Position numbers and translations under genes: made by a program | In this document: positions 1 through 64,000 of the stretch, one piece after another | How the letters are laid out: each line of letters begins with the position of its first letter | Numbering within the stretch: the first letter of the stretch is position 1 | The notes under the pieces: generated by a model | What the model was told of the DNA's origin: nothing | What the model saw: only the letters and a program-made list of their open reading frames with translations | Databases searched by the model: none | Assembly: GCF_020103725.1 (NCBI RefSeq) | Contig: NZ_JAHXBG010000018.1 | Span: 124,001 to 188,000 of the forward strand | Direction of reading: 5' to 3' | From: Hyalangium gracile | Lineage (GTDB): Bacteria > Myxococcota > Myxococcia > Myxococcales > Myxococcaceae | DNA: 64,000 nt

Positions 1-1113
1 CTGCGCGGCGGTGACCTTCAGGGCCACCTGGCGCGACACGCCCGACAGATCGGCCTTGTCGCTGAAGACATCCACCATGCCGAGCGCCCGCAGCGGCTCG
101 ACGAGAGGGAACTCCTGCTTCACCTCGAACTTGGGGAAGCCCAGGTCCACGTACCGGGGCTGCATGCCTGCCCGGATGCCATCCAGGAACTCCGCCGACA
201 GGCGGGACTCGATGTCCGCGAACCTGCCCGCGTGCGGAACGATGACGACCATCCGGAAGGCCCGGCCCACGTACGGGAGCGCGACCGCGTCGAAGCCCGC
301 CCCCTCCACCATCTCGAAGCCCGCCGAGATGCGCATCATCTCCACGGACCGAGTGCCTCCCCCCAGCGTCTGGAAGGGAGTGCTCGCGGTGTTCTGCTTG
401 AGGAAGGGCGCTCTCCATGCGCCCTTGAAGTAGAGCGCGTTGGTGAGCACCAGGCGCGACTCGCGCGTCACCGTGCCCTCCGGGAGCAGGTTCTCGATGC
501 GGTCCGCCGTCTGGTCCTCGACCCATGCGTTGATGCGCTCGCGGACGGAGTCGGCTTCGTTCGCGAAGTCCACCACACGGACTCCGGCGCCGTAGTGCGT
601 GGCGAGCACGTCCAGGTACGCGGGCTCGAACTCCATCCCCTTCTGACCCCAGGAGCTGTTCACCAGGCGGAACGTGGGCGCGGTGCCCTCATCGCCTCGC
701 GTGACGCCCGCGTGGGCGTTGAGCGCCAGGTCCAGCGCGTTCAGGGCCGGGTGGAGGCGCTCCTGGGACAGGGTGAATCGCAGCGTCTGCGCCATCTGCG
801 CCTCGGTGCTGCCGCGGGCTCCCGGGTACAACATCGCGAAGGCCTGGGTGATGCTGAACGGTGAGAAGAAGAGGTTCTCTCCCGGCCTGGCGATCTTCCG
901 GTACACGTCGACGCCGAAGTCGGTGTTGCTGGAGACGAGCGCGGTGAAGTCCTGCGGGGCTACACCGGGCTCGGAGATGCGTGCCTTCTCCGAAGCGACG
1001 AGCTCTCCCGGAGGCTCGACCTTCTCTGGCTCCAGGGGTTCAGACGAAGAGCAGCCCGCGAGCATCAACACGGCGGCGCCCAGGGGGGCCAGCCAACGGT
1101 GAGGTGAAGTCAT
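1..1113 (-). CDS. Serpin-family lipoprotein, 3' end cut by window edge
   Basis: 371 codons are visible, starting at ATG 1113 behind a GGAGG ribosome site. A lipoprotein signal ends in LAGC (Cys21), so the protein is probably exported and lipid-anchored. The body has serpin hallmarks: NLFFSPFSI near the start, then VLTNALYFKGAW, and at the edge the ALGMVDVF...DLSG strand. Serpins trap serine or cysteine proteases by cleavage of a reactive-centre loop. Here the loop and C-terminal strands lie beyond position 1, so inhibitory competence cannot be judged. It is divergent from a response-regulator remnant. Confidence 0.93.
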   Translation of the reverse strand, partial: MTSPHRWLAPLGAAVLMLAGCSSSEPLEPEKVEPPGELVASEKARISEPGVAPQDFTALVSSNTDFGVDVYRKIARPGENLFFSPFSITQAFAMLYPGARGSTEAQMAQTLRFTLSQERLHPALNALDLALNAHAGVTRGDEGTAPTFRLVNSSWGQKGMEFEPAYLDVLATHYGAGVRVVDFANEADSVRERINAWVEDQTADRIENLLPEGTVTRESRLVLTNALYFKGAWRAPFLKQNTASTPFQTLGGGTRSVEMMRISAGFEMVEGAGFDAVALPYVGRAFRMVVIVPHAGRFADIESRLSAEFLDGIRAGMQPRYVDLGFPKFEVKQEFPLVEPLRALGMVDVFSDKADLSGVSRQVALKVTAAQ

Positions 1114-1263
1114 GTCGTCCTCCTCGAATCGAGTTTGCACGGCCAGAAAGCAAGGCGCGTGCGAGCTTCGGGAGTGAGGGACTTCAAGGGCTTGGAGCGT
1201 TCTGTCCCAGTGGCAGCCCTCGGATTTTCGAGGCCAGCTCGACGGAGGCGCACCGCGGCTGCG

Positions 1264-1488
1264 TGCACCTCCGTCCTCCAGGTGATGGCCGAGAGTCCGG
1301 GGCGCGTCTTCACCCGCGAGCGGCTCTTGGATCTGGCCAGGGGAGACTCGGAGGAGGCGTTCGACCGCTCCATCGACGTGCACGTGTTTCGGCTGCGCCA
1401 GAAGCTCAGGGACAACCCACGCCGCCCGCGGCTGCTCAAGACCGTGCGGGGCGTGGGCTATGCGCTGGTGGCCGAGGCGGACGCCTGA
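1264..1488 (+). pseudogene. Remnant of an OmpR-type response regulator, DNA-binding domain only
   Basis: About 74 residues match the C-terminal winged helix of OmpR/PhoB regulators: PGRVFTRERLLDLARG, then RSIDVHVFRLRQKLRD and the terminal TVRGVGYALVA wing. The receiver domain and the first part of the effector domain are absent. The 150 bases upstream carry no recognisable coding sequence in any frame, and no ATG or ribosome site precedes the fragment. No sensor kinase is adjacent. I read it as a decayed or transposed gene end. Confidence 0.75.
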
Positions 1489-1516
1489 GCGTCCTGTCCC
1501 TCGGCCTTCCACCCTG

Positions 1517-2005
1517 TCAGCCGAGCCGGGCGAGGAGCTTGTCGAGCGCCGCGTAGCTCTGGTTGAGGCCCTGCTCCATGTCCGACTGCAGCATCCCGTC
1601 ACGCTCCTGGGTGGTGTGGAACAGCGACACGGTGACGATCTTCGTGCGGCCGTCGCCGAGATCCTCGAGGGTCATGGTCTCGACCACCACGTGGCCCGGC
1701 ATGCCATCCCACTCGAACGTCTGCACGACGCGCTCCGGGGGCGTCACCTCGCGGTAGCGGCCCTCGAAGCCATGCACACCGTCGGAGGCGTGCTCGACGA
1801 ACCGCCAGTGGCCGCCTCGCTTCACCTCCATGCGCTCGATGACGAGCTTGTTGCCGCGTCCCCACCACTGCGCGACCAGCTCCGGGTCCGTCAGCGCCCG
1901 CCATACGCGCTCGCGGGGAGCGTTGAAGATGCGCTCGATGCGGATCTCCCGATCCGAGGGGGTGGTCACCTTGGAGGCACCGGAGAGCTCTTTGGCAGGC
2001 ATCAT
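1517..2005 (-). CDS. SRPBCC / AHSA1-like START-fold protein
   Basis: 162 residues of the activator-of-Hsp90-ATPase-homologue family (Bet v1-like fold). It shows the family's N-terminal RIFNAPRERVWRALTDPELVAQWWG and the GGHWRF, VVETMTLEDLG and VSLFHTTQERDGM strands. These proteins bind small hydrophobic ligands; many are encoded beside ArsR regulators, as here. ATG 2005 has an AGGAAG site seven bases upstream. A longer form from ATG 2110 (197 residues), coupled by ATGA to the previous gene, is also open and would add an ArsR-like tail at the N terminus. The ligand is unknown. Confidence 0.88.
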   Translation of the reverse strand: MMPAKELSGASKVTTPSDREIRIERIFNAPRERVWRALTDPELVAQWWGRGNKLVIERMEVKRGGHWRFVEHASDGVHGFEGRYREVTPPERVVQTFEWDGMPGHVVVETMTLEDLGDGRTKIVTVSLFHTTQERDGMLQSDMEQGLNQSYAALDKLLARLG

Positions 2006-2110
2006 GACGTGACTTCCTTTCGTGTGCTCGAGGAACTCCCCGAGCTGGTGGAGGCGGTCTTCCAGCAGCCGCCGGTACTTCACGCGCATGGCGGGCGTCA
2101 TGCGCTTCAT
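2006..2110 (-). pseudogene. Duplicated ArsR C-terminal tail fused in frame to the SRPBCC gene
   Basis: The 35 codons between the SnoaL-like gene and the SRPBCC start read KYRRLLEDRLHQLGEFLEHT, closely resembling the C-terminal helix of the ArsR regulator in the same operon (KYRQMLEARLDRLGAFLERT). This looks like the tail of a second, deleted ArsR gene that once preceded the SRPBCC gene. It begins with an ATG overlapping the SnoaL-like stop (ATGA at 2107-2110), so it may be translated as an N-terminal extension of the SRPBCC protein. Confidence 0.6.
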
Positions 2111-2538
2111 GGCGCTCGCTCGTAGGGGGCCGAGTGGTGCTCGTGGACGATCGTCCACTCGCCGTCCACCTTGCGCAGGCCCACGGTCAGGCGTACGCGC
2201 CCCGGACTCGCTTCCGTGGCGCCTCGGACGAGCAGGATCGCGTGCGCGAAGGCCACATCGGCTCCCGCGGTGATGTGGAGCTCGGTGAGGTCGAACTGGC
2301 CGGTCTCCCCGATGTACTCGAAGAAGGGAGGCCACGAGCCCTCGTAGCCTCGAATGCCTAGCACCTGGGTCGGCGGCGGGACGTCGAAGTACACGAAGTC
2401 CTTCGCATGGTGCGCGACGACGCCCTCCAGGTCGTGACTGCGCACCGCGTGCGCCCACGCCTCGATGCGCTCGCGGACCTTCGCCTCCTCGGTGGAGCCG
2501 GTCGATGACCTGGCGGGCCGTTTCCTCGAGGTACTCAT
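2107..2538 (-). CDS. SnoaL-like / NTF2-family protein
   Basis: 143 residues with the cone-shaped NTF2 fold pattern: an N-terminal helix (RERIEAWAHAVRSHDLEGVVAHH), FVYFDVPPP, a central sheet and the ending RKVDGEWTIVHEHHS typical of DUF4440/SnoaL-like proteins. Members bind small ligands or act as isomerases or hydrolases; substrate not assignable. The ATG overlaps the stop of the upstream ArsR gene (ATGA, 2535-2538), and its own stop overlaps the next ATG, so the operon appears translationally coupled. Confidence 0.85.
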   Translation of the reverse strand: MSTSRKRPARSSTGSTEEAKVRERIEAWAHAVRSHDLEGVVAHHAKDFVYFDVPPPTQVLGIRGYEGSWPPFFEYIGETGQFDLTELHITAGADVAFAHAILLVRGATEASPGRVRLTVGLRKVDGEWTIVHEHHSAPYERAP

Positions 2539-2864
2539 GACGCAGAGTCCTTCGTGCGCTCGAGGAATGCGCCCAGCCGGTCGAGGCGGGCCTCCAGCAT
2601 CTGCCGGTATTTGTTGATCCAGGCCGTCTCGTCATCGAGTCGACGGGGCCCGAGCCTGCAGCGCCGGACGCGGCCGATCTTCTCGGTGGTGACGAGCCCC
2701 GCCTCTTCGAGGAGCTGCACGTGCTTCTTCATCCCGGTCAGCGTCATCCCGAAGCCCTCGGCGAGCTCGGTGATGGACGCGTCCTCGCGCCCGAGGCGCT
2801 CGAGGATGCCGCGCCGGGTCGGGTCCGACAGGGCCGCGAAGGAGGTATCGAGACACTGAACCAT
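2535..2864 (-). CDS. ArsR-family winged-helix regulator, probably autoregulated
   Basis: 109 residues beginning with the ArsR signature FAALSDPTRRGILERL. The helix-turn-helix (SITELAEGFGMTLTGMKKHV) and the wing (GLVTTEKIGRVRRCRL) follow. No metal-binding ELCVCDL motif is present, matching the non-metal ArsR subgroup found next to SRPBCC genes. The chosen ATG (2862-2864) sits inside a perfect palindrome and has no Shine-Dalgarno sequence, suggesting a leaderless transcript. It is first gene of a three-gene coupled operon with the SnoaL-like and SRPBCC genes and probably represses it. Confidence 0.92.
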   Translation of the reverse strand: MVQCLDTSFAALSDPTRRGILERLGREDASITELAEGFGMTLTGMKKHVQLLEEAGLVTTEKIGRVRRCRLGPRRLDDETAWINKYRQMLEARLDRLGAFLERTKDSAS

Positions 2865-2873
2865 ATGGTTCAG
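2856..2873. promoter_or_regulatory. 18-bp perfect palindrome over the arsR start codon
   Basis: CTGAACCATATGGTTCAG is its own reverse complement and contains the ArsR ATG plus codons 2-4. ArsR dimers bind such palindromes, so this is the likely autoregulatory operator. Binding here would block initiation of a leaderless transcript. Confidence 0.7.
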
Positions 2874-2910
2874 CTTAGGCACGAAGACTCGGATGTCAAC
2901 TCCTCCCGCC

Positions 2911-2960
2911 GAAAAGACGAAGGGCCCGGAATCTTGCGATCCCAGGCCCTTCTCTTCGTG
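2911..2960 (-). terminator. Rho-independent terminator of clpSA
   Basis: A 15-bp stem (2919-2933 with 2938-2952, one G-T pair) closed by a GCAA tetraloop on the transcribed strand is followed by GTCTTTTC. It lies 17 bases past the clpA stop codon. Confidence 0.85.
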
Positions 2961-2976
2961 CGGACTGTGCGGCGGA

Positions 2977-5265
<2,289 letters not shown>

Positions 5266-5268
5266 GGG

Positions 5269-5592
5269 TCAACCTTCCTCTGGTTCCATCGAGAGGCGCA
5301 GCGGGAACCCATTGTCCTTCGCCGCGGCCTCCACAATCTTGATCTTCGTCTCTGCGACTTCATAGGTATAAACGCCCGCTACGCCGATGCCGTTGTAATG
5401 AACGTGGAGCATGATCTGCACGGCATCCGTCTCGGACTTGTGGAAGACCTCCTTGAGGACGGCCACCACGAACTCCCGAGTGGTGTAGTTGTCGTTGTGC
5501 AGGAGCACCTTGTAGAGCTTGGGCTTCTTGAGCTTCTTCTCCGGCTTGGTCTCTGTGACGACGTTCTCGTCGTTTTCGAACTTCTGGGCCAT
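5269..5592 (-). CDS. clpS: ClpS adaptor for N-degron substrates
   Basis: 107 residues. The core contains LYKVLLHNDNYTTREFVV, the conserved loop that binds N-terminal hydrophobic residues, followed by VLKEVFHKSETDAVQIML and the VAGVYTYEVAETK strand. ClpS binds the ClpA N domain and delivers N-end-rule proteins. A charged, Lys/Glu-rich N-terminal arm of about 25 residues matches the flexible extension needed for delivery. It lies directly upstream of clpA, the standard arrangement. Confidence 0.96.
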   Translation of the reverse strand: MAQKFENDENVVTETKPEKKLKKPKLYKVLLHNDNYTTREFVVAVLKEVFHKSETDAVQIMLHVHYNGIGVAGVYTYEVAETKIKIVEAAAKDNGFPLRLSMEPEEG

Positions 5593-5628
5593 GGGCTCTC
5601 TCTAAGATGCTGAAGCGAGGCGAGCGCT

Positions 5629-6789
5629 TCAGCCCTCCTCCTTGAAACCAGTCTCCGCCTGCCACCGAGGCAGGCCGGCGCGAACGGCGGCCTGCTCCTG
5701 GAGCAGGAAGGCACGCACTGCCCGGTCGAGTCCAGGGTGAAGGAGCAGGTGCGCGCTGTAGGTGAGCTGGGGCTCGAAGCCCCGCGTCAGCTTGTGCTCC
5801 CCCCCGGCCCCGGGCTCGAAGCGCTTCAGGCCCTGGCGGATGGCCTCCTGCAGCGGGTGGTAGAGGCAGACGTTGAAGTGCAGGAAGGCGTGCTCCTCGA
5901 AGCAGCCCCAATAGCGTCCATAGAGGACGTCCGGGCCGGCGAAGTTGAACGCTCCAGCGATGCGCCGTCCTCCCCGCCGGGCCTCGACGAACTCGCAGCG
6001 GTGCCGGAAGCTGGCGAGCATCCGAGCGAAGAAGGCCGGGGTGAGGAACCGCCGCCCCCACGGATACTTGTCCACCGTGGAGGCGTAGAGGCGGAAGAGC
6101 TCCTCGGAGTCCAACTCCGCCAGCTCGTCGCCGCGCAGCGTGCGCACGGTGATGCCCTGCTGCTCCGCGGCGCGCAGCTCCCGCCGCAGCTGGGTGCGCC
6201 GCTTGGAGTGGAAGCGGCCGAGGAAGTCCTCCAGCGTGCGGTAGCCCGTGTTGCGCCACTGGTACTGAACGCCCAGGCGCAGCGCGAAGCCCGCGGCCTC
6301 CAGTCCCGCCGCCTCGGCCTCGGTGTGGAACAGGACGTGGATGCCGGAGACGCCCTCGGCGCGGGCGTACTCCAGCGCGGCGGCGTACAGCTCCGCCTCC
6401 CGCGCGGCCCGGTCCTCTCCGGGCGCCACGAGCACGCGGCGGCCGGTGGCCGGGGTGAAGGGCACGGCCAGCACCAGCTTCGGGTAGTAGCGCAGCCCCA
6501 CGCGTCCGGCGGCCGTGGCCCACGCCCCGTCGAAGACGAACTCGCCGTCGCTGTCGTCCCGCAGGTACGCGGGCGCGGCGGCCACCAGGCGCGCTCCCCG
6601 CCACAGCGTCAGGTGGCGCGGGTGCCAGCCGCGCTCGGGCACGGCGCTCCCGCTCTCCTCCAGCGCGCAGAGGAAGTCCCACTCCAGGAAGGGCACCGCC
6701 GCCTCATCGAGCAGCCCATCCCAGGCCCCGCGAGGGAGCTCGGTGATGGAGCGATGGACGCGCAGCGTCAAAGGCAGGGGGCTGGACAT
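5629..6789 (-). CDS. FemAB/GNAT-like acyltransferase (DUF482, peptidogalycan family)
   Basis: 386 residues. The diagnostic C-terminal stretch is HFNVCLYHPLQEAI...RFEPGAGGEHKL.RGFEP..TYSAH, typical of PF04339 proteins with a duplicated GNAT fold. The middle holds FHSKRRTQLRREL, also conserved in the family. No signal peptide or membrane segment is seen, so it is cytoplasmic. Transfer of an aminoacyl or acyl group to an amine is likely by fold, but donor and acceptor are unknown. The gene follows clpSA in orientation but is upstream, with a short gap to clpS and no clear ribosome site. Confidence 0.85.
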   Translation of the reverse strand: MSSPLPLTLRVHRSITELPRGAWDGLLDEAAVPFLEWDFLCALEESGSAVPERGWHPRHLTLWRGARLVAAAPAYLRDDSDGEFVFDGAWATAAGRVGLRYYPKLVLAVPFTPATGRRVLVAPGEDRAAREAELYAAALEYARAEGVSGIHVLFHTEAEAAGLEAAGFALRLGVQYQWRNTGYRTLEDFLGRFHSKRRTQLRRELRAAEQQGITVRTLRGDELAELDSEELFRLYASTVDKYPWGRRFLTPAFFARMLASFRHRCEFVEARRGGRRIAGAFNFAGPDVLYGRYWGCFEEHAFLHFNVCLYHPLQEAIRQGLKRFEPGAGGEHKLTRGFEPQLTYSAHLLLHPGLDRAVRAFLLQEQAAVRAGLPRWQAETGFKEEG

Positions 6790-6859
6790 CGGGCACGCGG
6801 AATCGAAAGCGAGCCTATAACGACTGGGGTGGGCGCTCGCCAGGAACGGGGCCAGTCGC

Positions 6860-7456
6860 CTACCAGCGCAGGAAGAGCCGGTAGCCTTCCGCGGTGCGCT
6901 CTTCCACCGAGACGATGGGCTTGACGTGCGCGCGCTCCAGGCCGACCTCGAGGGCTCCCGCCAGGAACTCCGGGCGGTTGTAGATGTCCCCGAAGTAGAT
7001 GCGCCGCGCCGTCTCTCCGGCCGGCATGATGCGCACCTCCATCTCGCCGCGGCCCATCATCGCGCAGTAGCGCGGCAGGCGCTCCACCACGCGGGCCGGG
7101 CCGATCATCGGCATGGCCACCGCCACCACCTTGCCCACCAGCGTCTCCAGGAAGCCGTCCACCAGCTTGCGGCCCAGCAGCCGGTACGCCTCCTCGTCGC
7201 TCAGGTGGCCATAGACTTCCTGGCGGGCGGCGTTGACGCAGCGCTGGTAGGTGAGCACCGAGTAGCTCACCTCGGGCTTCTTGATGTCGTACCCGTAGGA
7301 CAGGAGCCGCTCCGCCAGCTTCCCCTCGGCCTTGAGGCCGCGCACGAAGAGCCCCTCCATGACGCTGACCGGGATGCGCGGCAGCGCTCGGGGCTCGGAG
7401 GCAGGGCGGGTGGGCAGCTTCGGCTCCATAAAGTCCTTGGACGGGCCGTCATACAC
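6860..7456 (-). CDS. DUF2378 family protein (myxobacterial TIGR02265 paralogue)
   Basis: 198 residues from ATG 7456, or 189 from ATG 7429, which has AAGGA close upstream. The family traits are VMEGLFVRGLKAEG near the start, YPxx-like motifs around YSVLTYQRC, and GRKLVDGFLETLVG. This is a large myxobacterial paralogous family without assigned biochemistry. The predicted fold is soluble and probably ligand-binding (inference only). It is transcribed divergently from the Nfu gene. Confidence 0.85.
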   Translation of the reverse strand: MYDGPSKDFMEPKLPTRPASEPRALPRIPVSVMEGLFVRGLKAEGKLAERLLSYGYDIKKPEVSYSVLTYQRCVNAARQEVYGHLSDEEAYRLLGRKLVDGFLETLVGKVVAVAMPMIGPARVVERLPRYCAMMGRGEMEVRIMPAGETARRIYFGDIYNRPEFLAGALEVGLERAHVKPIVSVEERTAEGYRLFLRW

Positions 7457-7617
7457 CGATCTCCGCGTCTCGCACTACATCCTGGCCGCCGGATGTGCCC
7501 CACTGGACCGGCCGCCGGGGGAAAGTGGGGGACGGGGAGCGGCTCGTTTGCCTCCCTGGGCTCCGTGTTGCTATGGGGCCGCGGGCGCCTTAGGAGAAGG
7601 TGAACAGGAGATTCCGA

Positions 7618-8181
7618 ATGTCGGTGAACATCCAGCTCGAGTGGACCCCGAACCCCAGCACCCTGAAGTACGTGGTGGACCGGCGCCTGCTCTCCAGCGG
7701 GGCGGTGAACTTCACCAACCGCGAGGATGCGGAGAAGAAGTCCCCCCTGGCCCTCAAGCTGATGGACGTCAAGGGCGTCACCGCGGTGATGGTGGGCCTC
7801 AACTTCGTCACGGTGACCAAGGGCGACGAGGGCGAGTGGGACGAGCTCAATGACGCGGTGATGGCCACGCTGGACTCGCACCTGGGCGCCAACGAGCCCG
7901 TGGTGGACGAGGAGGCGCTGAAGGCGTCGCGCGCGGCCTCGGGCGTCGTCGAGGGCTCGGTGGAGCAGCGCATCCGCGACATCCTGGACGCGGAGATCCG
8001 CCCGGCGGTGGCGCAGGACGGCGGGGACATCACCCTGGACCGCTTCGAGAGCGGCATCGTCTACCTGCATATGCAGGGGTCCTGCTCGGGCTGCCCGTCC
8101 TCCACGGCGACGCTGAAGATGGGCATCGAGGGCCGCCTCCGGGAGCTCATCCCCGAGGTGACCGAGGTGGTGTCCGTCTGA
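7618..8181 (+). CDS. Nfu-type iron-sulfur cluster carrier
   Basis: 187 residues. An N-terminal Nfu_N domain (1-90) begins with the typical EWTPNPSTLKYV and contains GVTAVMVGLNFVTVTK. A C-terminal NifU domain follows (115-187) with QDGGDITLDRF and the cluster-binding Cys156-Ser-Gly-Cys159. Such proteins accept a 4Fe-4S cluster from the assembly machinery and pass it to apo-enzymes. The start ATG has AGGAG seven bases upstream. The stop codon overlaps the probable start of the methyltransferase gene, suggesting coupled translation. Confidence 0.94.
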   Translation: MSVNIQLEWTPNPSTLKYVVDRRLLSSGAVNFTNREDAEKKSPLALKLMDVKGVTAVMVGLNFVTVTKGDEGEWDELNDAVMATLDSHLGANEPVVDEEALKASRAASGVVEGSVEQRIRDILDAEIRPAVAQDGGDITLDRFESGIVYLHMQGSCSGCPSSTATLKMGIEGRLRELIPEVTEVVSV

Positions 8182-9056
8182 GGCGCAACGTCAAGGCCCC
8201 GCAGGTCCGGCGCGAGCTGCTGCCGGATCAGTCTCCGGCGCTCCTGCGTGAGCTGCACCTGCTCACGCGCGAGGGGAACCTCAACGCGGATGCCCTGCGC
8301 AAGCTCAAGCAGGTCAACCACCTCATGGGGCTGCTGCGGCCGGCGATGGAGGACCTCCTGGCGCGCCACCCCGCGCCGGTGGTGGTGGACGCGGGCAGCG
8401 GCAACGCGTACCTGGGCTTCATCCTCTACGAGCTGTTCCTCAAGGACGCGCCGCCCGGCAAGGACGCCGCGGCGGGCACCCTGCTGTCCATCGAGGGCCG
8501 CCCGGAGCTGACCGAGCGCGCGAAGGAGCGGGCGCAGCGCCTGGGCTTCACGCGGATGCGGTTCCAGACGGCGCACCTGGAGTCGGCCACCTGGCCGGAG
8601 CGCATCCACCTGCTCACCGCGCTGCACGCGTGCGACACGGCCACGGATGACGCGCTGGCGGCGGCCATCCAGCACGGGGCGGACCACGTGGCGGTGGTGC
8701 CGTGCTGCCAGGCGGAGGTGGCCGCGCAGCTCAAGGGCCAGCGGGCGGAGGTGGACACCTCGCTGGGCATGCTCTTCCAGCACCCGTGGCACCGGCGCGA
8801 GTTCGGCTCGCACCTCACCAACGTGATTCGCGCCATGACGCTGGAGGCGTTCGGCTACCAGGTGACGGTGACGGAGCTGACGGGGTGGGAGCACTCGCTG
8901 AAGAACGAGCTCATCCTCGGGCGGCGCGTGCACAAGGAGAACCGCCCGGCGCGCGCGAAGCTGGAGGCGCTGCTGGGCTCCTTCGGCGTGCAGCCGAAGC
9001 TGGCGCGGGTGCTGGGCGTGGAGCCCGCGGGCGCTACCCGTACGTCTCCCGCTTGA
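8178..9056 (+). CDS. Class I SAM-dependent methyltransferase, probable CTG start
   Basis: Motif I (VVVDAGSGNAYLGF) lies around residues 67-80, and a conserved HACDTATDDAL and VVPCCQAE follow. The SAM fold is clear; the substrate is not, though the H-A-C-D-T and PCC motifs match a family annotated as possible RNA methyltransferases. The first in-frame ATG (8325) falls just before the SAM domain and would discard 49 codons of convincing protein. No ATG, GTG or TTG exists upstream in frame, but CTG at 8178 overlaps the Nfu stop (CTGA) and follows GAGGTGG. The end overlaps the convergent reductase gene by 23 bases. Confidence 0.8.
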   Translation: MRRNVKAPQVRRELLPDQSPALLRELHLLTREGNLNADALRKLKQVNHLMGLLRPAMEDLLARHPAPVVVDAGSGNAYLGFILYELFLKDAPPGKDAAAGTLLSIEGRPELTERAKERAQRLGFTRMRFQTAHLESATWPERIHLLTALHACDTATDDALAAAIQHGADHVAVVPCCQAEVAAQLKGQRAEVDTSLGMLFQHPWHRREFGSHLTNVIRAMTLEAFGYQVTVTELTGWEHSLKNELILGRRVHKENRPARAKLEALLGSFGVQPKLARVLGVEPAGATRTSPA

Positions 9057-9933
9057 TGCGCTTGTCCTCCACGCCCACGGTGTGGAGGTGGCCGAGCACC
9101 GTCTCCATGAAGCGGGGCGTGGCCGGGGTGCGCGTCTCCAGGGCCTTCTTCCTGTCCCAGGGCGTGATGGCCGGGCCGCACGCGTAGACCAGGCACGTCT
9201 GCCGGTCCGGGATGAGCTCCTCGAGCAGCGCCTGGTTGATGCGGCCCTTGCGCACCTTGGGGCCGAAGCGGGACTCGTCCGTCTCCCGGGTGAGGGTGTG
9301 CACCACGCGCACGGTGTCCGGGTTGGCCGCCTCCAGCTTCTCCAACTCCTCGCGGAACAGGATGTCCGCCCACGTCTTGTTGGAGCAGATGAGCGTGTGG
9401 CGCAGCTTCAGCCCGCGGTGCAGCGTGTCCTTGAGGATGGCGAAGTTGGGCACCGCGCCGGAGCCCGCCACGATGTGGACGAGGTGGTCGGTGCGCTCGC
9501 GCACGTCATCCGGCAGGGTGTACGGCCCCATGAAGCCCTGGACCTTGATGCGGGCGCCCGTCAGCCGGCCGTGGATGAGGTAGGGCGCGAGCAGCGCCGG
9601 GTACTTCGTGATGCCGGCGATGAACTCCTCGTCCTTCACGGTGATGGCCACCTGGGGCTCGTGGGGCGCGGAGGACATCGAGTACGAGCGGAACAGCTCC
9701 CGCCGGCCCTTCTGCTCCTGCAGGAACGCGGCGAGGCAGCGCAGGGCCGGGAACTGGTGCGGATCGACGTTGATGAACTGGCCGGCCTTGTACTCCACCG
9801 GCGCGCCCCCGAAGTCCAGGAAGAGGGTGGCGGTGTCGTGGGTCTCCTTGCGGACCTCGGTGACGGTGACCTCGTACTCCACGGGCTTCTTGCGAAGGGG
9901 GGCAGCGGCGGCGGGCGTCTCGGCGGTGCTCAT
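9034..9933 (-). CDS. Ferredoxin-NADP reductase-like flavoprotein
   Basis: 299 residues. The FAD-binding beta-barrel has the RxYS motif at Arg82-Ser85 (FRSYSMSSAP), and the NAD(P)-binding lobe has GSGAVPNFAILKD and a C-terminal YACGP. No 2Fe-2S domain is attached, unlike oxygenase reductases. It probably moves electrons between NAD(P)H and a ferredoxin or flavodoxin; the partner is not in the window. An Ala/Pro-rich 14-residue N terminus precedes the barrel. ATG 9933 follows GGGGAGGG. The gene is convergent with the methyltransferase. Confidence 0.88.
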   Translation of the reverse strand: MSTAETPAAAAPLRKKPVEYEVTVTEVRKETHDTATLFLDFGGAPVEYKAGQFINVDPHQFPALRCLAAFLQEQKGRRELFRSYSMSSAPHEPQVAITVKDEEFIAGITKYPALLAPYLIHGRLTGARIKVQGFMGPYTLPDDVRERTDHLVHIVAGSGAVPNFAILKDTLHRGLKLRHTLICSNKTWADILFREELEKLEAANPDTVRVVHTLTRETDESRFGPKVRKGRINQALLEELIPDRQTCLVYACGPAITPWDRKKALETRTPATPRFMETVLGHLHTVGVEDKRIKRETYG

Positions 9934-10014
9934 GGGCCCTCCCCTTAACGCAAAAGCGGGGCGTTCGCCGATAGGGATTGCGGCCGCGAGCCGGGCGCCC
10001 ACAATGGGCCGCGC

Positions 10015-11148
10015 GTGACGAGCATCCGAAACAAGGAGCACCTCTTCGCCGTGGCCCCTCCCGGGCTGGAGCCCGCGCTGGAGGCGGAGGCCGCGGCGCT
10101 GGGCCTGGCGCCCCGGCGCGTCGAGGGCGGCGTGGAGCTGGAGGGGCCGCCCGGGTTGCACCAGGAGGCCAACCTTCGCCTGCGCACCGCCAGCCGGGTG
10201 CTGCTGCGCCTGGGCAGCTTCCGCGCGCCGGACGTGGGCGCGCTGACGCAGGGGCTCGCGAGGCTGGACCTGACCGGGGTGTGGAATGGGAAGGAGACGC
10301 CCAGCCTGTCCGTGGCGGCGCATGGCTCGCGGGTGCAGGCCAGCGCGGTGCCCTCGGCGGCGGCGCGGGCCTTGCGGCTCCCCAGCGTGGGCAAGGCGGG
10401 AGCGCTGGACGAGGAGGGGACCCAGGGCCTCACGCTGCTGATCCGGCTGGAAGGCGCCGAGTGCACCGTCAGCGCGGACACCAGCGGCGAGCCGCTCCAC
10501 CGCCGGGGCTACCGGCAGGAGATCGGCCGCGCCCCGCTGCGAGAGACGCTCGCGGCGGGCATCCTGCAGCTCGCGGGCTACGACGGGGTGGAGCCGCTGG
10601 TGGATCCGATGTGCGGCTCGGGGACGTTCCTCATCGAGGGTGCATGGATGTCCATGCGCCGGGCGCCCGGGCTGGAGCGCCGCTTCGCCTTCGAGCAGTT
10701 CCCCCGCTTCGATGCGGCCGCGTGGGCGGACCGTCAGGCCCGGGCGAGGGCCGAGGCGCTGCCGGCTCCGCGCGCCGCCCTGCATGGCTTCGACATCAAC
10801 GCGGGGGCGCTCGGCACGGCGAGGCGCAATGCGCGGCGGGCCGGGCTGACGCTGACGCTGGAGCGGCGGGACGTGAAGGTGCTCGAGGCGCCCGGGACGG
10901 CGAGAGGGCTGGTGGTGGCCAACCCGCCCTATGGGAAGCGCGTGGGTGAAGGAGGTGACCTGCCGGCGCTCTACCGGGCGCTGGGAGCCACCTTGCGGCG
11001 GGCCTTCCAGGGGTGGCGGGCGGCGCTGCTCGTCCCCGATGAGGAGCCGCTCGTTCGCGAGCTGGGACTGCGGGACGTCCGGACCCTGCGCGTGCGCAAC
11101 GGAGGCCTCCGCTGCCGGCTCCTGCTGTCTCCGCCGATCGCTCCGTAA
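10015..11148 (+). CDS. THUMP-type RNA methyltransferase, RlmL/Trm14-like
   Basis: 377 residues. The N-terminal ferredoxin-like and THUMP region (about 1-165) ends in RRGYRQEIGRAPLRETLAAGIL, the typical bridge to the Rossmann domain. DPMCGSGTFLIE begins at about residue 198 and the amino-methylating motif NPPYG starts at Asn303. This matches the N-terminal m2G half of RlmL (23S rRNA G2445) and related guanine N2-methyltransferases, but it lacks the RlmK half. The GTG start (10015) has no obvious ribosome site; an ATG 11 bases earlier is stopped at once. Confidence 0.9.
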   Translation: MTSIRNKEHLFAVAPPGLEPALEAEAAALGLAPRRVEGGVELEGPPGLHQEANLRLRTASRVLLRLGSFRAPDVGALTQGLARLDLTGVWNGKETPSLSVAAHGSRVQASAVPSAAARALRLPSVGKAGALDEEGTQGLTLLIRLEGAECTVSADTSGEPLHRRGYRQEIGRAPLRETLAAGILQLAGYDGVEPLVDPMCGSGTFLIEGAWMSMRRAPGLERRFAFEQFPRFDAAAWADRQARARAEALPAPRAALHGFDINAGALGTARRNARRAGLTLTLERRDVKVLEAPGTARGLVVANPPYGKRVGEGGDLPALYRALGATLRRAFQGWRAALLVPDEEPLVRELGLRDVRTLRVRNGGLRCRLLLSPPIAP

Positions 11149-11210
11149 GCCCTGGAGGTTCCAGGGAGATGGGGGCGGCGCGACGCTTTCTTCGCGGGCG
11201 CGGCGCAACT

Positions 11211-11228
11211 CCTGCGCACATGCGCAGG
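11211..11228. promoter_or_regulatory. Inverted repeat in the rlmL-like / kinase intergenic gap
   Basis: CCTGCGCA and TGCGCAGG are separated by two bases, about 60 bases past the RlmL-like stop. No T-run follows, so it may be an operator or a weak terminator. The rest of the 205-base gap (11149-11353) shows nothing recognisable. Confidence 0.3.
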
Positions 11229-11353
11229 GAATGTAGGGGCAACCCCCCATGGCTTCCGACAAGGTAGTCGTCGGAGAGGAGCCGCCCATGCTGTCGTCCG
11301 TCTCCCGTCGCGTTGCCTCGAACCTGGTTCCGTCCCTGGCGTCGCGAGTTCAC

Positions 11354-12964
11354 TCAGCGTTCGAGGGACTCCGGGAGCAGGAGCTCGAAGCGCGCTCCTC
11401 CTCCGGCGCGCTCGCGCACGCCCACGGTGCCGCCATGCGCGAGCGCCACGCGGCGCACCACGGCCAGTCCCAGGCCCGCCCCCGTGGCGCGGCTGGTGAA
11501 GAAGGGCTCGAAGACGCGCTGGGAGTCCACGCCCGACAGCCCCGTTCCCTGGTCCTCCACCACGACGGAGATGCCTCCGGGCACGCGCCCCAGCGTCAGC
11601 CGCACCTTTCCTCCCGAGGGAGAGGAGCGCAGCGCGTAGCGCAGGAGGTTGGACAGCGCCAGCTGCAGCAGCGTCTCGTCGGCCTGGATCAGCGGCAGCC
11701 CTGGCTCCTCGGCGATCTCGATGTTGGCCTGGGTGGACTCGGTGACGGACTGCAGCAGCTCCACCGAGCTTCGAGCCAGCTCGCCCAGGTGCAGGGGCCG
11801 GGGGCGCACCTCGAAGGGGCGGACCACGTCCAGCAGATCCCTCACGAGATCCTCCAGCCGCGTCACCTCTTCCTCCAGCATCGTCACGGCGCTGACGCCG
11901 ATGGGGCTGAGCTGTGGCTCGCGCTTGAGCACGGTGGCCACGTTGAGGATGGCTCCCAGCGGGTTGCGCACCTCGTGGGCCACCACGCCGGCGGCCTCGC
12001 CCAGCACCGTGAGCCGCTCCTGCTCCACCAGATCTCCCTGGAGCCGTGACAGCTCGGCCAGGCGGTGGGCGGCCTGGTGGTGGTGGCGCACGTTCTCCAG
12101 CGCGCTGCCCACGATGCTGGCGAACAGCTCCAGCGTGCTCGCGCTCGGGGGCGTCAGCGCCTCGCCCTGCACCGCCAGGATGCCGTAGGCCGTGCCGCCG
12201 ATGAAGATGGGCGCATCCAGGGCGCGCGCGTTGGGGAAGGCGCGCTTGAGGAACGCGGCCATCTCCGGGGGGTGGACGCGCTCCATGGCGCGGTGGATGT
12301 CCTGGGTGTAGGCCGCCTTGCGCTCGGTGAGCACATCCTCGAGGTGGGGCATCTGGCTGCGAGGGATGCGCAGCTCCTTGATGGAGCGCCCATAGACCTT
12401 CTCACCGAAGGCGAGGGCCTCCGGGGACTGCCGCATGGGGCCGTGGACGAGCGAGTCTCCGTCCAGGCGCAGCACCGAGACGAAGAAGCCCTGTTGGTGG
12501 ATGGCCTCCACCGCCATCTCCAGCACGGCCTGCTCGTCCCGACAGTGCATCATCTTCACCGCGCTGGCCACCAGCGCCTCGGTGAGCCGGCGCGCGGTGT
12601 CCTCCCGCTCCATGTCGAGCACCACCACCACGTACTCGCCCGGTCGGGCGCCGGGGGTGCTCCGCAGCAGGCACATCCGCTCCCGCCCATCCGCGTCGCG
12701 CATGCGCAGCCAGAGCCCGGCCCCCGAGAACTGCTCGCCCTGGAGACGTGCCTCCACGAGCGGCTCCAGCCACGTGCGATCCCGCGGCATGAAGCGGTCG
12801 ATGAACTCCGTCTGGGTGAGCTGGGACAGCTCCTCCGCGGGGGTGCCCAGCAGCGCCGTCAGCGCCGGATTGGCGTACACCACGCGCTCGTCCCGCACGA
12901 TGGCGATGGGGACAGGCAGACCCGCGAGCGGCTGGTACCCGGAGGCGTCAGGCACGATGCGCAT
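11354..12964 (-). CDS. Soluble PAS-GAF histidine kinase
   Basis: 536 residues from ATG 12964; a TTG 27 bases upstream is also open. A PAS domain comes first (VRDERVVYANPALTALLG), then a GAF-like domain (about 120-295), the HisKA helix with His330 in VVAHEVRNPLGAILN, and an HATPase_c domain with DQGTGL and FEPFFTSRATGAGLGLAVV. The usual second N-box asparagine is altered (NLLRYAL). No membrane helix is present, so the signal is cytoplasmic. No response regulator is directly paired; the CheY-like protein at 14069 is 1.1 kb upstream in the same orientation and is a candidate partner. Confidence 0.93.
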   Translation of the reverse strand: MRIVPDASGYQPLAGLPVPIAIVRDERVVYANPALTALLGTPAEELSQLTQTEFIDRFMPRDRTWLEPLVEARLQGEQFSGAGLWLRMRDADGRERMCLLRSTPGARPGEYVVVVLDMEREDTARRLTEALVASAVKMMHCRDEQAVLEMAVEAIHQQGFFVSVLRLDGDSLVHGPMRQSPEALAFGEKVYGRSIKELRIPRSQMPHLEDVLTERKAAYTQDIHRAMERVHPPEMAAFLKRAFPNARALDAPIFIGGTAYGILAVQGEALTPPSASTLELFASIVGSALENVRHHHQAAHRLAELSRLQGDLVEQERLTVLGEAAGVVAHEVRNPLGAILNVATVLKREPQLSPIGVSAVTMLEEEVTRLEDLVRDLLDVVRPFEVRPRPLHLGELARSSVELLQSVTESTQANIEIAEEPGLPLIQADETLLQLALSNLLRYALRSSPSGGKVRLTLGRVPGGISVVVEDQGTGLSGVDSQRVFEPFFTSRATGAGLGLAVVRRVALAHGGTVGVRERAGGGARFELLLPESLER

Positions 12965-13061
12965 CCTGGAGTGCTCGCGCTCGGGGCGCAAGCGACCAGC
13001 GGGGCCGCGTGCCTGGAGGGCCGTGCGCCAGGAAGGAGGGCTCCCTCCTGGGCCCGCGTGC

Positions 13062-14054
13062 TCAGGCCTTGGGAGCGTGCGTGCGGACGAACTCCTGGAG
13101 GAACGTCTTCTCCTCCGCCCTCAGCCCGGCCAGACCCAGCCCATAGCCCTGGGGCTGCTTGCCATCGTCCAGGGCGTGCTCCCAGATGACGGCGCTGCGC
13201 AGCTCGATGGAGCGCTGCGGCTCCTCGAAGTGCAGCCGCAGGTTCACCTTCGTCCCCAGCTTCAGCGGCCGCCGGGTGTTGATGAAGATGCCCCCGGACG
13301 TGAGGTTGATCAGCCGGTGGTCGGTGAACATGCCCAGGTTGCGATCGGTGACGTGGATGTCGGCGTGCACCTGATCGTTGTGGGTGCGCATCGTCAGGCC
13401 GACGAACTCCTCGCTCGAGTAGGTCGGCGCGGCCACCTGCTTGCGCACCGGCGTCGCCACGGGCGCGGCGGGGTGGAAGGGCGCGGTGGAGCCGGGGGGA
13501 ACGGCTCGGGCCCCGGGAGGAGCCACCACGGGCGGGGCGCCCCTCACCGGAGCGGGAGTGGCGCCCTTCACGGGAGTGGGCGTGCCGCGAGCCGGGGTGC
13601 CCTGGGCGACGGGCCGGGCCTCGGCCTCACGCATCTTCAGCGAGAGGAAGTCGAAGATCTCCTGGGAGGCCCTGCGCAGCTCCTGCGAGGCGTCCGGGGC
13701 CAGGTGCTCCGGCGAGAAGCGCTTGGCCATGCGGAAGAAGGCCAGGCGCACCTCGTCCATGCTGGCGCCCGGCTTGAGGCCGAAGACTTCGTGCGGCGTC
13801 TTGAGGGCCTGCAGCTCGCGCAGCCGGGCGCGGATCTGCTCCGCCTGCTGCTTGTCGGCGCCAGGCGCGGGCTTCGCCGCGGCGATGATGTCGCGCACCT
13901 CCTCGAAGTCCTGGAGGGGGATCCAGGTGTTCCCATCGCGCGAGGCGCGGGTGACGGCCCTGAGGCGTCCGGAGCCGACCAGATCCCTCAACGCCTGGAG
14001 GGTGAGCGGGCCCAGGACACGGCCGGCGGTGTCGCCAATCCAGTAGTTCGCCAT
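13062..14054 (-). CDS. GYF-like / J-like / PilZ three-domain protein
   Basis: 330 residues. An N-terminal GYF_2-like domain (YWIGDTAGRVLGPLTLQALRDLV) is followed by a J-domain-like helical segment (VFGLKPGASMDEVRLAFFRMA, then FSPEHL in place of HPD, about 88-130). A Pro/Ala-rich linker comes next, then a TIGR02266-type PilZ domain (about 208-330) with TSGGIFINT. PilZ domains of this class often lack the c-di-GMP RxxxR motif, and none is evident here. It lies 14 bases downstream of a CheY-like gene and probably forms an operon with it. A signalling or motility role is inferred. Confidence 0.85.
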   Translation of the reverse strand: MANYWIGDTAGRVLGPLTLQALRDLVGSGRLRAVTRASRDGNTWIPLQDFEEVRDIIAAAKPAPGADKQQAEQIRARLRELQALKTPHEVFGLKPGASMDEVRLAFFRMAKRFSPEHLAPDASQELRRASQEIFDFLSLKMREAEARPVAQGTPARGTPTPVKGATPAPVRGAPPVVAPPGARAVPPGSTAPFHPAAPVATPVRKQVAAPTYSSEEFVGLTMRTHNDQVHADIHVTDRNLGMFTDHRLINLTSGGIFINTRRPLKLGTKVNLRLHFEEPQRSIELRSAVIWEHALDDGKQPQGYGLGLAGLRAEEKTFLQEFVRTHAPKA

Positions 14055-14068
14055 GGAGTGGCTCTCTC

Positions 14069-14446
14069 CTACTGATGAGCGAGGGCCTGACGGACGGCCG
14101 AGGCGATCTCCAGCGGGTGGAAGGGCTTGCCCACGAAGCCCACCGCACCGGCAGCCAGGGCCTGCTCCACCACGGGCTCGGCGTCCATGCTGCTGATGAC
14201 GAGCACCCGCGTGCCGGGAGAGGTCTTCTTCATCGCCGCGAGCACCTCGAGGCCGCTGCGCCGGGGCATGAACAGATCCAGGAACATCAGCGCGGGCTGC
14301 TCGCGCGCGGCGATGGCCAGCCCCTCCTCGCCGTCCGAGGCCTCGAGCAGCCGCAGCTCGATGCCGGTTTCCGCCAGGGTGTCTTTGAGGATGCGCCGCA
14401 CGAAGTTGTCATCATCCACGAGGAGAAGGGTCGGAGCGTCGGACAT
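14069..14446 (-). CDS. Single-domain CheY-like response regulator
   Basis: 125 residues, a receiver domain only. The acidic pocket is Asp11-Asp13, the phosphoacceptor is Asp57 ([11 protein letters not shown]), the switch Ser is near 85 (VLVISSMD), and Lys107 lies in GFVGKPF. It has no output domain, so it must act by binding a partner. The PilZ protein encoded 14 bases downstream is the obvious candidate. It is divergent from the M20 peptidase gene. Confidence 0.95.
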
Positions 14447-14517
14447 GGGCCCATGATAACCAGGAGAACCGTGTTTTCGGCCAGCGCGCCGAGCGCACGC
14501 GTTGGGGCTTTTGCGAT

Positions 14518-15924
14518 ATGGAACGTTCCATGCCCATCGACCAGGCCCTTGCCCGTTTTGAGTCCCAGAAGAACGAGTACTTGGAGGATCTGAAGACGCT
14601 GGTGCGCATCCCCAGTGTCTCCTTCGACGGCTTTGATCCGGCGCAGGTGCGCAGGAGTGCTGAAGCCACCGCGAAGCTCCTCAAGGACCGTGGTTTTGAA
14701 AATGTGCAGCTCCTCGAAATCGAGGGAGCGCACCCATATGTGTTCGGTGAAGTACTCAAGGCACCGGGCAGGCCCACGCTGCTGCTGTACGCGCACCACG
14801 ACGTGCAGCCTCCGGGGGACGCGAGCGCGTGGAAGAGCAGCCCGTTCGAGCCGGAGCTGCGAGACGGGCGGCTCTACGGGCGCGGGGCGGCGGACGACAA
14901 GGCGGGCATCGTGGTGCACACCTCGGCGGTGGATGCATGGCTCAAGGGTGTGGGTTCGCTGCCACTCAACGTGAAGGTGATCATCGAAGGCGAGGAGGAG
15001 GTGGGCAGCGATCACCTCACGGCCTTCCTGCAGAAGCACAAGGCGCTGATGCAGGCGGACGCCATCGTGCTGACGGACACGGCCAACTTCGACGTGGGGC
15101 TGCCGTCCATCACCACGGCGCTGCGCGGGCTGGTGACGATCGAGGTGGAGGTGCGCGCGCTGAGGCAGGCGGTGCACTCGGGCATGTGGGGCGGGCCGAT
15201 TCCGGATCCGGTGATGGGGCTGTGCCGGATGCTGGCGACGCTGACGAACCCGGACGGCACCATCGCCATCCCGGGGGTGATGGACCAGGTGAAGCCGCTG
15301 ACGGAGGCGGAGAAGCAGAGCATCCAGTCACTGCCGGGAGACGACGCGTACTTCCGCCAGCAGGTGGGGCTGCTGCCGGGCGTGCAGATGATGGGCGGGG
15401 GGCGGCACCCGTGGGAGACGAACTGGCGGCAGCCGTCCATCTCCATCAACGCCATCCAGGCCAGCAGCCGGAAGGACGCGCGCAACATCGTCTGTGACTC
15501 GGCGTGGGCGCGCGTGGGCATCCGCGTGGTGCCGGACATGGACGCGGCGGACGTGCAGAAGAAGCTGGTGGAGCACCTGAAGAAGGTGACGCCGTGGGGG
15601 CTGGAGCTGAACATCCGCCAGGATGCGCCCTCGGGCTGGTGGTACACGGACTCCGGGCACCCGGCGTTCCAGGCGGCGTTCCGCGCGCTGAAGAAGGGCT
15701 ACGGGAAGGATGCGGTGACGATCGGCTGCGGCGGCTCGATTCCGTTCGTGGAGCCGTTCGCCAAGGAGCTGGGCGGGGTGCCGGCGCTGCTGATCGGCGT
15801 GGAGGATCCGGCCACCAACGCGCACTCGGAGAACGAGAGCCTGCACGTGGGGGACTGGGAGAAGGCGATCCGCGCGGCCATCCACCTGTACGAGGAGCTG
15901 GCGCAGACGCTCGGAAAGCGCTGA
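14518..15924 (+). CDS. M20-family metallodipeptidase (ArgE/DapE/CNDP-like)
   Basis: 468 residues. The metal-site motifs of M20 enzymes are in order: [18 protein letters not shown] and EGEEEVGS, followed by a dimerisation domain ([12 protein letters not shown]) and GCGGSIPFV with a late His in NAHSENE. It hydrolyses dipeptides or N-acylated amino acids in the cytoplasm; no signal peptide is present. The start may be ATG 14518 or ATG 14530. The two are joined in a perfect 14-bp palindrome (ATGGAACGTTCCAT) with no strong ribosome site. Confidence 0.92.
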
Positions 15925-15979
15925 GCCGTGAAGGGAGCGGCTGTCGTGGCGGCACGGTGGGGCCACGTCAGCCCATCCG

Positions 15980-17032
15980 TCACTTCAGCACCGCCGCCGC
16001 ATCGATGATTTCCACGCCCTGAAGCTGGCCGAGCCAACTGTCGAACCACGGCTTGTGCGAGGCGCCGACGATGGAGAGGACCCGGGCGCCGGGGCGTTCG
16101 CGGAAGGTTTCGCGGATGTTGGCGACCATGCGCAGGTTACGGATTTCCCAGCCTGCGACCCACATCTGTGGGTAGCCTTCCGGCGATTTGGCGCGCAGGG
16201 CTGGGCGGATGTTGGCCTCAGCGAGCACGCGCAGATGCTCGGGGGTGTTGATGTAGCGGTACAGCGGCAGCAGGTCGGAGGCTTGCGAAAGCTCTTTCTC
16301 TCGTTTCACTCGGTTGTTCAGCTCGGCACCGCCCGCGGCCCATGCTGCCTCGATGGATTTGACGAAGGCCTTGATGTCGGAAACGTCCATGCGGTCGCCG
16401 GTGTGGTTGTCCACGGCATGGACTCGCTGCAGACCCAGCCGCGCTGCCAGGCGCGCTGCCAGCTGGTAGCTCTCGTTGTTGCGCTTTCCGATCTGCTCCA
16501 GCAGCTCCACCAGCGAAGCATTCAGGCTGTCGCCGGGGCGACGCTCGGCCTCGGGCAATTGCAGCCACTGCACATAGGCTGAGGCGGGCTCGTTGGCTGA
16601 CAGGAACAGCGCGGCCAGGTGCCGGCGTTGCGACGGCGTTGGCTGCGCTGGCCAGGCCTTGAGCGTCTTATCCACTTCCGCCATGGCGGCGGGGACGTCC
16701 AGTCCAGTGGCTGCCTGCGCCGCGTCGGGACGAGGGCAGTAATCGGGGCCGTATTTCGCGGGATGGCGCGCGGCGAGATCGCATTCTTCGCCGGGCTCGT
16801 CCTCGATGGTGATGATGTCAGGCTTGAACGTCGCCAGCCGATCGAGCACGGCGCTCAGCGAGGCGGGATCGAAGCTGGCTGGCATACCGTTCAGGTGCAC
16901 GGTGCCCAGCACCAGGACCCGCGACCGCTGCCCCACCATGTCGCGATCGAGTCTCGTCAGATCGATCTGCGCCTTTGCTACGAACGGCAAAGCCACCATC
17001 AGTCCCAGGACCCATCTGGTCCAGTTGTTCAT
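15980..17032 (-). CDS. Exported DUF5694-family protein, probably acquired
   Basis: 350 residues with a signal peptide ending in FVAKAQ. VLVLGTVHLNG near the start, DIITIEDEPGEECD and the C-terminal VLSIVGASHKPWFDSWL resemble the GTxH/GxxH motifs of TraB/ChaN-like superfamily proteins; DUF5694 has no firm function. The codon use has more A/T third positions than neighbouring genes, suggesting transfer, perhaps from a gammaproteobacterium. The AAGGAG ribosome site is excellent. It is convergent with the M20 gene, and a 20-bp palindrome lies 50 bases upstream. Confidence 0.82.
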   Translation of the reverse strand: MNNWTRWVLGLMVALPFVAKAQIDLTRLDRDMVGQRSRVLVLGTVHLNGMPASFDPASLSAVLDRLATFKPDIITIEDEPGEECDLAARHPAKYGPDYCPRPDAAQAATGLDVPAAMAEVDKTLKAWPAQPTPSQRRHLAALFLSANEPASAYVQWLQLPEAERRPGDSLNASLVELLEQIGKRNNESYQLAARLAARLGLQRVHAVDNHTGDRMDVSDIKAFVKSIEAAWAAGGAELNNRVKREKELSQASDLLPLYRYINTPEHLRVLAEANIRPALRAKSPEGYPQMWVAGWEIRNLRMVANIRETFRERPGARVLSIVGASHKPWFDSWLGQLQGVEIIDAAAVLK

Positions 17033-17082
17033 GCCGCACTCCTTGATGGGTTGTCATAAGGGCCTAACACAACGTCAGCCAT

Positions 17083-17102
17083 CACGTGAACGGGTTCACG
17101 TG
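17083..17102. promoter_or_regulatory. 20-bp perfect inverted repeat upstream of the DUF5694 gene
   Basis: CACGTGAAC and GTTCACGTG are separated by GG. The element is nested inside a wider pair, TTGTCATA (17051-17058) and TATGACAA (17109-17116). It is a probable operator for a dimeric regulator. The inner TGAAC/GTTCA half-sites resemble the TetR operator at 18161. Confidence 0.55.
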
Positions 17103-17109
17103 TTCTGGT

Positions 17110-17190
17110 ATGACAAATGATTCCAGCGGAGCCACCTTCAGCAGCCTGTCGCTCGACAAGGTGGGCATGGGCTACACGCTGACGCCGAGC
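17110..17190 (+). pseudogene. Fragment of an Ig-like repeat surface protein
   Basis: About 27 codons include GATFSSLSLDKVGMGYTLT. This strongly recalls one strand pair of the repeated Ig-like domains in large myxobacterial surface proteins (typically F.gLsldK.GtGYtLt). The frame then drifts into unrelated sequence. It looks like debris at the edge of the DUF5694 insertion. Confidence 0.45.
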
Positions 17191-17287
17191 ACGCTGGTTC
17201 CCGTGGCCTGGCCGGTGCCCGAGCTGACAGTGGAGCTGGCGAGGCCGCTCGAGAGCCGCGGTGACTGGTGTATACCTCGCGTCGAAC

Positions 17288-18082
17288 ATGACCCTCACAG
17301 CCCTCTTGAGTCCCGAACGGCGAGGCGAGCGCGATTTCCTTCTCCAGGTGCCGGACGGATGGCAACAGGGCCGAGGCCTGTTTGGGGGCGTGGTCTTCGG
17401 CGTCCTGGTCAACGCGATGCGCGCCTGCGAGCCCGACGCGGGACGCGCGCTACGCTCGTTGACCGCGGAGATCCCCGCGCCGGTCCTGGTGGGTGAGGCG
17501 GAGATCCAGGTGAGGGCGCTGCGCATCGGCAACGCCGTCTCCACCTGGACCGCCACGCTGACTCAGCGCGGCGAGGCCTGCGCGCGCGCCACGGGCGTGT
17601 TCGGCGGCGCCCGCGTCGCCGACCGGACCTGGTGGCCCGAGCCACCCCCACGGCTGCGCGACTGGGAGGCCGTGGAGGTCATGCCCGTGGAGCCACCCTT
17701 CGGGCCCGTCTTCGCGCAGCACTTCGAGTACCGCAACGTGGGGCCGTGGCCCTTCAGCCAGGGGAACGAGCCCAGTGCCGCGGGCTGGCTCCGCCCAAGG
17801 CTTTCACCTGACACCATCACTCCGGCCGAGATCGTGGCCTGCGTGGATGCGTGGTGGCCGGCCGCCTTTGCCACCGAGACCGGACCGCGGCCCATGGCGA
17901 CGGTGTCCTCGACCATCCAGCTGTACTCGCACGCCGCTCCCGTCGACACCGCCGCGCCCTTCTTCCACCGCGCGCGCGCCGTGGCTGCCCAGGACGGGTT
18001 CATTCTGGAGACGCGCGAGCTGTGGAGTCTGGCGGGCGAGCTGCTGGCCACGAACCAGCAGACCTTCGTGATCATCAAGTAG
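17288..18082 (+). CDS. Acyl-CoA thioesterase-like double hot-dog protein
   Basis: 264 residues from ATG 17288; a GTG at 17261 is also open. The N-terminal half has GWQQGRGLFGGVVFGVLVNAM, the thioesterase-like 4HBT_3/TesB pattern, and the C-terminal half has STIQLYSHA and the ending LLATNQQTFVIIK. Two fused hot-dog domains hydrolysing acyl-CoA are the expected arrangement. There is no Shine-Dalgarno before the ATG, but TATACC lies 13 bases upstream, compatible with a leaderless transcript. It lies just before the TetR operator. Confidence 0.8.
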   Translation: MTLTALLSPERRGERDFLLQVPDGWQQGRGLFGGVVFGVLVNAMRACEPDAGRALRSLTAEIPAPVLVGEAEIQVRALRIGNAVSTWTATLTQRGEACARATGVFGGARVADRTWWPEPPPRLRDWEAVEVMPVEPPFGPVFAQHFEYRNVGPWPFSQGNEPSAAGWLRPRLSPDTITPAEIVACVDAWWPAAFATETGPRPMATVSSTIQLYSHAAPVDTAAPFFHRARAVAAQDGFILETRELWSLAGELLATNQQTFVIIK

Positions 18083-18160
18083 CCGTCGCGCAGGAGACCG
18101 GCACTTCCGTTCGAGTCGAGCCCCTGTCTGGAGGAGGAGCTGGACTTCGCGCGGCATTTC

Positions 18161-18189
18161 GTTGAACATGTTCATTGAACGTGTTCAAC
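18161..18189. promoter_or_regulatory. Tandem TetR operator over the regulator start codon
   Basis: Two adjacent palindromes, TGAACATGTTCA (18163-18174) and TTGAACGTGTTCAA (18175-18188), form a 29-base near-symmetric block. The only candidate start codons of the TetR gene, TTG 18175 and GTG 18181, lie inside it. Confidence 0.75.
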
Positions 18190-18822
18190 AAACGCAAGCA
18201 GCAGGGTGGAGTCCGAGCCACCCAGAAGGAAGCCACCGGCCAGGCGGTCCTCCAGGCCGCGCGCGCGGAGTTCGAGCGCGTGGGCTTCGAGGCGGCGAAC
18301 CTGAGGGCCATCGCGGCGCGCGCGGGTGTGTCGGCCGGGACGGTGCTTCACCACTACGGTGACAAGCGGGAGCTGCTGCACGCCGCGCTGTTCGATGACC
18401 TCGAGGAGACGTTGGGGCGTGCGCTCGCGGAGCCAGGCACGGGCCCGCTGGAGAAGCAGCTCTCCGCGCTGACTCGCGCCGTGTTCGGCTATTACCAGCG
18501 CCGTCCCCAGCTCTCGCGCACCCTGCTCAAGGAGTCGCTCTTCGCGGATGAGCCATGGGCCCAGAAGTTCACCGCCCAGGTCGGCAGGGTTCACGGGGCG
18601 CTCGCGCGGATGGCCCAGGAGGCGAGCGCGCGCGGGGAGCTGCGGCCCGACGTGGACGGTGCGCTGTTCGCCGTCGCGTACTTCTCCTTCTTCTACTTCG
18701 CCCTCATCGCATGGGTGCAGGGCGCGCATGGCTCACCGGTGGAGCTGGTGGAGCACCTGGTCCGCCAGCACCTCGAGGGCCTGCGTCCGAGTCCCAAGCC
18801 GGTCAGGAGGAGGAAGTCATGA
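18181..18822 (+). CDS. TetR-family regulator
   Basis: 213 residues from GTG 18181 (215 from TTG 18175). The N-terminal DNA-binding domain is complete: ILQAAR-like first helix (VLQAARAEFERVGFEAANL), then RAIAARAGVSAGTVLHHYGDKRELL. The C-terminal ligand domain is all-helical with a Phe/Tyr-rich helix (AVAYFSFFYFALIAWV). The start lies inside its own double operator, implying autorepression of a short-leader transcript. The stop overlaps the hydrolase ATG (ATGA), so both are one operon and the hydrolase may act on the inducer or a related ester. Confidence 0.93.
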   Translation: MFNKRKQQGGVRATQKEATGQAVLQAARAEFERVGFEAANLRAIAARAGVSAGTVLHHYGDKRELLHAALFDDLEETLGRALAEPGTGPLEKQLSALTRAVFGYYQRRPQLSRTLLKESLFADEPWAQKFTAQVGRVHGALARMAQEASARGELRPDVDGALFAVAYFSFFYFALIAWVQGAHGSPVELVEHLVRQHLEGLRPSPKPVRRRKS

Positions 18823-19694
18823 GGTCCATGTTCAGAGACGAGCAGGCAAAGGCCGTTCTCCTGCAGTGGTTCGACCGCTTCCGGGAGCGAATCCCAGCAC
18901 CGACCGAGAGCCGCAGGGTGCCGACTCGGTGGGGGGACACCCATGTCCTCGTGGGAGGACCGGAAGGGGCTCCGCCGGTGGTCGTGCTCCACGGCGCCCT
19001 GGCCAGCTCGGCGCACGTGCTGAGGGAGCTGGCGCCACTGCTGGAGCGCTTCCGCGTCCATGCGGTCGACATCCTCGGCCAGTCGGTGAAGAGCGCGGAT
19101 GTTCAGCCCTCGGTCTCCAACAACGAGTATGGCGAGTGGCTCGCGGAGGTCCTGGAGGGACTCTCGCTGAGGCGCACGCATGTGGTGGGGGTGAGCATGG
19201 GGGGCTTCGTCGCCATCCGCCTCGCGGCGTTCGCGCCGGAGCGCATCGACCGGCTCGCCCTCCTCGTCCCGGCGGGCGTGGTGAGCGGCTCGGCCTGGGA
19301 AGGGCTCACCAAGGTCGGCCTCCCGATGATGCTCTACCGCATGTCGCCTTCCGCGCGGCGGCTCCAGGCGGTCGTCCGTCACCTCTTCACCACCATGGAT
19401 GACGACTGGGTGCCGTACATGGGCGACGCCCTGCGCTCATACAACATGAACATCCGCGTGCCTGCGCTCGCCAGGCCCGAGGAGCTCGAGGGCTTGAAGG
19501 CGCCCACGCTCGTGTTGGGCGCGGACACCGACGTGAGCTTCCCGGGACAGCGGCTCCTGGCTCGCGCGCCGGAGCTCTTTCCGACGCTCGTGGACCAGGA
19601 ACTCCTCAAGGAGTGCCGTCACTGCCCACCGACGACGGACACCTTCCGGCGCTGGCTGTCGGACCGCCTCAGCGGCTTCCTGCTCGCGAACTGA
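18819..19694 (+). CDS. Alpha/beta hydrolase coupled to the TetR regulator
   Basis: 291 residues. The oxyanion motif VVVLHGALAS, the nucleophile elbow GVSMGG (THVVGVSMGGFVA), the acid Asp in PTLVLGADTDV and a late His in ECRHCPP complete the triad. A helical cap lies between. ATG 18819 follows AGGAGGAGGAAG within the TetR gene. It is cytoplasmic with unknown substrate; co-regulation with TetR suggests hydrolysis of a toxic or signalling ester. Confidence 0.88.
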   Translation: MRSMFRDEQAKAVLLQWFDRFRERIPAPTESRRVPTRWGDTHVLVGGPEGAPPVVVLHGALASSAHVLRELAPLLERFRVHAVDILGQSVKSADVQPSVSNNEYGEWLAEVLEGLSLRRTHVVGVSMGGFVAIRLAAFAPERIDRLALLVPAGVVSGSAWEGLTKVGLPMMLYRMSPSARRLQAVVRHLFTTMDDDWVPYMGDALRSYNMNIRVPALARPEELEGLKAPTLVLGADTDVSFPGQRLLARAPELFPTLVDQELLKECRHCPPTTDTFRRWLSDRLSGFLLAN

Positions 19695-19950
19695 CAGCCA
19701 GCGTCGGTTCCGCTCCCTGGCTCAGGCGGGAGCACCAGCCGTGAACTCCCGCTGTCACCCGTCCTCGCTCCCCGGCGCAGGTGCTCCTTCAGCTCCATGA
19801 AGAGGATGTAGGGCACCACTGTCTGCACCTCGGCTGAGCCCCTCTCCCAGGGGTGTGCCCTTGTAGGCAGCGCCAGAGGCTCGCAATGAATGCGCGGGCA
19901 CCTCCTCCGTCCGAAAGGACAACACGGCAACACGACGGAGGAAGTCGAAC

Positions 19951-20409
19951 ATGGACCTCAAGACCGGCATCTTCTCCCTGGCTGTTGGCACGCTGCTCCT
20001 CGGCTCCGCTGCTCGCGCGGAGGACACCCACCTCGCCACGGCTCCAGAGGTCCAGACCCAGGCTCTCCGCGGTGGCTCCGAGCACACGTACTCCTGGGGC
20101 CAGGAGGGCAGCTCGCAGGCCGCCGTCGCCCCCACCCAGCAGTTCGCGTACAACGGCCAGGACCGGCGCCGGCCGCAGCCTCCGGCTCCCCGGAAGGAGC
20201 AGGGCCGCTACGAGCTCAAGCGCGTGCAGCAGTGGGTCCCCGGGCGCTACGAGCAGGTGTGGGTGAAGAAGGACTGCCGGTTCGTCGCTCCCGGCTACTC
20301 GTGCCCCGGCAACTACGAGAGGCAGTGGGTGCCCGGCCACTACGAGACGGTGGAGCAGTGGGTGTGGGTCCCCGCCCCGCGTCGTGGGCAGGGCCCGCGC
20401 TGGGGCTGA
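19951..20409 (+). CDS. Small secreted protein with W-V-P-G-x-Y-E repeats
   Basis: 152 residues. A Sec signal peptide ends at ARAED (cleavage near residue 23). The mature C-terminal half repeats QQWVPGRYEQVWV and RQWVPGHYETVEQWVWVP, flanking two cysteines (DCRF...YSCP). Such YxxxWVPGxYE repeats occur in envelope or secreted proteins of proteobacteria without known function. ATG 19951 has GGAGG nine bases upstream. The 256-base gap before it (19695-19950) shows nothing else recognisable. Confidence 0.75.
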   Translation: MDLKTGIFSLAVGTLLLGSAARAEDTHLATAPEVQTQALRGGSEHTYSWGQEGSSQAAVAPTQQFAYNGQDRRRPQPPAPRKEQGRYELKRVQQWVPGRYEQVWVKKDCRFVAPGYSCPGNYERQWVPGHYETVEQWVWVPAPRRGQGPRWG

Positions 20410-20464
20410 GAGCAGTTCGTAGTGGACACCAGCCGCAACCTATCTCCAGAGCCAGCCGTGACCC

Positions 20465-20502
20465 GGCGGCGTCAGGGCAGGGTTGGGGGCTCTGACGCCG
20501 CC
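20465..20502. terminator. Hairpin between convergent genes
   Basis: GGCGGCGTCAG (20465-20475) pairs perfectly with CTGACGCCGCC (20492-20502). The T-run is poor (TTCT). Its location between the repeat-protein and pip stop codons supports a shared terminator. Confidence 0.55.
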
Positions 20503-20518
20503 TTCTGGCAGACACCGG

Positions 20519-21478
20519 TCACGAGCGGAATCGGTCCGTGGCCTCCACGAGCGCGGCGGTGGTGCCCGGCTCATAGGCCGAGTGTCCCGCCCCCGCGATG
20601 ATCTTCAGCTCCGCCTCCGGCCAGGCCTTGTGCAGCGCCCAGGCGCTCTCGAAGGGACAGGGGATGTCATAGCGGCCCTGGACGATGACGCCCGGGATGT
20701 GGCGGATGCGCGGCACGTCGTCCAGGAGCTGGGTGTCGCTCCGCAGGAAGGTGCGGTTGACGAAGTAATGGCACTCGATCCGCGCCATGGCGAGCGCGTA
20801 GTCGTCCGAGCCGTAGAGCGCGACGAGGTCCGCGTTGGGGAAGAGGTAGCTGGTGCGGCCCTCCCAGATGCTCCACGCTCGCGCCGCCTCCAGGCGCACC
20901 CGCTCATCCCCACCCATCAGCCTCCGGTGGTAGGCGTGCAGCAGATCCCCTCGCTCATTGGGAGGAATGGGCGCGAGGAACTCCTCCCACGCATCCGGGA
21001 AGAAGAGGTGCGCGCCGTACTGGTAGAACCAGAGCAGCTCCTGCTGGCGCGTCAGGAAGATGCCCCGCAGCACCAGCTCCGTGACGCGCTCCGGGTGCTT
21101 CTGCGCATAGGCGAGCGCGAGCGTGCTGCCCCACGAGCCGCCAAACACCATCCACCGCTCGATGCCCAGGTGGCGGCGCAGCGTCTCCATGTCCTCCACC
21201 AGGTGCCAGGTGGTGTTCTCCTCCACGCTCGCGTGCGGCGTGCTCTTGCCGCAGCCGCGCTGGTCGAACAGGACGATTCGGTACGCGGCCGGGTCGAAGA
21301 AGCGACGCTGCTTCGGATCCGTGCCTCCTCCAGGTCCCCCGTGGACGAAGAGCACCGGCTTGCCCTTCGGGTTGCCGCTCTCCTCGAAGTAGAGCTCGTG
21401 CAGCGCGGACACGCGGAGACGGCCGGTGTTGTAGGGCTCGATGGGGGGATAGAAGGTGCGGAGGGCGGAGGCGGACAT
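20519..21478 (-). CDS. pip: Proline iminopeptidase
   Basis: 319 residues of the S33 family. HGGPGGG is the oxyanion loop, FDQRGCGKSTPH is family-specific, and the nucleophile lies in GGSWGSTLAL. The acid and histidine are in VQGRYDIPCPFESA and GAGHSAYEP. It removes N-terminal proline from peptides in the cytoplasm. The length is typical. It is divergent from the DUF6766 gene. Confidence 0.95.
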   Translation of the reverse strand: MSASALRTFYPPIEPYNTGRLRVSALHELYFEESGNPKGKPVLFVHGGPGGGTDPKQRRFFDPAAYRIVLFDQRGCGKSTPHASVEENTTWHLVEDMETLRRHLGIERWMVFGGSWGSTLALAYAQKHPERVTELVLRGIFLTRQQELLWFYQYGAHLFFPDAWEEFLAPIPPNERGDLLHAYHRRLMGGDERVRLEAARAWSIWEGRTSYLFPNADLVALYGSDDYALAMARIECHYFVNRTFLRSDTQLLDDVPRIRHIPGVIVQGRYDIPCPFESAWALHKAWPEAELKIIAGAGHSAYEPGTTAALVEATDRFRS

Positions 21479-21528
21479 GACAGGCTTCCAGGCAAGCGCA
21501 GGAGGGCTGGCACCCTACCAGAGCGCCC

Positions 21529-22314
21529 ATGGATGCCAGCCTGCACTTCGTCCAGACGTTGGGGACCCTGCTGTCCCTGCTCGTGGGGATGCGCACCTCA
21601 TTGGATATGAGGGCGACCGGAACGAGCCAGAGGCCACAGGGGCAGGGGCGTCTTCGGAAGATCTTCCGGGACAACGGGCTGTCCATCGTCATGTTCGGTC
21701 TGTTCCTGGTGTTCTGGCTGGGACAGAGCCTGACGGGCCTGCATGCCTACAACGCGGAGCAACGCGAGCACGGCCAGTCACCCATCAGCTACGGTGAGTA
21801 TGTCCGCTCCGGCGAGTTCATCGAGTCGACGTTCGAGAACTGGGAGAGCGAGTTCCTCCAGATGGGGGCCTTCGTCGTCTTCTCCGCCTTCCTCTTCCAG
21901 CGAGGCTCCGGCGAGTCGAAGAACCCCTTGGGCGGGAACGAGGTGGACAAGGATCCACGCAAGGAAGCCCGTCCGGACTCTCCCGGTCCCGTTCACCGGG
22001 GAGGACTGGCCCTCAAGCTCTACTCCCACTCGCTCACGTTGGCGCTGTTCGGCCTCTTCCTCTTCTCCTTCGCCCTCCACGCGGTGGGCGGGGTGAAGCT
22101 CTTCAACGAGGAGCAGCTCCAGCACGGACAGCCGACGGTGAGCTTCTGGCAGTACGTGTCGGGCTCCCGGTTCTGGTTCGAGTCCTTCCAGAACTGGCAG
22201 AGCGAGTTCCTGTCCGTCGGGGTGCTCGTCGTCCTGTCCATCGTCCTGCGCCAGAAGGGCTCTCCCGAGTCGAAGCCCGTGCACGCGCCGCACCGGGAGA
22301 CGGAGGAGGCCTGA
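21529..22314 (+). CDS. DUF6766-type membrane protein with internal duplication
   Basis: 261 residues from ATG 21529, but 235 from ATG 21607 may be the real start because the first 26 residues look non-native. Two halves repeat the same plan: a hydrophobic helix with MFGLFLVFWLGQ or LFGLFLFSFAL, a YN/FN.EQ..HG segment, then FENWESEFLQM or FQNWQSEFLSV, a second helix and a polar tail. That gives four membrane segments. The domain usually occurs doubled; function unknown. Confidence 0.75.
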   Translation: MDASLHFVQTLGTLLSLLVGMRTSLDMRATGTSQRPQGQGRLRKIFRDNGLSIVMFGLFLVFWLGQSLTGLHAYNAEQREHGQSPISYGEYVRSGEFIESTFENWESEFLQMGAFVVFSAFLFQRGSGESKNPLGGNEVDKDPRKEARPDSPGPVHRGGLALKLYSHSLTLALFGLFLFSFALHAVGGVKLFNEEQLQHGQPTVSFWQYVSGSRFWFESFQNWQSEFLSVGVLVVLSIVLRQKGSPESKPVHAPHRETEEA

Positions 22315-22337
22315 CGCGCGCGGCCCTCGAACGGAGT

Positions 22338-22367
22338 GGCGCGGTGGGCCCGTGGACCCACCGCGCC
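22338..22367. terminator. Strong hairpin between convergent DUF6766 and thrS genes
   Basis: GGCGCGGTGGG and CCCACCGCGCC form a perfect 11-bp stem with an eight-base loop. No T-run is present on either side, but it lies precisely between two convergent stop codons. Confidence 0.5.
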
Positions 22368-22379
22368 CACCGAGTCATG

Positions 22380-23573
22380 TCAGGGGACGTGGCACACCTC
22401 CACGAGCTCGGCGATCGCCGACTCCAGAGGCACCTGCCGCTGCGCTCCGCCCCGCTCGCGGAGCTGGATCGAGCGCGCCGCCTGCTCACGCGCACCCACC
22501 AGCACGACGAACGGCACTCCCTCCTGGTGCGACTCCAGGATGCGGCGTGACAGCGTCTCGTTCCGCGCGTCCTCGCTCACGCGCAGTCCCGCGGCGCCCA
22601 GGCGTGCCCTGACCTCCGAGGCGTAGGCATGCGCGTCCGGCGATACCGGCAGTACCCGCAGCTGCTCCGGCGCGAGCCAGACGGGCAGCGAGCCCTGGTG
22701 GTGCTCGAGCAGCAGGCCGAGGAAGCGCTCCATGCTGCCGAAGATGGCCCGGTGCAGCATGGCAGGCCGTCTCCGCGCCCCCCCCGAGTCCACGTAGTGG
22801 AGGTCGAAGCGCTCGGGCAGCACGAAGTCGAGCTGGATCGTCCCGCACTGCCACTCGCGGCCGGCCCTGTCCTTCAGGATGAACTCCAGCTTGGGCCCGT
22901 AGAACGCGCCCTGGCCGGGTTGCATCCGGCAGTCGAGGCCCTCGCGTCTGGCCGCCTCGAGCAGCGCGGCCTCCGCGCGATCCCAGACTTCGTCGGCTCC
23001 CGCGCGCTGGGCGGGGCGACTGCTGAAGGCGACCTGGACGTCCTCGAACCCAAAGTCCCGGTAGAAGACGCGCAGCGAGCGACAGAATGCGGCTACCTCG
23101 TCGGCCACCTGCTCCTCCATGCAGAAGATGTGGCCGTCGTCCTGCGTGAACTGTCGCAGGCGGAACAGCCCGTGCAGCGCTCCGGAGGACTCGTTGCGGT
23201 GCACCAGTCCGAACTCCGCCAGCCGCACCGGCAGGGCGCGGAAGGAGGGAGCCATGCGCTGGAAGATCTGGATGTGGCCGGGGCAGCTCACGGGCTTCAC
23301 CGCGAAGAGGCGCTCGCCGTCATCCAGGACGAACATGTCGCCGCGGAAGTTCTGCCAGTGGCCGCTGCTCTCCCAGATGCGCTGGCCGAGGATCTGCGGC
23401 GTCCTCACTTCGCGGTAGCCGCCGGCGCTCAGCTCCCGGCGGACGCGCTCCTCGAGGAGCTGGTACAGGATGAACCCGCGGGGGTGCCAGAACACCATGC
23501 CGGGGGCCTCCTCCTGCAGGTGGAAGAGGTCCAGGCGGTCGCCCAGGGATCGATGATCGTGTTCGCTCAACAT
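22380..23573 (-). CDS. thrS: Compact threonyl-tRNA synthetase lacking TGS and editing domains
   Basis: 397 residues, only the class II catalytic core and the anticodon-binding domain; full ThrRS is about 640. Motif 2 (LVHRNESSGALHGLFRLRQFTQDDGHIFC) and motif 3 (LHRAIFGSMERF) are intact. The three zinc ligands of the active site are present in SCPGH, DDGHIFC and LHRAIF. The N-terminal TGS and N2 editing domains are missing entirely, so mischarged Ser-tRNA-Thr could not be cleared in cis. A housekeeping thrS presumably lies elsewhere. A threonine leader peptide and its promoter lie upstream, suggesting induction when charged tRNA-Thr falls. Confidence 0.93.
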   Translation of the reverse strand: MLSEHDHRSLGDRLDLFHLQEEAPGMVFWHPRGFILYQLLEERVRRELSAGGYREVRTPQILGQRIWESSGHWQNFRGDMFVLDDGERLFAVKPVSCPGHIQIFQRMAPSFRALPVRLAEFGLVHRNESSGALHGLFRLRQFTQDDGHIFCMEEQVADEVAAFCRSLRVFYRDFGFEDVQVAFSSRPAQRAGADEVWDRAEAALLEAARREGLDCRMQPGQGAFYGPKLEFILKDRAGREWQCGTIQLDFVLPERFDLHYVDSGGARRRPAMLHRAIFGSMERFLGLLLEHHQGSLPVWLAPEQLRVLPVSPDAHAYASEVRARLGAAGLRVSEDARNETLSRRILESHQEGVPFVVLVGAREQAARSIQLRERGGAQRQVPLESAIAELVEVCHVP

Positions 23574-23685
23574 TGCCGTTCTCCGTGTCGGTGGGTGAAG
23601 TGCCGGACCGGAGCGGGGTGCTGAAGCGTTGCGCGGAGCGCCCCGTCCGGTGTCCCGGCGGGGCTGCGGTGTCCGCGCGCTCAGC
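23574..23685 (-). promoter_or_regulatory. Putative attenuator between the Thr leader peptide and thrS
   Basis: On the transcribed strand a hairpin pairs GCCCCG with CGGGGC and encloses CCGG/CCGG around GACA (23640-23664). The CCCGCC in its first arm can instead pair with GGCGGG from the end of the leader ORF, giving the mutually exclusive folds expected of attenuation. No U-run follows, so control may work by Rho or by sequestering the thrS start. Confidence 0.5.
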
Positions 23686-23760
23686 TCACGTGCGCACGAC
23701 CGCCGGCCCGCCAGTGCGGGTGGTGGTGGTCGTGGTGGTGGTGAGCTGAACGAACTTCAT
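23686..23760 (-). CDS. Threonine-rich leader peptide of thrS
   Basis: A 24-codon ORF, ATG 23760 to TGA 23686, encodes MKFVQL, then eight Thr codons in a row (seven ACC, one ACG), then RTGGPAVVRT. Ten of 24 residues are Thr. It lies 112 bases before the compact thrS, in the same direction. A ribosome would stall on the Thr run when charged tRNA-Thr is scarce, the classical design of amino-acid attenuators. The predicted transcription start is at or next to its ATG, so it is probably translated leaderless. Confidence 0.82.
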   Translation of the reverse strand: MKFVQLTTTTTTTTRTGGPAVVRT

Positions 23761-23767
23761 GGCGGAC

Positions 23768-23796
23768 AAGATGAAGCGACGGATGCTTCTTGTCAA
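23768..23796 (-). promoter_or_regulatory. Sigma-70-type promoter of the thrS leader
   Basis: A perfect -35 TTGACA (23791-23796) is separated by 17 bases from CATCTT (23768-23773), a weaker -10. Seven bases further lies the leader-peptide ATG. Confidence 0.65.
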
Positions 23797-23823
23797 TCTG
23801 ACCCCTCAGGGCAGGGGGTCAGA
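23797..23823 (-). terminator. Hairpin at the end of the Rsm22-like gene
   Basis: TCTGACCCC pairs with GGGGTCAGA around a nine-base loop. The loop holds the TGA stop of the Rsm22-like gene. It abuts the thrS leader -35 box and probably insulates the two units; no U-run follows. Confidence 0.45.
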
Positions 23824-25017
23824 CCCCTGGGGGGTAGGAGCCGTGGGGCGTGGCTCCTCCTCGGGCGAGGGGGGAGGGACGCCTCGGCCCGCCTGGGCGA
23901 CGATCCTCACCTCCGAGCGGTCGTCCAGCGCGAAGCCGTCACCCTTGGGCTCCGTCTCGGTGACCGCGATGACGTCCCCGCGGTGGAGCTTGAAGAAGCG
24001 CTCGTTCTTCTCCGTGCGGTGCTTGTCCTGCATCGCCAGGCCCACGCGGCCCTCGGGGCCACAGCCGATGTAGCGCTGGCGCCCCTTGCCCTCGAGCGGC
24101 TCGGAGACGATGCGGAAGAGCCGCCCGCGTGGCAGCTCCGGCCAGGCCTCGCCCTTCGGCGCCACCACCAGGTAGCTCATCTTCAGCGATTCCTTGTGCA
24201 GCCCCGCGGCCCGCGCCAGCTCCTCCACCACGCGCGGCATCGGCCACGAGCGCTCCGCGTGGCACCAGTCGCTCTCCTTCAGGAGCGCCGGGCAGTTGCC
24301 TCGGAACATGCACGGCGCGCGGACGCCGTAGCCCTTGCCCACCAGCACGTCGCGGACCTTGAGCAGGGCGCGCGACGTCTCTCGCAGCGCGGGCTCCATC
24401 ACCAGCAGGCTGCCGTTCTTCTTCACCTGCGTCAGGAGCTGCTCCAGCAGCGCGGCCCGTGGCGCCGTGACGCCGTCCCCGGTTCCGTACAGCTCGTTGA
24501 GCACGTGGCCCATGGTGATGAGATCGAACTGGCCCTCGGGGGGCGCTGCCTTGCGCGTCGGATCCCACTCGCGGGTGGCGAGCGCCTCGCCTGCCTCCGC
24601 GGCGAGCGCCCGGGCGAGCGTCAGCGCTGGCTTGCTCCGGTCCGCCGCCGTCACCTCCGCCGCCCCCGCGTCCAGCGCGGCGAAGGCGAGCGGGCCGGGG
24701 CCGCTGCCCAGGTCCAGCACCTGCCGGGGGCGGTTGGGCAGCTCCCCGAGCGCCTGACGCGCCTGGGCATAGGACACCGGCCAGTAGAAGAGCAGGTAGG
24801 CCCCCAGCAGCCGGGGGTCGTCCATGTACTTCGCGCCCGCGAGCTGCCGCTCCCGGGTGAGGCCGTGGGAGAGCTGCTTCACCCCTGCTCCCACTTCCTT
24901 GATTTCCTGGGGCGTCAGCCGGGTCTCCGGCCCGTCTCCCTTGCGGCGGGCCTGTCGCCAGACGGCGATGAGCCGCGGAATCCACCGCTCCAGATCCCTG
25001 CTATAGGCGTCCGCCAT
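23806..25017 (-). CDS. Rsm22-like small-subunit methyltransferase family protein
   Basis: 403 residues. SAM motif I is QVLDLGSGPGPLAFAALDAGA and a later ITMGHVLNELYG is typical of Rsm22/METTL17 proteins. The conserved cysteine region APCMFRGNCPALLKESDWCHAE could bind an Fe-S cluster, as in mitochondrial relatives. The last 40 residues are Pro/Glu-rich. The family associates with the ribosomal small subunit during assembly. ATG 25017 has GGGAG nine bases upstream. It is divergent from the ABC exporter operon. Confidence 0.87.
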   Translation of the reverse strand: MADAYSRDLERWIPRLIAVWRQARRKGDGPETRLTPQEIKEVGAGVKQLSHGLTRERQLAGAKYMDDPRLLGAYLLFYWPVSYAQARQALGELPNRPRQVLDLGSGPGPLAFAALDAGAAEVTAADRSKPALTLARALAAEAGEALATREWDPTRKAAPPEGQFDLITMGHVLNELYGTGDGVTAPRAALLEQLLTQVKKNGSLLVMEPALRETSRALLKVRDVLVGKGYGVRAPCMFRGNCPALLKESDWCHAERSWPMPRVVEELARAAGLHKESLKMSYLVVAPKGEAWPELPRGRLFRIVSEPLEGKGRQRYIGCGPEGRVGLAMQDKHRTEKNERFFKLHRGDVIAVTETEPKGDGFALDDRSEVRIVAQAGRGVPPPSPEEEPRPTAPTPQGSDPLP

Positions 25018-25038
25018 CGACACTGGCTCCCAACGAAG

Positions 25039-25059
25039 GGTCGCCTCCAGGAGGCGACC
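25039..25059. promoter_or_regulatory. Inverted repeat in the Rsm22 / ABC divergent promoter
   Basis: GGTCGCCTC and GAGGCGACC flank CAG. The perfect 9-bp arms lie 20 bases before the ABC ATPase start and 22 before the Rsm22 start. It could be an operator or a 5' leader hairpin. Confidence 0.4.
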
Positions 25060-25078
25060 GCGTTAAACCCTGTGCCAC

Positions 25079-26086
25079 ATGATTTCCGTCCGAGGCCTGC
25101 GCAAGCACTACAAAGTCCACAAGCGCCCGCCCGGCCTCAAGGCCGCCTTCCGTTCGCTCTTCCATCGGAACTACACCACCGTGAAGGCGGTGGACGGCAT
25201 CTCCTTCGAGATCCGGCCCGGCGAGCGGGTGGGCTTCCTGGGGCCCAACGGCGCGGGCAAGACGACGACGCTCAAGGTGCTCTCCGGGCTGCTGCACCCC
25301 TCCGAGGGAGAGGTGACGGTGGACGGCCACGTGCCCCGTCATCGCGAGGACGCCTTCCTCAAGAAGATCATGCTCGTCATGGGGCAGAAGCAGCAGCTCC
25401 TGTGGGACCTACCACCGGCGGAGACGTTCGAACTCAACCGCGCCATCTACGACGTGCCCCGCGAGCAGTTCAAGCAGACATTGGATGAGCTGGTGACGTT
25501 GCTGGAGCTGGAGGAGCTCATCAACAAGCCCACCCGGCAGCTGTCGCTGGGCGAGCGGATGAAGTGCGAGCTGGCGGCGGCGCTCATCCACCGGCCGAAG
25601 CTGCTCTTCATGGACGAGCCCACCATCGGCCTCGACGTGTCGATGCAGGCCACCATGCGCTCCTTCATCAAGGCGTACAACGAGCGGCACGGGGCCACGC
25701 TCATCCTCACCAGCCACTACATGGACGACGTGGCGGCGCTGTGCCCCCGCGTCATCGTCATCGACAAGGGGCTGCTCTCCTACGACGGCGGGCTGGACGC
25801 GCTGGTGCAGCGGGTGCGGCCGGAGAAGCGGGTGGTGTTCCGACTGGAGCAGCCGGTGGAGGCCTCGCGCCTGGAGCCGCTGGGCCGGGTGGTGTCGCAC
25901 GAGCCCACCTCGGCGGTGCTCCAGGTGCCTCCGGAGGCGCTGAGCGCCACCATCAGCCGCGCGCTGGCGAGCCTGCCGGTGACGGACCTGACGGTGGAGA
26001 ACGCGCCGCTCGAGGAGGTGATGAGCGAGCTGTTCTCCGAGAACAAGGCGCGCCGGGTCGCCGCGGCCAGCGAGGTGGGCGCGTGA
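25079..26086 (+). CDS. ABC exporter ATPase subunit
   Basis: 335 residues. Walker A is GPNGAGKTTTLKVL, the signature is LSLGERMKCELAAAL, Walker B is LLFMDEPTIGLD, and the switch His is in LTSHYMDD. The extended N-terminal segment with VHKRPPGLKAAFRSLF before the Walker A and the C-terminal 100-residue domain match the ABC-2 ATPase group related to viologen/daunorubicin exporters. It heads an operon: its stop overlaps the first permease GTG (GTGA). Confidence 0.94.
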   Translation: MISVRGLRKHYKVHKRPPGLKAAFRSLFHRNYTTVKAVDGISFEIRPGERVGFLGPNGAGKTTTLKVLSGLLHPSEGEVTVDGHVPRHREDAFLKKIMLVMGQKQQLLWDLPPAETFELNRAIYDVPREQFKQTLDELVTLLELEELINKPTRQLSLGERMKCELAAALIHRPKLLFMDEPTIGLDVSMQATMRSFIKAYNERHGATLILTSHYMDDVAALCPRVIVIDKGLLSYDGGLDALVQRVRPEKRVVFRLEQPVEASRLEPLGRVVSHEPTSAVLQVPPEALSATISRALASLPVTDLTVENAPLEEVMSELFSENKARRVAAASEVGA

Positions 26087-26886
26087 GCATGCGCACCACC
26101 TTCCGCGCCCTGCCCGCGCTGATGCGCGTGGGGTTCGCCGAGGCGCTCGCCTACCGCGCCGAGCTGCTCGTGTGGGTGCTGTCCACCACCATGCCCTTCA
26201 TCATGATGGCGCTGTGGACGGCGGTGGCTCGGGACGCGCCGGTGGGCACCTACGGGCAGGCGGGCTTCGTCGGCTACTTCCTGGCCACGTTCGTGGTGCG
26301 CCAGCTCACCGGGGCGTGGGCGGCCTGGCAGATCAACTACGAGGTGCGCCAGGGCACGCTGGCCATGCGCCTGCTGCGGCCCATCTCTCCGCTGTGGACG
26401 TATGCGACGGAGAACCTCGGGGCGGTGCCCATGCGCGTCATGGTCGCGGTGCCCGTGGCCGTCATCTCCGTGCTCCTGGTGGGGCCCCAGGCCGTGCCCC
26501 AGCACTGGTGGGGCTGGCCGCTGCTGCTGGTGTCCCTGCTGGGCGGCTGGCTCATCACCTTCCTGGCCAACGTGTGCATCGGGACGATGGCGCTCTACAT
26601 GGAGAGCAGCCAGAAGGTGATGAACGTCTGGCTGGTGCTGTTCTTCGTCTTCTCCGGCTACATGTTCCCGGTGGCCATCACTCCCCCGTGGATGCACTCG
26701 CTCGGCAACTGGCTGCCCTTCCGCTACCAGATCGGCCTGCCGGTGGAGGTGATGACGGGCGTGCACTCGCTGCCCGAGACGCTGAAGCTCATCGGGTGGC
26801 AGTGGCTCTGGGCGCTGGTGCTGGGGGCCTTCTCGCTCGCGCTGTGGCGGCGGGGTCTGCGGCGCTTCGCGGCGTATGGAGGGTAG
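26083..26886 (+). CDS. ABC-2 type permease, first subunit
   Basis: 267 residues from GTG 26083 (ATG 26089 also possible). Six hydrophobic segments are visible, with the ABC-2 family landmarks YEVRQGTLAMRLLRP after helix 2 and a FFVFSGYMFPVAITPPWM segment before the last loop. The GTG overlaps the ATPase stop, so translation is coupled. It pairs with the permease three bases downstream to form a heterodimeric exporter; the substrate is unknown. Confidence 0.9.
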   Translation: MSMRTTFRALPALMRVGFAEALAYRAELLVWVLSTTMPFIMMALWTAVARDAPVGTYGQAGFVGYFLATFVVRQLTGAWAAWQINYEVRQGTLAMRLLRPISPLWTYATENLGAVPMRVMVAVPVAVISVLLVGPQAVPQHWWGWPLLLVSLLGGWLITFLANVCIGTMALYMESSQKVMNVWLVLFFVFSGYMFPVAITPPWMHSLGNWLPFRYQIGLPVEVMTGVHSLPETLKLIGWQWLWALVLGAFSLALWRRGLRRFAAYGG

Positions 26887-26889
26887 GGG

Positions 26890-27681
26890 ATGGCGAGCCG
26901 CTACGTGAGACTGCTCGGCGTGCAGCTGCGGTCGGCCAGCCTGCTGGCCCTGCAGTACCGGGGAGACTTCCTGGTGGAGGGCGTCATCTCCGCCTTCTGG
27001 ACGCTCACCGCGATGGTGCCGCTCTTCGTCGTCTACGGGGAGCGCCAGGCCATCGCCGGCTGGAGCTTCGCCGAGGCGCTGCTGGTGGTGGGGTGGTTCA
27101 CGCTGCTGCAGGGCATCCTCGAGGGCGCCATCACGCCCAGCCTCAACAGCGTGGTGGAGCACATCCGCAAGGGCACGCTGGACTTCGTGCTGCTCAAGCC
27201 CGCGGACGCGCAGTTCCTGGTGTCCACCACCGGCTTCGAGCCGTGGCGCGCCACCAACGTGCTCACGGGCATCGCCATCTTCGTGTACGCGTTCCACCTG
27301 CTGGGGCGGGGGCCGTCCATCCCGGGCCTGTTCGCCTCGCTGGTGCTGCTGGTGACGAGCACGTTGCTGCTCTACTCGATGTGGATCCTCACGGTGAGCG
27401 CCGCGTTCTTCGTGGTGAAGGTGGACAACCTCACGTACTTTTTTCAGTCCATCTTCGACGCGGCGCGTTGGCCCTCCGCCGTCTTCAAGGGGCCGCTGGC
27501 CTTCGTGTTCACCTTCATCATCCCGCTGGCGCTGATGACGACGTTCCCGGCCGAGGCGATGCTCGGGCGGTTGTCACTCCGGGCGTTGGTGACGGCGGTA
27601 GTGGGCTCGTTGGCGTTCGCCTTCATCTCCCGCCGCGTGTGGCTGCGCTCCATCGGGCACTACACGTCCGCCAGTAGCTGA
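26890..27681 (+). CDS. ABC-2 type permease, second subunit
   Basis: 263 residues, six predicted membrane helices. The same motif as in its partner appears as VEHIRKGTLDFVLLKPADAQFL after helix 2, marking an ABC-2 paralogue. It ends in FISRRVWLRSI. Its ATG lies three bases after the first permease stop. With the ATPase it completes the exporter. Confidence 0.9.
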   Translation: MASRYVRLLGVQLRSASLLALQYRGDFLVEGVISAFWTLTAMVPLFVVYGERQAIAGWSFAEALLVVGWFTLLQGILEGAITPSLNSVVEHIRKGTLDFVLLKPADAQFLVSTTGFEPWRATNVLTGIAIFVYAFHLLGRGPSIPGLFASLVLLVTSTLLLYSMWILTVSAAFFVVKVDNLTYFFQSIFDAARWPSAVFKGPLAFVFTFIIPLALMTTFPAEAMLGRLSLRALVTAVVGSLAFAFISRRVWLRSIGHYTSASS

Positions 27682-27747
27682 GTCACTACTGCACGGCCGG
27701 CCCGCCTTCGGGATAGCCTGCGCGTCCCCCTTCCGGACCGAGGCTCC

Positions 27748-28326
27748 ATGAACTCCGTCGTGCGCATCTGCTGCGTCGCCGCGCTGCTCTCCATCGTCGC
27801 CTGCAAGGACGAGGACTCCGACTCCACGCCCGACGCTGGCCCCAACCTGGGGCAGGACGCGGGGCCGGATGGTGGCTCCACCACCGACGGAGGCGCTGAC
27901 GGCGGAGTCGATGCCTCGCTGGCGTACTGTCAGGCCCTCTGCAGCCACGAGACGGCCTGCAACCCCCAGGACACGTCCGACTTCTGTGACACCGCGGCCT
28001 GTACGGCCCGCGCGTCCTTCTACCTCGATGCGGCCCGGTCCGCCCTGCGCGCCTGTCTGTCCGCGAGCTGCAGCGTGGATGAGGACGCGTGCTTCACCCA
28101 GACGGCGGACGCGCTGCCCACCCGCAGCGTGGACGAGACCTTCCGCACCCGCTGCACCGCGCGTCAGTCCGCCTGCCCGGCTGATCTCCCCAGCTCGCTG
28201 TGCGCCTCCACGAACGTCACCGAGCTGCTTGTCCCGTCCGCCGTCCAGGCCGGCGACGCCTGCCTGTCGAAGCCCTGCGCCGAGGTCTTCGACTGCGTCC
28301 TCGAGGCCTGGGGCAGCGCCAAGTAG
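27748..28326 (+). CDS. Cys-rich orphan lipoprotein
   Basis: 192 residues. The signal ends in LSIVAC (lipobox Cys19), followed by an Asp/Gly/Thr-rich spacer with repeated DAGPDGG-like units and a Cys-rich domain of about 130 residues with twelve or so cysteines (CQALCSHETAC, CLSASCSVDEDAC, CLSKPCAEVFDC), presumably disulfide-linked outside the cytoplasm. Such DAG-linker lipoproteins are abundant in myxobacteria; function unknown. Confidence 0.8.
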   Translation: MNSVVRICCVAALLSIVACKDEDSDSTPDAGPNLGQDAGPDGGSTTDGGADGGVDASLAYCQALCSHETACNPQDTSDFCDTAACTARASFYLDAARSALRACLSASCSVDEDACFTQTADALPTRSVDETFRTRCTARQSACPADLPSSLCASTNVTELLVPSAVQAGDACLSKPCAEVFDCVLEAWGSAK

Positions 28327-28344
28327 CGCGGCCCGGGCCACCAG

Positions 28345-29601
28345 TTAGAGGCGGATCTCCACGTTGCCGAGGATCCGCCTCCCCGACATGCGGTAGTCGA
28401 AGGGAAAGTTCCCCGTCCTCACCAGGTAGCTCTCCGCGTCCAGGAGGTTGGTCACCGTGAGCCCCACGGAGGACCACGCGTTGAGCTGCAGGCGCGCGTT
28501 CATGTCGAAGCGCACCCAGCCCGCGACGGACTCGGGTCGCGCTTCCGCGAAGGCGGGCGTCAGCCGAGCTCCCTCCCGGTGCTGGACGGGGCCCTGGTAG
28601 CGGCCCTGGAGCGCGAGGGTGAAGTGCCGCAGCGAGTAGCTCACTCCCGCCGTGGCCATGTGGGCCGGCGCCCAGGTGAGCTCTCCCCCGGAGAGCCTGT
28701 TCCCACTGTCACCATCCGTCTCGGCCAGCAGGTGCACGTAGGTGTAGCTGCCGAAGGCCATCAGCCGGCCTCGTGCTCCCAGCTCCGCCTCCGCCATCAG
28801 CTCCAGCTCCAGGCCCGCCGTGTCGCGAGAGAACAGATTGGTCAGCTCGGATTGCTCGTAGCCGATCAGGTTCTCGTAGCGGGAGAGGAAGAGCGTGGTC
28901 CGCGAGTTCACGGCGCGGTGGGGCGTCCAGTCCGCGCTGACCTCGAGGGTGCGCACCCGCTCCGGGCGCAGCGTATCGATGTCCGTGTCAGTCATCCAGC
29001 TGTTGGTGCTGAAGAGCTCGCTGGGCGCTGGCGCGCGGAACGCCCGGCTGGCCTGCAGCTTGAGGCTCAGGAAGGAGAGGGGGGCGTAGACCAGCGCGAG
29101 CCGGGGGCTGAGTTGCTCGTACGAGCGGACGCCCGCGCGAGTCTGCGCGCCATCCGGGTCGCGGTAGCGGAAGAACTTCAGGTCGTTCACCGGTTGCCCG
29201 AGGATGCCCTCATAGAAGGGGCCGAGCTCCACAATCGTGTCGGACGGGGGCGAGCCCTCCTCCACGTTGAGCAGATCGGCGTTGCTGTAGTGCGCGTCGT
29301 CGCCGCCGTACATGAAGCGGGCGTACTCCACGCCTCCGAGCAGCGTGAGCCGCTCGGCCAGCTCCCCGGAGAGCTGGGCCCGCCCGAAGAGCTCATCCAT
29401 CCGCGTCTCCAGGCTCTCCGTCACGCCGCCAGGGTAGTACCCCTCCAGCGCGCCGCTCGGATAGAAGCGGATGTGCAGATCGTAGTCGTGCCGCTGGAAC
29501 TGCAGCGTGTACTCGTGCTGGAGTTCGCTGTCGGGTTTGGAGCGGTACTGCAGGATGGCCAGGTGGCGCCGCTCCCGGAGCGGCTCATCGACGTCCGGCG
29601 C
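28345..29601 (-). pseudogene. C-terminal barrel remnant of a TonB-dependent receptor
   Basis: 419 codons match the distal half of a TonB-dependent receptor barrel: FRAPAPSELFST, LRPERVRTLEVSADW, NSRTTLFLSRYENLIGY and a C-terminal TNLLDAESYLVRTGNFPFDY ending in EIRL. The signal peptide, TonB box, plug and first strands are missing. The reading frame instead runs upstream into the wrong frame of the HAMP gene. There is no start codon of its own near 29601. A deletion joined the two genes at about 29600; the receptor cannot be functional. Confidence 0.8.
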
Positions 29602-30313
29602 TCTGGGACTCGATGAGCGCCTTCTGCTCGTACAGCCGTTGCAGCATCCGCGAGAACGCGGCGGCCAGGGAGCCCATCTCGTCGCGCCGCGTGAGATCCA
29701 GCTCCTTCTGGGCGTCATGCTCTCCCTCGGAGATGCGCAGCGCCACCTGGGTGACCTGCCGCAGCGGCCGGACCAGCAGGGTTCCCAGGCCGAAGGCCGC
29801 CAGCAGCCCGAAGCCGAAGATGAGCGCGGAGACGGTCGCCGACAGCCGCAGGGTGTGCTGGCTCTCCCGCCGCAGGCCGGCGAGGCTGAAGCCCAGCAGG
29901 AGCACCCCGTGCTGTCCCCCGCGCGTCTGGATGTTGACCCGCGCCACCACCTCCTGGCCGAGGATGCGGGCCCCCTCCGCCAGGTCCCGGGGGATGGCCT
30001 GGGCGCGCTCCGGGTTCCAGCTGGCCAGCGGCGTGCCGTCCTCCCGCAGCAGCAGTCCGAAGGTGGCCTCCGGAGTGGAGGCGAGCGCCTCGAGGTGGGT
30101 CTGGCCGTTGAGCGCATTCCCGAAGTCGAGCGCCGGCTCCGTGGCGCTGGCCAGCAGCCGGGCGATCCCCATGGCCCGGCTGAGCACCCAGTGCTGGGCC
30201 TGGGCATCCATGCGCGCGGGAAAGAAGGCGAGGAAGAACAGGGCGAATGCCGCGAAGAGGAGCGCGACGAGGAGGACCAGCCGCGCTCTCAGGGAGAGGT
30301 GGCGCAGCCTCAT
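29585..30313 (-). CDS. Two-helix HAMP membrane sensor, probably truncated
   Basis: 242 residues. An N-terminal membrane helix (LVLLVALLFAAFALFFLAF), a periplasmic domain of about 120 residues, a second helix (SALIFGFGLLAAFGLGTLLV) and a HAMP domain (RPLRQVTQVALRISEGEH...DEMGSLAAAFSRML). It ends 12 residues into the coiled coil with a stop created at the TonB-receptor junction, so an output domain or longer tail has probably been lost. The ATG is two bases past the YfiR-like stop. These genes form the usual YfiR/HAMP/TonB receptor cassette. Confidence 0.82.
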   Translation of the reverse strand: MRLRHLSLRARLVLLVALLFAAFALFFLAFFPARMDAQAQHWVLSRAMGIARLLASATEPALDFGNALNGQTHLEALASTPEATFGLLLREDGTPLASWNPERAQAIPRDLAEGARILGQEVVARVNIQTRGGQHGVLLLGFSLAGLRRESQHTLRLSATVSALIFGFGLLAAFGLGTLLVRPLRQVTQVALRISEGEHDAQKELDLTRRDEMGSLAAAFSRMLQRLYEQKALIESQSAGRR

Positions 30314-30315
30314 GT

Positions 30316-30819
30316 TCAGGGCGCTCCCGTGCTCGGCGCGATGAGGCGGGACAGGCTCAGCAGCCCGGCATCGAGATCTGCTCCCTCCGCGCGGGCCGCC
30401 TCGAGGTGGACGAGGATGACGGGGCTGTTGCCTTTCCCCTCCAGGCCGATGGCCAGCCCCTGGCTGATCTGCGTCTCGCTCCCGGCGATGGACAGGATCG
30501 AGAGCCTTCGCGTCACCTCGGCGATGTTCCGGGACTCGTCCTCCAAACCCTCACAGACATAGAGCGCCACCGCGTGCGTCTGGGAGAGCTCTGTCTGGAG
30601 TTGCTGGGGATCATGGAAGCCAATGCGCACCACCCGCAGGGGACGGCCCGCGATGACCCTCCCGCGCGATGCCACCTCCAGCGCGGTGCTGAACTCACGC
30701 CCGAGGACCTCCGAGCTCGCATTGCCCTCGCGATGGGTGACCGCCAGGGTGAGGGGAGGCGGCTGGTGCCCCATCCGGCGGTCATAGGCCAGGACTCGCA
30801 CCAGCATCGAGGCTCGCAA
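30316..30819 (-). CDS. YfiR-family (DUF4154) protein, N terminus doubtful
   Basis: 167 residues from TTG 30819; the first ATG is at 30807. The family core is recognisable: MLVRVLAYDRRM, VHxx-like strands, VVRIGFHDPQQLQ and LSILSIAGSE. YfiR proteins are periplasmic and need a signal peptide, but none precedes this core, and an in-frame stop lies about 100 bases upstream with no standard start between. The 5' end therefore seems lost or replaced. Family members relay periplasmic signals, often to diguanylate cyclases. Confidence 0.75.
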   Translation of the reverse strand: MRASMLVRVLAYDRRMGHQPPPLTLAVTHREGNASSEVLGREFSTALEVASRGRVIAGRPLRVVRIGFHDPQQLQTELSQTHAVALYVCEGLEDESRNIAEVTRRLSILSIAGSETQISQGLAIGLEGKGNSPVILVHLEAARAEGADLDAGLLSLSRLIAPSTGAP

Positions 30820-31059
30820 GGTCGCGGGCAGATCGGCCCCGTGATTATTAACGACCGAGCAACTGCAGGAACTGCCTAGAATGCAAGACTATCTCGATTT
30901 GCGAAGTAGTGAGCAACCGGGGGCAGGGGCTCTGGCGCATCGATAATAGAGGAATTGGAAGGGGTTACGCGGAGCCAAGGCAGCGCCTCCCTCTGCATGC
31001 ACTGGGCAAAGCCTTGCGCCGTTCTCATCCTCTTTCCCACCAATCCGCAGGAGGTAGGG

Positions 31060-32586
31060 ATGAGAGGGTGGCGTGTGTTGGGTTTGGTCTGTTCCTTGGC
31101 CTGGGGGTGCGGAGGGTCGCCTTCCGCGGAAGGCTTGCAGGAGGACGAGCGCTCGGCGCTCGGCGCCTCGGTCGAGTCCCAGGTCGAGGAGCCTGTCGAG
31201 AGCGGAGGGCATCCGAAGCTGGGGACCGCGCGCATGGTGAAGGATCTCTTTCCTCCCATCAGCGGCCCGCCGTGGTGGGGGCCCTACCCAGAGAGCCTCG
31301 TGGAGTTTCGGGGCCGGCTCTTCTTCGCCGCCAACTTCGAGGACGGTCGCGGCGAGCTGTGGCGGAGCGATGGCTCCCGCGCGGGCACGGTGCCAGTGCG
31401 CAGCTTCCGTCCGCCTCCGGGGACCACCTTCTCCAGTCCGCTGGGGGAGCTGACGCCGCTGGGCTCGCGCCTGTTCTTCGTGGCGAGCGACCCGGCCCAT
31501 GGCCGCGAGCTGTGGGTGAGTGACGGCAGCGCCGGTGGCACCCAGCTGGTGAAGGACATCGTCACGGGGGTGGGCGATTCGTCGCCCTACAACCTGCAGG
31601 CCGTGGGAAATTTCCTGATCTTCTTTCGCTACATAGGGGAAACCCCCACCTCTCCTGCTCGCACCGAGTTGTGGAGGAGTGATGGCACGGCCTCCGGCAC
31701 GGTGCGTGTTCAGGCTCTGGGGAGCGACACCTATCTGTCGTACGTGCAAACCGTCGTGGGCGACACGCTCTTCTTCGTCCTCACGGATCCGGACCATGGG
31801 ACCGAGCTGTGGAAGACCGATGGCACTCCCTCCGGAACGATGCTCGTCAAGGACATCGCGCCGGGCCCCGACAGCTCTTATCCGTTCGGCCTGCAGGCTC
31901 TGGGCCGATATGTCTATTTCACCGCCACGGAGGCCACCTCCGGCCGCGAGCTGTGGAGGAGCGATGGCACTCCCGAGGGCACCACGCTCGTGGCGGACAT
32001 GCGGCCGGGCGAGGACAGCTACTTCATCCAGGTGCTCGAGACCGCCGACGACCGGCTGTACTTCACGATGGCGGACCCGTTGGATGGCTCGACGCTGCTG
32101 TACCGGCTGAGGAATGGCTCCGAGGGGCCTCGCATCCGGTTCGTCGCCACCCTGCCCAATCCCTCGGATGTTCTGGACTCGTCGACCTTCGTCACCACCT
32201 CCGTCGGCGCGGATGGGAGGCTCTTCCTCGCGCTCGCCGTCCATGGCTCCGGCCCGGCCCCGCTCGACGTCCAACTCTGGGTGACCGATGGGACGAACTC
32301 CGGGACGAGGATGCTGCACCACCCGCTGAGCCTGTCCGACGAGTTCGGCTCCACGCTCTTCGCCCTGGATGATCGCATCCTCTTCAGCGGCGGCAGTGCC
32401 ACGACTGGGCTGGAACTCTGGGTGAGCAACGGGAGGAGGCGTGGCACGCGTCTGCTGCGGGATCTCGCGCCCGGAGGCGCCTCCTCGTATCCGCAGCGCT
32501 TCACCCGTGTGGGCTCCTCTGTTTTCTTCGTCGCCAACGACGGCGTCCACGGCAACGAGCTCTGGGTCCTGCCGCTCCGGCCTTGA
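31060..32586 (+). CDS. ELWxxDGT-repeat lipoprotein
   Basis: 508 residues. Lipobox at LAWGC (Cys17), a short acidic spacer, then at least six beta-propeller-like repeats. Each repeat carries a hyperconserved block such as GRELWVSDGS, TELWRSDGT, TELWKTDGT, GRELWRSDGT or LELWVSNG, followed by GTxLVKDIxPG and a strand with LFFVA. ELWxxDGT proteins are common in myxobacteria and are expected to fold as propellers on the cell surface; the partner is unknown. ATG 31060 follows AGGAGG. A strong terminator follows the gene. Confidence 0.9.
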   Translation: MRGWRVLGLVCSLAWGCGGSPSAEGLQEDERSALGASVESQVEEPVESGGHPKLGTARMVKDLFPPISGPPWWGPYPESLVEFRGRLFFAANFEDGRGELWRSDGSRAGTVPVRSFRPPPGTTFSSPLGELTPLGSRLFFVASDPAHGRELWVSDGSAGGTQLVKDIVTGVGDSSPYNLQAVGNFLIFFRYIGETPTSPARTELWRSDGTASGTVRVQALGSDTYLSYVQTVVGDTLFFVLTDPDHGTELWKTDGTPSGTMLVKDIAPGPDSSYPFGLQALGRYVYFTATEATSGRELWRSDGTPEGTTLVADMRPGEDSYFIQVLETADDRLYFTMADPLDGSTLLYRLRNGSEGPRIRFVATLPNPSDVLDSSTFVTTSVGADGRLFLALAVHGSGPAPLDVQLWVTDGTNSGTRMLHHPLSLSDEFGSTLFALDDRILFSGGSATTGLELWVSNGRRRGTRLLRDLAPGGASSYPQRFTRVGSSVFFVANDGVHGNELWVLPLRP

Positions 32587-32661
32587 CCCGCTCCGCGCGT
32601 ACGGACGGGCCCGAGCGTGCCGGGAAGGACAGGGCATGCCCTGGAAATCATTGAGCTGAGG

Positions 32662-32693
32662 GCTGGGTGGGAAACCACCCAGCACAACTTTTT
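32662..32693 (+). terminator. Rho-independent terminator of the ELWxxDGT gene
   Basis: GCTGGGTGG, a GAAA tetraloop and CCACCCAGC give a perfect 9-bp stem, followed by ACAACTTTTT. Confidence 0.88.
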
Positions 32694-32741
32694 CTCAACC
32701 TGCGCGATAAGGCTGACCGAGAAATCAAGCCCGGGGCCCTC

Positions 32742-33392
32742 GTGTCCAATCGCTTCCCCTTCGTCCTCCTGCGCCTGCTTTTGTGGGGCGTGCTGCTGAG
32801 CGCGCCGCTTGCCTCCGCGCAGGAGGTGTCCCAGCGCGTCGTGGCCATCGTCCCGCTAGGTCCGGTGAAGCAGGTGTACCTGGAGCGCGTGGCCCAGGAG
32901 ATCCAGTCTCGTCTGAACGTCCAGGTGCGCATCGAGCCTCAGCGCGAGCTTCCCCAGGAGGCGTTCTACAAGCCGCGCAAGCGCTGGCGCGCCGAGAAGC
33001 TCCTGGAGGCTCTGGACGCCAAGCCGCCCGCTGGGGCCTGGAGGGTGGTGGGCGTGACGGAGGCGGAGATCTCCACCACCAAGGAAGACATCGTCGACTG
33101 GGGCATCGCGGGCCTGGCCAGCATGGGCGGGCCCAGCTGCGTGCTCTCCTCCTTCATCTATCAGAAGCACAGCAAGAGCCAGGAGGTGCTGCTGCGCCGC
33201 CTGGGCGATCTGACCGTTCACGAGTTCGGCCACACGCTGGGCTTCGATCACTGCGAGCAGAAGGGCTGCGTCATGTCGGACGCCAAGGGCAAGGCCATCA
33301 AGTCCGCCGACGAGAGCTCCGGCCAGTACTGCGCGCATTGCCTGAAGCTGCTCTCACCCGAGGAGCGGGCCATGCTCAAGTCGCAACCCTAG
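32742..33392 (+). CDS. Exported archaemetzincin-type metalloprotease
   Basis: 216 residues from GTG 32742. The zinc site is HEFGHTLGFDH (His160, Glu161, His164, His170), directly followed by Cys171, Cys176-Val-Met178 and Cys197-x-x-Cys200. This fits the archaemetzincin signature HExxHxxGxxxCx4CxM...CxxC. The N terminus is a clear signal peptide (LLRLLLWGVLLSAPLASAQ), unusual because archaemetzincins are normally cytoplasmic. A longer start at 32667 is excluded because it lies inside the upstream terminator. Confidence 0.9.
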   Translation: MSNRFPFVLLRLLLWGVLLSAPLASAQEVSQRVVAIVPLGPVKQVYLERVAQEIQSRLNVQVRIEPQRELPQEAFYKPRKRWRAEKLLEALDAKPPAGAWRVVGVTEAEISTTKEDIVDWGIAGLASMGGPSCVLSSFIYQKHSKSQEVLLRRLGDLTVHEFGHTLGFDHCEQKGCVMSDAKGKAIKSADESSGQYCAHCLKLLSPEERAMLKSQP

Positions 33393-33433
33393 GGCACCGC
33401 GTCCTCATCCCCCACGCATCACAAGGAGTCCGT

Positions 33434-34549
33434 ATGAGAAACACCTCCACCCTGCTCCTGGCCTCGCTGGCCGTGAGCGCCCTGGGCCTGGCGACGCCGG
33501 CGCTCGCGGGCGCGCAGAGGACCACCTATCCCGTCGTGTTCGCGCACGGGATGGCCGGCTTCGACGACATCCTCGGGTACGACTACTGGGGCGACGACTA
33601 CGGCACATTCGTCGGCGACGCCTGTGACGAGCTGCTTGAGGTCTACTGCAACGGGGACCTGGACAGTCAGCAGAAGGCCTATGTCGCCCAGGTGCCGGCG
33701 TTCCAGAGCTCGGAGGTCCGCGGGCTGGACCTGGCCAACGACGTCGAGGGCTTCATGGCCACCGCTGGCGCCCAGTACGTGAACCTGGTGGGGCACTCGC
33801 AGGGTGGCATCGACATCCGCAAGGCCGCGCGGGTGCTCTACGAGCGCCGGGGTCGCACGGTGGTCAAGGTGCTGATCAGCGTCTCCTCGCCGCACCGTGG
33901 CTCGCCCGTGGCCCAGTACATCCTCAAGCTCGGCCCCGGCGTCACCAGCGTCGTCGACGCGCTGGCCCGCTACTACGGGGACACCATCTACCAGTCGGGC
34001 AATGACGGCGTCGCGGGGGCCAAGCAGCTCGTGTACGACGACTTTGATCCCAACGATGGGAAGACCACGGGCATGAAGGCCTTCAACATCGCCTACCCGG
34101 TCAGCTCCACCTATGCCGCGCGCTATGCCTCGCTCATCACCGCGCAGCACGGCGGCAACGTGAACCCCGCCCTCTACCTGCTCAAGGAGTTCTTCTTCGA
34201 CATCGACGGCGACGGCTACTGCCTGGATGACTGCGACAAGGACGGGGCCGGCGGCAAGGGCGACGGCTACCGGGACGAGGACGACGACGACGGCCTGGTG
34301 GGCGTCAACTCGCAGCAGATGGGCTACAGGCTGAAGTACACCGACAACGCCTTCACCTTCGACAGCATCGCCAACGACGCGAACGTGGCCAGCGTCACCA
34401 GCCTGAACGCCCCCACCTCCGCGCAGATGACCTCCAGCTCCAGCGTCATCATCCAGGACCACCTGGACGTGGTGGGCGTGGGCCCCGACACCTTCGATGA
34501 GCCGGAGTTCTACGCGGCCATCCTCCACTACATCGCCCTCAACGACTGA
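33434..34549 (+). CDS. Secreted triacylglycerol lipase (family I-like)
   Basis: 371 residues. A signal peptide ends in TPALAGA. YPVVFAHGMAGFDDI is the oxyanion region of Pseudomonas-type family I lipases, the nucleophile is Ser122 in GHSQGG, and the catalytic His is probably in QDHLDVVG near the end. An Asp/Gly-rich insertion (about 255-290, DIDGDGYCLDDCDKDG and a DEDDDD run) looks like EF-hand or thrombospondin-type-3 calcium repeats and includes two cysteines. ATG 33434 has AAGGAG eight bases upstream. The foldase gene follows. Confidence 0.92.
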   Translation: MRNTSTLLLASLAVSALGLATPALAGAQRTTYPVVFAHGMAGFDDILGYDYWGDDYGTFVGDACDELLEVYCNGDLDSQQKAYVAQVPAFQSSEVRGLDLANDVEGFMATAGAQYVNLVGHSQGGIDIRKAARVLYERRGRTVVKVLISVSSPHRGSPVAQYILKLGPGVTSVVDALARYYGDTIYQSGNDGVAGAKQLVYDDFDPNDGKTTGMKAFNIAYPVSSTYAARYASLITAQHGGNVNPALYLLKEFFFDIDGDGYCLDDCDKDGAGGKGDGYRDEDDDDGLVGVNSQQMGYRLKYTDNAFTFDSIANDANVASVTSLNAPTSAQMTSSSSVIIQDHLDVVGVGPDTFDEPEFYAAILHYIALND

Positions 34550-34643
34550 CCGCGGCACCCGGGGGCGTCCGGAGGGCCCGCGCAGGTGGGCTTCCCGGGC
34601 GCCCTCGCCACGTCGCCTCGGGTATGGCAAGGATGAGGCTGAC

Positions 34644-35732
34644 ATGAGCACGCGGACCAAGATGATGCTGGGCGGCTCGGCGGTGGCCCTTGTGGCCCTG
34701 CTCGTGGGGCTGTTCTTCTTTCGTCAGGCTCCCGCCCCCGAGGGCGCCCGGCCTTCCACTCCGGCCCGTGTGAGCACGAGCCCTGGCGCGGCGCAGCCGT
34801 CAGCACCGGCTCCGGCCACGGGCGCTGCTCCCGTCTCGGCGGACGCGCCCGCCCCCTCCATCCCCCCGCTCCTGGCGAATCCGGAGGCGGATCTCGATCA
34901 GCTCGCCACGTACCTGCGGGAGCGCTTCGGCGCGAAGCTGAAGGAGCCCTACGTCCAGATCAAGATGCTGGAAGACCTCATGCGGTACTTCCAGAAGCGG
35001 AACCCGGATCGCTGGCAGGAGGAGCTGCTCGCGTTCCTCAAGAAGGCGTTCCCGGAGATGTACGAGGAGCTGGCGGCTACGCTCCGCAACCGCGTGGACT
35101 ACGAGAAGTGGGTGCGGGACAACGACGCCTACCTGCGCGGGCTGAGCGACAAGGAGCGCCGCGCCGCCATGTGGGACGCCCGCAACCGGCTCTTCGGCAA
35201 GGAGACGGCGGAGCGCATCTGGGCCTCCGAGCTGAAGAACCAGGCGGTGGCTGACACGCTGGCCGCGCTCGACGCGAAGCAGGACGCCAACCTCACGCAG
35301 AAGCTGTCCACATACAAGCAGCGCCTCCAGGAGATCCATGGTGAGCAGACCGAGGTGTACCTGGAGCGCCACCGCCAGGAGACGATGAACCGCTTCCTGG
35401 ACCTACCGTCCGTCCAGCAGGAGCTGACGGCGATGCAGCCCCAGGAGCGCTCGCAGAGCCTGCGCACCATCCGCAAGGAGATGGGGATGGACGAGGAGGC
35501 GCTGAAGCGCTGGGACACGCTGGACCAGACGCGGGACGCGCGCTGGGACGCGGGGGCCCGGTACATGGCGGAGCGGGAGGCGCTGGCGAAGCAACTCTCC
35601 GGCGCCGAGCTGGAGGCGAAGCTCCAGGAGGTGCGCGCGCGCTACTTCGGCAGCGAGGCCGACATCATTGCCCAGGAAGAAGCGAGCGGGTTCTTCCGCT
35701 TCGAGCGTCCGCGCCAGTGGGGACGCAACTGA
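34644..35732 (+). CDS. Lipase-specific foldase (Lif/LipB-type chaperone)
   Basis: 362 residues. One N-terminal membrane anchor (SAVALVALLVGLFFF), a Pro/Ala-rich periplasmic linker (to about residue 75), then a long all-helical body rich in charged residues, with RRAAMWDARNRLFGKETAERIW and RARYFGSEADIIAQEEASGF. This is the plan of lipase chaperones that wrap around and fold family I lipases before type II export. The canonical RxxFDY motif of Pseudomonas foldases is not obvious. It lies 94 bases after the lipase and is probably co-transcribed. Confidence 0.85.
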   Translation: MSTRTKMMLGGSAVALVALLVGLFFFRQAPAPEGARPSTPARVSTSPGAAQPSAPAPATGAAPVSADAPAPSIPPLLANPEADLDQLATYLRERFGAKLKEPYVQIKMLEDLMRYFQKRNPDRWQEELLAFLKKAFPEMYEELAATLRNRVDYEKWVRDNDAYLRGLSDKERRAAMWDARNRLFGKETAERIWASELKNQAVADTLAALDAKQDANLTQKLSTYKQRLQEIHGEQTEVYLERHRQETMNRFLDLPSVQQELTAMQPQERSQSLRTIRKEMGMDEEALKRWDTLDQTRDARWDAGARYMAEREALAKQLSGAELEAKLQEVRARYFGSEADIIAQEEASGFFRFERPRQWGRN

Positions 35733-35847
35733 ATGCTCGGTATCTGCTTCCTATACCCCTTCAGGGAAGTTGGGTGAGGGAGTGGGAAGCGAAGTCAAGC
35801 GCCAGGAGCCTCGAGCCCGAGGCGCCCACCTGAGCGCTGGCGAGCGT

Positions 35848-37059
35848 TCACTCCTCTAGCGTGTCGCCGGGACCAGCGACGCAGGCCTCCCCCACGTCCA
35901 CCGGCAGAGTGGCCTGGTTCTCGGTGGGGACAGTCTGCCCTGCCACGACCGTTGAAGCTTCCGGGCACGGGGTAGGTGGGTCTCCGGCGTTTGCTGCCGG
36001 TGCTTCCAAGAAAGAAGGATGCGGCCAGGCAAGCATCAGGGTGGGCGGATAACAGGGCCTGTCAGGAGCATCCATTCTGGAGGAACGCGGGGCGGGTGGG
36101 CCCGCCGTGGGGCAGGGGCCGCAAGAATCTCCCTGCAACTCGCCAGCGGAGAGCGGGGCGGGTGGGGCCACGAGAGCGTTCCGGCTCGAAGTGGCACGCA
36201 CATTGGCGCCCCCCTCGTCGTGGTCCTGGCCCCTCCCTGTCGGCCCGATTGGTTGCGAACTGGTATGACAAGCAGACCAGTTGCTGGCGTTTTCGCCCGA
36301 CACGGGCACCTCCCCGGCAGGTGGCTGGGACGCGGGGGCGGTGGGCGCATTGCGCACCGGAGCCAGGCGGTCGAGCAGCGGCTCGTCGGCGGCCTTCAGC
36401 AGCGCCGGCAGCTGTTGGCGAAGGGCCTGAGCGTCACGGTCGGCCAGGGCGTTGAACACGAACTGGGCCCACTGCTGGAGGGCCGCGGGTTGCAGCGCGG
36501 GGAGCAGAGCGTCCGCCAAGCCTCGGAAGGCCTTCTCCAACGACATCAGGAGCAACATGTGGCCGGGACGGTCCGCGCCTTGGGCCGCCAGCCTCAGCAG
36601 GTCGAACTCTCGCTCCACCCACCGGATGCGCTTCTCCTGCCAACGGGCCTCATCTCTCAACGCGAAGCTGGCATTGAGTAGCAGCTCCACATCGGGCTGG
36701 CTGGCGTGCTCGCAGCAGGCGGCCAGCAAATCCACTGACACCTCGCGCTTGAGGGCGAAGTACCCCTCCAGCAGCCGCCGGCGGTCCATGTCTTTACGGC
36801 CTTCGGGCAGCAGCAGCTTCAGGCTCTCGAGCGACAGCGCTTCGCCCAGGGGCACCGTGCGGCTCTGTCGCCCGGGGTGTTGAACGATGAGTCCTCTGGC
36901 CGCCAGCCCCTGGAGGGCACCTCGGATGGTGGTGCGCGACACGCCATGGCGTTGGGCCAGCATCCTTTCGGAAGGGAGTCTGCCTTTGGGCCACTGCCCC
37001 AGGGCAATCGTTTGCTCCAGCTGCTCCGCCACTCTCGACACGAGCCCCTTGTGTTCCAT
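35848..37059 (-). CDS. FadR/GntR-type regulator with long low-complexity tail
   Basis: 403 residues from ATG 37059. The winged helix is typical: KGRLPSERMLAQRHGVSRTTIRGALQGLAARGLI. An FCD-like all-helical ligand domain follows (about 75-235; LLEGYFALKREVSVDLLAACC, WVEREFDLLRLAAQGA). The last 160 residues are Pro/Gly/Ala/Ser-rich without domain character, and the DNA under them contains a FadR-like inverted repeat, so the natural stop may have been lost or the tail may be non-native. It is divergent from the TPR gene. Confidence 0.82.
   Translation of the reverse strand: MEHKGLVSRVAEQLEQTIALGQWPKGRLPSERMLAQRHGVSRTTIRGALQGLAARGLIVQHPGRQSRTVPLGEALSLESLKLLLPEGRKDMDRRRLLEGYFALKREVSVDLLAACCEHASQPDVELLLNASFALRDEARWQEKRIRWVEREFDLLRLAAQGADRPGHMLLLMSLEKAFRGLADALLPALQPAALQQWAQFVFNALADRDAQALRQQLPALLKAADEPLLDRLAPVRNAPTAPASQPPAGEVPVSGENASNWSACHTSSQPIGPTGRGQDHDEGGANVRATSSRNALVAPPAPLSAGELQGDSCGPCPTAGPPAPRSSRMDAPDRPCYPPTLMLAWPHPSFLEAPAANAGDPPTPCPEASTVVAGQTVPTENQATLPVDVGEACVAGPGDTLEE
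36258..36282. promoter_or_regulatory. FadR-like inverted repeat within the GntR gene tail
   Basis: AACTGGT and ACCAGTT are separated by 11 bases; the left half continues as TGGTATGAC. It resembles the TGGTxxGACCA operator of FadR-subfamily GntR proteins. It lies inside the low-complexity tail of the regulator gene. Confidence 0.35.
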
Positions 37060-37413
37060 CCCCGCCACCCTCCTCGTTGCACGCCTCCTCCATCCAAGCA
37101 GAGGCCTCTGACAACGGATGTGGCAGCGGGAAGCGCGTGTGCCCGTAAGGGGTACGCCGCGAGGTATGGGCACGGGACGGTGTCACGAGCTGCTTCGGCA
37201 CGGAGGCTGATGGTCGCTCGGCCCTGTCGCGCGTCACCTCCATCCTTCGTCGTAGCCCGCGGACATCCTGCTTCAGTTGCTCCACCTGGGAGGCCAGCCC
37301 CGCTGAAGATGCCGACGAAGGGCGTGCGTCCCGCAAGGGACCTCCCCAGTCCTGGACCCACCCGGATCGTGGCGTGCACGCTTCGCGCTCAGGCTGTGAG
37401 TGCCGGAGGAGCC
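37060..37413. other. Divergent intergenic region, GntR / TPR genes
   Basis: This 354-base gap probably holds both promoters, but no convincing -35/-10 pair was seen. On the minus strand, 37238-37297 reads as a short coiled coil (QVEQLKQDVRGLRRRME) without a proper start or stop, perhaps debris of a transposase or coiled-coil gene. Confidence 0.4.
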
Positions 37414-40400
37414 ATGGACGCGCTGCTGAGCGACAAGGAGCTGGTGAGTCGTCGTGAGGATGGGGACGTGCAGCCCCTGGCGGAGCGGCTGGCCCAGGCG
37501 CTCGCCCGGCTGGGATGTGGCGACACGCTTCCTTCCGAGCTCGACAAGGCGCGGGTGCGCCTCGAGGAGGCGGTGCACCGGCTCAGCGGTGCGACCGAGC
37601 CCTCCCAGAAGGAGCAGCTCGCCCTGGCCCTCAACACCCTCGCGCTGCTGCTCTGGGCCCACGTGCGCGCCGACGTGGCAAGGCCGCACTACGAAGAGGT
37701 GGTGCGCCGGTATGGCGAGGAGGACGTGCTCCCGCTGAAGGAACAGGTGGCCCGGGCGCTCATCTCGCTGGGCTGCATCCACCGGGACCAGGACCGTATG
37801 CCGCAAGCCCGGGAGTGCTTCGACGACGTGGTGCGTCGGTATGGCGAGGCCCGTGACGGTGGCGTGCTTGAGCAGGTGATGCAGGGCCACCTCTATTCGG
37901 CGTGGCTGCACTGGGAGGAGAAGCGCCTCGAGGTATCGCGGAAGTGCTTCGAGGAGGTGGTGCGTCGGTATGACGGCTCGACGGAGATTCACGTGCGGCG
38001 GTCCGTGGCCATGGCCCTCCTCAGCCAATGGGCGCTGCTGCGGAGCCAGGGACGCCTCGAGGAAGCGCGGGCGTGCCATGCCGAGGCGATGCGCCGGTTG
38101 GAGGAGGAACCCGAGCCGTCCCGTGCCGAGCTGCAGCTCCGGGCCCTCTTCTCCATGACGGAGAACCTCGTGAGCTTCGAGCTCTTCGAGGAGGCCCGGC
38201 TCTGCTTCGAGGAGGGCATTCGCCGGTTCGACGCGGCGCCCGTGGAAGGCCTGAAGGAGAGGAAGGCGCAAGCCCTTCTCGCGATGGTGGGAGCGCTCCG
38301 GATGAAGGGCGACCGCCAGGACGCGCTGGTCCTGGCCGAGAAGGCGGTGCGGGAGCTCGACGCGGAGCCCCGAGCGTATTCCGCCCCCCTGGCGTCCAAG
38401 CTCCGGCTCTCCCTGGGCGATGTGCTCCTGGAGCAGGAGCGGTATGAGGACGCTCGGGCGCGCTTCGAGGCGATGGCGCGTCAGCCGGGCACTCCTTCCG
38501 ACCTGGCGTCGAGGCTCGTGACAGCCCAGGCCATGGTGGGCCAGGTTCAGGCGCTCATGTTCCTGAAGCGCTGGGAGGAGGCGAGGGCGTGCCTGGATGA
38601 GATGGTGCGTCGGTATGGCGATGCTCCCGAGTGGCGGCTGAAGGCCCAGGTGGGCAATGCCTTCTTGAGGATGGGAGATCTGTTCCACGAGCAGGCACGT
38701 CCCGAGGAGGAGAAGGCGCTCTTGGAGGAAGGGCTCCGACGGTTCGACGGTGAGTCCGAGCTGGGGTTGCGAAACGGCGTGATCCTCTTGCTCCTCCGCC
38801 TGGGAAGTCTGCACATGGATCAACAGCGCTTCCAGGAAGCCGAGGCGTCCTACGAGGAGGCGGTGCGTCGGTGTACCGCGTCGCCCGAGCCGCGCCAGAA
38901 GGAGCTGCTGGTCCGTGTCCTGGAAGGGCTGAGGACGCTGTACGCCATCCAGAATGATGAAGCGAAGGCGCGGGCCCGCGACGAGAGGGTGGTGCGCGAG
39001 TACGGGGACGCGCCGGAGCTTCCGCTGAAGCTGCACGTGGTCGAGGCCCTGAACAGTCAGGTGTACGAGCTCGAGCGGGAGAATCGCCCCGAGGAGGCGA
39101 GGGCGCGCCTGGAGGAGGTGGTGCGCCGCTACGGCCAGGAGGAGGTCCTTCCCCTCAAGGCGAAGGTGGCCGAGGCCCTCCGCGACCTGGCTGGGAAGCT
39201 CAGGATGGCGGGCCGGTGGGGGGAGGCCCAGGCCCGCTATGAGGAGATGGTGCGCCGGTATGGCGAGGCACCCGAGGTGTCCCTGCGTGAGCGTGCCGGC
39301 GAGGCCTTGCGTGAGCTGGCAAGCGCGTTCGCCGAGCAGGAGCGGTACGAGGAGGAGCGAGCCTCCTTCGAGGAGGTGGTGCGCCGGTATGGCGAGGCGC
39401 CCGAGCCCGCTGTTCGGCTCCAGGCCATCGAGGCCCTCTCCGAGCATTGGTACTCGCTGGTGAGCCGGCAGCGCTTCGAGGAGGCGCAGGCCCGCTACGA
39501 GGAGGTGGTGCGCCGGTATGGCGAGGCGAGCGAGCCCATCGTTCAGGAGAAGGTGGCGGGCGCTCTCATCCTCATGGGGAACCGGATCGAGTTCCGAGCT
39601 CGACCGGAGGAGGCTCGGCGCTGCTACGAGGAGGTGGTTCGCCGGTACGGCGGGGCACTCGAGTCCCTGCCCCAGGCTCGGGTCGCGGAAGGGCTCACCT
39701 GCCTGGCGAGTCTGGCGCGGGAGCAGGGGCGCCTCGATGAGGCTCGCGTGTGCTTCCAGGCGGTGGTGCTCCGGCATCGAGAGTCGTCCGAGCCGGAGCT
39801 CATGAGAAAGGCGGCCTCGGCGCTCATGTCCTTGGGAATCCTTCTCACCAGCCAGAAGAAGTACGAAGAGGCACAGGCGCATTACGACGAGGTCGTGCGC
39901 CGCTATGGCGAGTCGGAGGATGACTCACTCCAAGAGGAGGTGGCCTGGGCCCGGCTCAATGTGGGCGCGCTGTTCGCGGAGCAGAAGCGCTTCGAGGAGG
40001 CGCGAGCGCGCTACGAGGAGCTGGTGCGCCGCCATGGCGAGACCGGTGGTCGGGAGCAGGTCGCCAAGGCCCTCTCCAACCTGGGACACCTGGCCTGGAC
40101 CGAGGAGAAGCGCGAGGAGGCCCGGACCCGCTTCGAGGAGGTGGTGAGCCGCTATGCCGAGGACTACGACCCGAACATCCAGTCCGTCGCGGCCCACTGC
40201 CTGGTCCAGCTCGGCTCGCTGCTCTTTGGGATGGGGCGCGTCGAGGAGGCCCAGGCGCGAATCGAGGAGGTGCCGCGGCGGTATGACAGGCCCACCACGT
40301 ACCCCTTGAACGAGAGCGTGGCCATGGCCCTCGTCTATCTGGGCTCGCTCCACAACGAGCTGGGGCAGTTCGAGCAGTCTCAGGCCCGCTATGAGGAAGT

Positions 40401-40794
40401 GGTGGCGTGGTTGGGGGCGGAGCCGGAAGCGCCGCTGCGCAAGGTGGTCGCCGACGCGTGGAGTGGTGCCGGCTTCGGCCTTCTCTGCGAGGCCAAGCGG
40501 TGCCTGTCGCGAGGGGCTCCCGAAGCCGCGCAGGCCATGCTGGCCCGGGCGAGTGAGAGGGTCACCGCGGCCCGGCGCTTCTTCCCCGAGGAGGCCATGT
40601 TCCTGGGCAACGCGGCCTATGTCGCTTTCCTCCAGGGGCGGAGCGAGGAGGGGCGCGTCTTGATGGCGGAGGCGGTGCGCCGCGGCGGAGAGGAACTGCG
40701 CCGCGAGGCCCTCAAGGACACCGAACGGCATCCACTCCCCGTGGACGAGGCCTGGCGAGAGATCATCCGCGGAGTGCCCGCCGTTCGGAGCTGA
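37414..40794 (+). CDS. Giant tetratricopeptide-repeat protein
   Basis: 1126 residues, almost entirely about 23 tandem TPR-like units of roughly 46 residues. Each has a block such as ARYEEVVRRYGEAPE, then an L/A-rich helix (VAxALxxLGxL) and xExxRxEEA. Strong units occur around 39100-39660, weaker ones at the start. No signal peptide or membrane helix is present; TPR arrays are protein-binding scaffolds. A 46-residue period is longer than the canonical 34, as in the Sel1/kinesin-light-chain style. ATG 37414 follows GGAGG. The longer upstream ORF is rejected. It stands alone, divergent from GntR. Confidence 0.9.
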   Translation: MDALLSDKELVSRREDGDVQPLAERLAQALARLGCGDTLPSELDKARVRLEEAVHRLSGATEPSQKEQLALALNTLALLLWAHVRADVARPHYEEVVRRYGEEDVLPLKEQVARALISLGCIHRDQDRMPQARECFDDVVRRYGEARDGGVLEQVMQGHLYSAWLHWEEKRLEVSRKCFEEVVRRYDGSTEIHVRRSVAMALLSQWALLRSQGRLEEARACHAEAMRRLEEEPEPSRAELQLRALFSMTENLVSFELFEEARLCFEEGIRRFDAAPVEGLKERKAQALLAMVGALRMKGDRQDALVLAEKAVRELDAEPRAYSAPLASKLRLSLGDVLLEQERYEDARARFEAMARQPGTPSDLASRLVTAQAMVGQVQALMFLKRWEEARACLDEMVRRYGDAPEWRLKAQVGNAFLRMGDLFHEQARPEEEKALLEEGLRRFDGESELGLRNGVILLLLRLGSLHMDQQRFQEAEASYEEAVRRCTASPEPRQKELLVRVLEGLRTLYAIQNDEAKARARDERVVREYGDAPELPLKLHVVEALNSQVYELERENRPEEARARLEEVVRRYGQEEVLPLKAKVAEALRDLAGKLRMAGRWGEAQARYEEMVRRYGEAPEVSLRERAGEALRELASAFAEQERYEEERASFEEVVRRYGEAPEPAVRLQAIEALSEHWYSLVSRQRFEEAQARYEEVVRRYGEASEPIVQEKVAGALILMGNRIEFRARPEEARRCYEEVVRRYGGALESLPQARVAEGLTCLASLAREQGRLDEARVCFQAVVLRHRESSEPELMRKAASALMSLGILLTSQKKYEEAQAHYDEVVRRYGESEDDSLQEEVAWARLNVGALFAEQKRFEEARARYEELVRRHGETGGREQVAKALSNLGHLAWTEEKREEARTRFEEVVSRYAEDYDPNIQSVAAHCLVQLGSLLFGMGRVEEAQARIEEVPRRYDRPTTYPLNESVAMALVYLGSLHNELGQFEQSQARYEEVVAWLGAEPEAPLRKVVADAWSGAGFGLLCEAKRCLSRGAPEAAQAMLARASERVTAARRFFPEEAMFLGNAAYVAFLQGRSEEGRVLMAEAVRRGGEELRREALKDTERHPLPVDEAWREIIRGVPAVRS
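37552..40449 (+). repeat. Tandem 138-bp coding repeats of the TPR gene
   Basis: About 23 imperfect units of 46 codons. Adjacent units between about 39100 and 39660 share nearly identical cores (GAGGAGGTGGTGCGCCGGTA), consistent with recent duplication or gene conversion. Confidence 0.75.
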
Positions 40795-40959
40795 AGCCTC
40801 CGGCAGCGTCGAGGAACAAGGAGGCAGGCCTGGCCCCGAGTGCCTGCCTGGGTGACCGGCAAACCCGAAGTCTCCCTTGCGTGTCCGAGCCTCGACAGAT
40901 TGTCGGCTCGGACCATGGCCACCACTGTTCTCGCACTGACAAGCGAGTTCGGAGACGCC

Positions 40960-41415
40960 ATGAAAAAAGTTCTGGGAGTCATCGCAGGCGCGCTGTTGCT
41001 CGGCACGGCATGCGCGCACAGCTCGGAGAGTCGGGCCCGGACCGGGATACCGACGTCTTCTCAGGCATCGGCGGAGGCCCAGACGGGCGGCTCCGGCAAG
41101 GCGGGAACCGGAAACGGCCTCTCGTGCGAAGCCGTCGGCACTCGCGACTCCGGGGAACAGCGCTCCGAGTCTCTGGCGGGTGAGTCCTGGAGTGAGGAAG
41201 ACACCGTCGACAGCTCGCTCTCCCAGGCGGGGAGCGCCGAGGACACGGCCATCGGCGGCTCGGGCTCGCAGGTCGGCGCCTCCGAGGACACCCCCGTGGA
41301 CGGCTCGGCCTCCCAGAGCGACGTCTCCGAGGATACGGCCGTTGGCGGCTCGACCTCCGAGGCGGACGCCTTCGAGGACACGGGCATGGGCGGCGCCGGT
41401 GGCGGTGGAGGGTGA
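40960..41415 (+). CDS. Low-complexity acidic repeat lipoprotein
   Basis: 151 residues. Lipobox LLLGTAC (Cys18), then a Ser/Gly/Glu-rich mature part. The second half repeats a unit of about 16 residues: AEDTAIGGSGSQ, SEDTPVDGSASQ, SEDTAVGGSTSE, FEDTGMGG. No enzyme motif is present; a flexible acidic surface polymer is likely. ATG 40960 follows GGAG. A bulged hairpin (40885-40912) lies upstream. The gene is 30 bases before a serine hydrolase and may share its promoter. Confidence 0.7.
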   Translation: MKKVLGVIAGALLLGTACAHSSESRARTGIPTSSQASAEAQTGGSGKAGTGNGLSCEAVGTRDSGEQRSESLAGESWSEEDTVDSSLSQAGSAEDTAIGGSGSQVGASEDTPVDGSASQSDVSEDTAVGGSTSEADAFEDTGMGGAGGGGG

Positions 41416-41445
41416 CCCGGTAGCGGCTCCGGAGGGAATGACGAG

Positions 41446-42534
41446 ATGGCCAGGGTCGCGGTGGCAGGTGCGCTCCTCTTCGCGGTTCTGGCCACATCCT
41501 CCGCGGTGGCCGGCGGCGAGCTTCCCGAGGCGCGGTGGACCTCCGAGGTCCACGCCCTCGTCGAGGCGGCGGCGAGAGACTTCGATGGCGAGCTCTCGCT
41601 CTATGTCCTCGATGTCGAGTCCGGTGACGCCTACGGGTACGACGCCGACACTCCCTCCTATCTCTCGTCCGCCATCAAGATCGCCGTGATGCTCGAGGTG
41701 CTGCATCAGGCGGATCAGCGCAAGCTCTCCTGGGACGAGGAGCTCGAGTTCGGGCCAGGCGACATCCGAGATGGGATGCACCGGCTCGGGAGCGCTCGAA
41801 CCGGAGAGCGGTTCTCCATCGCGACACTTCTCGAGTACATGATGGGGGACAGCGACAACGCCGCCGCGGATCTCCTCATCCGGCGCGTCGGAGTGGAGAA
41901 CGTGAAGGCGCGGCTCGTCGCCCGTGGAGTCCAGACCGGGCCCGTGTCGTCGCTCCTGGACGAGCGCCTGAGCATCTACGCCAAGCTGGATCCGAGGGCG
42001 CGAGACTTCTCTCCCGAGCAGATTCGAGCCCTGGGCCAGCATGACTCGCTCGGCTCTCGCGCCCGGTACCTGTCGACGCTGCTGGGGCACGCGCCCGCAT
42101 GGACGGGCAGGGAGCTCGATCGCGCCTTTTCCGCCTATTACGCCGAGCAGGTGAACTCCGCCTCCATGCGGGAGATGGGACGGCTGCTCGCACAGCTGGC
42201 CCGCTGCGAAGGGCTGAGCGCGGCGAGCTGCACGCGTGCGCACGAGCTCATGCGCGGGTGTCACACGGGCCGCGGTCGCATCGCCGCCGGCATTCCCAAG
42301 ACGGCGACCTGGGCGCACAAGACCGGGACACAGCACCGGCGCGCCTGTGACATGGGCCTCCTGTACCTCGAGCCCGATCGCCCGATCGTCATCGCCGCGT
42401 GCACCCGGAACTTCTGGCACGTCTCCGACGCGGAGCGGCTGTTCGCGCGCCTGGGCCGCATCATCTCGACCGCGGTAGACCCGAGTCGTACCTACCCCAG
42501 GCTCACCGCGCGCCCGGAAAATCCCGCGAAATAA
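41446..42534 (+). CDS. Class A beta-lactamase-like serine hydrolase
   Basis: 362 residues with a signal peptide (to about residue 23). All three core motifs are present: SxxK at Ser75-Lys78 (SSAIK), SDN at 136-138, and KTG at 292-294 (HKTGTQ). The class A fold is clear, but the deacylating Glu of the omega loop is not recognisable, so it might be a slow hydrolase, a penicillin-binding protein or an inactive homologue. An insertion with three cysteines (ARCEGLSAASC, GCHTGRG) is unusual. GGAGGG precedes the ATG. It is periplasmic. Confidence 0.88.
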   Translation: MARVAVAGALLFAVLATSSAVAGGELPEARWTSEVHALVEAAARDFDGELSLYVLDVESGDAYGYDADTPSYLSSAIKIAVMLEVLHQADQRKLSWDEELEFGPGDIRDGMHRLGSARTGERFSIATLLEYMMGDSDNAAADLLIRRVGVENVKARLVARGVQTGPVSSLLDERLSIYAKLDPRARDFSPEQIRALGQHDSLGSRARYLSTLLGHAPAWTGRELDRAFSAYYAEQVNSASMREMGRLLAQLARCEGLSAASCTRAHELMRGCHTGRGRIAAGIPKTATWAHKTGTQHRRACDMGLLYLEPDRPIVIAACTRNFWHVSDAERLFARLGRIISTAVDPSRTYPRLTARPENPAK

Positions 42535-42561
42535 TTCCCCGCAACCAACCTGCTCCCCCCG

Positions 42562-42621
42562 GGTTCGAGAGGTCGTGAGCGCGATGCGAAGGCGCTCGAG
42601 ACGCTCTCAACCCCTCGAACC
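42562..42621 (+). promoter_or_regulatory. Long-range stem in the 5' leader of the lipoprotein gene
   Basis: GGTTCGAG (42562-42569) pairs with CTCGAACC (42614-42621), ending just before the AAGGAGC ribosome site. It could be an unfolded-to-folded leader structure or simply a chance stem. Confidence 0.3.
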
Positions 42622-42636
42622 TCGAAGGAGCAAGTC

Positions 42637-43773
42637 ATGATGCGGATGGGCAAGTCGATGATTCTGGGCGCGGCGCTGGTGCTGGCCGCTTGCGGCAAGG
42701 AGTCGGTGGATGACGCCGAGTACGTGGAGGCCACGCCGGATCTGGCCGGCACCGCGCTGGAGATCAACGGCGAGGCGGCCGCCGAGGAAGGTGCCGCGCT
42801 GATCGCCGAGGGCTTCGGCGTCCACCAGGGCGCGCTCAACGGCCAGGGCCCGGAGTTCCTCGAGAACGCGCGCCTGGAGGTGAAGGCCCTCAACGGCGCG
42901 CTCAAGGAGGCCATCACCCCCATCGTGGAGCTGGTGAACAAGGGCGGCGCGGAGGCCCAGCCGGGCGACGTGCTGGTGTACGGCCCGACGGACCGCGCCA
43001 ACGCGACGTTCAAGTTCACCATCAAGAAGGTGACGCAGCAGCGCTTCGTGTGGAAGCTGCAGGCGCGGCCGCTGGGCAGCACGGATGATGCGGCCTACAA
43101 GCTCGTGGCGGCGGGCGGGCTCACCAAGGGCGCTCTGGCGCACCGCGGCCGGGGCACCCTGGGCATCAACCTGGACAACCTCAAGTCCGTGTCCACGCCG
43201 GGTAGCTTCGCGGGCCAGGGCAAGCTGATGGCCTCGTTCGCGCACACGGTGGGCAATGACAAGACGCTGGCCTACCGGCTGTCCAACTTCACGCCGAACC
43301 TGGCCAACCACGAGCCCGTCACTGGCGCCTTCGTGGGCCACCGCCGCATGCCCTCCGGCGCCACGCGCGTCCGCGTCGCCGGCAGGTACAACCTGGAGAA
43401 CACGGGCAGCGCGGCCAAGGAGAACGTGATCGCCGCCGTCCGCTGGATCCCCGGCCTCGGTGGCCGCGCCGACATCCTCGCCAGCGGCGGGGACATCGCC
43501 GAGGGCAAGGTGTACATCGGCAGCGCGTGCTGGGACCGCCAGGAGGTGGAGAAGTTCCGCATCCTCCGCGTGTGCAACAAGGCCGACGCCCAGACGCCCG
43601 CCCGGTGCGAGATCGTCCCCGAGTCGGTCTTCGGCTCGCGCGAGGCCTGCCCGGGCGCGGAGCTCGGCGGTGACATCAACGCGCCGTCCGCTGGCCAGGA
43701 CGACATCTCCCAGGAGCCGGACGCCCCGGCCGACCCGGAGCCCGTGCCCGGCGACGTGACGGCGGAGCTGTAA
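42637..43773 (+). CDS. Orphan lipoprotein of unknown function
   Basis: 378 residues. Lipobox LVLAAC (Cys19), then a helical stretch, and a beta-rich central region (DVLVYGPTDRANATFKFTIKKV, FVWKLQARPLGS). Two CxxxxxxxxxxC-like segments lie at the end (ACWDRQ, RVCNK, ARCEIV, ACPGAE), and the tail is Pro/Asp-rich. I recognise no family. Two ATGs open the gene behind AAGGAG. A good terminator follows. Confidence 0.78.
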   Translation: MMRMGKSMILGAALVLAACGKESVDDAEYVEATPDLAGTALEINGEAAAEEGAALIAEGFGVHQGALNGQGPEFLENARLEVKALNGALKEAITPIVELVNKGGAEAQPGDVLVYGPTDRANATFKFTIKKVTQQRFVWKLQARPLGSTDDAAYKLVAAGGLTKGALAHRGRGTLGINLDNLKSVSTPGSFAGQGKLMASFAHTVGNDKTLAYRLSNFTPNLANHEPVTGAFVGHRRMPSGATRVRVAGRYNLENTGSAAKENVIAAVRWIPGLGGRADILASGGDIAEGKVYIGSACWDRQEVEKFRILRVCNKADAQTPARCEIVPESVFGSREACPGAELGGDINAPSAGQDDISQEPDAPADPEPVPGDVTAEL

Positions 43774-43825
43774 TCACCTCGAGACCAACCCGCCGACGAC
43801 TGCCCCGTAGTCTGGCGGGGCGGAG

Positions 43826-43863
43826 GGGGCTGATGGGGAGACCCGTCAGCCCCTTTCGTTTTT
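43826..43863 (+). terminator. Rho-independent terminator of the lipoprotein gene
   Basis: GGGGCTGATGGG and CCCGTCAGCCCC form a 12-bp stem with one G-T pair, followed by TTTCGTTTTT. It lies between convergent genes. Confidence 0.85.
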
Positions 43864-43876
43864 CGTTCGCGGGCGC

Positions 43877-44269
43877 TCAGGGCCCCTCGCAGATGGCGTC
43901 CGCTTCGATCTCCACGAGCATCACCGGATCGATGAGGCGGCTCACCTCCACCATGGTGGTGGCGGGCCGGATGGCGCCGAAGAACTCGCCGTGCGCCCGG
44001 CCTACCTCTTCCCAGCGGGAGATGTCCGTCACGTACATGCGGGTGCGCACCACGTCCTCCAGCCGGCCGCCGAGCTTCTCCACCGCCGCCTGGATGTTGA
44101 GCAGCGCCTGCCGGGCCTGGGCATAGGCGTCCCCGGCGCCAATCACCTGGCCCTCCGCGTTGGTGGCGGTGGTGCCCGTGACATAGATGAAGGGCCCGGC
44201 GCGCACGGCGCGCGAGTAGCCCACCCGAGGCTCCCAGGGGGTCTGGGTGGAGTAGCGGGTTCGCTGCAT
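43877..44269 (-). CDS. RidA-family reactive intermediate deaminase
   Basis: 130 residues. The signature region is intact: [16 protein letters not shown], the catalytic Arg in [10 protein letters not shown], and the C-terminal [10 protein letters not shown]-like block ([13 protein letters not shown]) with VEIEADAI. RidA proteins form trimers that hydrolyse reactive enamine/imine intermediates. The length is standard. ATG 44269 follows AAGGAG. It is divergent from prfC. Confidence 0.95.
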
Positions 44270-44387
44270 GGCGGCTCCTTGGGGAGGGGAAAGAGGCGTC
44301 GATTCGAGCCTTTGGCCTCCGAGGGGGCAAGCACCCCGAGAGAAGGCCGCGAAAAAACATACGCCCCGTGATAGTTGGCCTCCCGAT

Positions 44388-46013
44388 ATGGCATCCGAGC
44401 TCGAGCAGGAGGTCGCCCGTCGGCGCACCTTCGCGATTATCTCCCACCCCGACGCGGGTAAGACGACCCTCACCGAGAAGCTGCTGCTCTACGGTGGAGC
44501 CATCCACCTGGCCGGCAGCGTGAAGGCCAAGCGTGCGAGGCGTCACGCCACCAGCGACTGGATGGAGCTGGAGAAGGAGCGCGGCATCTCCGTCACCTCG
44601 TCCGTGCTCCAGTTCGTCTACCGCGACCACGCGGTGAACCTGCTGGACACCCCGGGCCACCAGGACTTCTCCGAGGACACCTACCGCACGCTGGCCGCCG
44701 CCGACGCCGCGGTGATGCTCATCGACGCGGCCAAGGGCGTGGAGCCGCAGACCAAGAAGCTCTTCAAGGTCTGCCGCATGCGCGGCATCCCCATCTTCAC
44801 CTTCGTCAACAAGCTGGACCGCTACGGCCGCGCGCCGCTCGACTTGATGGACGAGCTGGAGCAGGTGCTCGGCATCCGCTCCTACCCGATGAACTGGCCC
44901 ATCGGCATGGGCCCGGAGTTCCGGGGCGTGTATGACCGGCGGGCCAACGTGGTCCACGTCTTCAGCGCGGAGGGCAACCACGGCGAGAAGGAGGTGACCG
45001 AGCGCTCGGTGGCCCTGGACTCGCCGGAGATCCACTCGGTGCTCAACGAGCGCGAGATGGCGCAGCTCAAGGAGGACATCGAGCTGCTGGACGTGGGCGG
45101 CGACGAGTTCACCCGCGAGAAGAGCGACGCGGGCCTGCTGACGCCCATGTTCTTCGGCTCGGCGATGACCAACTTCGGCGTGCGGCCCTTCCTGGATGCC
45201 TTCCTGGACCTGGCGCCCGCGCCCACCCCGCGGCCGACGAAGGACGGCCCGCGGCAGCCCACCGCGCCGAAGTTCGCCGGCTTCATCTTCAAGATCCAGG
45301 CGAACATGGACCCGGCGCACCGCGACCGCATCGCCTTTCTGCGCGTGGTGTCCGGCCGGTACGTGAAGGGCATGAGCGCGCACCACTCGCGGCTGGGCAA
45401 GGAGGTGCGCCTGGCCAAGCCCAGCCAGTTCCTCGCCGCCGAGCGCACCGCCATCGAGGACGCGTGGCCGGGAGACGTCATCGGCCTGTTCGACCCGGGC
45501 CAGTACCGCATCGGGGACTCGCTGTCGGAGGAGCAGGGCGTCGTCTTCGAGAGCGTGCCGCGCTTCAGCCCCGAGCACTTCGCCGTGGTGCGCAGCAAGG
45601 ATCCGCTGCGCCGCAAGCAGATGGAGAAGGGGCTGGAGCAGCTCTCCGAGGAGGGCACGGTGCAGATCTTCCAGCAGCTCCAGATGGGCATGAAGGACCC
45701 CATCGTGGGCGTGGTGGGCGCGCTCCAGTTCGAGGTGCTCCAGTACCGGCTCGAGCACGAGTACGGGGCGAAGATCGCCCTGGACAAGCTGCCCTTCAGC
45801 CACGCGCGCTGGGTGCTGGGCCCCAACTTCGACCCGAAGGCCTTCGACTGGGAGGGCAACCGGCAGACGGTGCAGGACCGCGACGGCCTGCCGCTGGTGC
45901 TCTTCCGCGATGACTGGGCGCTGCAGCACGCCGAGGAGAAGCACCCGGAGCTGAAGTTCCTCAACGAGGCGCCCCAGCTCCACCAGGTGGCCCAGTTCGC
46001 CACCGGGACCTGA
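44388..46013 (+). CDS. prfC: Peptide chain release factor 3
   Basis: 541 residues. The GTPase motifs are G1 [14 protein letters not shown]3 DTPGHQDF and G4 NKLDR. RF3-specific [18 protein letters not shown] and VDLFDPGQ-like ([13 protein letters not shown]) blocks are present, and the C-terminal domain III ([16 protein letters not shown]) is complete. RF3 recycles RF1/RF2 from the ribosome. The ATG at 44388 has no good ribosome site. It is not in an operon; a hairpin terminator follows. Confidence 0.97.
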
Positions 46014-46058
46014 GACGCCCCCAGCGCCACTCACGACCTGCCAGGTAGGATGAGCCAG

Positions 46059-46090
46059 GGCCTGCCCTCTGATGGAGGGCGGGCCTTCGT
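46059..46090 (+). terminator. Probable prfC terminator
   Basis: GGCCTGCCCTC and GAGGGCGGGCC make an 11-bp stem with one G-T pair and a five-base loop, followed by TTCGT. Confidence 0.6.
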
Positions 46091-46143
46091 GCGTCATTCG
46101 TGCTGGCCATGGCCAACCTGACGGGTTAGATTGCTTCCTGCCT

Positions 46144-46159
46144 ACCTGACAGGTCAGGT
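46144..46159. promoter_or_regulatory. Inverted repeat before the kinase gene
   Basis: ACCTGAC and GTCAGGT are separated by AG. Related blocks lie upstream (AACCTGACGGGTT at 46115-46127; ACCTGCCAGGT at 46036-46046). They may be operator sites for the kinase gene 17 bases downstream. Confidence 0.45.
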
Positions 46160-46175
46160 GGCGGAGGCGAGCACC

Positions 46176-47156
46176 ATGTCAACGGAGTACATGCCGCACC
46201 CGGTCGCGCTGGTCGCGGGGGAGCGAGTGGGAGAGTGCGTCATCCGCAGGAGAGTGGGGGCGGGCTCGTTCGGCGCCGTCTACCTCGTGGACTGCGAAGG
46301 GGACCCCTTCGCGATCAAGTTCGCCCTGCGCCGGCCGGAGAGCGATGACCTGAACCAGACCGGGGCCCGGCTGCGCAAGGAGATGGCGAGCCTGCTGCAG
46401 ATCCGGCACCCCAACATCGTGCGCACCTACGGCTATGGGCGCTGGCCGCACCCGAAGAAGGGCTACCCCTATCTATTGATGGACTACGTGGACGGGCCGA
46501 CGCTCCACGTCTGGCGAAGGCAGGTGGCGCCCACGTTCCGGCAGGTGCTCGAGCTGTTCTGCACGATGGCGCGGGTGATGGACGTGCTCGACCAGGCGCA
46601 GGTCCGGCACCGGGACGTGAAGGGGGCCAACATCCTCGTGCGCCCCAGCGATGGGCAGCCGGTGCTGGTGGACTTCGGGTCCGCGCACTACGCGGCAGGG
46701 GTCCGGCTGACGGAGGGCCCGCTGGCACCGGCCACGCCGCACTACCGCACGCCGGAGTCGCTCCGCTTCCACCGCCACAACTACCGCAACCCCGAGGCGC
46801 ACTACCTCTCCCAGCTCACGGATGACCTCTACTCCCTGGGCGTGACGCTGTACGAGGCGCTGGTCGGGCGCGCGCCGTTCTCGCTGGATCTGCCTCGGGA
46901 GATCCTCAACATCGAGATCGAGCAGCGGGTGCCGCCTCCGCTGTCGAAGTTCGATGAGCGCATCCCCGCGTCCGTGAGCCAGGTGGTCCTGCGGCTGCTC
47001 TCGAAGCGGCCCGAGGACCGGCACCAGACGGGGCAGGCCCTGTACGACGACCTCCAGGCCCTGCTGAAGAGCGTTGGGGCCTTGCTGGACGAGCGGGTCC
47101 TCGTCCAGCCGGTGGACCTCGTCAGCACCGAGGACGATGAGGACGACGAGGAGTGA
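46176..47156 (+). CDS. Eukaryote-like Ser/Thr protein kinase, soluble
   Basis: 326 residues. The kinase domain has GAGSFGAVYLV, the lysine in FAIKFAL, HRDVKGANILV and DFGSAH, followed by a TPHYRTPESL activation segment. It ends soon after the kinase domain with an acidic STEDDEDDEE tail; no membrane helix or sensor domain is present. ATG 46176 follows GGAGG. Such kinases are numerous in myxobacteria; substrate unknown. Confidence 0.93.
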   Translation: MSTEYMPHPVALVAGERVGECVIRRRVGAGSFGAVYLVDCEGDPFAIKFALRRPESDDLNQTGARLRKEMASLLQIRHPNIVRTYGYGRWPHPKKGYPYLLMDYVDGPTLHVWRRQVAPTFRQVLELFCTMARVMDVLDQAQVRHRDVKGANILVRPSDGQPVLVDFGSAHYAAGVRLTEGPLAPATPHYRTPESLRFHRHNYRNPEAHYLSQLTDDLYSLGVTLYEALVGRAPFSLDLPREILNIEIEQRVPPPLSKFDERIPASVSQVVLRLLSKRPEDRHQTGQALYDDLQALLKSVGALLDERVLVQPVDLVSTEDDEDDEE

Positions 47157-47174
47157 GCCGCGAGGCGGGGCGGC

Positions 47175-47717
47175 TCACTTGAAGGGCACCACGGTGCCGC
47201 CGCGGTGCGCGGAGTCCCTCAGCACCAGCCCCTCCTTGAAGAGGCGCGCGGCCTTGGGGCCGACCAGGAAGTCCTTCGGGTCGCCCTTGCGGTAGGTCTT
47301 CTTCAGGTACTCGTCGATCTCCCGGAACAGGCGCCGGAAGCGGTCCGGCGCCGCGTCCCGGCGGCCCGTCTGCGGGGTGACGTCCAGCTCCGCCCAGAGC
47401 ATCCCGCTGACCAGCTCGCCCTCCTCGTTCGTCCGGCAGCGCTCGAGGAAGATGACGGGCGAGCGCACCTCGTCGATGCGCCAGGCGCCCTTGTCCGGCC
47501 CGCGCTTCACCTTGTCCACGATGGCGGCGCCGATCTCGCTCGCCACGAGGTACAGGTCCTCCTCGGGCAGCCGGGGGACGTTCTCCTCGCTGGCTCGGAA
47601 GGCCTCCCAGCCCGCAGGGACGCGCCGGGGGTACACCTCCAGCACGAAGCGCTCGAGGAAGCGGAAGAAGGCGACCTCGTCCTCGGGCGCCATGAAGAAC
47701 TTCTGTACGGTGGCCAT
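47175..47717 (-). CDS. Unrecognised 180-residue soluble protein
   Basis: I recognise no domain. The protein begins MATVQKFFMAPEDEVAFFRF, has a central strand-rich region with SPVIFLERCRTNEEGELVSGMLW, and a basic helical segment FRRLFREIDEYLKKTYRKGD before a Gly/Arg-rich end. It has no signal peptide or membrane segment. The start ATG 47717 is the first good one. It is convergent with the kinase and divergent from the M32 peptidase. Confidence 0.7.
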   Translation of the reverse strand: MATVQKFFMAPEDEVAFFRFLERFVLEVYPRRVPAGWEAFRASEENVPRLPEEDLYLVASEIGAAIVDKVKRGPDKGAWRIDEVRSPVIFLERCRTNEEGELVSGMLWAELDVTPQTGRRDAAPDRFRRLFREIDEYLKKTYRKGDPKDFLVGPKAARLFKEGLVLRDSAHRGGTVVPFK

Positions 47718-47772
47718 GGCGCGGCAAGGTACCACTGCACGCGCTGCCCGGGATGGCTTAGAACCAGGGCCC

Positions 47773-49275
47773 ATGGAACGCACCTTCCCCTCGCTGCTGG
47801 CCCGGATGCAGGAACTCAAGGACCTGCAGGGCGTCATCGGCCTGGCCACCTGGGACCAGGAGACGTACATGCCCGCCAAGGCGGATGACGCGCGGGCGCA
47901 CCAGCTCTCCACGCTCCAGGGGCTCCACCACGAGCGGCTGGTGGACCCGCGGCTGGGCGAGGTGCTCGCGTGGGCCGCCATGCAGCCAGACCTCGACGCG
48001 GACCAGCGCGCCATGGTGCGGGTGCTCTCCCACGAGCGGGACCGTGCCGTCCGGGTGCCCCACGCCCTGGTGAAGGCGCTGGCCGAGGCGCAGAGCCGCG
48101 CGCTGGCGGCCTGGCGGCAGGCTCGCAAGGAGAAGCGCTTCGCCCTCTTCCAGCCCGCGCTCGCGCGCATCCTGGAGCTGCGGCGCGAGCAGGCCGACGC
48201 CTATGGCCACGAGGGCGAGCGGTATGACGCGCTCCTGGAGGGCTACGAGCCCGGCATGCGCGTGGAGCGGCTCACCCCGGTGCTGACGGCGCTGCGCGAC
48301 GCGCTCATCCCCATGGTGGCCGCCATCGCCGCCGCGCCTCGGAAGGTGCCGGATCTGTTCGAAGGTCGTCACTTCGATGGAGAGGCCCAGTGGCGCTTCA
48401 CCCTGCGGCTGCTCGAGGCGGTGGGCTTCGATCTGGAGGCGGGCCGGCAGGACCGGAGCATCCACCCGTTCACCGGGGGCACCCACCCGCTGGACGTGCG
48501 CCTCACCACGCGCATCGACGAGTCCAACCCGCTCAACGCGCTCTTCAGCACCATCCACGAGGCGGGCCACGGGCTCTACGAGCAGGGCTTCGCCGAGGCC
48601 CACTACCGCACGCCGCTGGCGGCGGCTCCCTCCATGGGCCTGCACGAGTCCCAGTCACGCCTCTGGGAGAACGTGGTGGGCCGCGGCCGCGCCTTCTGGG
48701 AGCACTTCTACCCCTCGCTGAGGGAGACGTTCCCCCAGGCGCTCGCCGGCGTGGACCTGGACACGTTCCACACCGCGGCGAACCGCGTGAGCCCCTCGCT
48801 CATCCGCACCGAGGCGGACGAGGTGACGTACAACCTGCACATCGTCCTGCGCTACGAGCTGGAGCTGCTGCTCATCCACGATCGGCTGCCGCTGGCGGAC
48901 GTGCCCGCGGCGTGGAACGAGCGCATGCGGCGCTACCTGGGCGTCACTCCGCCGGATGACACGCTGGGCGTGCTCCAGGACATCCACTGGGCCTGGGGCG
49001 AGTTCGGCTACTTCCCCACGTACGCGCTCGGCAACCTCTACTCGGCGTCGCTCTACCGCGCCGCCGAGCGGGCCCTGCCGGACCTCACCGAGCGCATCCG
49101 TCGCGGCGAGCTGCTGTCGCTGCGTGACTGGCTGCGCACGCACGTGCACCGCCAGGGCTTCCGCCTGCCCGCGGAGGAACTCATCCACCAGGTGACGGGC
49201 CGAGGCCTCACGGACGTGGACTTCCTGCAGTACCTGCGTGGCAAGTACAGCGCGCTGTACGGCACCTCGCTGTGA
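47773..49275 (+). CDS. M32-family metallocarboxypeptidase
   Basis: 500 residues, the usual length. The zinc-binding HEAGH lies in [15 protein letters not shown], and a nearby third ligand region [12 protein letters not shown] follows, both diagnostic for M32 (Taq carboxypeptidase). It trims C-terminal residues, not Pro, from peptides in the cytoplasm. The N terminus [11 protein letters not shown] matches the family. ATG 47773 has a GGGCC-like weak ribosome site. Confidence 0.95.
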
Positions 49276-49292
49276 GGTGAAGCCTCAGCGCC

Positions 49293-49646
49293 TCAGGTCG
49301 CGAACAGCAGCAGCCGGCAGGCCTGCGCCAGGAACAGCGCATCCCGCGCGAGCCCCGCGCTGGCCGCGTTGGTGTCCAGCCACGCCGTGCGCGCCACCTG
49401 GCTGCCCAGCTCGAAGCAGATGCTCGCCGTGCGCCGAGCCAGCACGCTGTCCTTCTGAAGCGCGCGCGCGTTCAGCTCACACAGCTCCGCACACTGCCGG
49501 AGCAGGCGTACCGTGTCGCTATCCGCCGCGTGGCCCTCGGATACCAGCCTCGCCACGCCCGCCTCGCAGGAGGCCTGGCAGCGCAGGCTGGCATTGATGC
49601 AGTGAGTGATGTCCGACCTCGCCACGCCCGTTCTCGCACCCGTCAT
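49293..49646 (-). CDS. Four-helix-bundle cysteine protein (DUF326-like)
   Basis: 117 residues from ATG 49646, preceded by GGAGG. The pattern is a Cys-rich helical bundle: HCINASLRCQASC, LLRQCAELCELNARAL and FLAQACRLLL. DUF326 members of this kind bind copper in the cell or periplasm; here fewer cysteines are present than in the copper-storage proteins. No signal peptide is visible. An upstream ATG at 49778 is also open but has weak coding character. Confidence 0.7.
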   Translation of the reverse strand: MTGARTGVARSDITHCINASLRCQASCEAGVARLVSEGHAADSDTVRLLRQCAELCELNARALQKDSVLARRTASICFELGSQVARTAWLDTNAASAGLARDALFLAQACRLLLFAT

Positions 49647-49959
49647 GCCGGCCACCTCCACAGCGGACCCAAAGCTATGCATGGCATCCCGCGTCGCAAC
49701 TGGCTCCGATCGGAGCACGCCCGCATCGCCCGGGCTTCTGATCGCTGGTGGATGCTTCCGCCTGGCCACCTCGCTCACCCTCGTCCCACTCCCGGTTGAA
49801 GAGTACGCGCAGGCTCACACCGAGCCCCCTGGCCCGATCTCCGAGAAACTCCGGGAAACAGCGAATGCCCGGTGGCTGTCCCGTAGTGGCGCACCGGGGA
49901 CTGTTGATGACGGACACTCCACCGGTGGTGCGTGACGGGGCGAGGCGGGCGCTCGAGCG
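49647..49959. other. Intergenic region, four-helix protein / RNase D
   Basis: The 313 bases carry the promoter of the four-helix gene and the 3' end of the RNase D transcript. A weak complementarity (GCGCACCGG with CCGGTGGTGCG, near 49890-49935) could be a terminator. Nothing else is seen. Confidence 0.3.
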
Positions 49960-51138
49960 CTAGAGCAGGCTCTGCGGCGCGGGGAACTGGGCGAGCAGGG
50001 CGAGCAGCTCCGCGCCATAGAGCCGCACCCGCTTCTCGCCGAACCAGGGGACCTTGGCCAGCTCCTCCACGTTGCGCGGCGGCACCGCGGCGAGCACGTC
50101 CATCACCGGGTTGGGCAGCACCACGGAGGGCGTCACCTTGCGCGCCGTCGCCTTCTCCGAGCGGAACGCCTTGAGCGCGTCCTCGCGCTTGCGGCGGTTC
50201 GGATCGCGGCTGCCCTCCTTCGCCTCGCGCTCGGGCTTCAGCTCGCCGCGACGGGACTGCTCCGACAGCTCCCGGACGGTGGCGAGCACCTGCTCGCCAT
50301 GCTCGCGCACGAAGGCGCCGCGCACGCCCGCGGCCCGCGCCAGCTCCCGAGGGTTGGTGGGCAGCTTCACGGCGATGTCCGCGATGGCCATGTTGGAGAG
50401 CATCCGCCCCATGGGGACGTTCGCCTTCTCGGCCCACTCCAGGCGCTTGCGGTGGAGCGCGTGCGCGATGGCCGTGGCCAGCGTCAGCTGCGCCGGTGAC
50501 AGCCCCGAGCGTGGCAGCTTCGGCTTGAAGTCCGCGCCCACGTCCGGGCGGACCGCGGCCTCCTCGCACATGCGCGCGCAGTCCAGCAGCACCTCCTCGA
50601 GGATGTCCGCCTTGTCGCACGCCTCGCGAACCTGCCGGCCCAGCTCGCACAGGTAGCGCACGTCGTTGGCGATGTACTCGCGCATCTCTGGCGGCAGCGG
50701 CCGCAGCGAGAAGTCCGACTGCTGGTGCTCCTTGGGCAGCTCCACGCCCAGGCGCTCCCGGGCGATGTCCGCCAGGCCCACCTTCGGCCAGCCGAGCAGC
50801 GTGGCCGCCCGGTGGGTATCGAAGAGGCCCTGCACCCGCACGCCCACCTCCGCCAGGTACTGCAAGTCCCCCTGCGCGGCGTGGAAGAACTTGGTGCGCG
50901 CCGGGTCGGCCATCAGGGGCGCGAGCAGGCCCGCCTCGACTCCGGGGACGAGCGTGTCGAAGAGGAAGACGTCCGTGTCGGTGCCCAGCTGGAGGAAGCA
51001 GAGCCGGGCCCGGAAGGCGTGCATGGCGTCGGCTTCCAGGTCCACCGCCAGCTCGCGAGCCTCCTCCAGCTTCCGGGCGGCGGCCTGGGCCCCTGCTGTG
51101 TCCACGACATCTACTGCACCCTGGGGAAAGGTCGGCAT
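49960..51138 (-). CDS. rnd: Ribonuclease D
   Basis: 392 residues. The DEDD exonuclease motifs are DLEADAMHAF, HAAQGDLQYLA and a final Asp in YIANDVRYL. Two HRDC-like helical domains follow (about 200-280 and 310-392, with a basic linker KEGSRDPNRRKRED). RNase D trims tRNA 3' ends. The ORF open further upstream runs antisense to ttcA and is not part of the gene; ATG 51138 is chosen. It is divergent from ttcA. Confidence 0.92.
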   Translation of the reverse strand: MPTFPQGAVDVVDTAGAQAAARKLEEARELAVDLEADAMHAFRARLCFLQLGTDTDVFLFDTLVPGVEAGLLAPLMADPARTKFFHAAQGDLQYLAEVGVRVQGLFDTHRAATLLGWPKVGLADIARERLGVELPKEHQQSDFSLRPLPPEMREYIANDVRYLCELGRQVREACDKADILEEVLLDCARMCEEAAVRPDVGADFKPKLPRSGLSPAQLTLATAIAHALHRKRLEWAEKANVPMGRMLSNMAIADIAVKLPTNPRELARAAGVRGAFVREHGEQVLATVRELSEQSRRGELKPEREAKEGSRDPNRRKREDALKAFRSEKATARKVTPSVVLPNPVMDVLAAVPPRNVEELAKVPWFGEKRVRLYGAELLALLAQFPAPQSLL

Positions 51139-51216
51139 CGGGGCGGGCAGGCTAGCGGACCGGGAACTGTACGTGTGACGTGTTTTTTCCCCGGCCGTCG
51201 GTAGGATGGGCACGCC

Positions 51217-52059
51217 ATGAGTGACATCCAACGGCTGGAGAAGAACCTGCTCGGTCACGTGGGGAGAGCCATCTCCGACTACGGCCTCATCCAGGAGGGC
51301 GACCGCATCATGGTCGGGGTGTCCGGTGGCAAGGACTCCTACACGCTCCTGTACCTGCTGCGAGAGCTCCAGCGCCGCGCCCCCGTGCGCTTCGATTTGC
51401 TGGCAGTGAATCTGGACCAGGGCCACCCCGGCTTCCCGGCGGACAAGCTGGAGGCGTACTTCCAGCGCGAGGGCTACGCCTACAAGATGCTCAAGGAGGA
51501 CACCTACAGCATCGTCCTCGAGAAGACGCCGCCCGGGAAGACGCAGTGCACGGTCTGCTCGCGGCTGCGCCGGGGCATCCTCTATACGGCGGCGGTGGAG
51601 CTGGGCTGCACGAAGATTGCCCTGGGGCACCACCGGGACGATCTCATCCACACGCTGCTGCTGAACCTCTTCTTCGCCGGCTCGCTCAAGGCGATGCCGC
51701 CGGTGCTCAAGAGCGACGACGGGCGCAACACCGTCATCCGCCCGCTGTGCTACGCGCCGGAGAAGGACATCGCCCGGTTCGCCGAGCTCATGCAGTTCCC
51801 CATTATCCCCTGCGACTTGTGCGGCACGCAGGAGAACCTGCAGCGCAAGCGCATGCAGAAGCTGGTGGAGGACCTTGGCAAGGAAATTCCGAATGTGCGC
51901 CAGAGCATCCTCTCGGCGATGAGCAACGTCCGGCCCAGCCACCTGATGGATCGAAACCTCTTCGATTTTCTGTCGCCGGATGCGAAGGAAGAGGCCGCCA
52001 ACCCCAACCCCCCTACCCAGGAAGGGAGCGTCAGCCCATGGCTCGAGAGCAGGCCCTGA
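51217..52059 (+). CDS. ttcA: tRNA 2-thiocytidine synthetase TtcA
   Basis: 280 residues. The PP-loop is SGGKDS (in [16 protein letters not shown]), with two CxxC pairs in [12 protein letters not shown] and PCDLCGTQ that ligate the Fe-S cluster. TtcA thiolates cytidine-32 of certain tRNAs. The tail (about 245-280) is Pro/Glu-rich and variable. It overlaps the TerB-like gene by 22 bases. Confidence 0.95.
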
Positions 52060-52868
52060 ACGCGCGCAAGCAGCGCAACGCCGCACTGGTGGAAGCCATG
52101 CTGCTGGCAGCCATGGCGGATGGCTCCGTCTCCCAGGTGGAGATCCGCGCCCTGCTGCGCCGGGTCATCGAGCGCCCGGAGTTCGAGGGCACCAAGCCCG
52201 ATGAGCTCAACGCGCTGGTGGAGAGCAGCGCCCAGCGGCTGTCCCAGGCGAAGGACCTCCAGGAGATCCTCACCTCGCTGCGCTCGCGGCTGCCGGACCA
52301 CAAGAACCGGATGCTGGCCTTCGGGCTGGCGGCGGCGGTGGCCTTCGCGGACCAGCGCGCCACGCGCATGGAGCTGGGCCTGTTGAAGACGATGCAGGCC
52401 GCGCTCGGCATCTCCGAGGACGAGGTGGCGCAGATCATCGACATCATCGAGCAGGGCGGCAGCCTGTCCGAGGCCCTGGGCGAGCCGCTGGAGCGGCTGT
52501 ACGCCGAGGTGATGGTGCTGGTGAGCGCGGCGGACGGCCAGCTCAAGGAGGCCGAGGCGCGGGCGCTGGTGGAGAGCTTCGCGGCCGATCCGCTCTTCCA
52601 CAACGTGAGCCCGGAGCGGGCCCAGGGCTTCGTGAGCGAGGCGGTGTCCGCGCTCGCCGTCGAGGGCCTGCCGCAGCGGCTGCACGTGCTGGCCCACGGG
52701 CTGGCCACGCACCCGCAGCGGCTGAAGGCCTACCGGCTGGCGACGAAGATCGCCCACGCCTCGGGCAAGGCCAGCGTCGCCGAGCAGCGCATCCTGGATC
52801 TGCTGCAGGCGACGTTCGGACTGGCGGATGACGAGGTGTCACGCCTCGATCAGGGCGCGGGAGCCTAG
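52038..52868 (+). CDS. TerB-like helical protein, two repeats
   Basis: 276 residues, all helical. Two TerB-like halves are suggested: [24 protein letters not shown] and [25 protein letters not shown]. The Asp-Gly turn is the metal-binding site in TerB. Its role is unknown; the 22-base overlap with ttcA and the 8-base gap to the next gene suggest an operon. ATG 52038 has GGGAG nine bases upstream. Confidence 0.82.
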
Positions 52869-52876
52869 GCGGGCGT

Positions 52877-53701
52877 ATGTCCGTGAACGTTCCGAACTCG
52901 ACTCGCAACGCTTTCCGGTTCGTGCTGCCGCCCTCGCTGGGCAGCGAGAACGCCCGGGACCGGGCGGACAAGCTCGTCTCCTTCCTGCAGAACGCGCTGG
53001 GCAAGCCGGTGGAGGTGAGCGTGGCGGCCAGCTACGAGGCGCTGGCCAAGGACCTGCTCTCCGGCCGCGCGGACGCGGCGTGGGCGCCGCCCTTCGTGTG
53101 CGCGCGCACCGAGGCCATGGGCGTGCGGGTGCTGGTGCGCGGGGTGCGGCTGGGCATGTCCTCGTACCGGGCCGCGCTGGTGTGCCGGGCCGGCGCGCGG
53201 CTCTCGCTGGACCGCCTGAAGGGCACCACCGTGGCCTGGGTGGACCGGGACGCGGTGGCGGGCTACCTGCTGCCGGTGGCGTTCCTGAAGGCCCAGGGCG
53301 TGGAGCCGTCGCGCGTCTTCACCTCGCAGCTCTTCACCGGCTCGTACCGGGGGGCGCTGGAGGCGGTGCAGTCGGGGACGGCGGACGTGGCGGGGGTGTT
53401 CTGCCCGCCGGCCTCCACGGGGCTCTCCTTCAGCGCGGGCGTGGAGAAGGTGCTGGGGCCCAAGGCGGGCGACAAGTTCGAGCTCATCGCCTACACGGAG
53501 GAGGCGCCCAATGACGGGGTGCCCGTGGCGATGAGCGTGTCGCCCGAGCTGGCGAGCAAGCTGGAGTCGACGATGCTCGGGCTGGGCGAGTCCGAGGAGG
53601 GCAAGCACCTGCTGAAGAACGTCTTCAGCGCGGACCGCTTCGAGCCCGCCCCGCGCATGGGCTACCGCGCCCTGTACCGCGTGGCCCTGGCCAGCCTCTG
53701 A
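52877..53701 (+). CDS. PhnD-like binding protein without a signal peptide
   Basis: 274 residues of the phosphate/phosphonate periplasmic-binding fold: RFVLPPSLGSENARDRADKLVSFLQNALGKPVEV, a GRADAAWAPPFV block, then RLKGTTVAWVDRDAVAGYLLP and GTADVAGVF. No signal peptide or lipobox is present, so it is cytoplasmic and probably a ligand sensor, as free-standing PhnD-like domains can be. It follows the TerB-like gene in the likely ttcA operon. Confidence 0.82.
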   Translation: MSVNVPNSTRNAFRFVLPPSLGSENARDRADKLVSFLQNALGKPVEVSVAASYEALAKDLLSGRADAAWAPPFVCARTEAMGVRVLVRGVRLGMSSYRAALVCRAGARLSLDRLKGTTVAWVDRDAVAGYLLPVAFLKAQGVEPSRVFTSQLFTGSYRGALEAVQSGTADVAGVFCPPASTGLSFSAGVEKVLGPKAGDKFELIAYTEEAPNDGVPVAMSVSPELASKLESTMLGLGESEEGKHLLKNVFSADRFEPAPRMGYRALYRVALASL

Positions 53702-53716
53702 GTCCGGGCCAGGGGC

Positions 53717-54904
53717 CTACTTGTCGCCCTTGCCGTGCCGGGGGCCCTTCTTGGAGGTCTCCTTGGAGGCCTCGCCCTGGCTCTTGGGCGCCGGCGTCAC
53801 CTTGGGCGCCTTGGGAATCGGGCTGACCGTGGAGGCCGGCTTGGAGGACACCTCCGGCGGGGGCTGCTTGTGCGAGGGCACCAGCGCCGTCGGCGCGGCG
53901 GGATCCACGATGGGCCCGGGCGGCTTGCGGTTCGGCATCCGCGGGTCGTACGCGATGATCGTCGGCTCGCTGGAGAACTCCTCCTCCAGCTCCTCGGCGT
54001 AGATCTCCCGCATGAAGGCGGCCAGGTGCGCCGTGGTGCCGGGCATCTGCTGCTTGAAGAGGAAGTCCTCGATGGCCAGCTGCAGGTCCCCCGCCGTGGC
54101 GAAGCGCTCGTCCCGGTTCTTCGCCAGGGCCTTGAGCACCACCGCGTCCAGCGCCTTGGGGATGCCCGGCACGACTTCGGAAGGGGGCGTCACCTTCGTG
54201 CCCACCACCGCCTTGAGGGTGGCGATCTCCGTATCGCGCTTGAAGAGGCGGGTGTTGGTGAGCAGCTCGTAGAACACCGTGCCCAGGCCGAACACGTCCG
54301 AGCGGTGATCCAGCGGCTCGCCCTTGGCCTGCTCCGGGGACATGTACGCGTGCTTCCCCTTGATCTGGCCCACGTTCGTCTGGCTGAACTTGTTGGCGGC
54401 CTTGGCCACCCCGAAGTCGATGATCTTCACCGCGCCGTTGAAGCCCACCAGCACGTTCTGCGGCGACACGTCCCGGTGGATGAGCGCCAGCTTGCGGCCC
54501 GAGGGGCTGCGGGCGTGGTGCGCGGCGTCCAGGCCCGCGGCGGCGTCCGAGATGACGCGGCACTTGAGCGCCAGCGGCATGGAGCCCTTGCGCTGGATGG
54601 CCCGCTTGTTCACCTCCGCGATGGCCTCGCCATGCACGTACTCCATGGCGATGTAGTAGATGCCGTCCACCTCTCCCAGGTCATAGATCTGGGCGATGTT
54701 CGGGTGGTTGAGGAGCGCGGCGATGCGCGCCTCATCCAGGAACATCTGGATGAACTCGTCGTCCTCGGACAGGTGGGGCAGCAGCCGCTTCACCACCAGC
54801 AGCTTCTGGAAGCCCACGGGCCCCTTCTGCCGGGCCAGGAACACCTGGCCCATCCCGCCCGCAGCGAGCTTGCGCAGCAGCTCATAGCGCCCGAAGGTCT
54901 CCAC
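53717..54904 (-). CDS. Eukaryote-like Ser/Thr protein kinase with Pro-rich tail
   Basis: 395 residues. Gly loop AAGGMGQVFLA, Lys in LVVKRLL, catalytic HRDVSPQNVLV and DFGVAK, then GKHAYMSPEQ. The kinase domain is followed by about 100 Pro/Lys-rich residues with no membrane helix. GTG 54904 is the start and has no clear ribosome site. The gene is convergent with the PhnD-like gene. Substrate unknown. Confidence 0.93.
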   Translation of the reverse strand: METFGRYELLRKLAAGGMGQVFLARQKGPVGFQKLLVVKRLLPHLSEDDEFIQMFLDEARIAALLNHPNIAQIYDLGEVDGIYYIAMEYVHGEAIAEVNKRAIQRKGSMPLALKCRVISDAAAGLDAAHHARSPSGRKLALIHRDVSPQNVLVGFNGAVKIIDFGVAKAANKFSQTNVGQIKGKHAYMSPEQAKGEPLDHRSDVFGLGTVFYELLTNTRLFKRDTEIATLKAVVGTKVTPPSEVVPGIPKALDAVVLKALAKNRDERFATAGDLQLAIEDFLFKQQMPGTTAHLAAFMREIYAEELEEEFSSEPTIIAYDPRMPNRKPPGPIVDPAAPTALVPSHKQPPPEVSSKPASTVSPIPKAPKVTPAPKSQGEASKETSKKGPRHGKGDK

Positions 54905-55054
54905 TCATCGCGACGATAGCCGTGTGAGGCCCGGGATCGGAAGTCCGTCTCGCGGGTTTTCCTGCCCTGGGAGGGGTATGGTGCCCCGGGGAGGGGCCGG
55001 ACCGGGTTCACGGTCCGTCCCTGGGCCCGGGGCCCTGCGTGGGGCTCACCGCCT

Positions 55055-58054
55055 TTACGGAGTTGGCGGGGCCGCGCAGATGCTGCGGTAGCGGATCTGG
55101 ATGTTCTCGCCCGTCTTCGGTACCGCGGCGGGCTGGAAGACCAGGGCGTTGCGCGCGGCATCGTACCGCCAGAGCGAGGGCTCCACCGTCCTGCCCTGGA
55201 CCCTGACCGACATCTCGGCGGTGCCGGACGGGGTGGCGGTGAGGGGGAAGTCGGCCTGCGGGTCCCCCGCTCGGCCGATGACCTGGGCCAGGAAGGGCCC
55301 GTAGTCCCCCGCGCACACCGAGCCCACCGCGCCGCCCGTGGCCTGGGCCACCGTGGAGAAGCGGGGCGCGGCCTCCTCCGCCGTGCTGCAGCTGCCGTCG
55401 GGCACCAGGGCGTAGAGCTGGGTGCGGTGGGACATGCCCGGGCCCTTGATGGCCTGGAGGAACTGGATGTAGCTGTCCGTCCCGAAGCCCGAGTGGTCAT
55501 CCTCGTCCGAGAGCACTACCACCGCCAGGCGCGCCGTCGGCCGCAGGAAGCCGGCGTTGCCGTCGTTGGGCAGTGGGGTGCGCGGGTCGTCCTGGCTGTC
55601 CACCAGGGGCGAGGACAGCGCCTGCCGGGTGGTCTCCAGGCCCTGCACCAGGTTGTGGCAGACGCCGACGCTCACGTTGGCCTGGAGCGAGGTGGCCGCC
55701 TCGGCCGCCATGCTGCTCACCACGCGCTGGCGGTGGCCGTCCACCGGGACCAGGCGCCCGGCCTCACCGCCCTGGGCGGGCCCGCCGCACGCCGTCCCAC
55801 GCGGCACGAGGCCCGTGGTGGTGACGCTCACGCGCATGTCCACGCCCTCCTGGCGGGCGCGCTCCAGCCACCCGGGGATGGCCGCCTGCAGCCGCTGCTG
55901 GAAGGCCTCCATGGTGGTGGTGTTGGACACCACGAAGAGGACGTCGAGCTGGCTGTCCGTGCCCTGGATGAACTTGTCCAGCTGGATGCCCTCGTGGTTC
56001 GTCTCCGCCAGCAGCGGGATGACGAGCGGGGAGGGCTCGTTGTTGGCCTTGACGAAGAGCGGGCTGTAGTGCTGGCCGTGCACGTTGCGCGCGTACGTCA
56101 CCTCCAGCTCGAAGCCCGCGCCCGGGGCCAGCTCGCGCGGCATGGTGAGCGGCGTGGTGAGCTGGAACTGGGGGCTCGTGCCGGTGCCGATCTCCGCCGT
56201 GTCCACGGTGATCGGGTACGGGCACTGGTTGGAGACCAGCGTGCGCCGCGGCTCCGTCGCGCAGTCATAGCGGATGGGCCCGAAGTCCACGTAGTTGGGC
56301 GCGGCCACCAGGCACGTGGCCTGGGACATGCCCTTGAGGGGCAGCGTCACCGTGGGGTAGCTCGGGTTGTTGACCGTCATCTTCAGCTCGCCCGTGTAGG
56401 CGCCCGCCGTGGGCGGCCGGAAGGCCACCTGCGTGCTGAAGGCCGTGTCGTACGGCAGCACGCCGCCCGTGAGCGGACCGCCCGGCATGAAGAAGGCCCC
56501 GCCCCCGTCCTTGGAGATGTGGATGTTCTTCACCGCGCACTCGGCCCGGCCCGGGTTGCGCATGTAGATGCCCAGCACCGCGCCCCGGCCCGGCGGCACG
56601 TTGCCAAAGTCCAGCCCCGGCTGCGGCCGCAGCTCGTACACGCACGGGCCGCTGGCGCGCGCCCGCCCCGTGAGGACGACGGTGCGCTCCGGGGTGAAGG
56701 GATCGCTCGAGCGCAGCGTGAGCGTGGCCTGGTGGCTGCCCTCCGCCTGGGGCTCGAAGTAGACGGTGAGCTCCACGAAGTCATTGGCCGGTGCAATGGC
56801 CAGCGAGTCCGCCTCCAGCGCCGGCCAGGTGCCGCCCTTCCACGGGTAGGACTGCGCGCCGCGCTTGGGCACGCCCACGTCGAAGTGCGCCGATGCCCCG
56901 CCGCCGCTCACGCCCAGGAAGAGCAGGTTGCCGTTGCTGCCGCCGTTGGAGATGCGGATGACCTGGGCCACCTTGCCGCCCACGGGCAGCTCGCCGAAGT
57001 CCAGCGCCGCCGGCGCCACCGCGAGCGTGGGCTGCCCGCCCCGAGCGTCCAGCATCACCTGGGACTGGCGCTGCTTGTCCGACTGGTAGTGCACGTTCAG
57101 CTCGGCCATGTTCGGGCCCGAGCGCCGCGCGGCGAACTGCATCTTCAGCTCCACCGCCTCGCCCGGGGCCACCGTCTGGCCCGCCAGGCTGTTGAGCGGC
57201 GCGAAGGAGTAATCCGTCGTGCTCAGGCTGGCGATCGTCACCGGCCGCCAGGTGATGTTGCGCACCTTCGCCCGGCTCTCGGTGCTCTCGTGCACGGGGA
57301 TGGGCGCGAAGGGCACCGGCGTCGGCTCGAAGACGAAGGCGCTGGCCACCGAGTTGCCCGCCAGCTGCGCCGTGGTGGGCGTGCACCCCTCGCAGGCCCG
57401 CACCTCCACCAGCGCGCCCATCTGGCCCAGGTCGCGCGGCAGGTACTTCGTGCGCACCTCCTGCGTGCTGAAGGGCGGGATGGTGACGACATCCGTGGAG
57501 AACGGATCGGAGCCGTCACCGGCCACCTTCACCGTGAGCGGCAGGTCCACCGGGTTGGTCACGGTGAGCGTCAGCGTCCGGTCGCTCTCGACCTCCAGCG
57601 TCTCGAAGTCCAGCACGGGCGGGGCGATGCGGATGGGCGTCGGAGCGCCCTGGCCGCGCACCCTCACGGTGCTCTCGGCGCCGGTGTTGGCGTCCGTCGC
57701 CACGCGCAGCTGCTCCTCGATGAGGCCCTCGCGCAGCGGGTGGAAGCGCACCGCCACTTCCTTGGCCTCGCCCGGCATCACCCGGCCGCCCTCCACCAGC
57801 TCCACCTCATAGGAGGCGTTGCCCTCCAGGGCCAGCGCCTCCAGCGCGGAGAAGGGCACGTAGCCCACGTTGCGGATCAGCACCTTCTGCTCCCGCCACT
57901 CCCCGACGGGCACCTCGCCGAAGTCGAGCTGATCCTTGTCGACCACCGCGGCCGCCTGCACCGAGCGAGTGTTCCCCGGCTCGTGGCACGCCGCCGTCAT
58001 GGCTGTCAGCACCGCCAGCCCGATGACCCGTCCCCAGCCCCGCCCCTGCCTCAT
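55055..58054 (-). CDS. Choice-of-anchor lipoprotein with degenerate VWA-like domain
   Basis: 999 residues. Lipobox TAAC (Cys22 in MTAACHE). Repeated Ig-like MSP/ASH domains have the recurring LDFGEVPVGEW, LDFETLEV, LDFGELPVG, LDFGNVPPG and VDFGPI units. Towards the end, LDVLFVVSNTTTMEAFQQRL replaces the VWA metal-site DxSxS motif, and AVVVLSDEDDHSGF and FSTVAQATGG match later VWA strands. Probably a large surface or periplasmic structural protein; the binding partner is unknown. ATG 58054 has GGGAG just upstream; an earlier ATG at 58096 is less likely. Confidence 0.85.
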   Translation of the reverse strand: MRQGRGWGRVIGLAVLTAMTAACHEPGNTRSVQAAAVVDKDQLDFGEVPVGEWREQKVLIRNVGYVPFSALEALALEGNASYEVELVEGGRVMPGEAKEVAVRFHPLREGLIEEQLRVATDANTGAESTVRVRGQGAPTPIRIAPPVLDFETLEVESDRTLTLTVTNPVDLPLTVKVAGDGSDPFSTDVVTIPPFSTQEVRTKYLPRDLGQMGALVEVRACEGCTPTTAQLAGNSVASAFVFEPTPVPFAPIPVHESTESRAKVRNITWRPVTIASLSTTDYSFAPLNSLAGQTVAPGEAVELKMQFAARRSGPNMAELNVHYQSDKQRQSQVMLDARGGQPTLAVAPAALDFGELPVGGKVAQVIRISNGGSNGNLLFLGVSGGGASAHFDVGVPKRGAQSYPWKGGTWPALEADSLAIAPANDFVELTVYFEPQAEGSHQATLTLRSSDPFTPERTVVLTGRARASGPCVYELRPQPGLDFGNVPPGRGAVLGIYMRNPGRAECAVKNIHISKDGGGAFFMPGGPLTGGVLPYDTAFSTQVAFRPPTAGAYTGELKMTVNNPSYPTVTLPLKGMSQATCLVAAPNYVDFGPIRYDCATEPRRTLVSNQCPYPITVDTAEIGTGTSPQFQLTTPLTMPRELAPGAGFELEVTYARNVHGQHYSPLFVKANNEPSPLVIPLLAETNHEGIQLDKFIQGTDSQLDVLFVVSNTTTMEAFQQRLQAAIPGWLERARQEGVDMRVSVTTTGLVPRGTACGGPAQGGEAGRLVPVDGHRQRVVSSMAAEAATSLQANVSVGVCHNLVQGLETTRQALSSPLVDSQDDPRTPLPNDGNAGFLRPTARLAVVVLSDEDDHSGFGTDSYIQFLQAIKGPGMSHRTQLYALVPDGSCSTAEEAAPRFSTVAQATGGAVGSVCAGDYGPFLAQVIGRAGDPQADFPLTATPSGTAEMSVRVQGRTVEPSLWRYDAARNALVFQPAAVPKTGENIQIRYRSICAAPPTP

Positions 58055-58267
58055 CGTCGCTCCCGCCCTTGTCCTTGCCCGCCTGCGCGTGCTCATCCAC
58101 GCCTGGCTGATCCAAAGGACGTACCAACGCGCGAGCCGCCCCAGCCCCTCGGAAGATCAGGGGCTTGCGAGGATCAGTCGCCAACCGTTGCCGGGAAGGG
58201 AACCGCCTTGCCCTTCGGGGTGGAAAGTCTTTTCCCCACCGGAGGGAGGGTGAGCTGGGTTTTTTCC

Positions 58268-59140
58268 CTACCCCTGGGGCTGAGCCGAGGCTCCGCGGAT
58301 GAAGTGCTCCGCCGCGCGAGCCACGGCCTCTGGCTGCTCCAGGTGGACGTGGTGCCCACCGGACAAGGTGAGCACTTTGGGAGAGCGTAGAGCGAGCAGG
58401 CGGGCTTTCGCTCGGGCGTCATCCATGGGGATGCCCTGGCTGCCGTGGATCACCTGCACCGGGCAGGTGACGGCGGAGGAGACGACGAGCCACTGGGCCT
58501 CGTCCCAGCTCACGCCGAAGCGGCGGCGGTGGCGCGGATCGAAGCGGAAGCGGTAGCCGCCCTCGGAGGACTCGGAGCCGTGGCGGGCCAGGTGGAGCGA
58601 GGCGGCCTCGGTGAGCGTGGGGTTGTTCTCCCGGAGCCGGGCCGCGGCGGCCTCCACGGTGGGGTAGTGCTTGCGGTGCGGCGGGCGTTGCGAGTCATCC
58701 AGGAAGGAGCGCAGCCGCTCCAGCGCCTCGTCCGGGTTGCCGCCCCAGGGGCCCAGGCTCTCCAGCAGGGTGAGGCTCTTCACCCGCGTGGGGCGCGCCG
58801 CGGCGTAGGCGGTGCCGACGATGCCGCCGAGCGAGTGCCCGATGATGTGCACCTCGCTCAGCTTGAGATCGTCCAGGACGGCCTCCACGTCCAGCAGGTA
58901 GTCCGGGAAGGAGTAGTGGGCGCCCAGGGGGATGTGCTCGCTGCGCCCCATGCCTCGGAAGTCGAGCAGGAGGATGCGCCAGGCGTCCGGCAGGTGCTCC
59001 AGCACCCAGTCGAAGGTGTGCGAGTGGTCCAGCCAGCCGTGGAGGAACAGCACGGCGGGGGAGCCCTTCGGGTTGCGCTCGCGAACGTGGACGGCGACGG
59101 CCTGGGAGAGAACGGTGAAGGACTCGAAGGATGGGGGCAC
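58268..59140 (-). CDS. Alpha/beta hydrolase
   Basis: 290 residues. Oxyanion FLHGWLDHS, nucleophile GHSLGGIVG, acid region in VIHGSQGIPMDD and catalytic His in SGGHHVHLEQPE. Many are epoxide hydrolases or esterases; the substrate is open. GTG 59140 follows GGAG. It lies just downstream of the helicase gene with no overlap. Confidence 0.9.
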   Translation of the reverse strand: MPPSFESFTVLSQAVAVHVRERNPKGSPAVLFLHGWLDHSHTFDWVLEHLPDAWRILLLDFRGMGRSEHIPLGAHYSFPDYLLDVEAVLDDLKLSEVHIIGHSLGGIVGTAYAAARPTRVKSLTLLESLGPWGGNPDEALERLRSFLDDSQRPPHRKHYPTVEAAAARLRENNPTLTEAASLHLARHGSESSEGGYRFRFDPRHRRRFGVSWDEAQWLVVSSAVTCPVQVIHGSQGIPMDDARAKARLLALRSPKVLTLSGGHHVHLEQPEAVARAAEHFIRGASAQPQG

Positions 59141-59172
59141 TCAGGTCTCCTGGGCCCCCGCTTAGCCTGTTC

Positions 59173-61083
59173 TCAGGGCTCGGGCCACTCCCACGCGGAG
59201 CGGTATCCGCCAGAGGCCTGCGTCCCCTCGATGAAGCGGGCGTAGAAGGCGTGGCCGCTGAGTGTGGCCGAGTCTCCCACCACGAAGAGGTGCCGCCGGG
59301 CGCGGGTGAGGGCCACGTTCATGCGGCGCAGATCCGTGAGGAAGCCCAGGTGGCCCTCGGAGTTGGAGCGGGTGAGGGTGACGAGGATGGCGTCCTTCTC
59401 GCGGCCCTGGAAGGCGTCCACCGTGTCCACCTCGACGTCCGGAGAGAGGGCCTCCACGCGCTCGCGCAGCTGGAAGGCCTGGGCGCTGTAGGGGGTGATG
59501 ACGGCCAGCTCGCGGGGAGAGAGCCCCGCGGCCAGCAGCTCCTTCACGCGGGCGATGACGAGGTCCGCCTCGCCGGTGTTGAAGAGGCTCTGGGTGCTCT
59601 CCTCCACCTGCTCGTCGAAGCCCTTCCCGGCGGTGTCGAGGAAGAGGACGGGCGGTGCGTCCACCTGCGCGCCCGGGGAGAGGACGTCGGCCAGGGTGCG
59701 CTCCGCCACGCTGGCGTGGGCGCGCAGCTCGCCGCCGTACATCTCGCGCGAGGGGAAGTCCATGATGCGGGCGTTCATCCGGTACTGCTCGCGCAGCATG
59801 CGCTTCACGCCCTCGCCGTGGTCCTGGAGCAGGCGCTCGAAGAGGCTGGTGCCGAGCCCGGCCTTGGCAGCCTCCTGGGAGAGGACGGTGGGCGGCAGCT
59901 GCTTCGGATCTCCGGCGAGGATGACCTTGGGGGCGCGCAGGAAGCCCAGCAGCGTGAGGGGCTCGGTGGCCTGGGTGGCCTCGTCGATGAGGGCGAGATC
60001 GAAGGACTCGGGGGCGAGCAGGCCGGACTGGAGGCTGGCCAGGGTGACGCAGACGACCTGGGCGCGCTCGAGCACGGCGCGCACGGCCTTGCGCTCCAGG
60101 GCGCGGGCCTCGTCCATGAGCCCCTTGGCCTCGGTGGAGGAGGCGCGGGCGTTGGAGAAGCGCTGGCGGCTGCGGCCCTGGGTGCGCTGGCGGCGCGCGT
60201 AGCCGAACAAGTCGAAGGCCTCGTCGAAGAGCTCGCGCGAGAGGATGCGGTCGGGGTGCTCCTCGACGACGATGTCCAGGGTGTGCTCCTGGAGTCGGGC
60301 GGCGACGCGGGCCGGGTGGCCCACGCGGATGGCGCGCAGGCCCTGGTTCAGGCACAGCTCCAGCAGGTGGTCCACGGCGGCGTTGCTGGCGGCGGTGCAC
60401 AGCAGGCGCTCGCCGCGCGCCACGGCCTGGACGGCCACCTCCGCGAGCACGGTGCTCTTGCCCGTGCCGGGAGGGCCGTGGACGAGGAAGAAGTCCTCGG
60501 CGGCCAGGGCGCGGGCCACGGCATCGGCCTGCTCGGGGTTGAGGGGGCGGGTGGGCTCGAGCTCCTTCGGCTTGTCGAAGCGCGGCGGCTCGTTGCCGAG
60601 GAGCACCTCCCGCTTGCGACGCTCGGCGCCCTTGTCGAGCGCCTTGACGCGATCCAGCCCGGCGCGCACGCGCTCATAGGTGACGTCGTTGGGGACGATG
60701 TCCAGGCGGAGCAGGCCCTCGTGGATGAAGGGCGGTGGGGAGCGGTCGAAGGCGAGCTGGAGGCGGGTGCGGGTGGCGCGGGAGACGAGCGCGCGAGCGG
60801 GCTCCTTGACCTCGGCGCGGCGAGGCATGACGGCGACGAGGTCGCCGTTGTTGAGCGGAGAGGGGAACGGGGCGCGGTCGGCGCGGGCGAGCGTGAGGAG
60901 GATGCGCCCGCCGAGGCCCACCTCTTCCTCGACGCTTTCCAGATCGAGGACGGACAGTCCGTGCTCCGCGCGCTCGCGCAGGGTCATGCTCTGGGCGAGG
61001 GCGGCGGAGCGGGCGCGCTCGGCATCGCGCTCCATGGCGAGGAGCCGGCCGAGCTGGTCGAAGAAGGAGACGTCGCGAGGCAT
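59173..61083 (-). CDS. SF1 (IGHMBP2/Upf1-like) helicase
   Basis: 636 residues. Walker A GPPGTGKST, motif II DEATQA, then GDPKQLPPTV, REQYRMN, VDTVDAFQGREKDAI and VALTRARRHLF. An N-terminal OB-like/1B region (1-170) precedes the motor. This is the bacterial Upf1-like/IGHMBP2 group of single-strand DNA/RNA translocases. The ATG overlaps the upstream lipoprotein stop (ATGA), so translation is coupled. Function in vivo unknown. Confidence 0.92.
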   Translation of the reverse strand: MPRDVSFFDQLGRLLAMERDAERARSAALAQSMTLRERAEHGLSVLDLESVEEEVGLGGRILLTLARADRAPFPSPLNNGDLVAVMPRRAEVKEPARALVSRATRTRLQLAFDRSPPPFIHEGLLRLDIVPNDVTYERVRAGLDRVKALDKGAERRKREVLLGNEPPRFDKPKELEPTRPLNPEQADAVARALAAEDFFLVHGPPGTGKSTVLAEVAVQAVARGERLLCTAASNAAVDHLLELCLNQGLRAIRVGHPARVAARLQEHTLDIVVEEHPDRILSRELFDEAFDLFGYARRQRTQGRSRQRFSNARASSTEAKGLMDEARALERKAVRAVLERAQVVCVTLASLQSGLLAPESFDLALIDEATQATEPLTLLGFLRAPKVILAGDPKQLPPTVLSQEAAKAGLGTSLFERLLQDHGEGVKRMLREQYRMNARIMDFPSREMYGGELRAHASVAERTLADVLSPGAQVDAPPVLFLDTAGKGFDEQVEESTQSLFNTGEADLVIARVKELLAAGLSPRELAVITPYSAQAFQLRERVEALSPDVEVDTVDAFQGREKDAILVTLTRSNSEGHLGFLTDLRRMNVALTRARRHLFVVGDSATLSGHAFYARFIEGTQASGGYRSAWEWPEP

Positions 61084-61583
61084 CAGGGAGTGCCCCCATC
61101 TTTCCGGCTCTGTTGCGCGATGGACTCCGGGACGAGGACCAGGCTGGGGGAGCCATTGCGCGGCTCCTGTACGACGAACCGGGCCTCCGCGCGCAAAAAC
61201 CGTGCGACGGGAGGGAGGATGAAGTCTCCCTTGGCGCGCGGGAAGTGGAGGCTCTTCACGACCTTCCGCTCGTGCACGAAGACGAGCAGGTTCTCGCTGT
61301 CCAGCTGCACATCCCGGGCATCGAGCCACACGAAGCCCAGCTGCTTGTGCATCTCGTCGGCGGCGGAATAGGGGCCGAAGATGTGGAGCTCGCTCCAGGC
61401 GAAGTCGGTCACGTCCTCCATCTTCAGGGGCTGACGGTTCCCGGACGCCGTGCGGATGGCCTGCTCGAGCTTCCCCTCGAGCGCGTTGCTCCGCTCACAG
61501 CCCGCCCACAGCCCGCCGCACACGAGCAGGGCCACCACGACTCCCGGGGGCCACCCGGACTTCCGAACACTGCGCTCACGCAT
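61083..61583 (-). CDS. Orphan lipoprotein coupled to the helicase
   Basis: 166 residues. Lipobox LWAGC (Cys29). The mature part is mixed alpha/beta with FAWSELHIFGPYS and RKVVKSLHFPRAKGDF; I recognise no domain. The stop overlaps the helicase ATG. No strong ribosome site precedes ATG 61583; TAGATT 12 bases upstream may be a -10. Confidence 0.75.
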   Translation of the reverse strand: MRERSVRKSGWPPGVVVALLVCGGLWAGCERSNALEGKLEQAIRTASGNRQPLKMEDVTDFAWSELHIFGPYSAADEMHKQLGFVWLDARDVQLDSENLLVFVHERKVVKSLHFPRAKGDFILPPVARFLRAEARFVVQEPRNGSPSLVLVPESIAQQSRKDGGTP

Positions 61584-61742
61584 GTCTGGAATCTATCGTG
61601 TCCGCTGTGGCTGCCGAGCAATCAGGCGCCGGATTCTTGGAGGGCACTCGTGCAGCCGACCCCGGTCATGCGCTTTCGGGTGCCTGGGCCCCGATCCAGG
61701 TCATGCACACCCTCACATCGCTCTCAAAGGGAGGAAGTATCC

Positions 61743-62288
61743 ATGAACGCGATGTGGACTGGCTCGGCGCTGACGCTGCACAACCTGGGACTGGCGGCGG
61801 GCTTCGGTGGATCGCTCTTCGGACAGATGGCGCTGCACCCGGCGGTGCGGACCATCGATGATACGAAGGAGCGCGGTGAAATCCTGAACAAGGCCTGGAT
61901 GGGCTTCAGCCCGGTGAATGCCTTCGCGCTCGGGTCCGTGGCGCTGACCTGGGTCATCGGCCGCAGCGCGCTGTCGGGCGGGGAGATCGACGACGAGACG
62001 CGCGGCCTGGTGCTGGCCAAGGATGCGCTGGTGGCGCTCTACACCGTGGCTGGCATCGGCTCGCTCATCGTCGGGCGGGTGTGGGGCATGCGTGAGCCGC
62101 CGGTGGAGTCGGGCAACGAGCCCGCGGCCGAGACGTCCGAAGTGGACGTCAAGGCGCAGAAGGCGGTGAACTGGCTGGGCCGGGTGAACATCGTCGCGGC
62201 CGCGGGCATCATCGCCCTCACCGCGATCCTCAACATCAAGGCCGGGCGCTCCCAGAAGTGGAGCCTCCTGAGCGCGATCCTCCCGTAG
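61743..62288 (+). CDS. Four-helix membrane protein of unknown function
   Basis: 181 residues with four hydrophobic segments (around LTLHNLGLAAGFGGSLFGQM, AFALGSVALTWVIG, LVALYTVAGIGSLIVG and VNIVAAAGIIALTAIL). The acidic loop between helices 3 and 4 carries PPVESGNEPAAETSE. No family motif is recognised. ATG 61743 follows GGAGG. Confidence 0.75.
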   Translation: MNAMWTGSALTLHNLGLAAGFGGSLFGQMALHPAVRTIDDTKERGEILNKAWMGFSPVNAFALGSVALTWVIGRSALSGGEIDDETRGLVLAKDALVALYTVAGIGSLIVGRVWGMREPPVESGNEPAAETSEVDVKAQKAVNWLGRVNIVAAAGIIALTAILNIKAGRSQKWSLLSAILP

Positions 62289-62428
62289 GACACGCACTCA
62301 GCGTGGTCTCATGACGTGCGCGGAGCGAGGGGCTCTTCCGACGAGGGGCCCCTCCTTCGCGTCTGCTCCACGGGACAGGCGGGAGAGCGTCAGCCGGGTC
62401 AGGATGTCCCGTCTGGAATGGCTCCGCC

Positions 62429-62887
62429 ATGGAACTCGTCCTCTTCATCGGCCTGCAGGGATCTGGCAAGAGCAGCTTCTACCGGGAGCGCTTCGCCGAC
62501 TCGCACGTGCTGGTGAGCAAGGATCTCTGGCCGCACGCTCGCAGGCGCGAGGCCCGGCAGCAGCGCCTCATCTCGGAGGCGCTCGCGGCGGGTCGCTCGG
62601 TGGTGGTGGACAACACCAACCCTACTCCGGAAGGGCGTGCTCCCCTCATCGCTGTCGGCAAGGCGCATGGCGCGCGAGTCGTCGGCTATGCCTTCGAGTC
62701 GCGCCTGGAGGACTGCCTGGCACGCAACGCCCGGAGGGAAGGGCGCGCCCGCGTGCCCGAGGTGGCGCTCTACGCGACCCGGAAGGTGCTCCGCTGGCCG
62801 AGCCTCGCCGAGGGCTTCGACGCGCTGTTCTTCGTCCGTTTCACCCCTGAAGGAACCACTGAAGTCACCGATTGGAGGGAGTCATGA
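62429..62887 (+). CDS. P-loop kinase (polynucleotide/nucleoside-kinase type)
   Basis: 152 residues. Walker A is GLQGSGKSS, an aspartate follows in VVVDNTNPT, and a lid with RNARREGRARVPE is present. This is the compact AAA_33 family, which includes T4 polynucleotide-kinase-like 5'-OH kinases. The stop overlaps the Thg1-like ATG (ATGA at 62884-62887), so both are one unit. A 5'-phosphorylating partner for a Thg1-like repair polymerase is an attractive reading. Confidence 0.88.
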   Translation: MELVLFIGLQGSGKSSFYRERFADSHVLVSKDLWPHARRREARQQRLISEALAAGRSVVVDNTNPTPEGRAPLIAVGKAHGARVVGYAFESRLEDCLARNARREGRARVPEVALYATRKVLRWPSLAEGFDALFFVRFTPEGTTEVTDWRES

Positions 62888-63660
62888 ACCCAGATGAGCT
62901 CGCGGACCGGATGCGCCAGGGCGAGGTGTTCCACTCGCTGCGCATGCTGCCGGGCGCCTGGGTGGTGCTCCGCGTGGATGGCCGGGGCTTCTCCCGCCTC
63001 ACGGAGGAGCGCTACGAGAAGCCCTTCGATGCCCGGTTCCACGAGGTGATGGTGCGCACGGCCAGCACGCTGCTGGAGGAGCTCCAGGGCATCTACGCCT
63101 ATACGCAGAGCGATGAGATCTCCGTGCTCTTCCGGCCGGAGTGGTCGCTCTTCGACCGGGAGGTGGAGAAGCTCGTGTCGATCTCGGCGGGTCTGGCGAG
63201 CGCCACGTTCACGCACGGGGCGGGGGCGCCGGCGACCTTCGACGGCCGGGCCTGGCTGGGCGTGGATGTGGGGGCGGTGGTGGACTACTTCCGCTGGAGG
63301 CAGTCGGACGCCACGCGCTGCGCGCTGAACGGCTGGTGCTACTGGACGTTGCGCAAGGAGGGCTGGAGCGTGCGCAAGGCCACGAGCGAGCTGGACGGCG
63401 GCACGGTGGGGGCCAAGAACGAGCTGCTCTTCCAGCGGGGCATCAACTTCAACGAGCTGCCCCTCTGGCAGCGGCGCGGCACCGGCATCACCTGGGAGCG
63501 CTACGTGAAGGAGGGCGTGGACCCGCGCGATGGCCGGCGGGTGCCCACCGAGCGCCGTCGGCTCAAGGTGGACTCCTCACTGCCCATGAAGGAGGAGTAC
63601 GAGGCCTGGATCCGGCGCGTCGTGGAGGACTCGGAGCGCCGGGCGCAGGGCTCGGAGTGA
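62884..63660 (+). CDS. Thg1-like 3'-5' polymerase (TLP)
   Basis: 258 residues. The metal-binding motifs of Thg1 are in place: DGRGFSRL near residue 31 and YTQSDEIS near residue 78, followed by a C-terminal region with LNGWCYWTLRKEG and ATSELDGGTVGAKNELLF. Bacterial Thg1-like proteins add nucleotides in the 3'-5' direction and repair truncated tRNA 5' ends; M. xanthus has one. The gene follows the P-loop kinase with a 4-base overlap. Confidence 0.93.
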   Translation: MNPDELADRMRQGEVFHSLRMLPGAWVVLRVDGRGFSRLTEERYEKPFDARFHEVMVRTASTLLEELQGIYAYTQSDEISVLFRPEWSLFDREVEKLVSISAGLASATFTHGAGAPATFDGRAWLGVDVGAVVDYFRWRQSDATRCALNGWCYWTLRKEGWSVRKATSELDGGTVGAKNELLFQRGINFNELPLWQRRGTGITWERYVKEGVDPRDGRRVPTERRRLKVDSSLPMKEEYEAWIRRVVEDSERRAQGSE

Positions 63661-63741
63661 AGGACTCACCGGGACACGCGGTGGATGCCCCAGCCCTCCT
63701 GAAGCCCGGCCGCCAGGCGGACGGGCAGCAGGGGACAGGCC

Positions 63742-64000
63742 TCAGAGCGCGAACTCGATGCCCAGCGTGAGGCCGAGGCGCAGGCCGGAGGTGCTCCAGT
63801 TCTTCTCGAACTGGAGGCCCTCGATGTCCTCGTTCGTGGCGAAGAGGTAGAGCTTCTCGAGCTGGCCGGACAGGTCCGCGCGCAAGAGGATGTGCTCGCT
63901 CATCCGCCGCCGCACTCCCGCCGACAGGCCTCCGAGCCAGCCGGTGCGCGGCACGCTCCACACGCCGACGCCCTGGACCTGGAGCCGGTCGATCTCCTGG
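63742..64000 (-). CDS. Outer-membrane beta-barrel protein, 5' end cut by window edge
   Basis: 86 visible codons show alternating amphipathic strands (RTGWLGGLSAGVRRRM, LLRADLSGQLEKLYLF, GLRLGLTLGIEFAL) and a C terminus typical of porin-like barrels. The start lies beyond position 64000. No identity can be given. Confidence 0.6.
   Translation of the reverse strand, partial: QEIDRLQVQGVGVWSVPRTGWLGGLSAGVRRRMSEHILLRADLSGQLEKLYLFATNEDIEGLQFEKNWSTSGLRLGLTLGIEFAL

Follow-up and report, generated by a model that had tools for sequence, protein, structure and literature searches.

In Escherichia coli, thrL, hisL and pheM-pheST are ribosome-mediated attenuators with a Shine-Dalgarno (SD) sequence before the leader and a U-tract terminator, and in pheST the target of leader-peptide attenuation is a synthetase gene. 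The threonyl-tRNA synthetase (ThrRS) gene thrS of E. coli is autoregulated by its product through tRNA mimicry, and Bacillus subtilis possesses, in thrZ, a second, conditionally induced ThrRS. Tandem T-boxes control thrZ (PMC2494555). In Anabaena, thrS2 (T2) encodes a second, editing-defective ThrRS that has kept a degenerate editing domain and is induced by zinc shortage via Zur (PMC4787780). For the duplicated synthetase gene hisS* (hisZ) of Bacillus, a His leader peptide acting on a transcription terminator has been predicted (PMC2965389). Mycobacterial polycysteine small ORFs are leaderless, contain contiguous Cys codons and control downstream translation, according to the account of Canestrari et al. 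2020 given in PMC9031893. The literature searched contained no report combining a Thr leader, a ThrRS and attenuation, and none of leader-peptide attenuation in Myxococcota or myxobacteria.

Here we describe a Thr-run leader ORF upstream of a second ThrRS gene, thrS2, in a myxobacterial genome of 11.7 Mb. The locus lies in G000:C18:124001-188000, a stretch of 64,000 nucleotides that was analysed as a whole and is referred to as the window. Taking all lines of evidence together, we consider it likely that synthesis of a backup ThrRS is controlled at this locus by ribosome-mediated attenuation, with its output at the level of the SD.

The leader ORF and its promoter

The leader ORF (23686..23760, reverse strand) encodes the 24-residue peptide MKFVQLTTTTTTTTRTGGPAVVRT, in which eight Thr residues are consecutive and ten are present in total; the Thr run provides the sensing codons and constitutes RNA segment 1. 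From the leader stop to the start of thrS2 at 23573 there are 112 nt. On re-reading of the sequence, these figures match the first-pass annotation exactly. The promoter that it had assigned to the leader was also recovered: a TTGACA -35 element lies on the reverse strand at 23791..23796, with its first T exactly 36 nt 5' of the leader start codon, and is followed after a 17-nt spacer by a weak -10 element, CATCTT (23768..23773, reverse strand), 7 nt 5' of the leader ATG. TTGAC stands exactly at -36 from the leader ATG or GTG in 61 of 74 rows and at -35 to -39 in 10 more. The -10 boxes are weak, with a CAYYTT-like sequence in most relatives.

An SD-like motif before the leader start was found in none of the 74 rows. 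Given TTGAC at -36 and the standard position of a -35 element, +1 falls on the leader start codon, which places the predicted transcription start at 23760. The combination of TTGAC at -36 with the absence of an SD suggests that the leader ORF is probably leaderless, with transcription and translation beginning at the same codon.

The occurrence of this arrangement by chance was assessed with the pattern TTGAC-N31-RTG-N(6-36)-five Thr codons. Its single match in the 11.7-Mb genome is the leader locus. Across 195 Myxococcota genomes the same pattern gave 46 matches, about 40 of them directly upstream of ThrRS2 and about six scattered, compared with about eight matches for the reversed control. 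The Thr-run leader is far from chance.

The same promoter geometry occurs, as an independent case, in front of a histidine biosynthesis gene of this genome. Upstream of hisG on G000:C5, the GTG-started leader MRLTSVHHHHAHHRLGPDGTARRAHAWMNA (L172 1438-1530, reverse strand) has TTGAC at -36 and is followed by a hairpin with TTTTTT, a U6 terminator, and then by hisG. In the relatives that were checked (L190-L213), hisG is likewise preceded by a His-run leader with the -36 geometry. Since a his gene behind a His leader is the textbook case of attenuation, the shared geometry strengthens the reading of the Thr leader as an attenuator. From its sequence, classical terminator attenuation appears to operate before hisG, and the two cases suggest that leaderless leader ORFs are a general style of attenuator in myxobacteria. 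A generic promoter and terminator scan flagged nothing around the Thr leader, including its -35 and -10 elements; as it also overlooked the obvious terminator before hisG, this negative result carries little weight. Patterns of Leu/Ile/Val and Trp runs with the same promoter geometry gave chance-like matches only in this genome. In a genome of another Myxococcota family, MNSCVHHHHHHHQTRGVG was found with TTGAC at -36 (L185; G119:C19:31014-31085, reverse strand), and no hisG motif was found nearby.

A second ThrRS without editing domain

The gene downstream of the leader, thrS2 (22380..23573, reverse strand), was identified by Pfam and PDB alignment as encoding a second ThrRS of 397 aa. Pfam assigns it two domains, the class II core and the anticodon-binding domain, and no others. 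Its alignment with full-length ThrRS opens at residue 250 of 6vu9 and residue 241 of 1qf6, so that ThrRS2 begins at the start of the catalytic domain. The TGS and tRNA_SAD (N2 editing) domains are absent from ThrRS2 and present in ThrRS1; the earlier description of the enzyme as editing-less was thereby borne out. The zinc ligands C97, H148 and H274 and the motif 2 Arg are retained in all 72 ThrRS2 orthologues and, judged by these residues, ThrRS2 should be enzymatically active.

The housekeeping ThrRS1 is full-length (642 aa from its likely Met) and is encoded on G000:C15, with no Thr-rich ORF upstream of its gene. This corrects the first-pass annotation on one point: the ThrRS gene behind the leader encodes the second ThrRS, not the housekeeping one. 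In a tree of 60 proteins, ThrRS2 forms one clade (99/92), separate from myxobacterial ThrRS1 and from the sampled proteobacterial ThrRSs. The possibility that ThrRS2 is an ObaO-like obafluorin-immunity copy was rejected: the position equivalent to Gly463 is Ser in ObaO (PMC11252418) and Gly in 70 of 72 ThrRS2.

One thrS2 (L016, G041) contains an in-frame TAG behind an intact leader; the copy may be broken, or the TAG may be a sequencing error. Two genomes (G052 and G058; L121 and L122) carry a second short ThrRS that is very divergent (46-47% identity, on a long branch). Upstream of it, too, lies a small Thr-rich ORF (ATTTCTTP...), which lacks the TTGAC geometry and may have arisen independently or diverged strongly.

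Conservation of the leader across Myxococcota

Of the 195 Myxococcota genomes, 68 contain ThrRS2; the search gave 69 matches at E<=1e-125, of which one is full-length. We examined 72 ThrRS2 loci, i.e., those of the 68 genomes and four further loci. These include loci of Polyangiaceae bins (L034, L063) and L160, which belongs to another Myxococcota family. A Thr-run ORF lies upstream of the ThrRS2 gene in all 72, roughly 100-135 nt before it. Gene neighbours vary between genera while leader and thrS2 remain together; by gene order, the conserved unit is the leader plus thrS2. A DUF6766 protein that adjoins thrS2 in convergent orientation (21529-22314 of the window, forward strand) is outside this unit.

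In columns with a Thr majority, mean entropy at codon positions 1, 2 and 3 was 0.57, 0.28 and 1.05 bits, the third position being the most variable. The comparison of homologous loci proposed by the first-pass annotation hence turned out in favour of the leader, with a Thr-rich ORF at every locus and free third codon positions. A whole-ORF pN/pS ratio was discarded as proof of coding and replaced by this per-position entropy, as the ratio for the whole leader (0.79, near neutral) was no better than that of another frame (0.70 in frame +1). Considering that the whole-leader ratio is only 0.79, purifying selection can be discerned in the Thr run but not across the whole peptide.

This bears on the alternative that the 24-aa peptide is a functional small protein, or that the run is merely a chance low-complexity ORF. 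A GGxGxVRV tail conserved in many leaders would fit the former. However, the tail and RNA segment 2 (see below) occupy the same stretch, and the conservation of the tail is explained by the RNA pairing there. Furthermore, the leaders vary in length and, apart from the Thr run, in most of their residues, with pN/pS at about 0.8, whereas the position of the ORF and its Thr run persist in 72/72 loci, which makes this alternative very improbable.

The 571 Thr codons of the leaders comprise ACC (339), ACG (152) and ACT (80), with no ACA, while twelve genes of the window use ACG 177, ACC 101, ACT 15 and ACA 8 times. The leaders are thus shifted toward ACC and ACT and away from the genomic favourite ACG. 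ACC and ACT are the codons expected for tRNA-Thr(GGU), and the shift may tune sensing by the leader to one tRNA-Thr isoacceptor.

T-box tRNA sensing and ThrRS autoregulation by tRNA mimicry, as in E. coli thrS, are both established for thrS elsewhere (for T-boxes, PMC2494555) and would offer another explanation for control at this locus. Neither, however, requires a Thr-codon ORF or accounts for its conservation, and no T-box or other Rfam element was matched in the window at gathering score. We regard this explanation as highly implausible.

Competing RNA helices

RNA segments 2 to 6 follow the Thr run, all on the reverse strand. Segment 2 (GGCGGGCCGGCGGTCGTGCGC, 23692..23712), at the end of the leader ORF, pairs with segment 3 (GCGCGCGGACACCGCAGCCCCGCC, 23657..23680), which can alternatively pair with segment 4 (CCGGACGGGGCGCTCCGCGC, 23631..23650). 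Segment 5 (23602..23618) contains the anti-SD CTCCG at 23613-23609 and may also pair with segment 4. Segment 6 (23581..23585) is the SD of thrS2, CGGAG, and pairs with segment 5. Helices 2:3 and 3:4 are mutually exclusive, and 5:6 hides the thrS2 SD.

In isolated folding, each neighbouring pair of segments formed in most of the examples listed, with mean z scores over 43 loci of -3.6 (2-3), -3.8 (3-4), -0.9 (4-5) and -1.8 (5-6). Covariation was assessed with an alignment-free swap test, in which cognate and species-swapped arms were compared among 25 sequences under 95% identity. Helices 2:3, 3:4 and 5:6 covaried (z -4.0, -5.2 and -5.2), and the signal was retained in nine sequences under 80% identity (z -3.8, -4.1 and -2.7). 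The control pairs 2:4, 2:5, 2:6, 3:5, 3:6 and 4:6 did not covary (z -0.24 to +2.7), nor did helix 4:5 (z +0.9; -1.1 on the nine divergent sequences). Single loci illustrate the exchanges: L034 pairs GCGTGGG:CCCACGC in place of GTGCGT:ACGCAC in the others, the SD of L063 is hidden by TCCTTGG:CCAAGGA, compensatory to CTCCG:CGGAG in the others, and the pair counts of the outer 3:4 helix include AU/GC and UA/AU/CG exchanges. RNAalifold on a MAFFT alignment recovered only an invariant 3:4 core and no covariation, because helix registers differ between genera; the swap test was used in its place.

The stretch with which segment 2 opens is separated from the leader stop by about 30 nt and from the first Thr codon, upstream of it, by about 32 nt. 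Owing to this position, a ribosome stalled early in the Thr run would leave the stretch free, and a ribosome at the leader stop would cover its 3' part. The design of ribosome-mediated attenuation, which the first-pass annotation had proposed, is thus supported by leaders at 72/72 loci, free third codon positions and mutually exclusive helices, and we are highly confident that the leader regulates thrS2 via translation of its Thr codons.

Output of the attenuator

The output step is less firmly assigned than the sensor, because helix 4:5 does not covary and the SD is often paired at equilibrium. The sequence after 3:4 contains at most 3 T per 8 nt in 67/72 loci. In the his leaders of these genomes, by contrast, the hairpin is directly followed by T5-T6. 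The Thr leader hence lacks the U-tract of thrL/hisL-type transcription attenuators, and the absence of a T-run makes control of translation initiation likelier than intrinsic termination.

Folding gave a paired thrS2 SD in 61 of the 62 unique loci; as a point against the scheme, SD pairing by itself still reached 88% with segment 5 shuffled. With segment 3 removed and segment 6 not yet made, the anti-SD bases re-paired to segment 4 in 51 of 61 loci, versus 32% once segment 4 was shuffled. At equilibrium with segment 3 removed, the SD was still paired in many loci (median unpaired 0.06 vs 0.006), so that 4:5 would need kinetic precedence. Nor could the ON and OFF states be told apart by equilibrium folding of the 'starved' RNA at full length. 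The link between sensor and SD through 4:5 is partly supported by these models, and the SD pairing data fit an OFF state of 3:4 plus 5:6 and an ON state of 2:3 plus 4:5.

A different output is conceivable with the same sensor. Following classical thr and his attenuation, where the output is a terminator, 3:4 could act as a terminator or pause without U-tract, perhaps assisted by Rho, leaving 5:6 a secondary role. That 3:4 is the strongest conserved hairpin, that classical terminator attenuation apparently precedes hisG in the same genome, and that 4:5 has weak support all speak for such a terminator; the fact that hardly any locus has a T-run behind 3:4 and the covariation of 5:6 at the SD speak against it, and we consider it unlikely. 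Weighing these points, we lean towards the thrS2 SD as the site of output, so that SD sequestration, i.e., a translational rather than a transcriptional output, is more likely, which corrects the first-pass annotation.

Proposed mechanism and function

In the proposed scheme with output at the SD, transcription would start at the leader start codon, where a ribosome would load at once onto the leaderless transcript. When charged tRNA-Thr is plentiful, the ribosome would pass the Thr codons, reach the stop and cover segment 2; 3:4 would form, 5 would pair with 6 and the thrS2 SD would be hidden (OFF). If charged tRNA-Thr runs short, through Thr starvation or because the main ThrRS is lost or inhibited, the ribosome would stall in the Thr run. 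Helix 2:3 would then form, and the freed segment 4 would take up the anti-SD in segment 5 before segment 6 is made, leaving the SD open for synthesis of ThrRS2 (ON). Ribosome stalling, the transcription start, the 4:5 step and the induction of thrS2 are steps that we infer.

Judging from thrZ and Anabaena T2, spare ThrRSs are made on demand, and by analogy demand for ThrRS2 would be read as uncharged tRNA-Thr. The absence of editing carries a risk of Ser-tRNA-Thr formation by ThrRS2. Such products may be cleared by ThrRS1 or another factor, in analogy to Anabaena, where T1 was proposed to clear Ser-tRNA-Thr (PMC4787780). If the scheme is true, the leader would provide myxobacteria with a reporter of tRNA-Thr charging of their own. 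Amino-acid starvation initiates myxobacterial development, i.e., the formation of fruiting bodies. This raises the question of why an editing-free ThrRS should be kept for Thr shortage, a stress of the kind that triggers this development. One speculative and rather doubtful answer is that a leaderless poly-Thr attenuator acting on translation makes an editing-free ThrRS inducible by starvation. Thr shortage or a ThrRS-targeting antibiotic would then switch on a synthetase without proofreading, which might serve programmed Ser-for-Thr mistranslation or inhibitor tolerance.

Comparison with known systems

The thrS2 leader combines sequence hallmarks of leader-peptide attenuators, namely an ORF of cognate codons at 72/72 loci and exclusive 2:3 and 3:4 helices placed relative to the sensing codons. 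Like thrL, hisL and pheM-pheST, it has a cognate-codon-rich ORF and segments 1-4 with 2:3 competing against 3:4. Unlike them, it has no U-tract and a helix that hides the SD, it is probably leaderless, and its target is a duplicated ThrRS. Service to a duplicated synthetase gene is shared with the predicted leader of Bacillus hisS*, where the output is a transcription terminator, the host a member of the Firmicutes and the amino acid His (PMC2965389). The earlier designation as a 'new regulatory type' was too strong, because the known pheST leader and the predicted hisS* leader (for the latter, PMC2965389) already belong to synthetase genes.

As a second ThrRS, myxobacterial thrS2 resembles thrZ and Anabaena T2, the latter also being editing-defective. 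ThrRS2 differs from Anabaena T2 in having no editing domain at all instead of a degenerate one, and control by a leader ORF sets thrS2 apart from the tandem T-boxes of thrZ and the zinc limitation that governs Anabaena thrS2 (PMC4787780). Closest in style, as far as the account in PMC9031893 describes them, are the mycobacterial leaderless polycysteine small ORFs, with which the thrS2 leader has in common a short ORF with a run of codons for one amino acid and would, on the reading given here, also share the leaderless start and the control of downstream translation; the thrS2 leader differs from them in its amino acid (Thr), its phylum (Myxococcota), its synthetase target and its conserved 2:3, 3:4 and 5:6 helices. 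What would be new here is the combination of a probably leaderless Thr-run ORF, an apparent SD-level output and a duplicated synthetase, kept together across a phylum.
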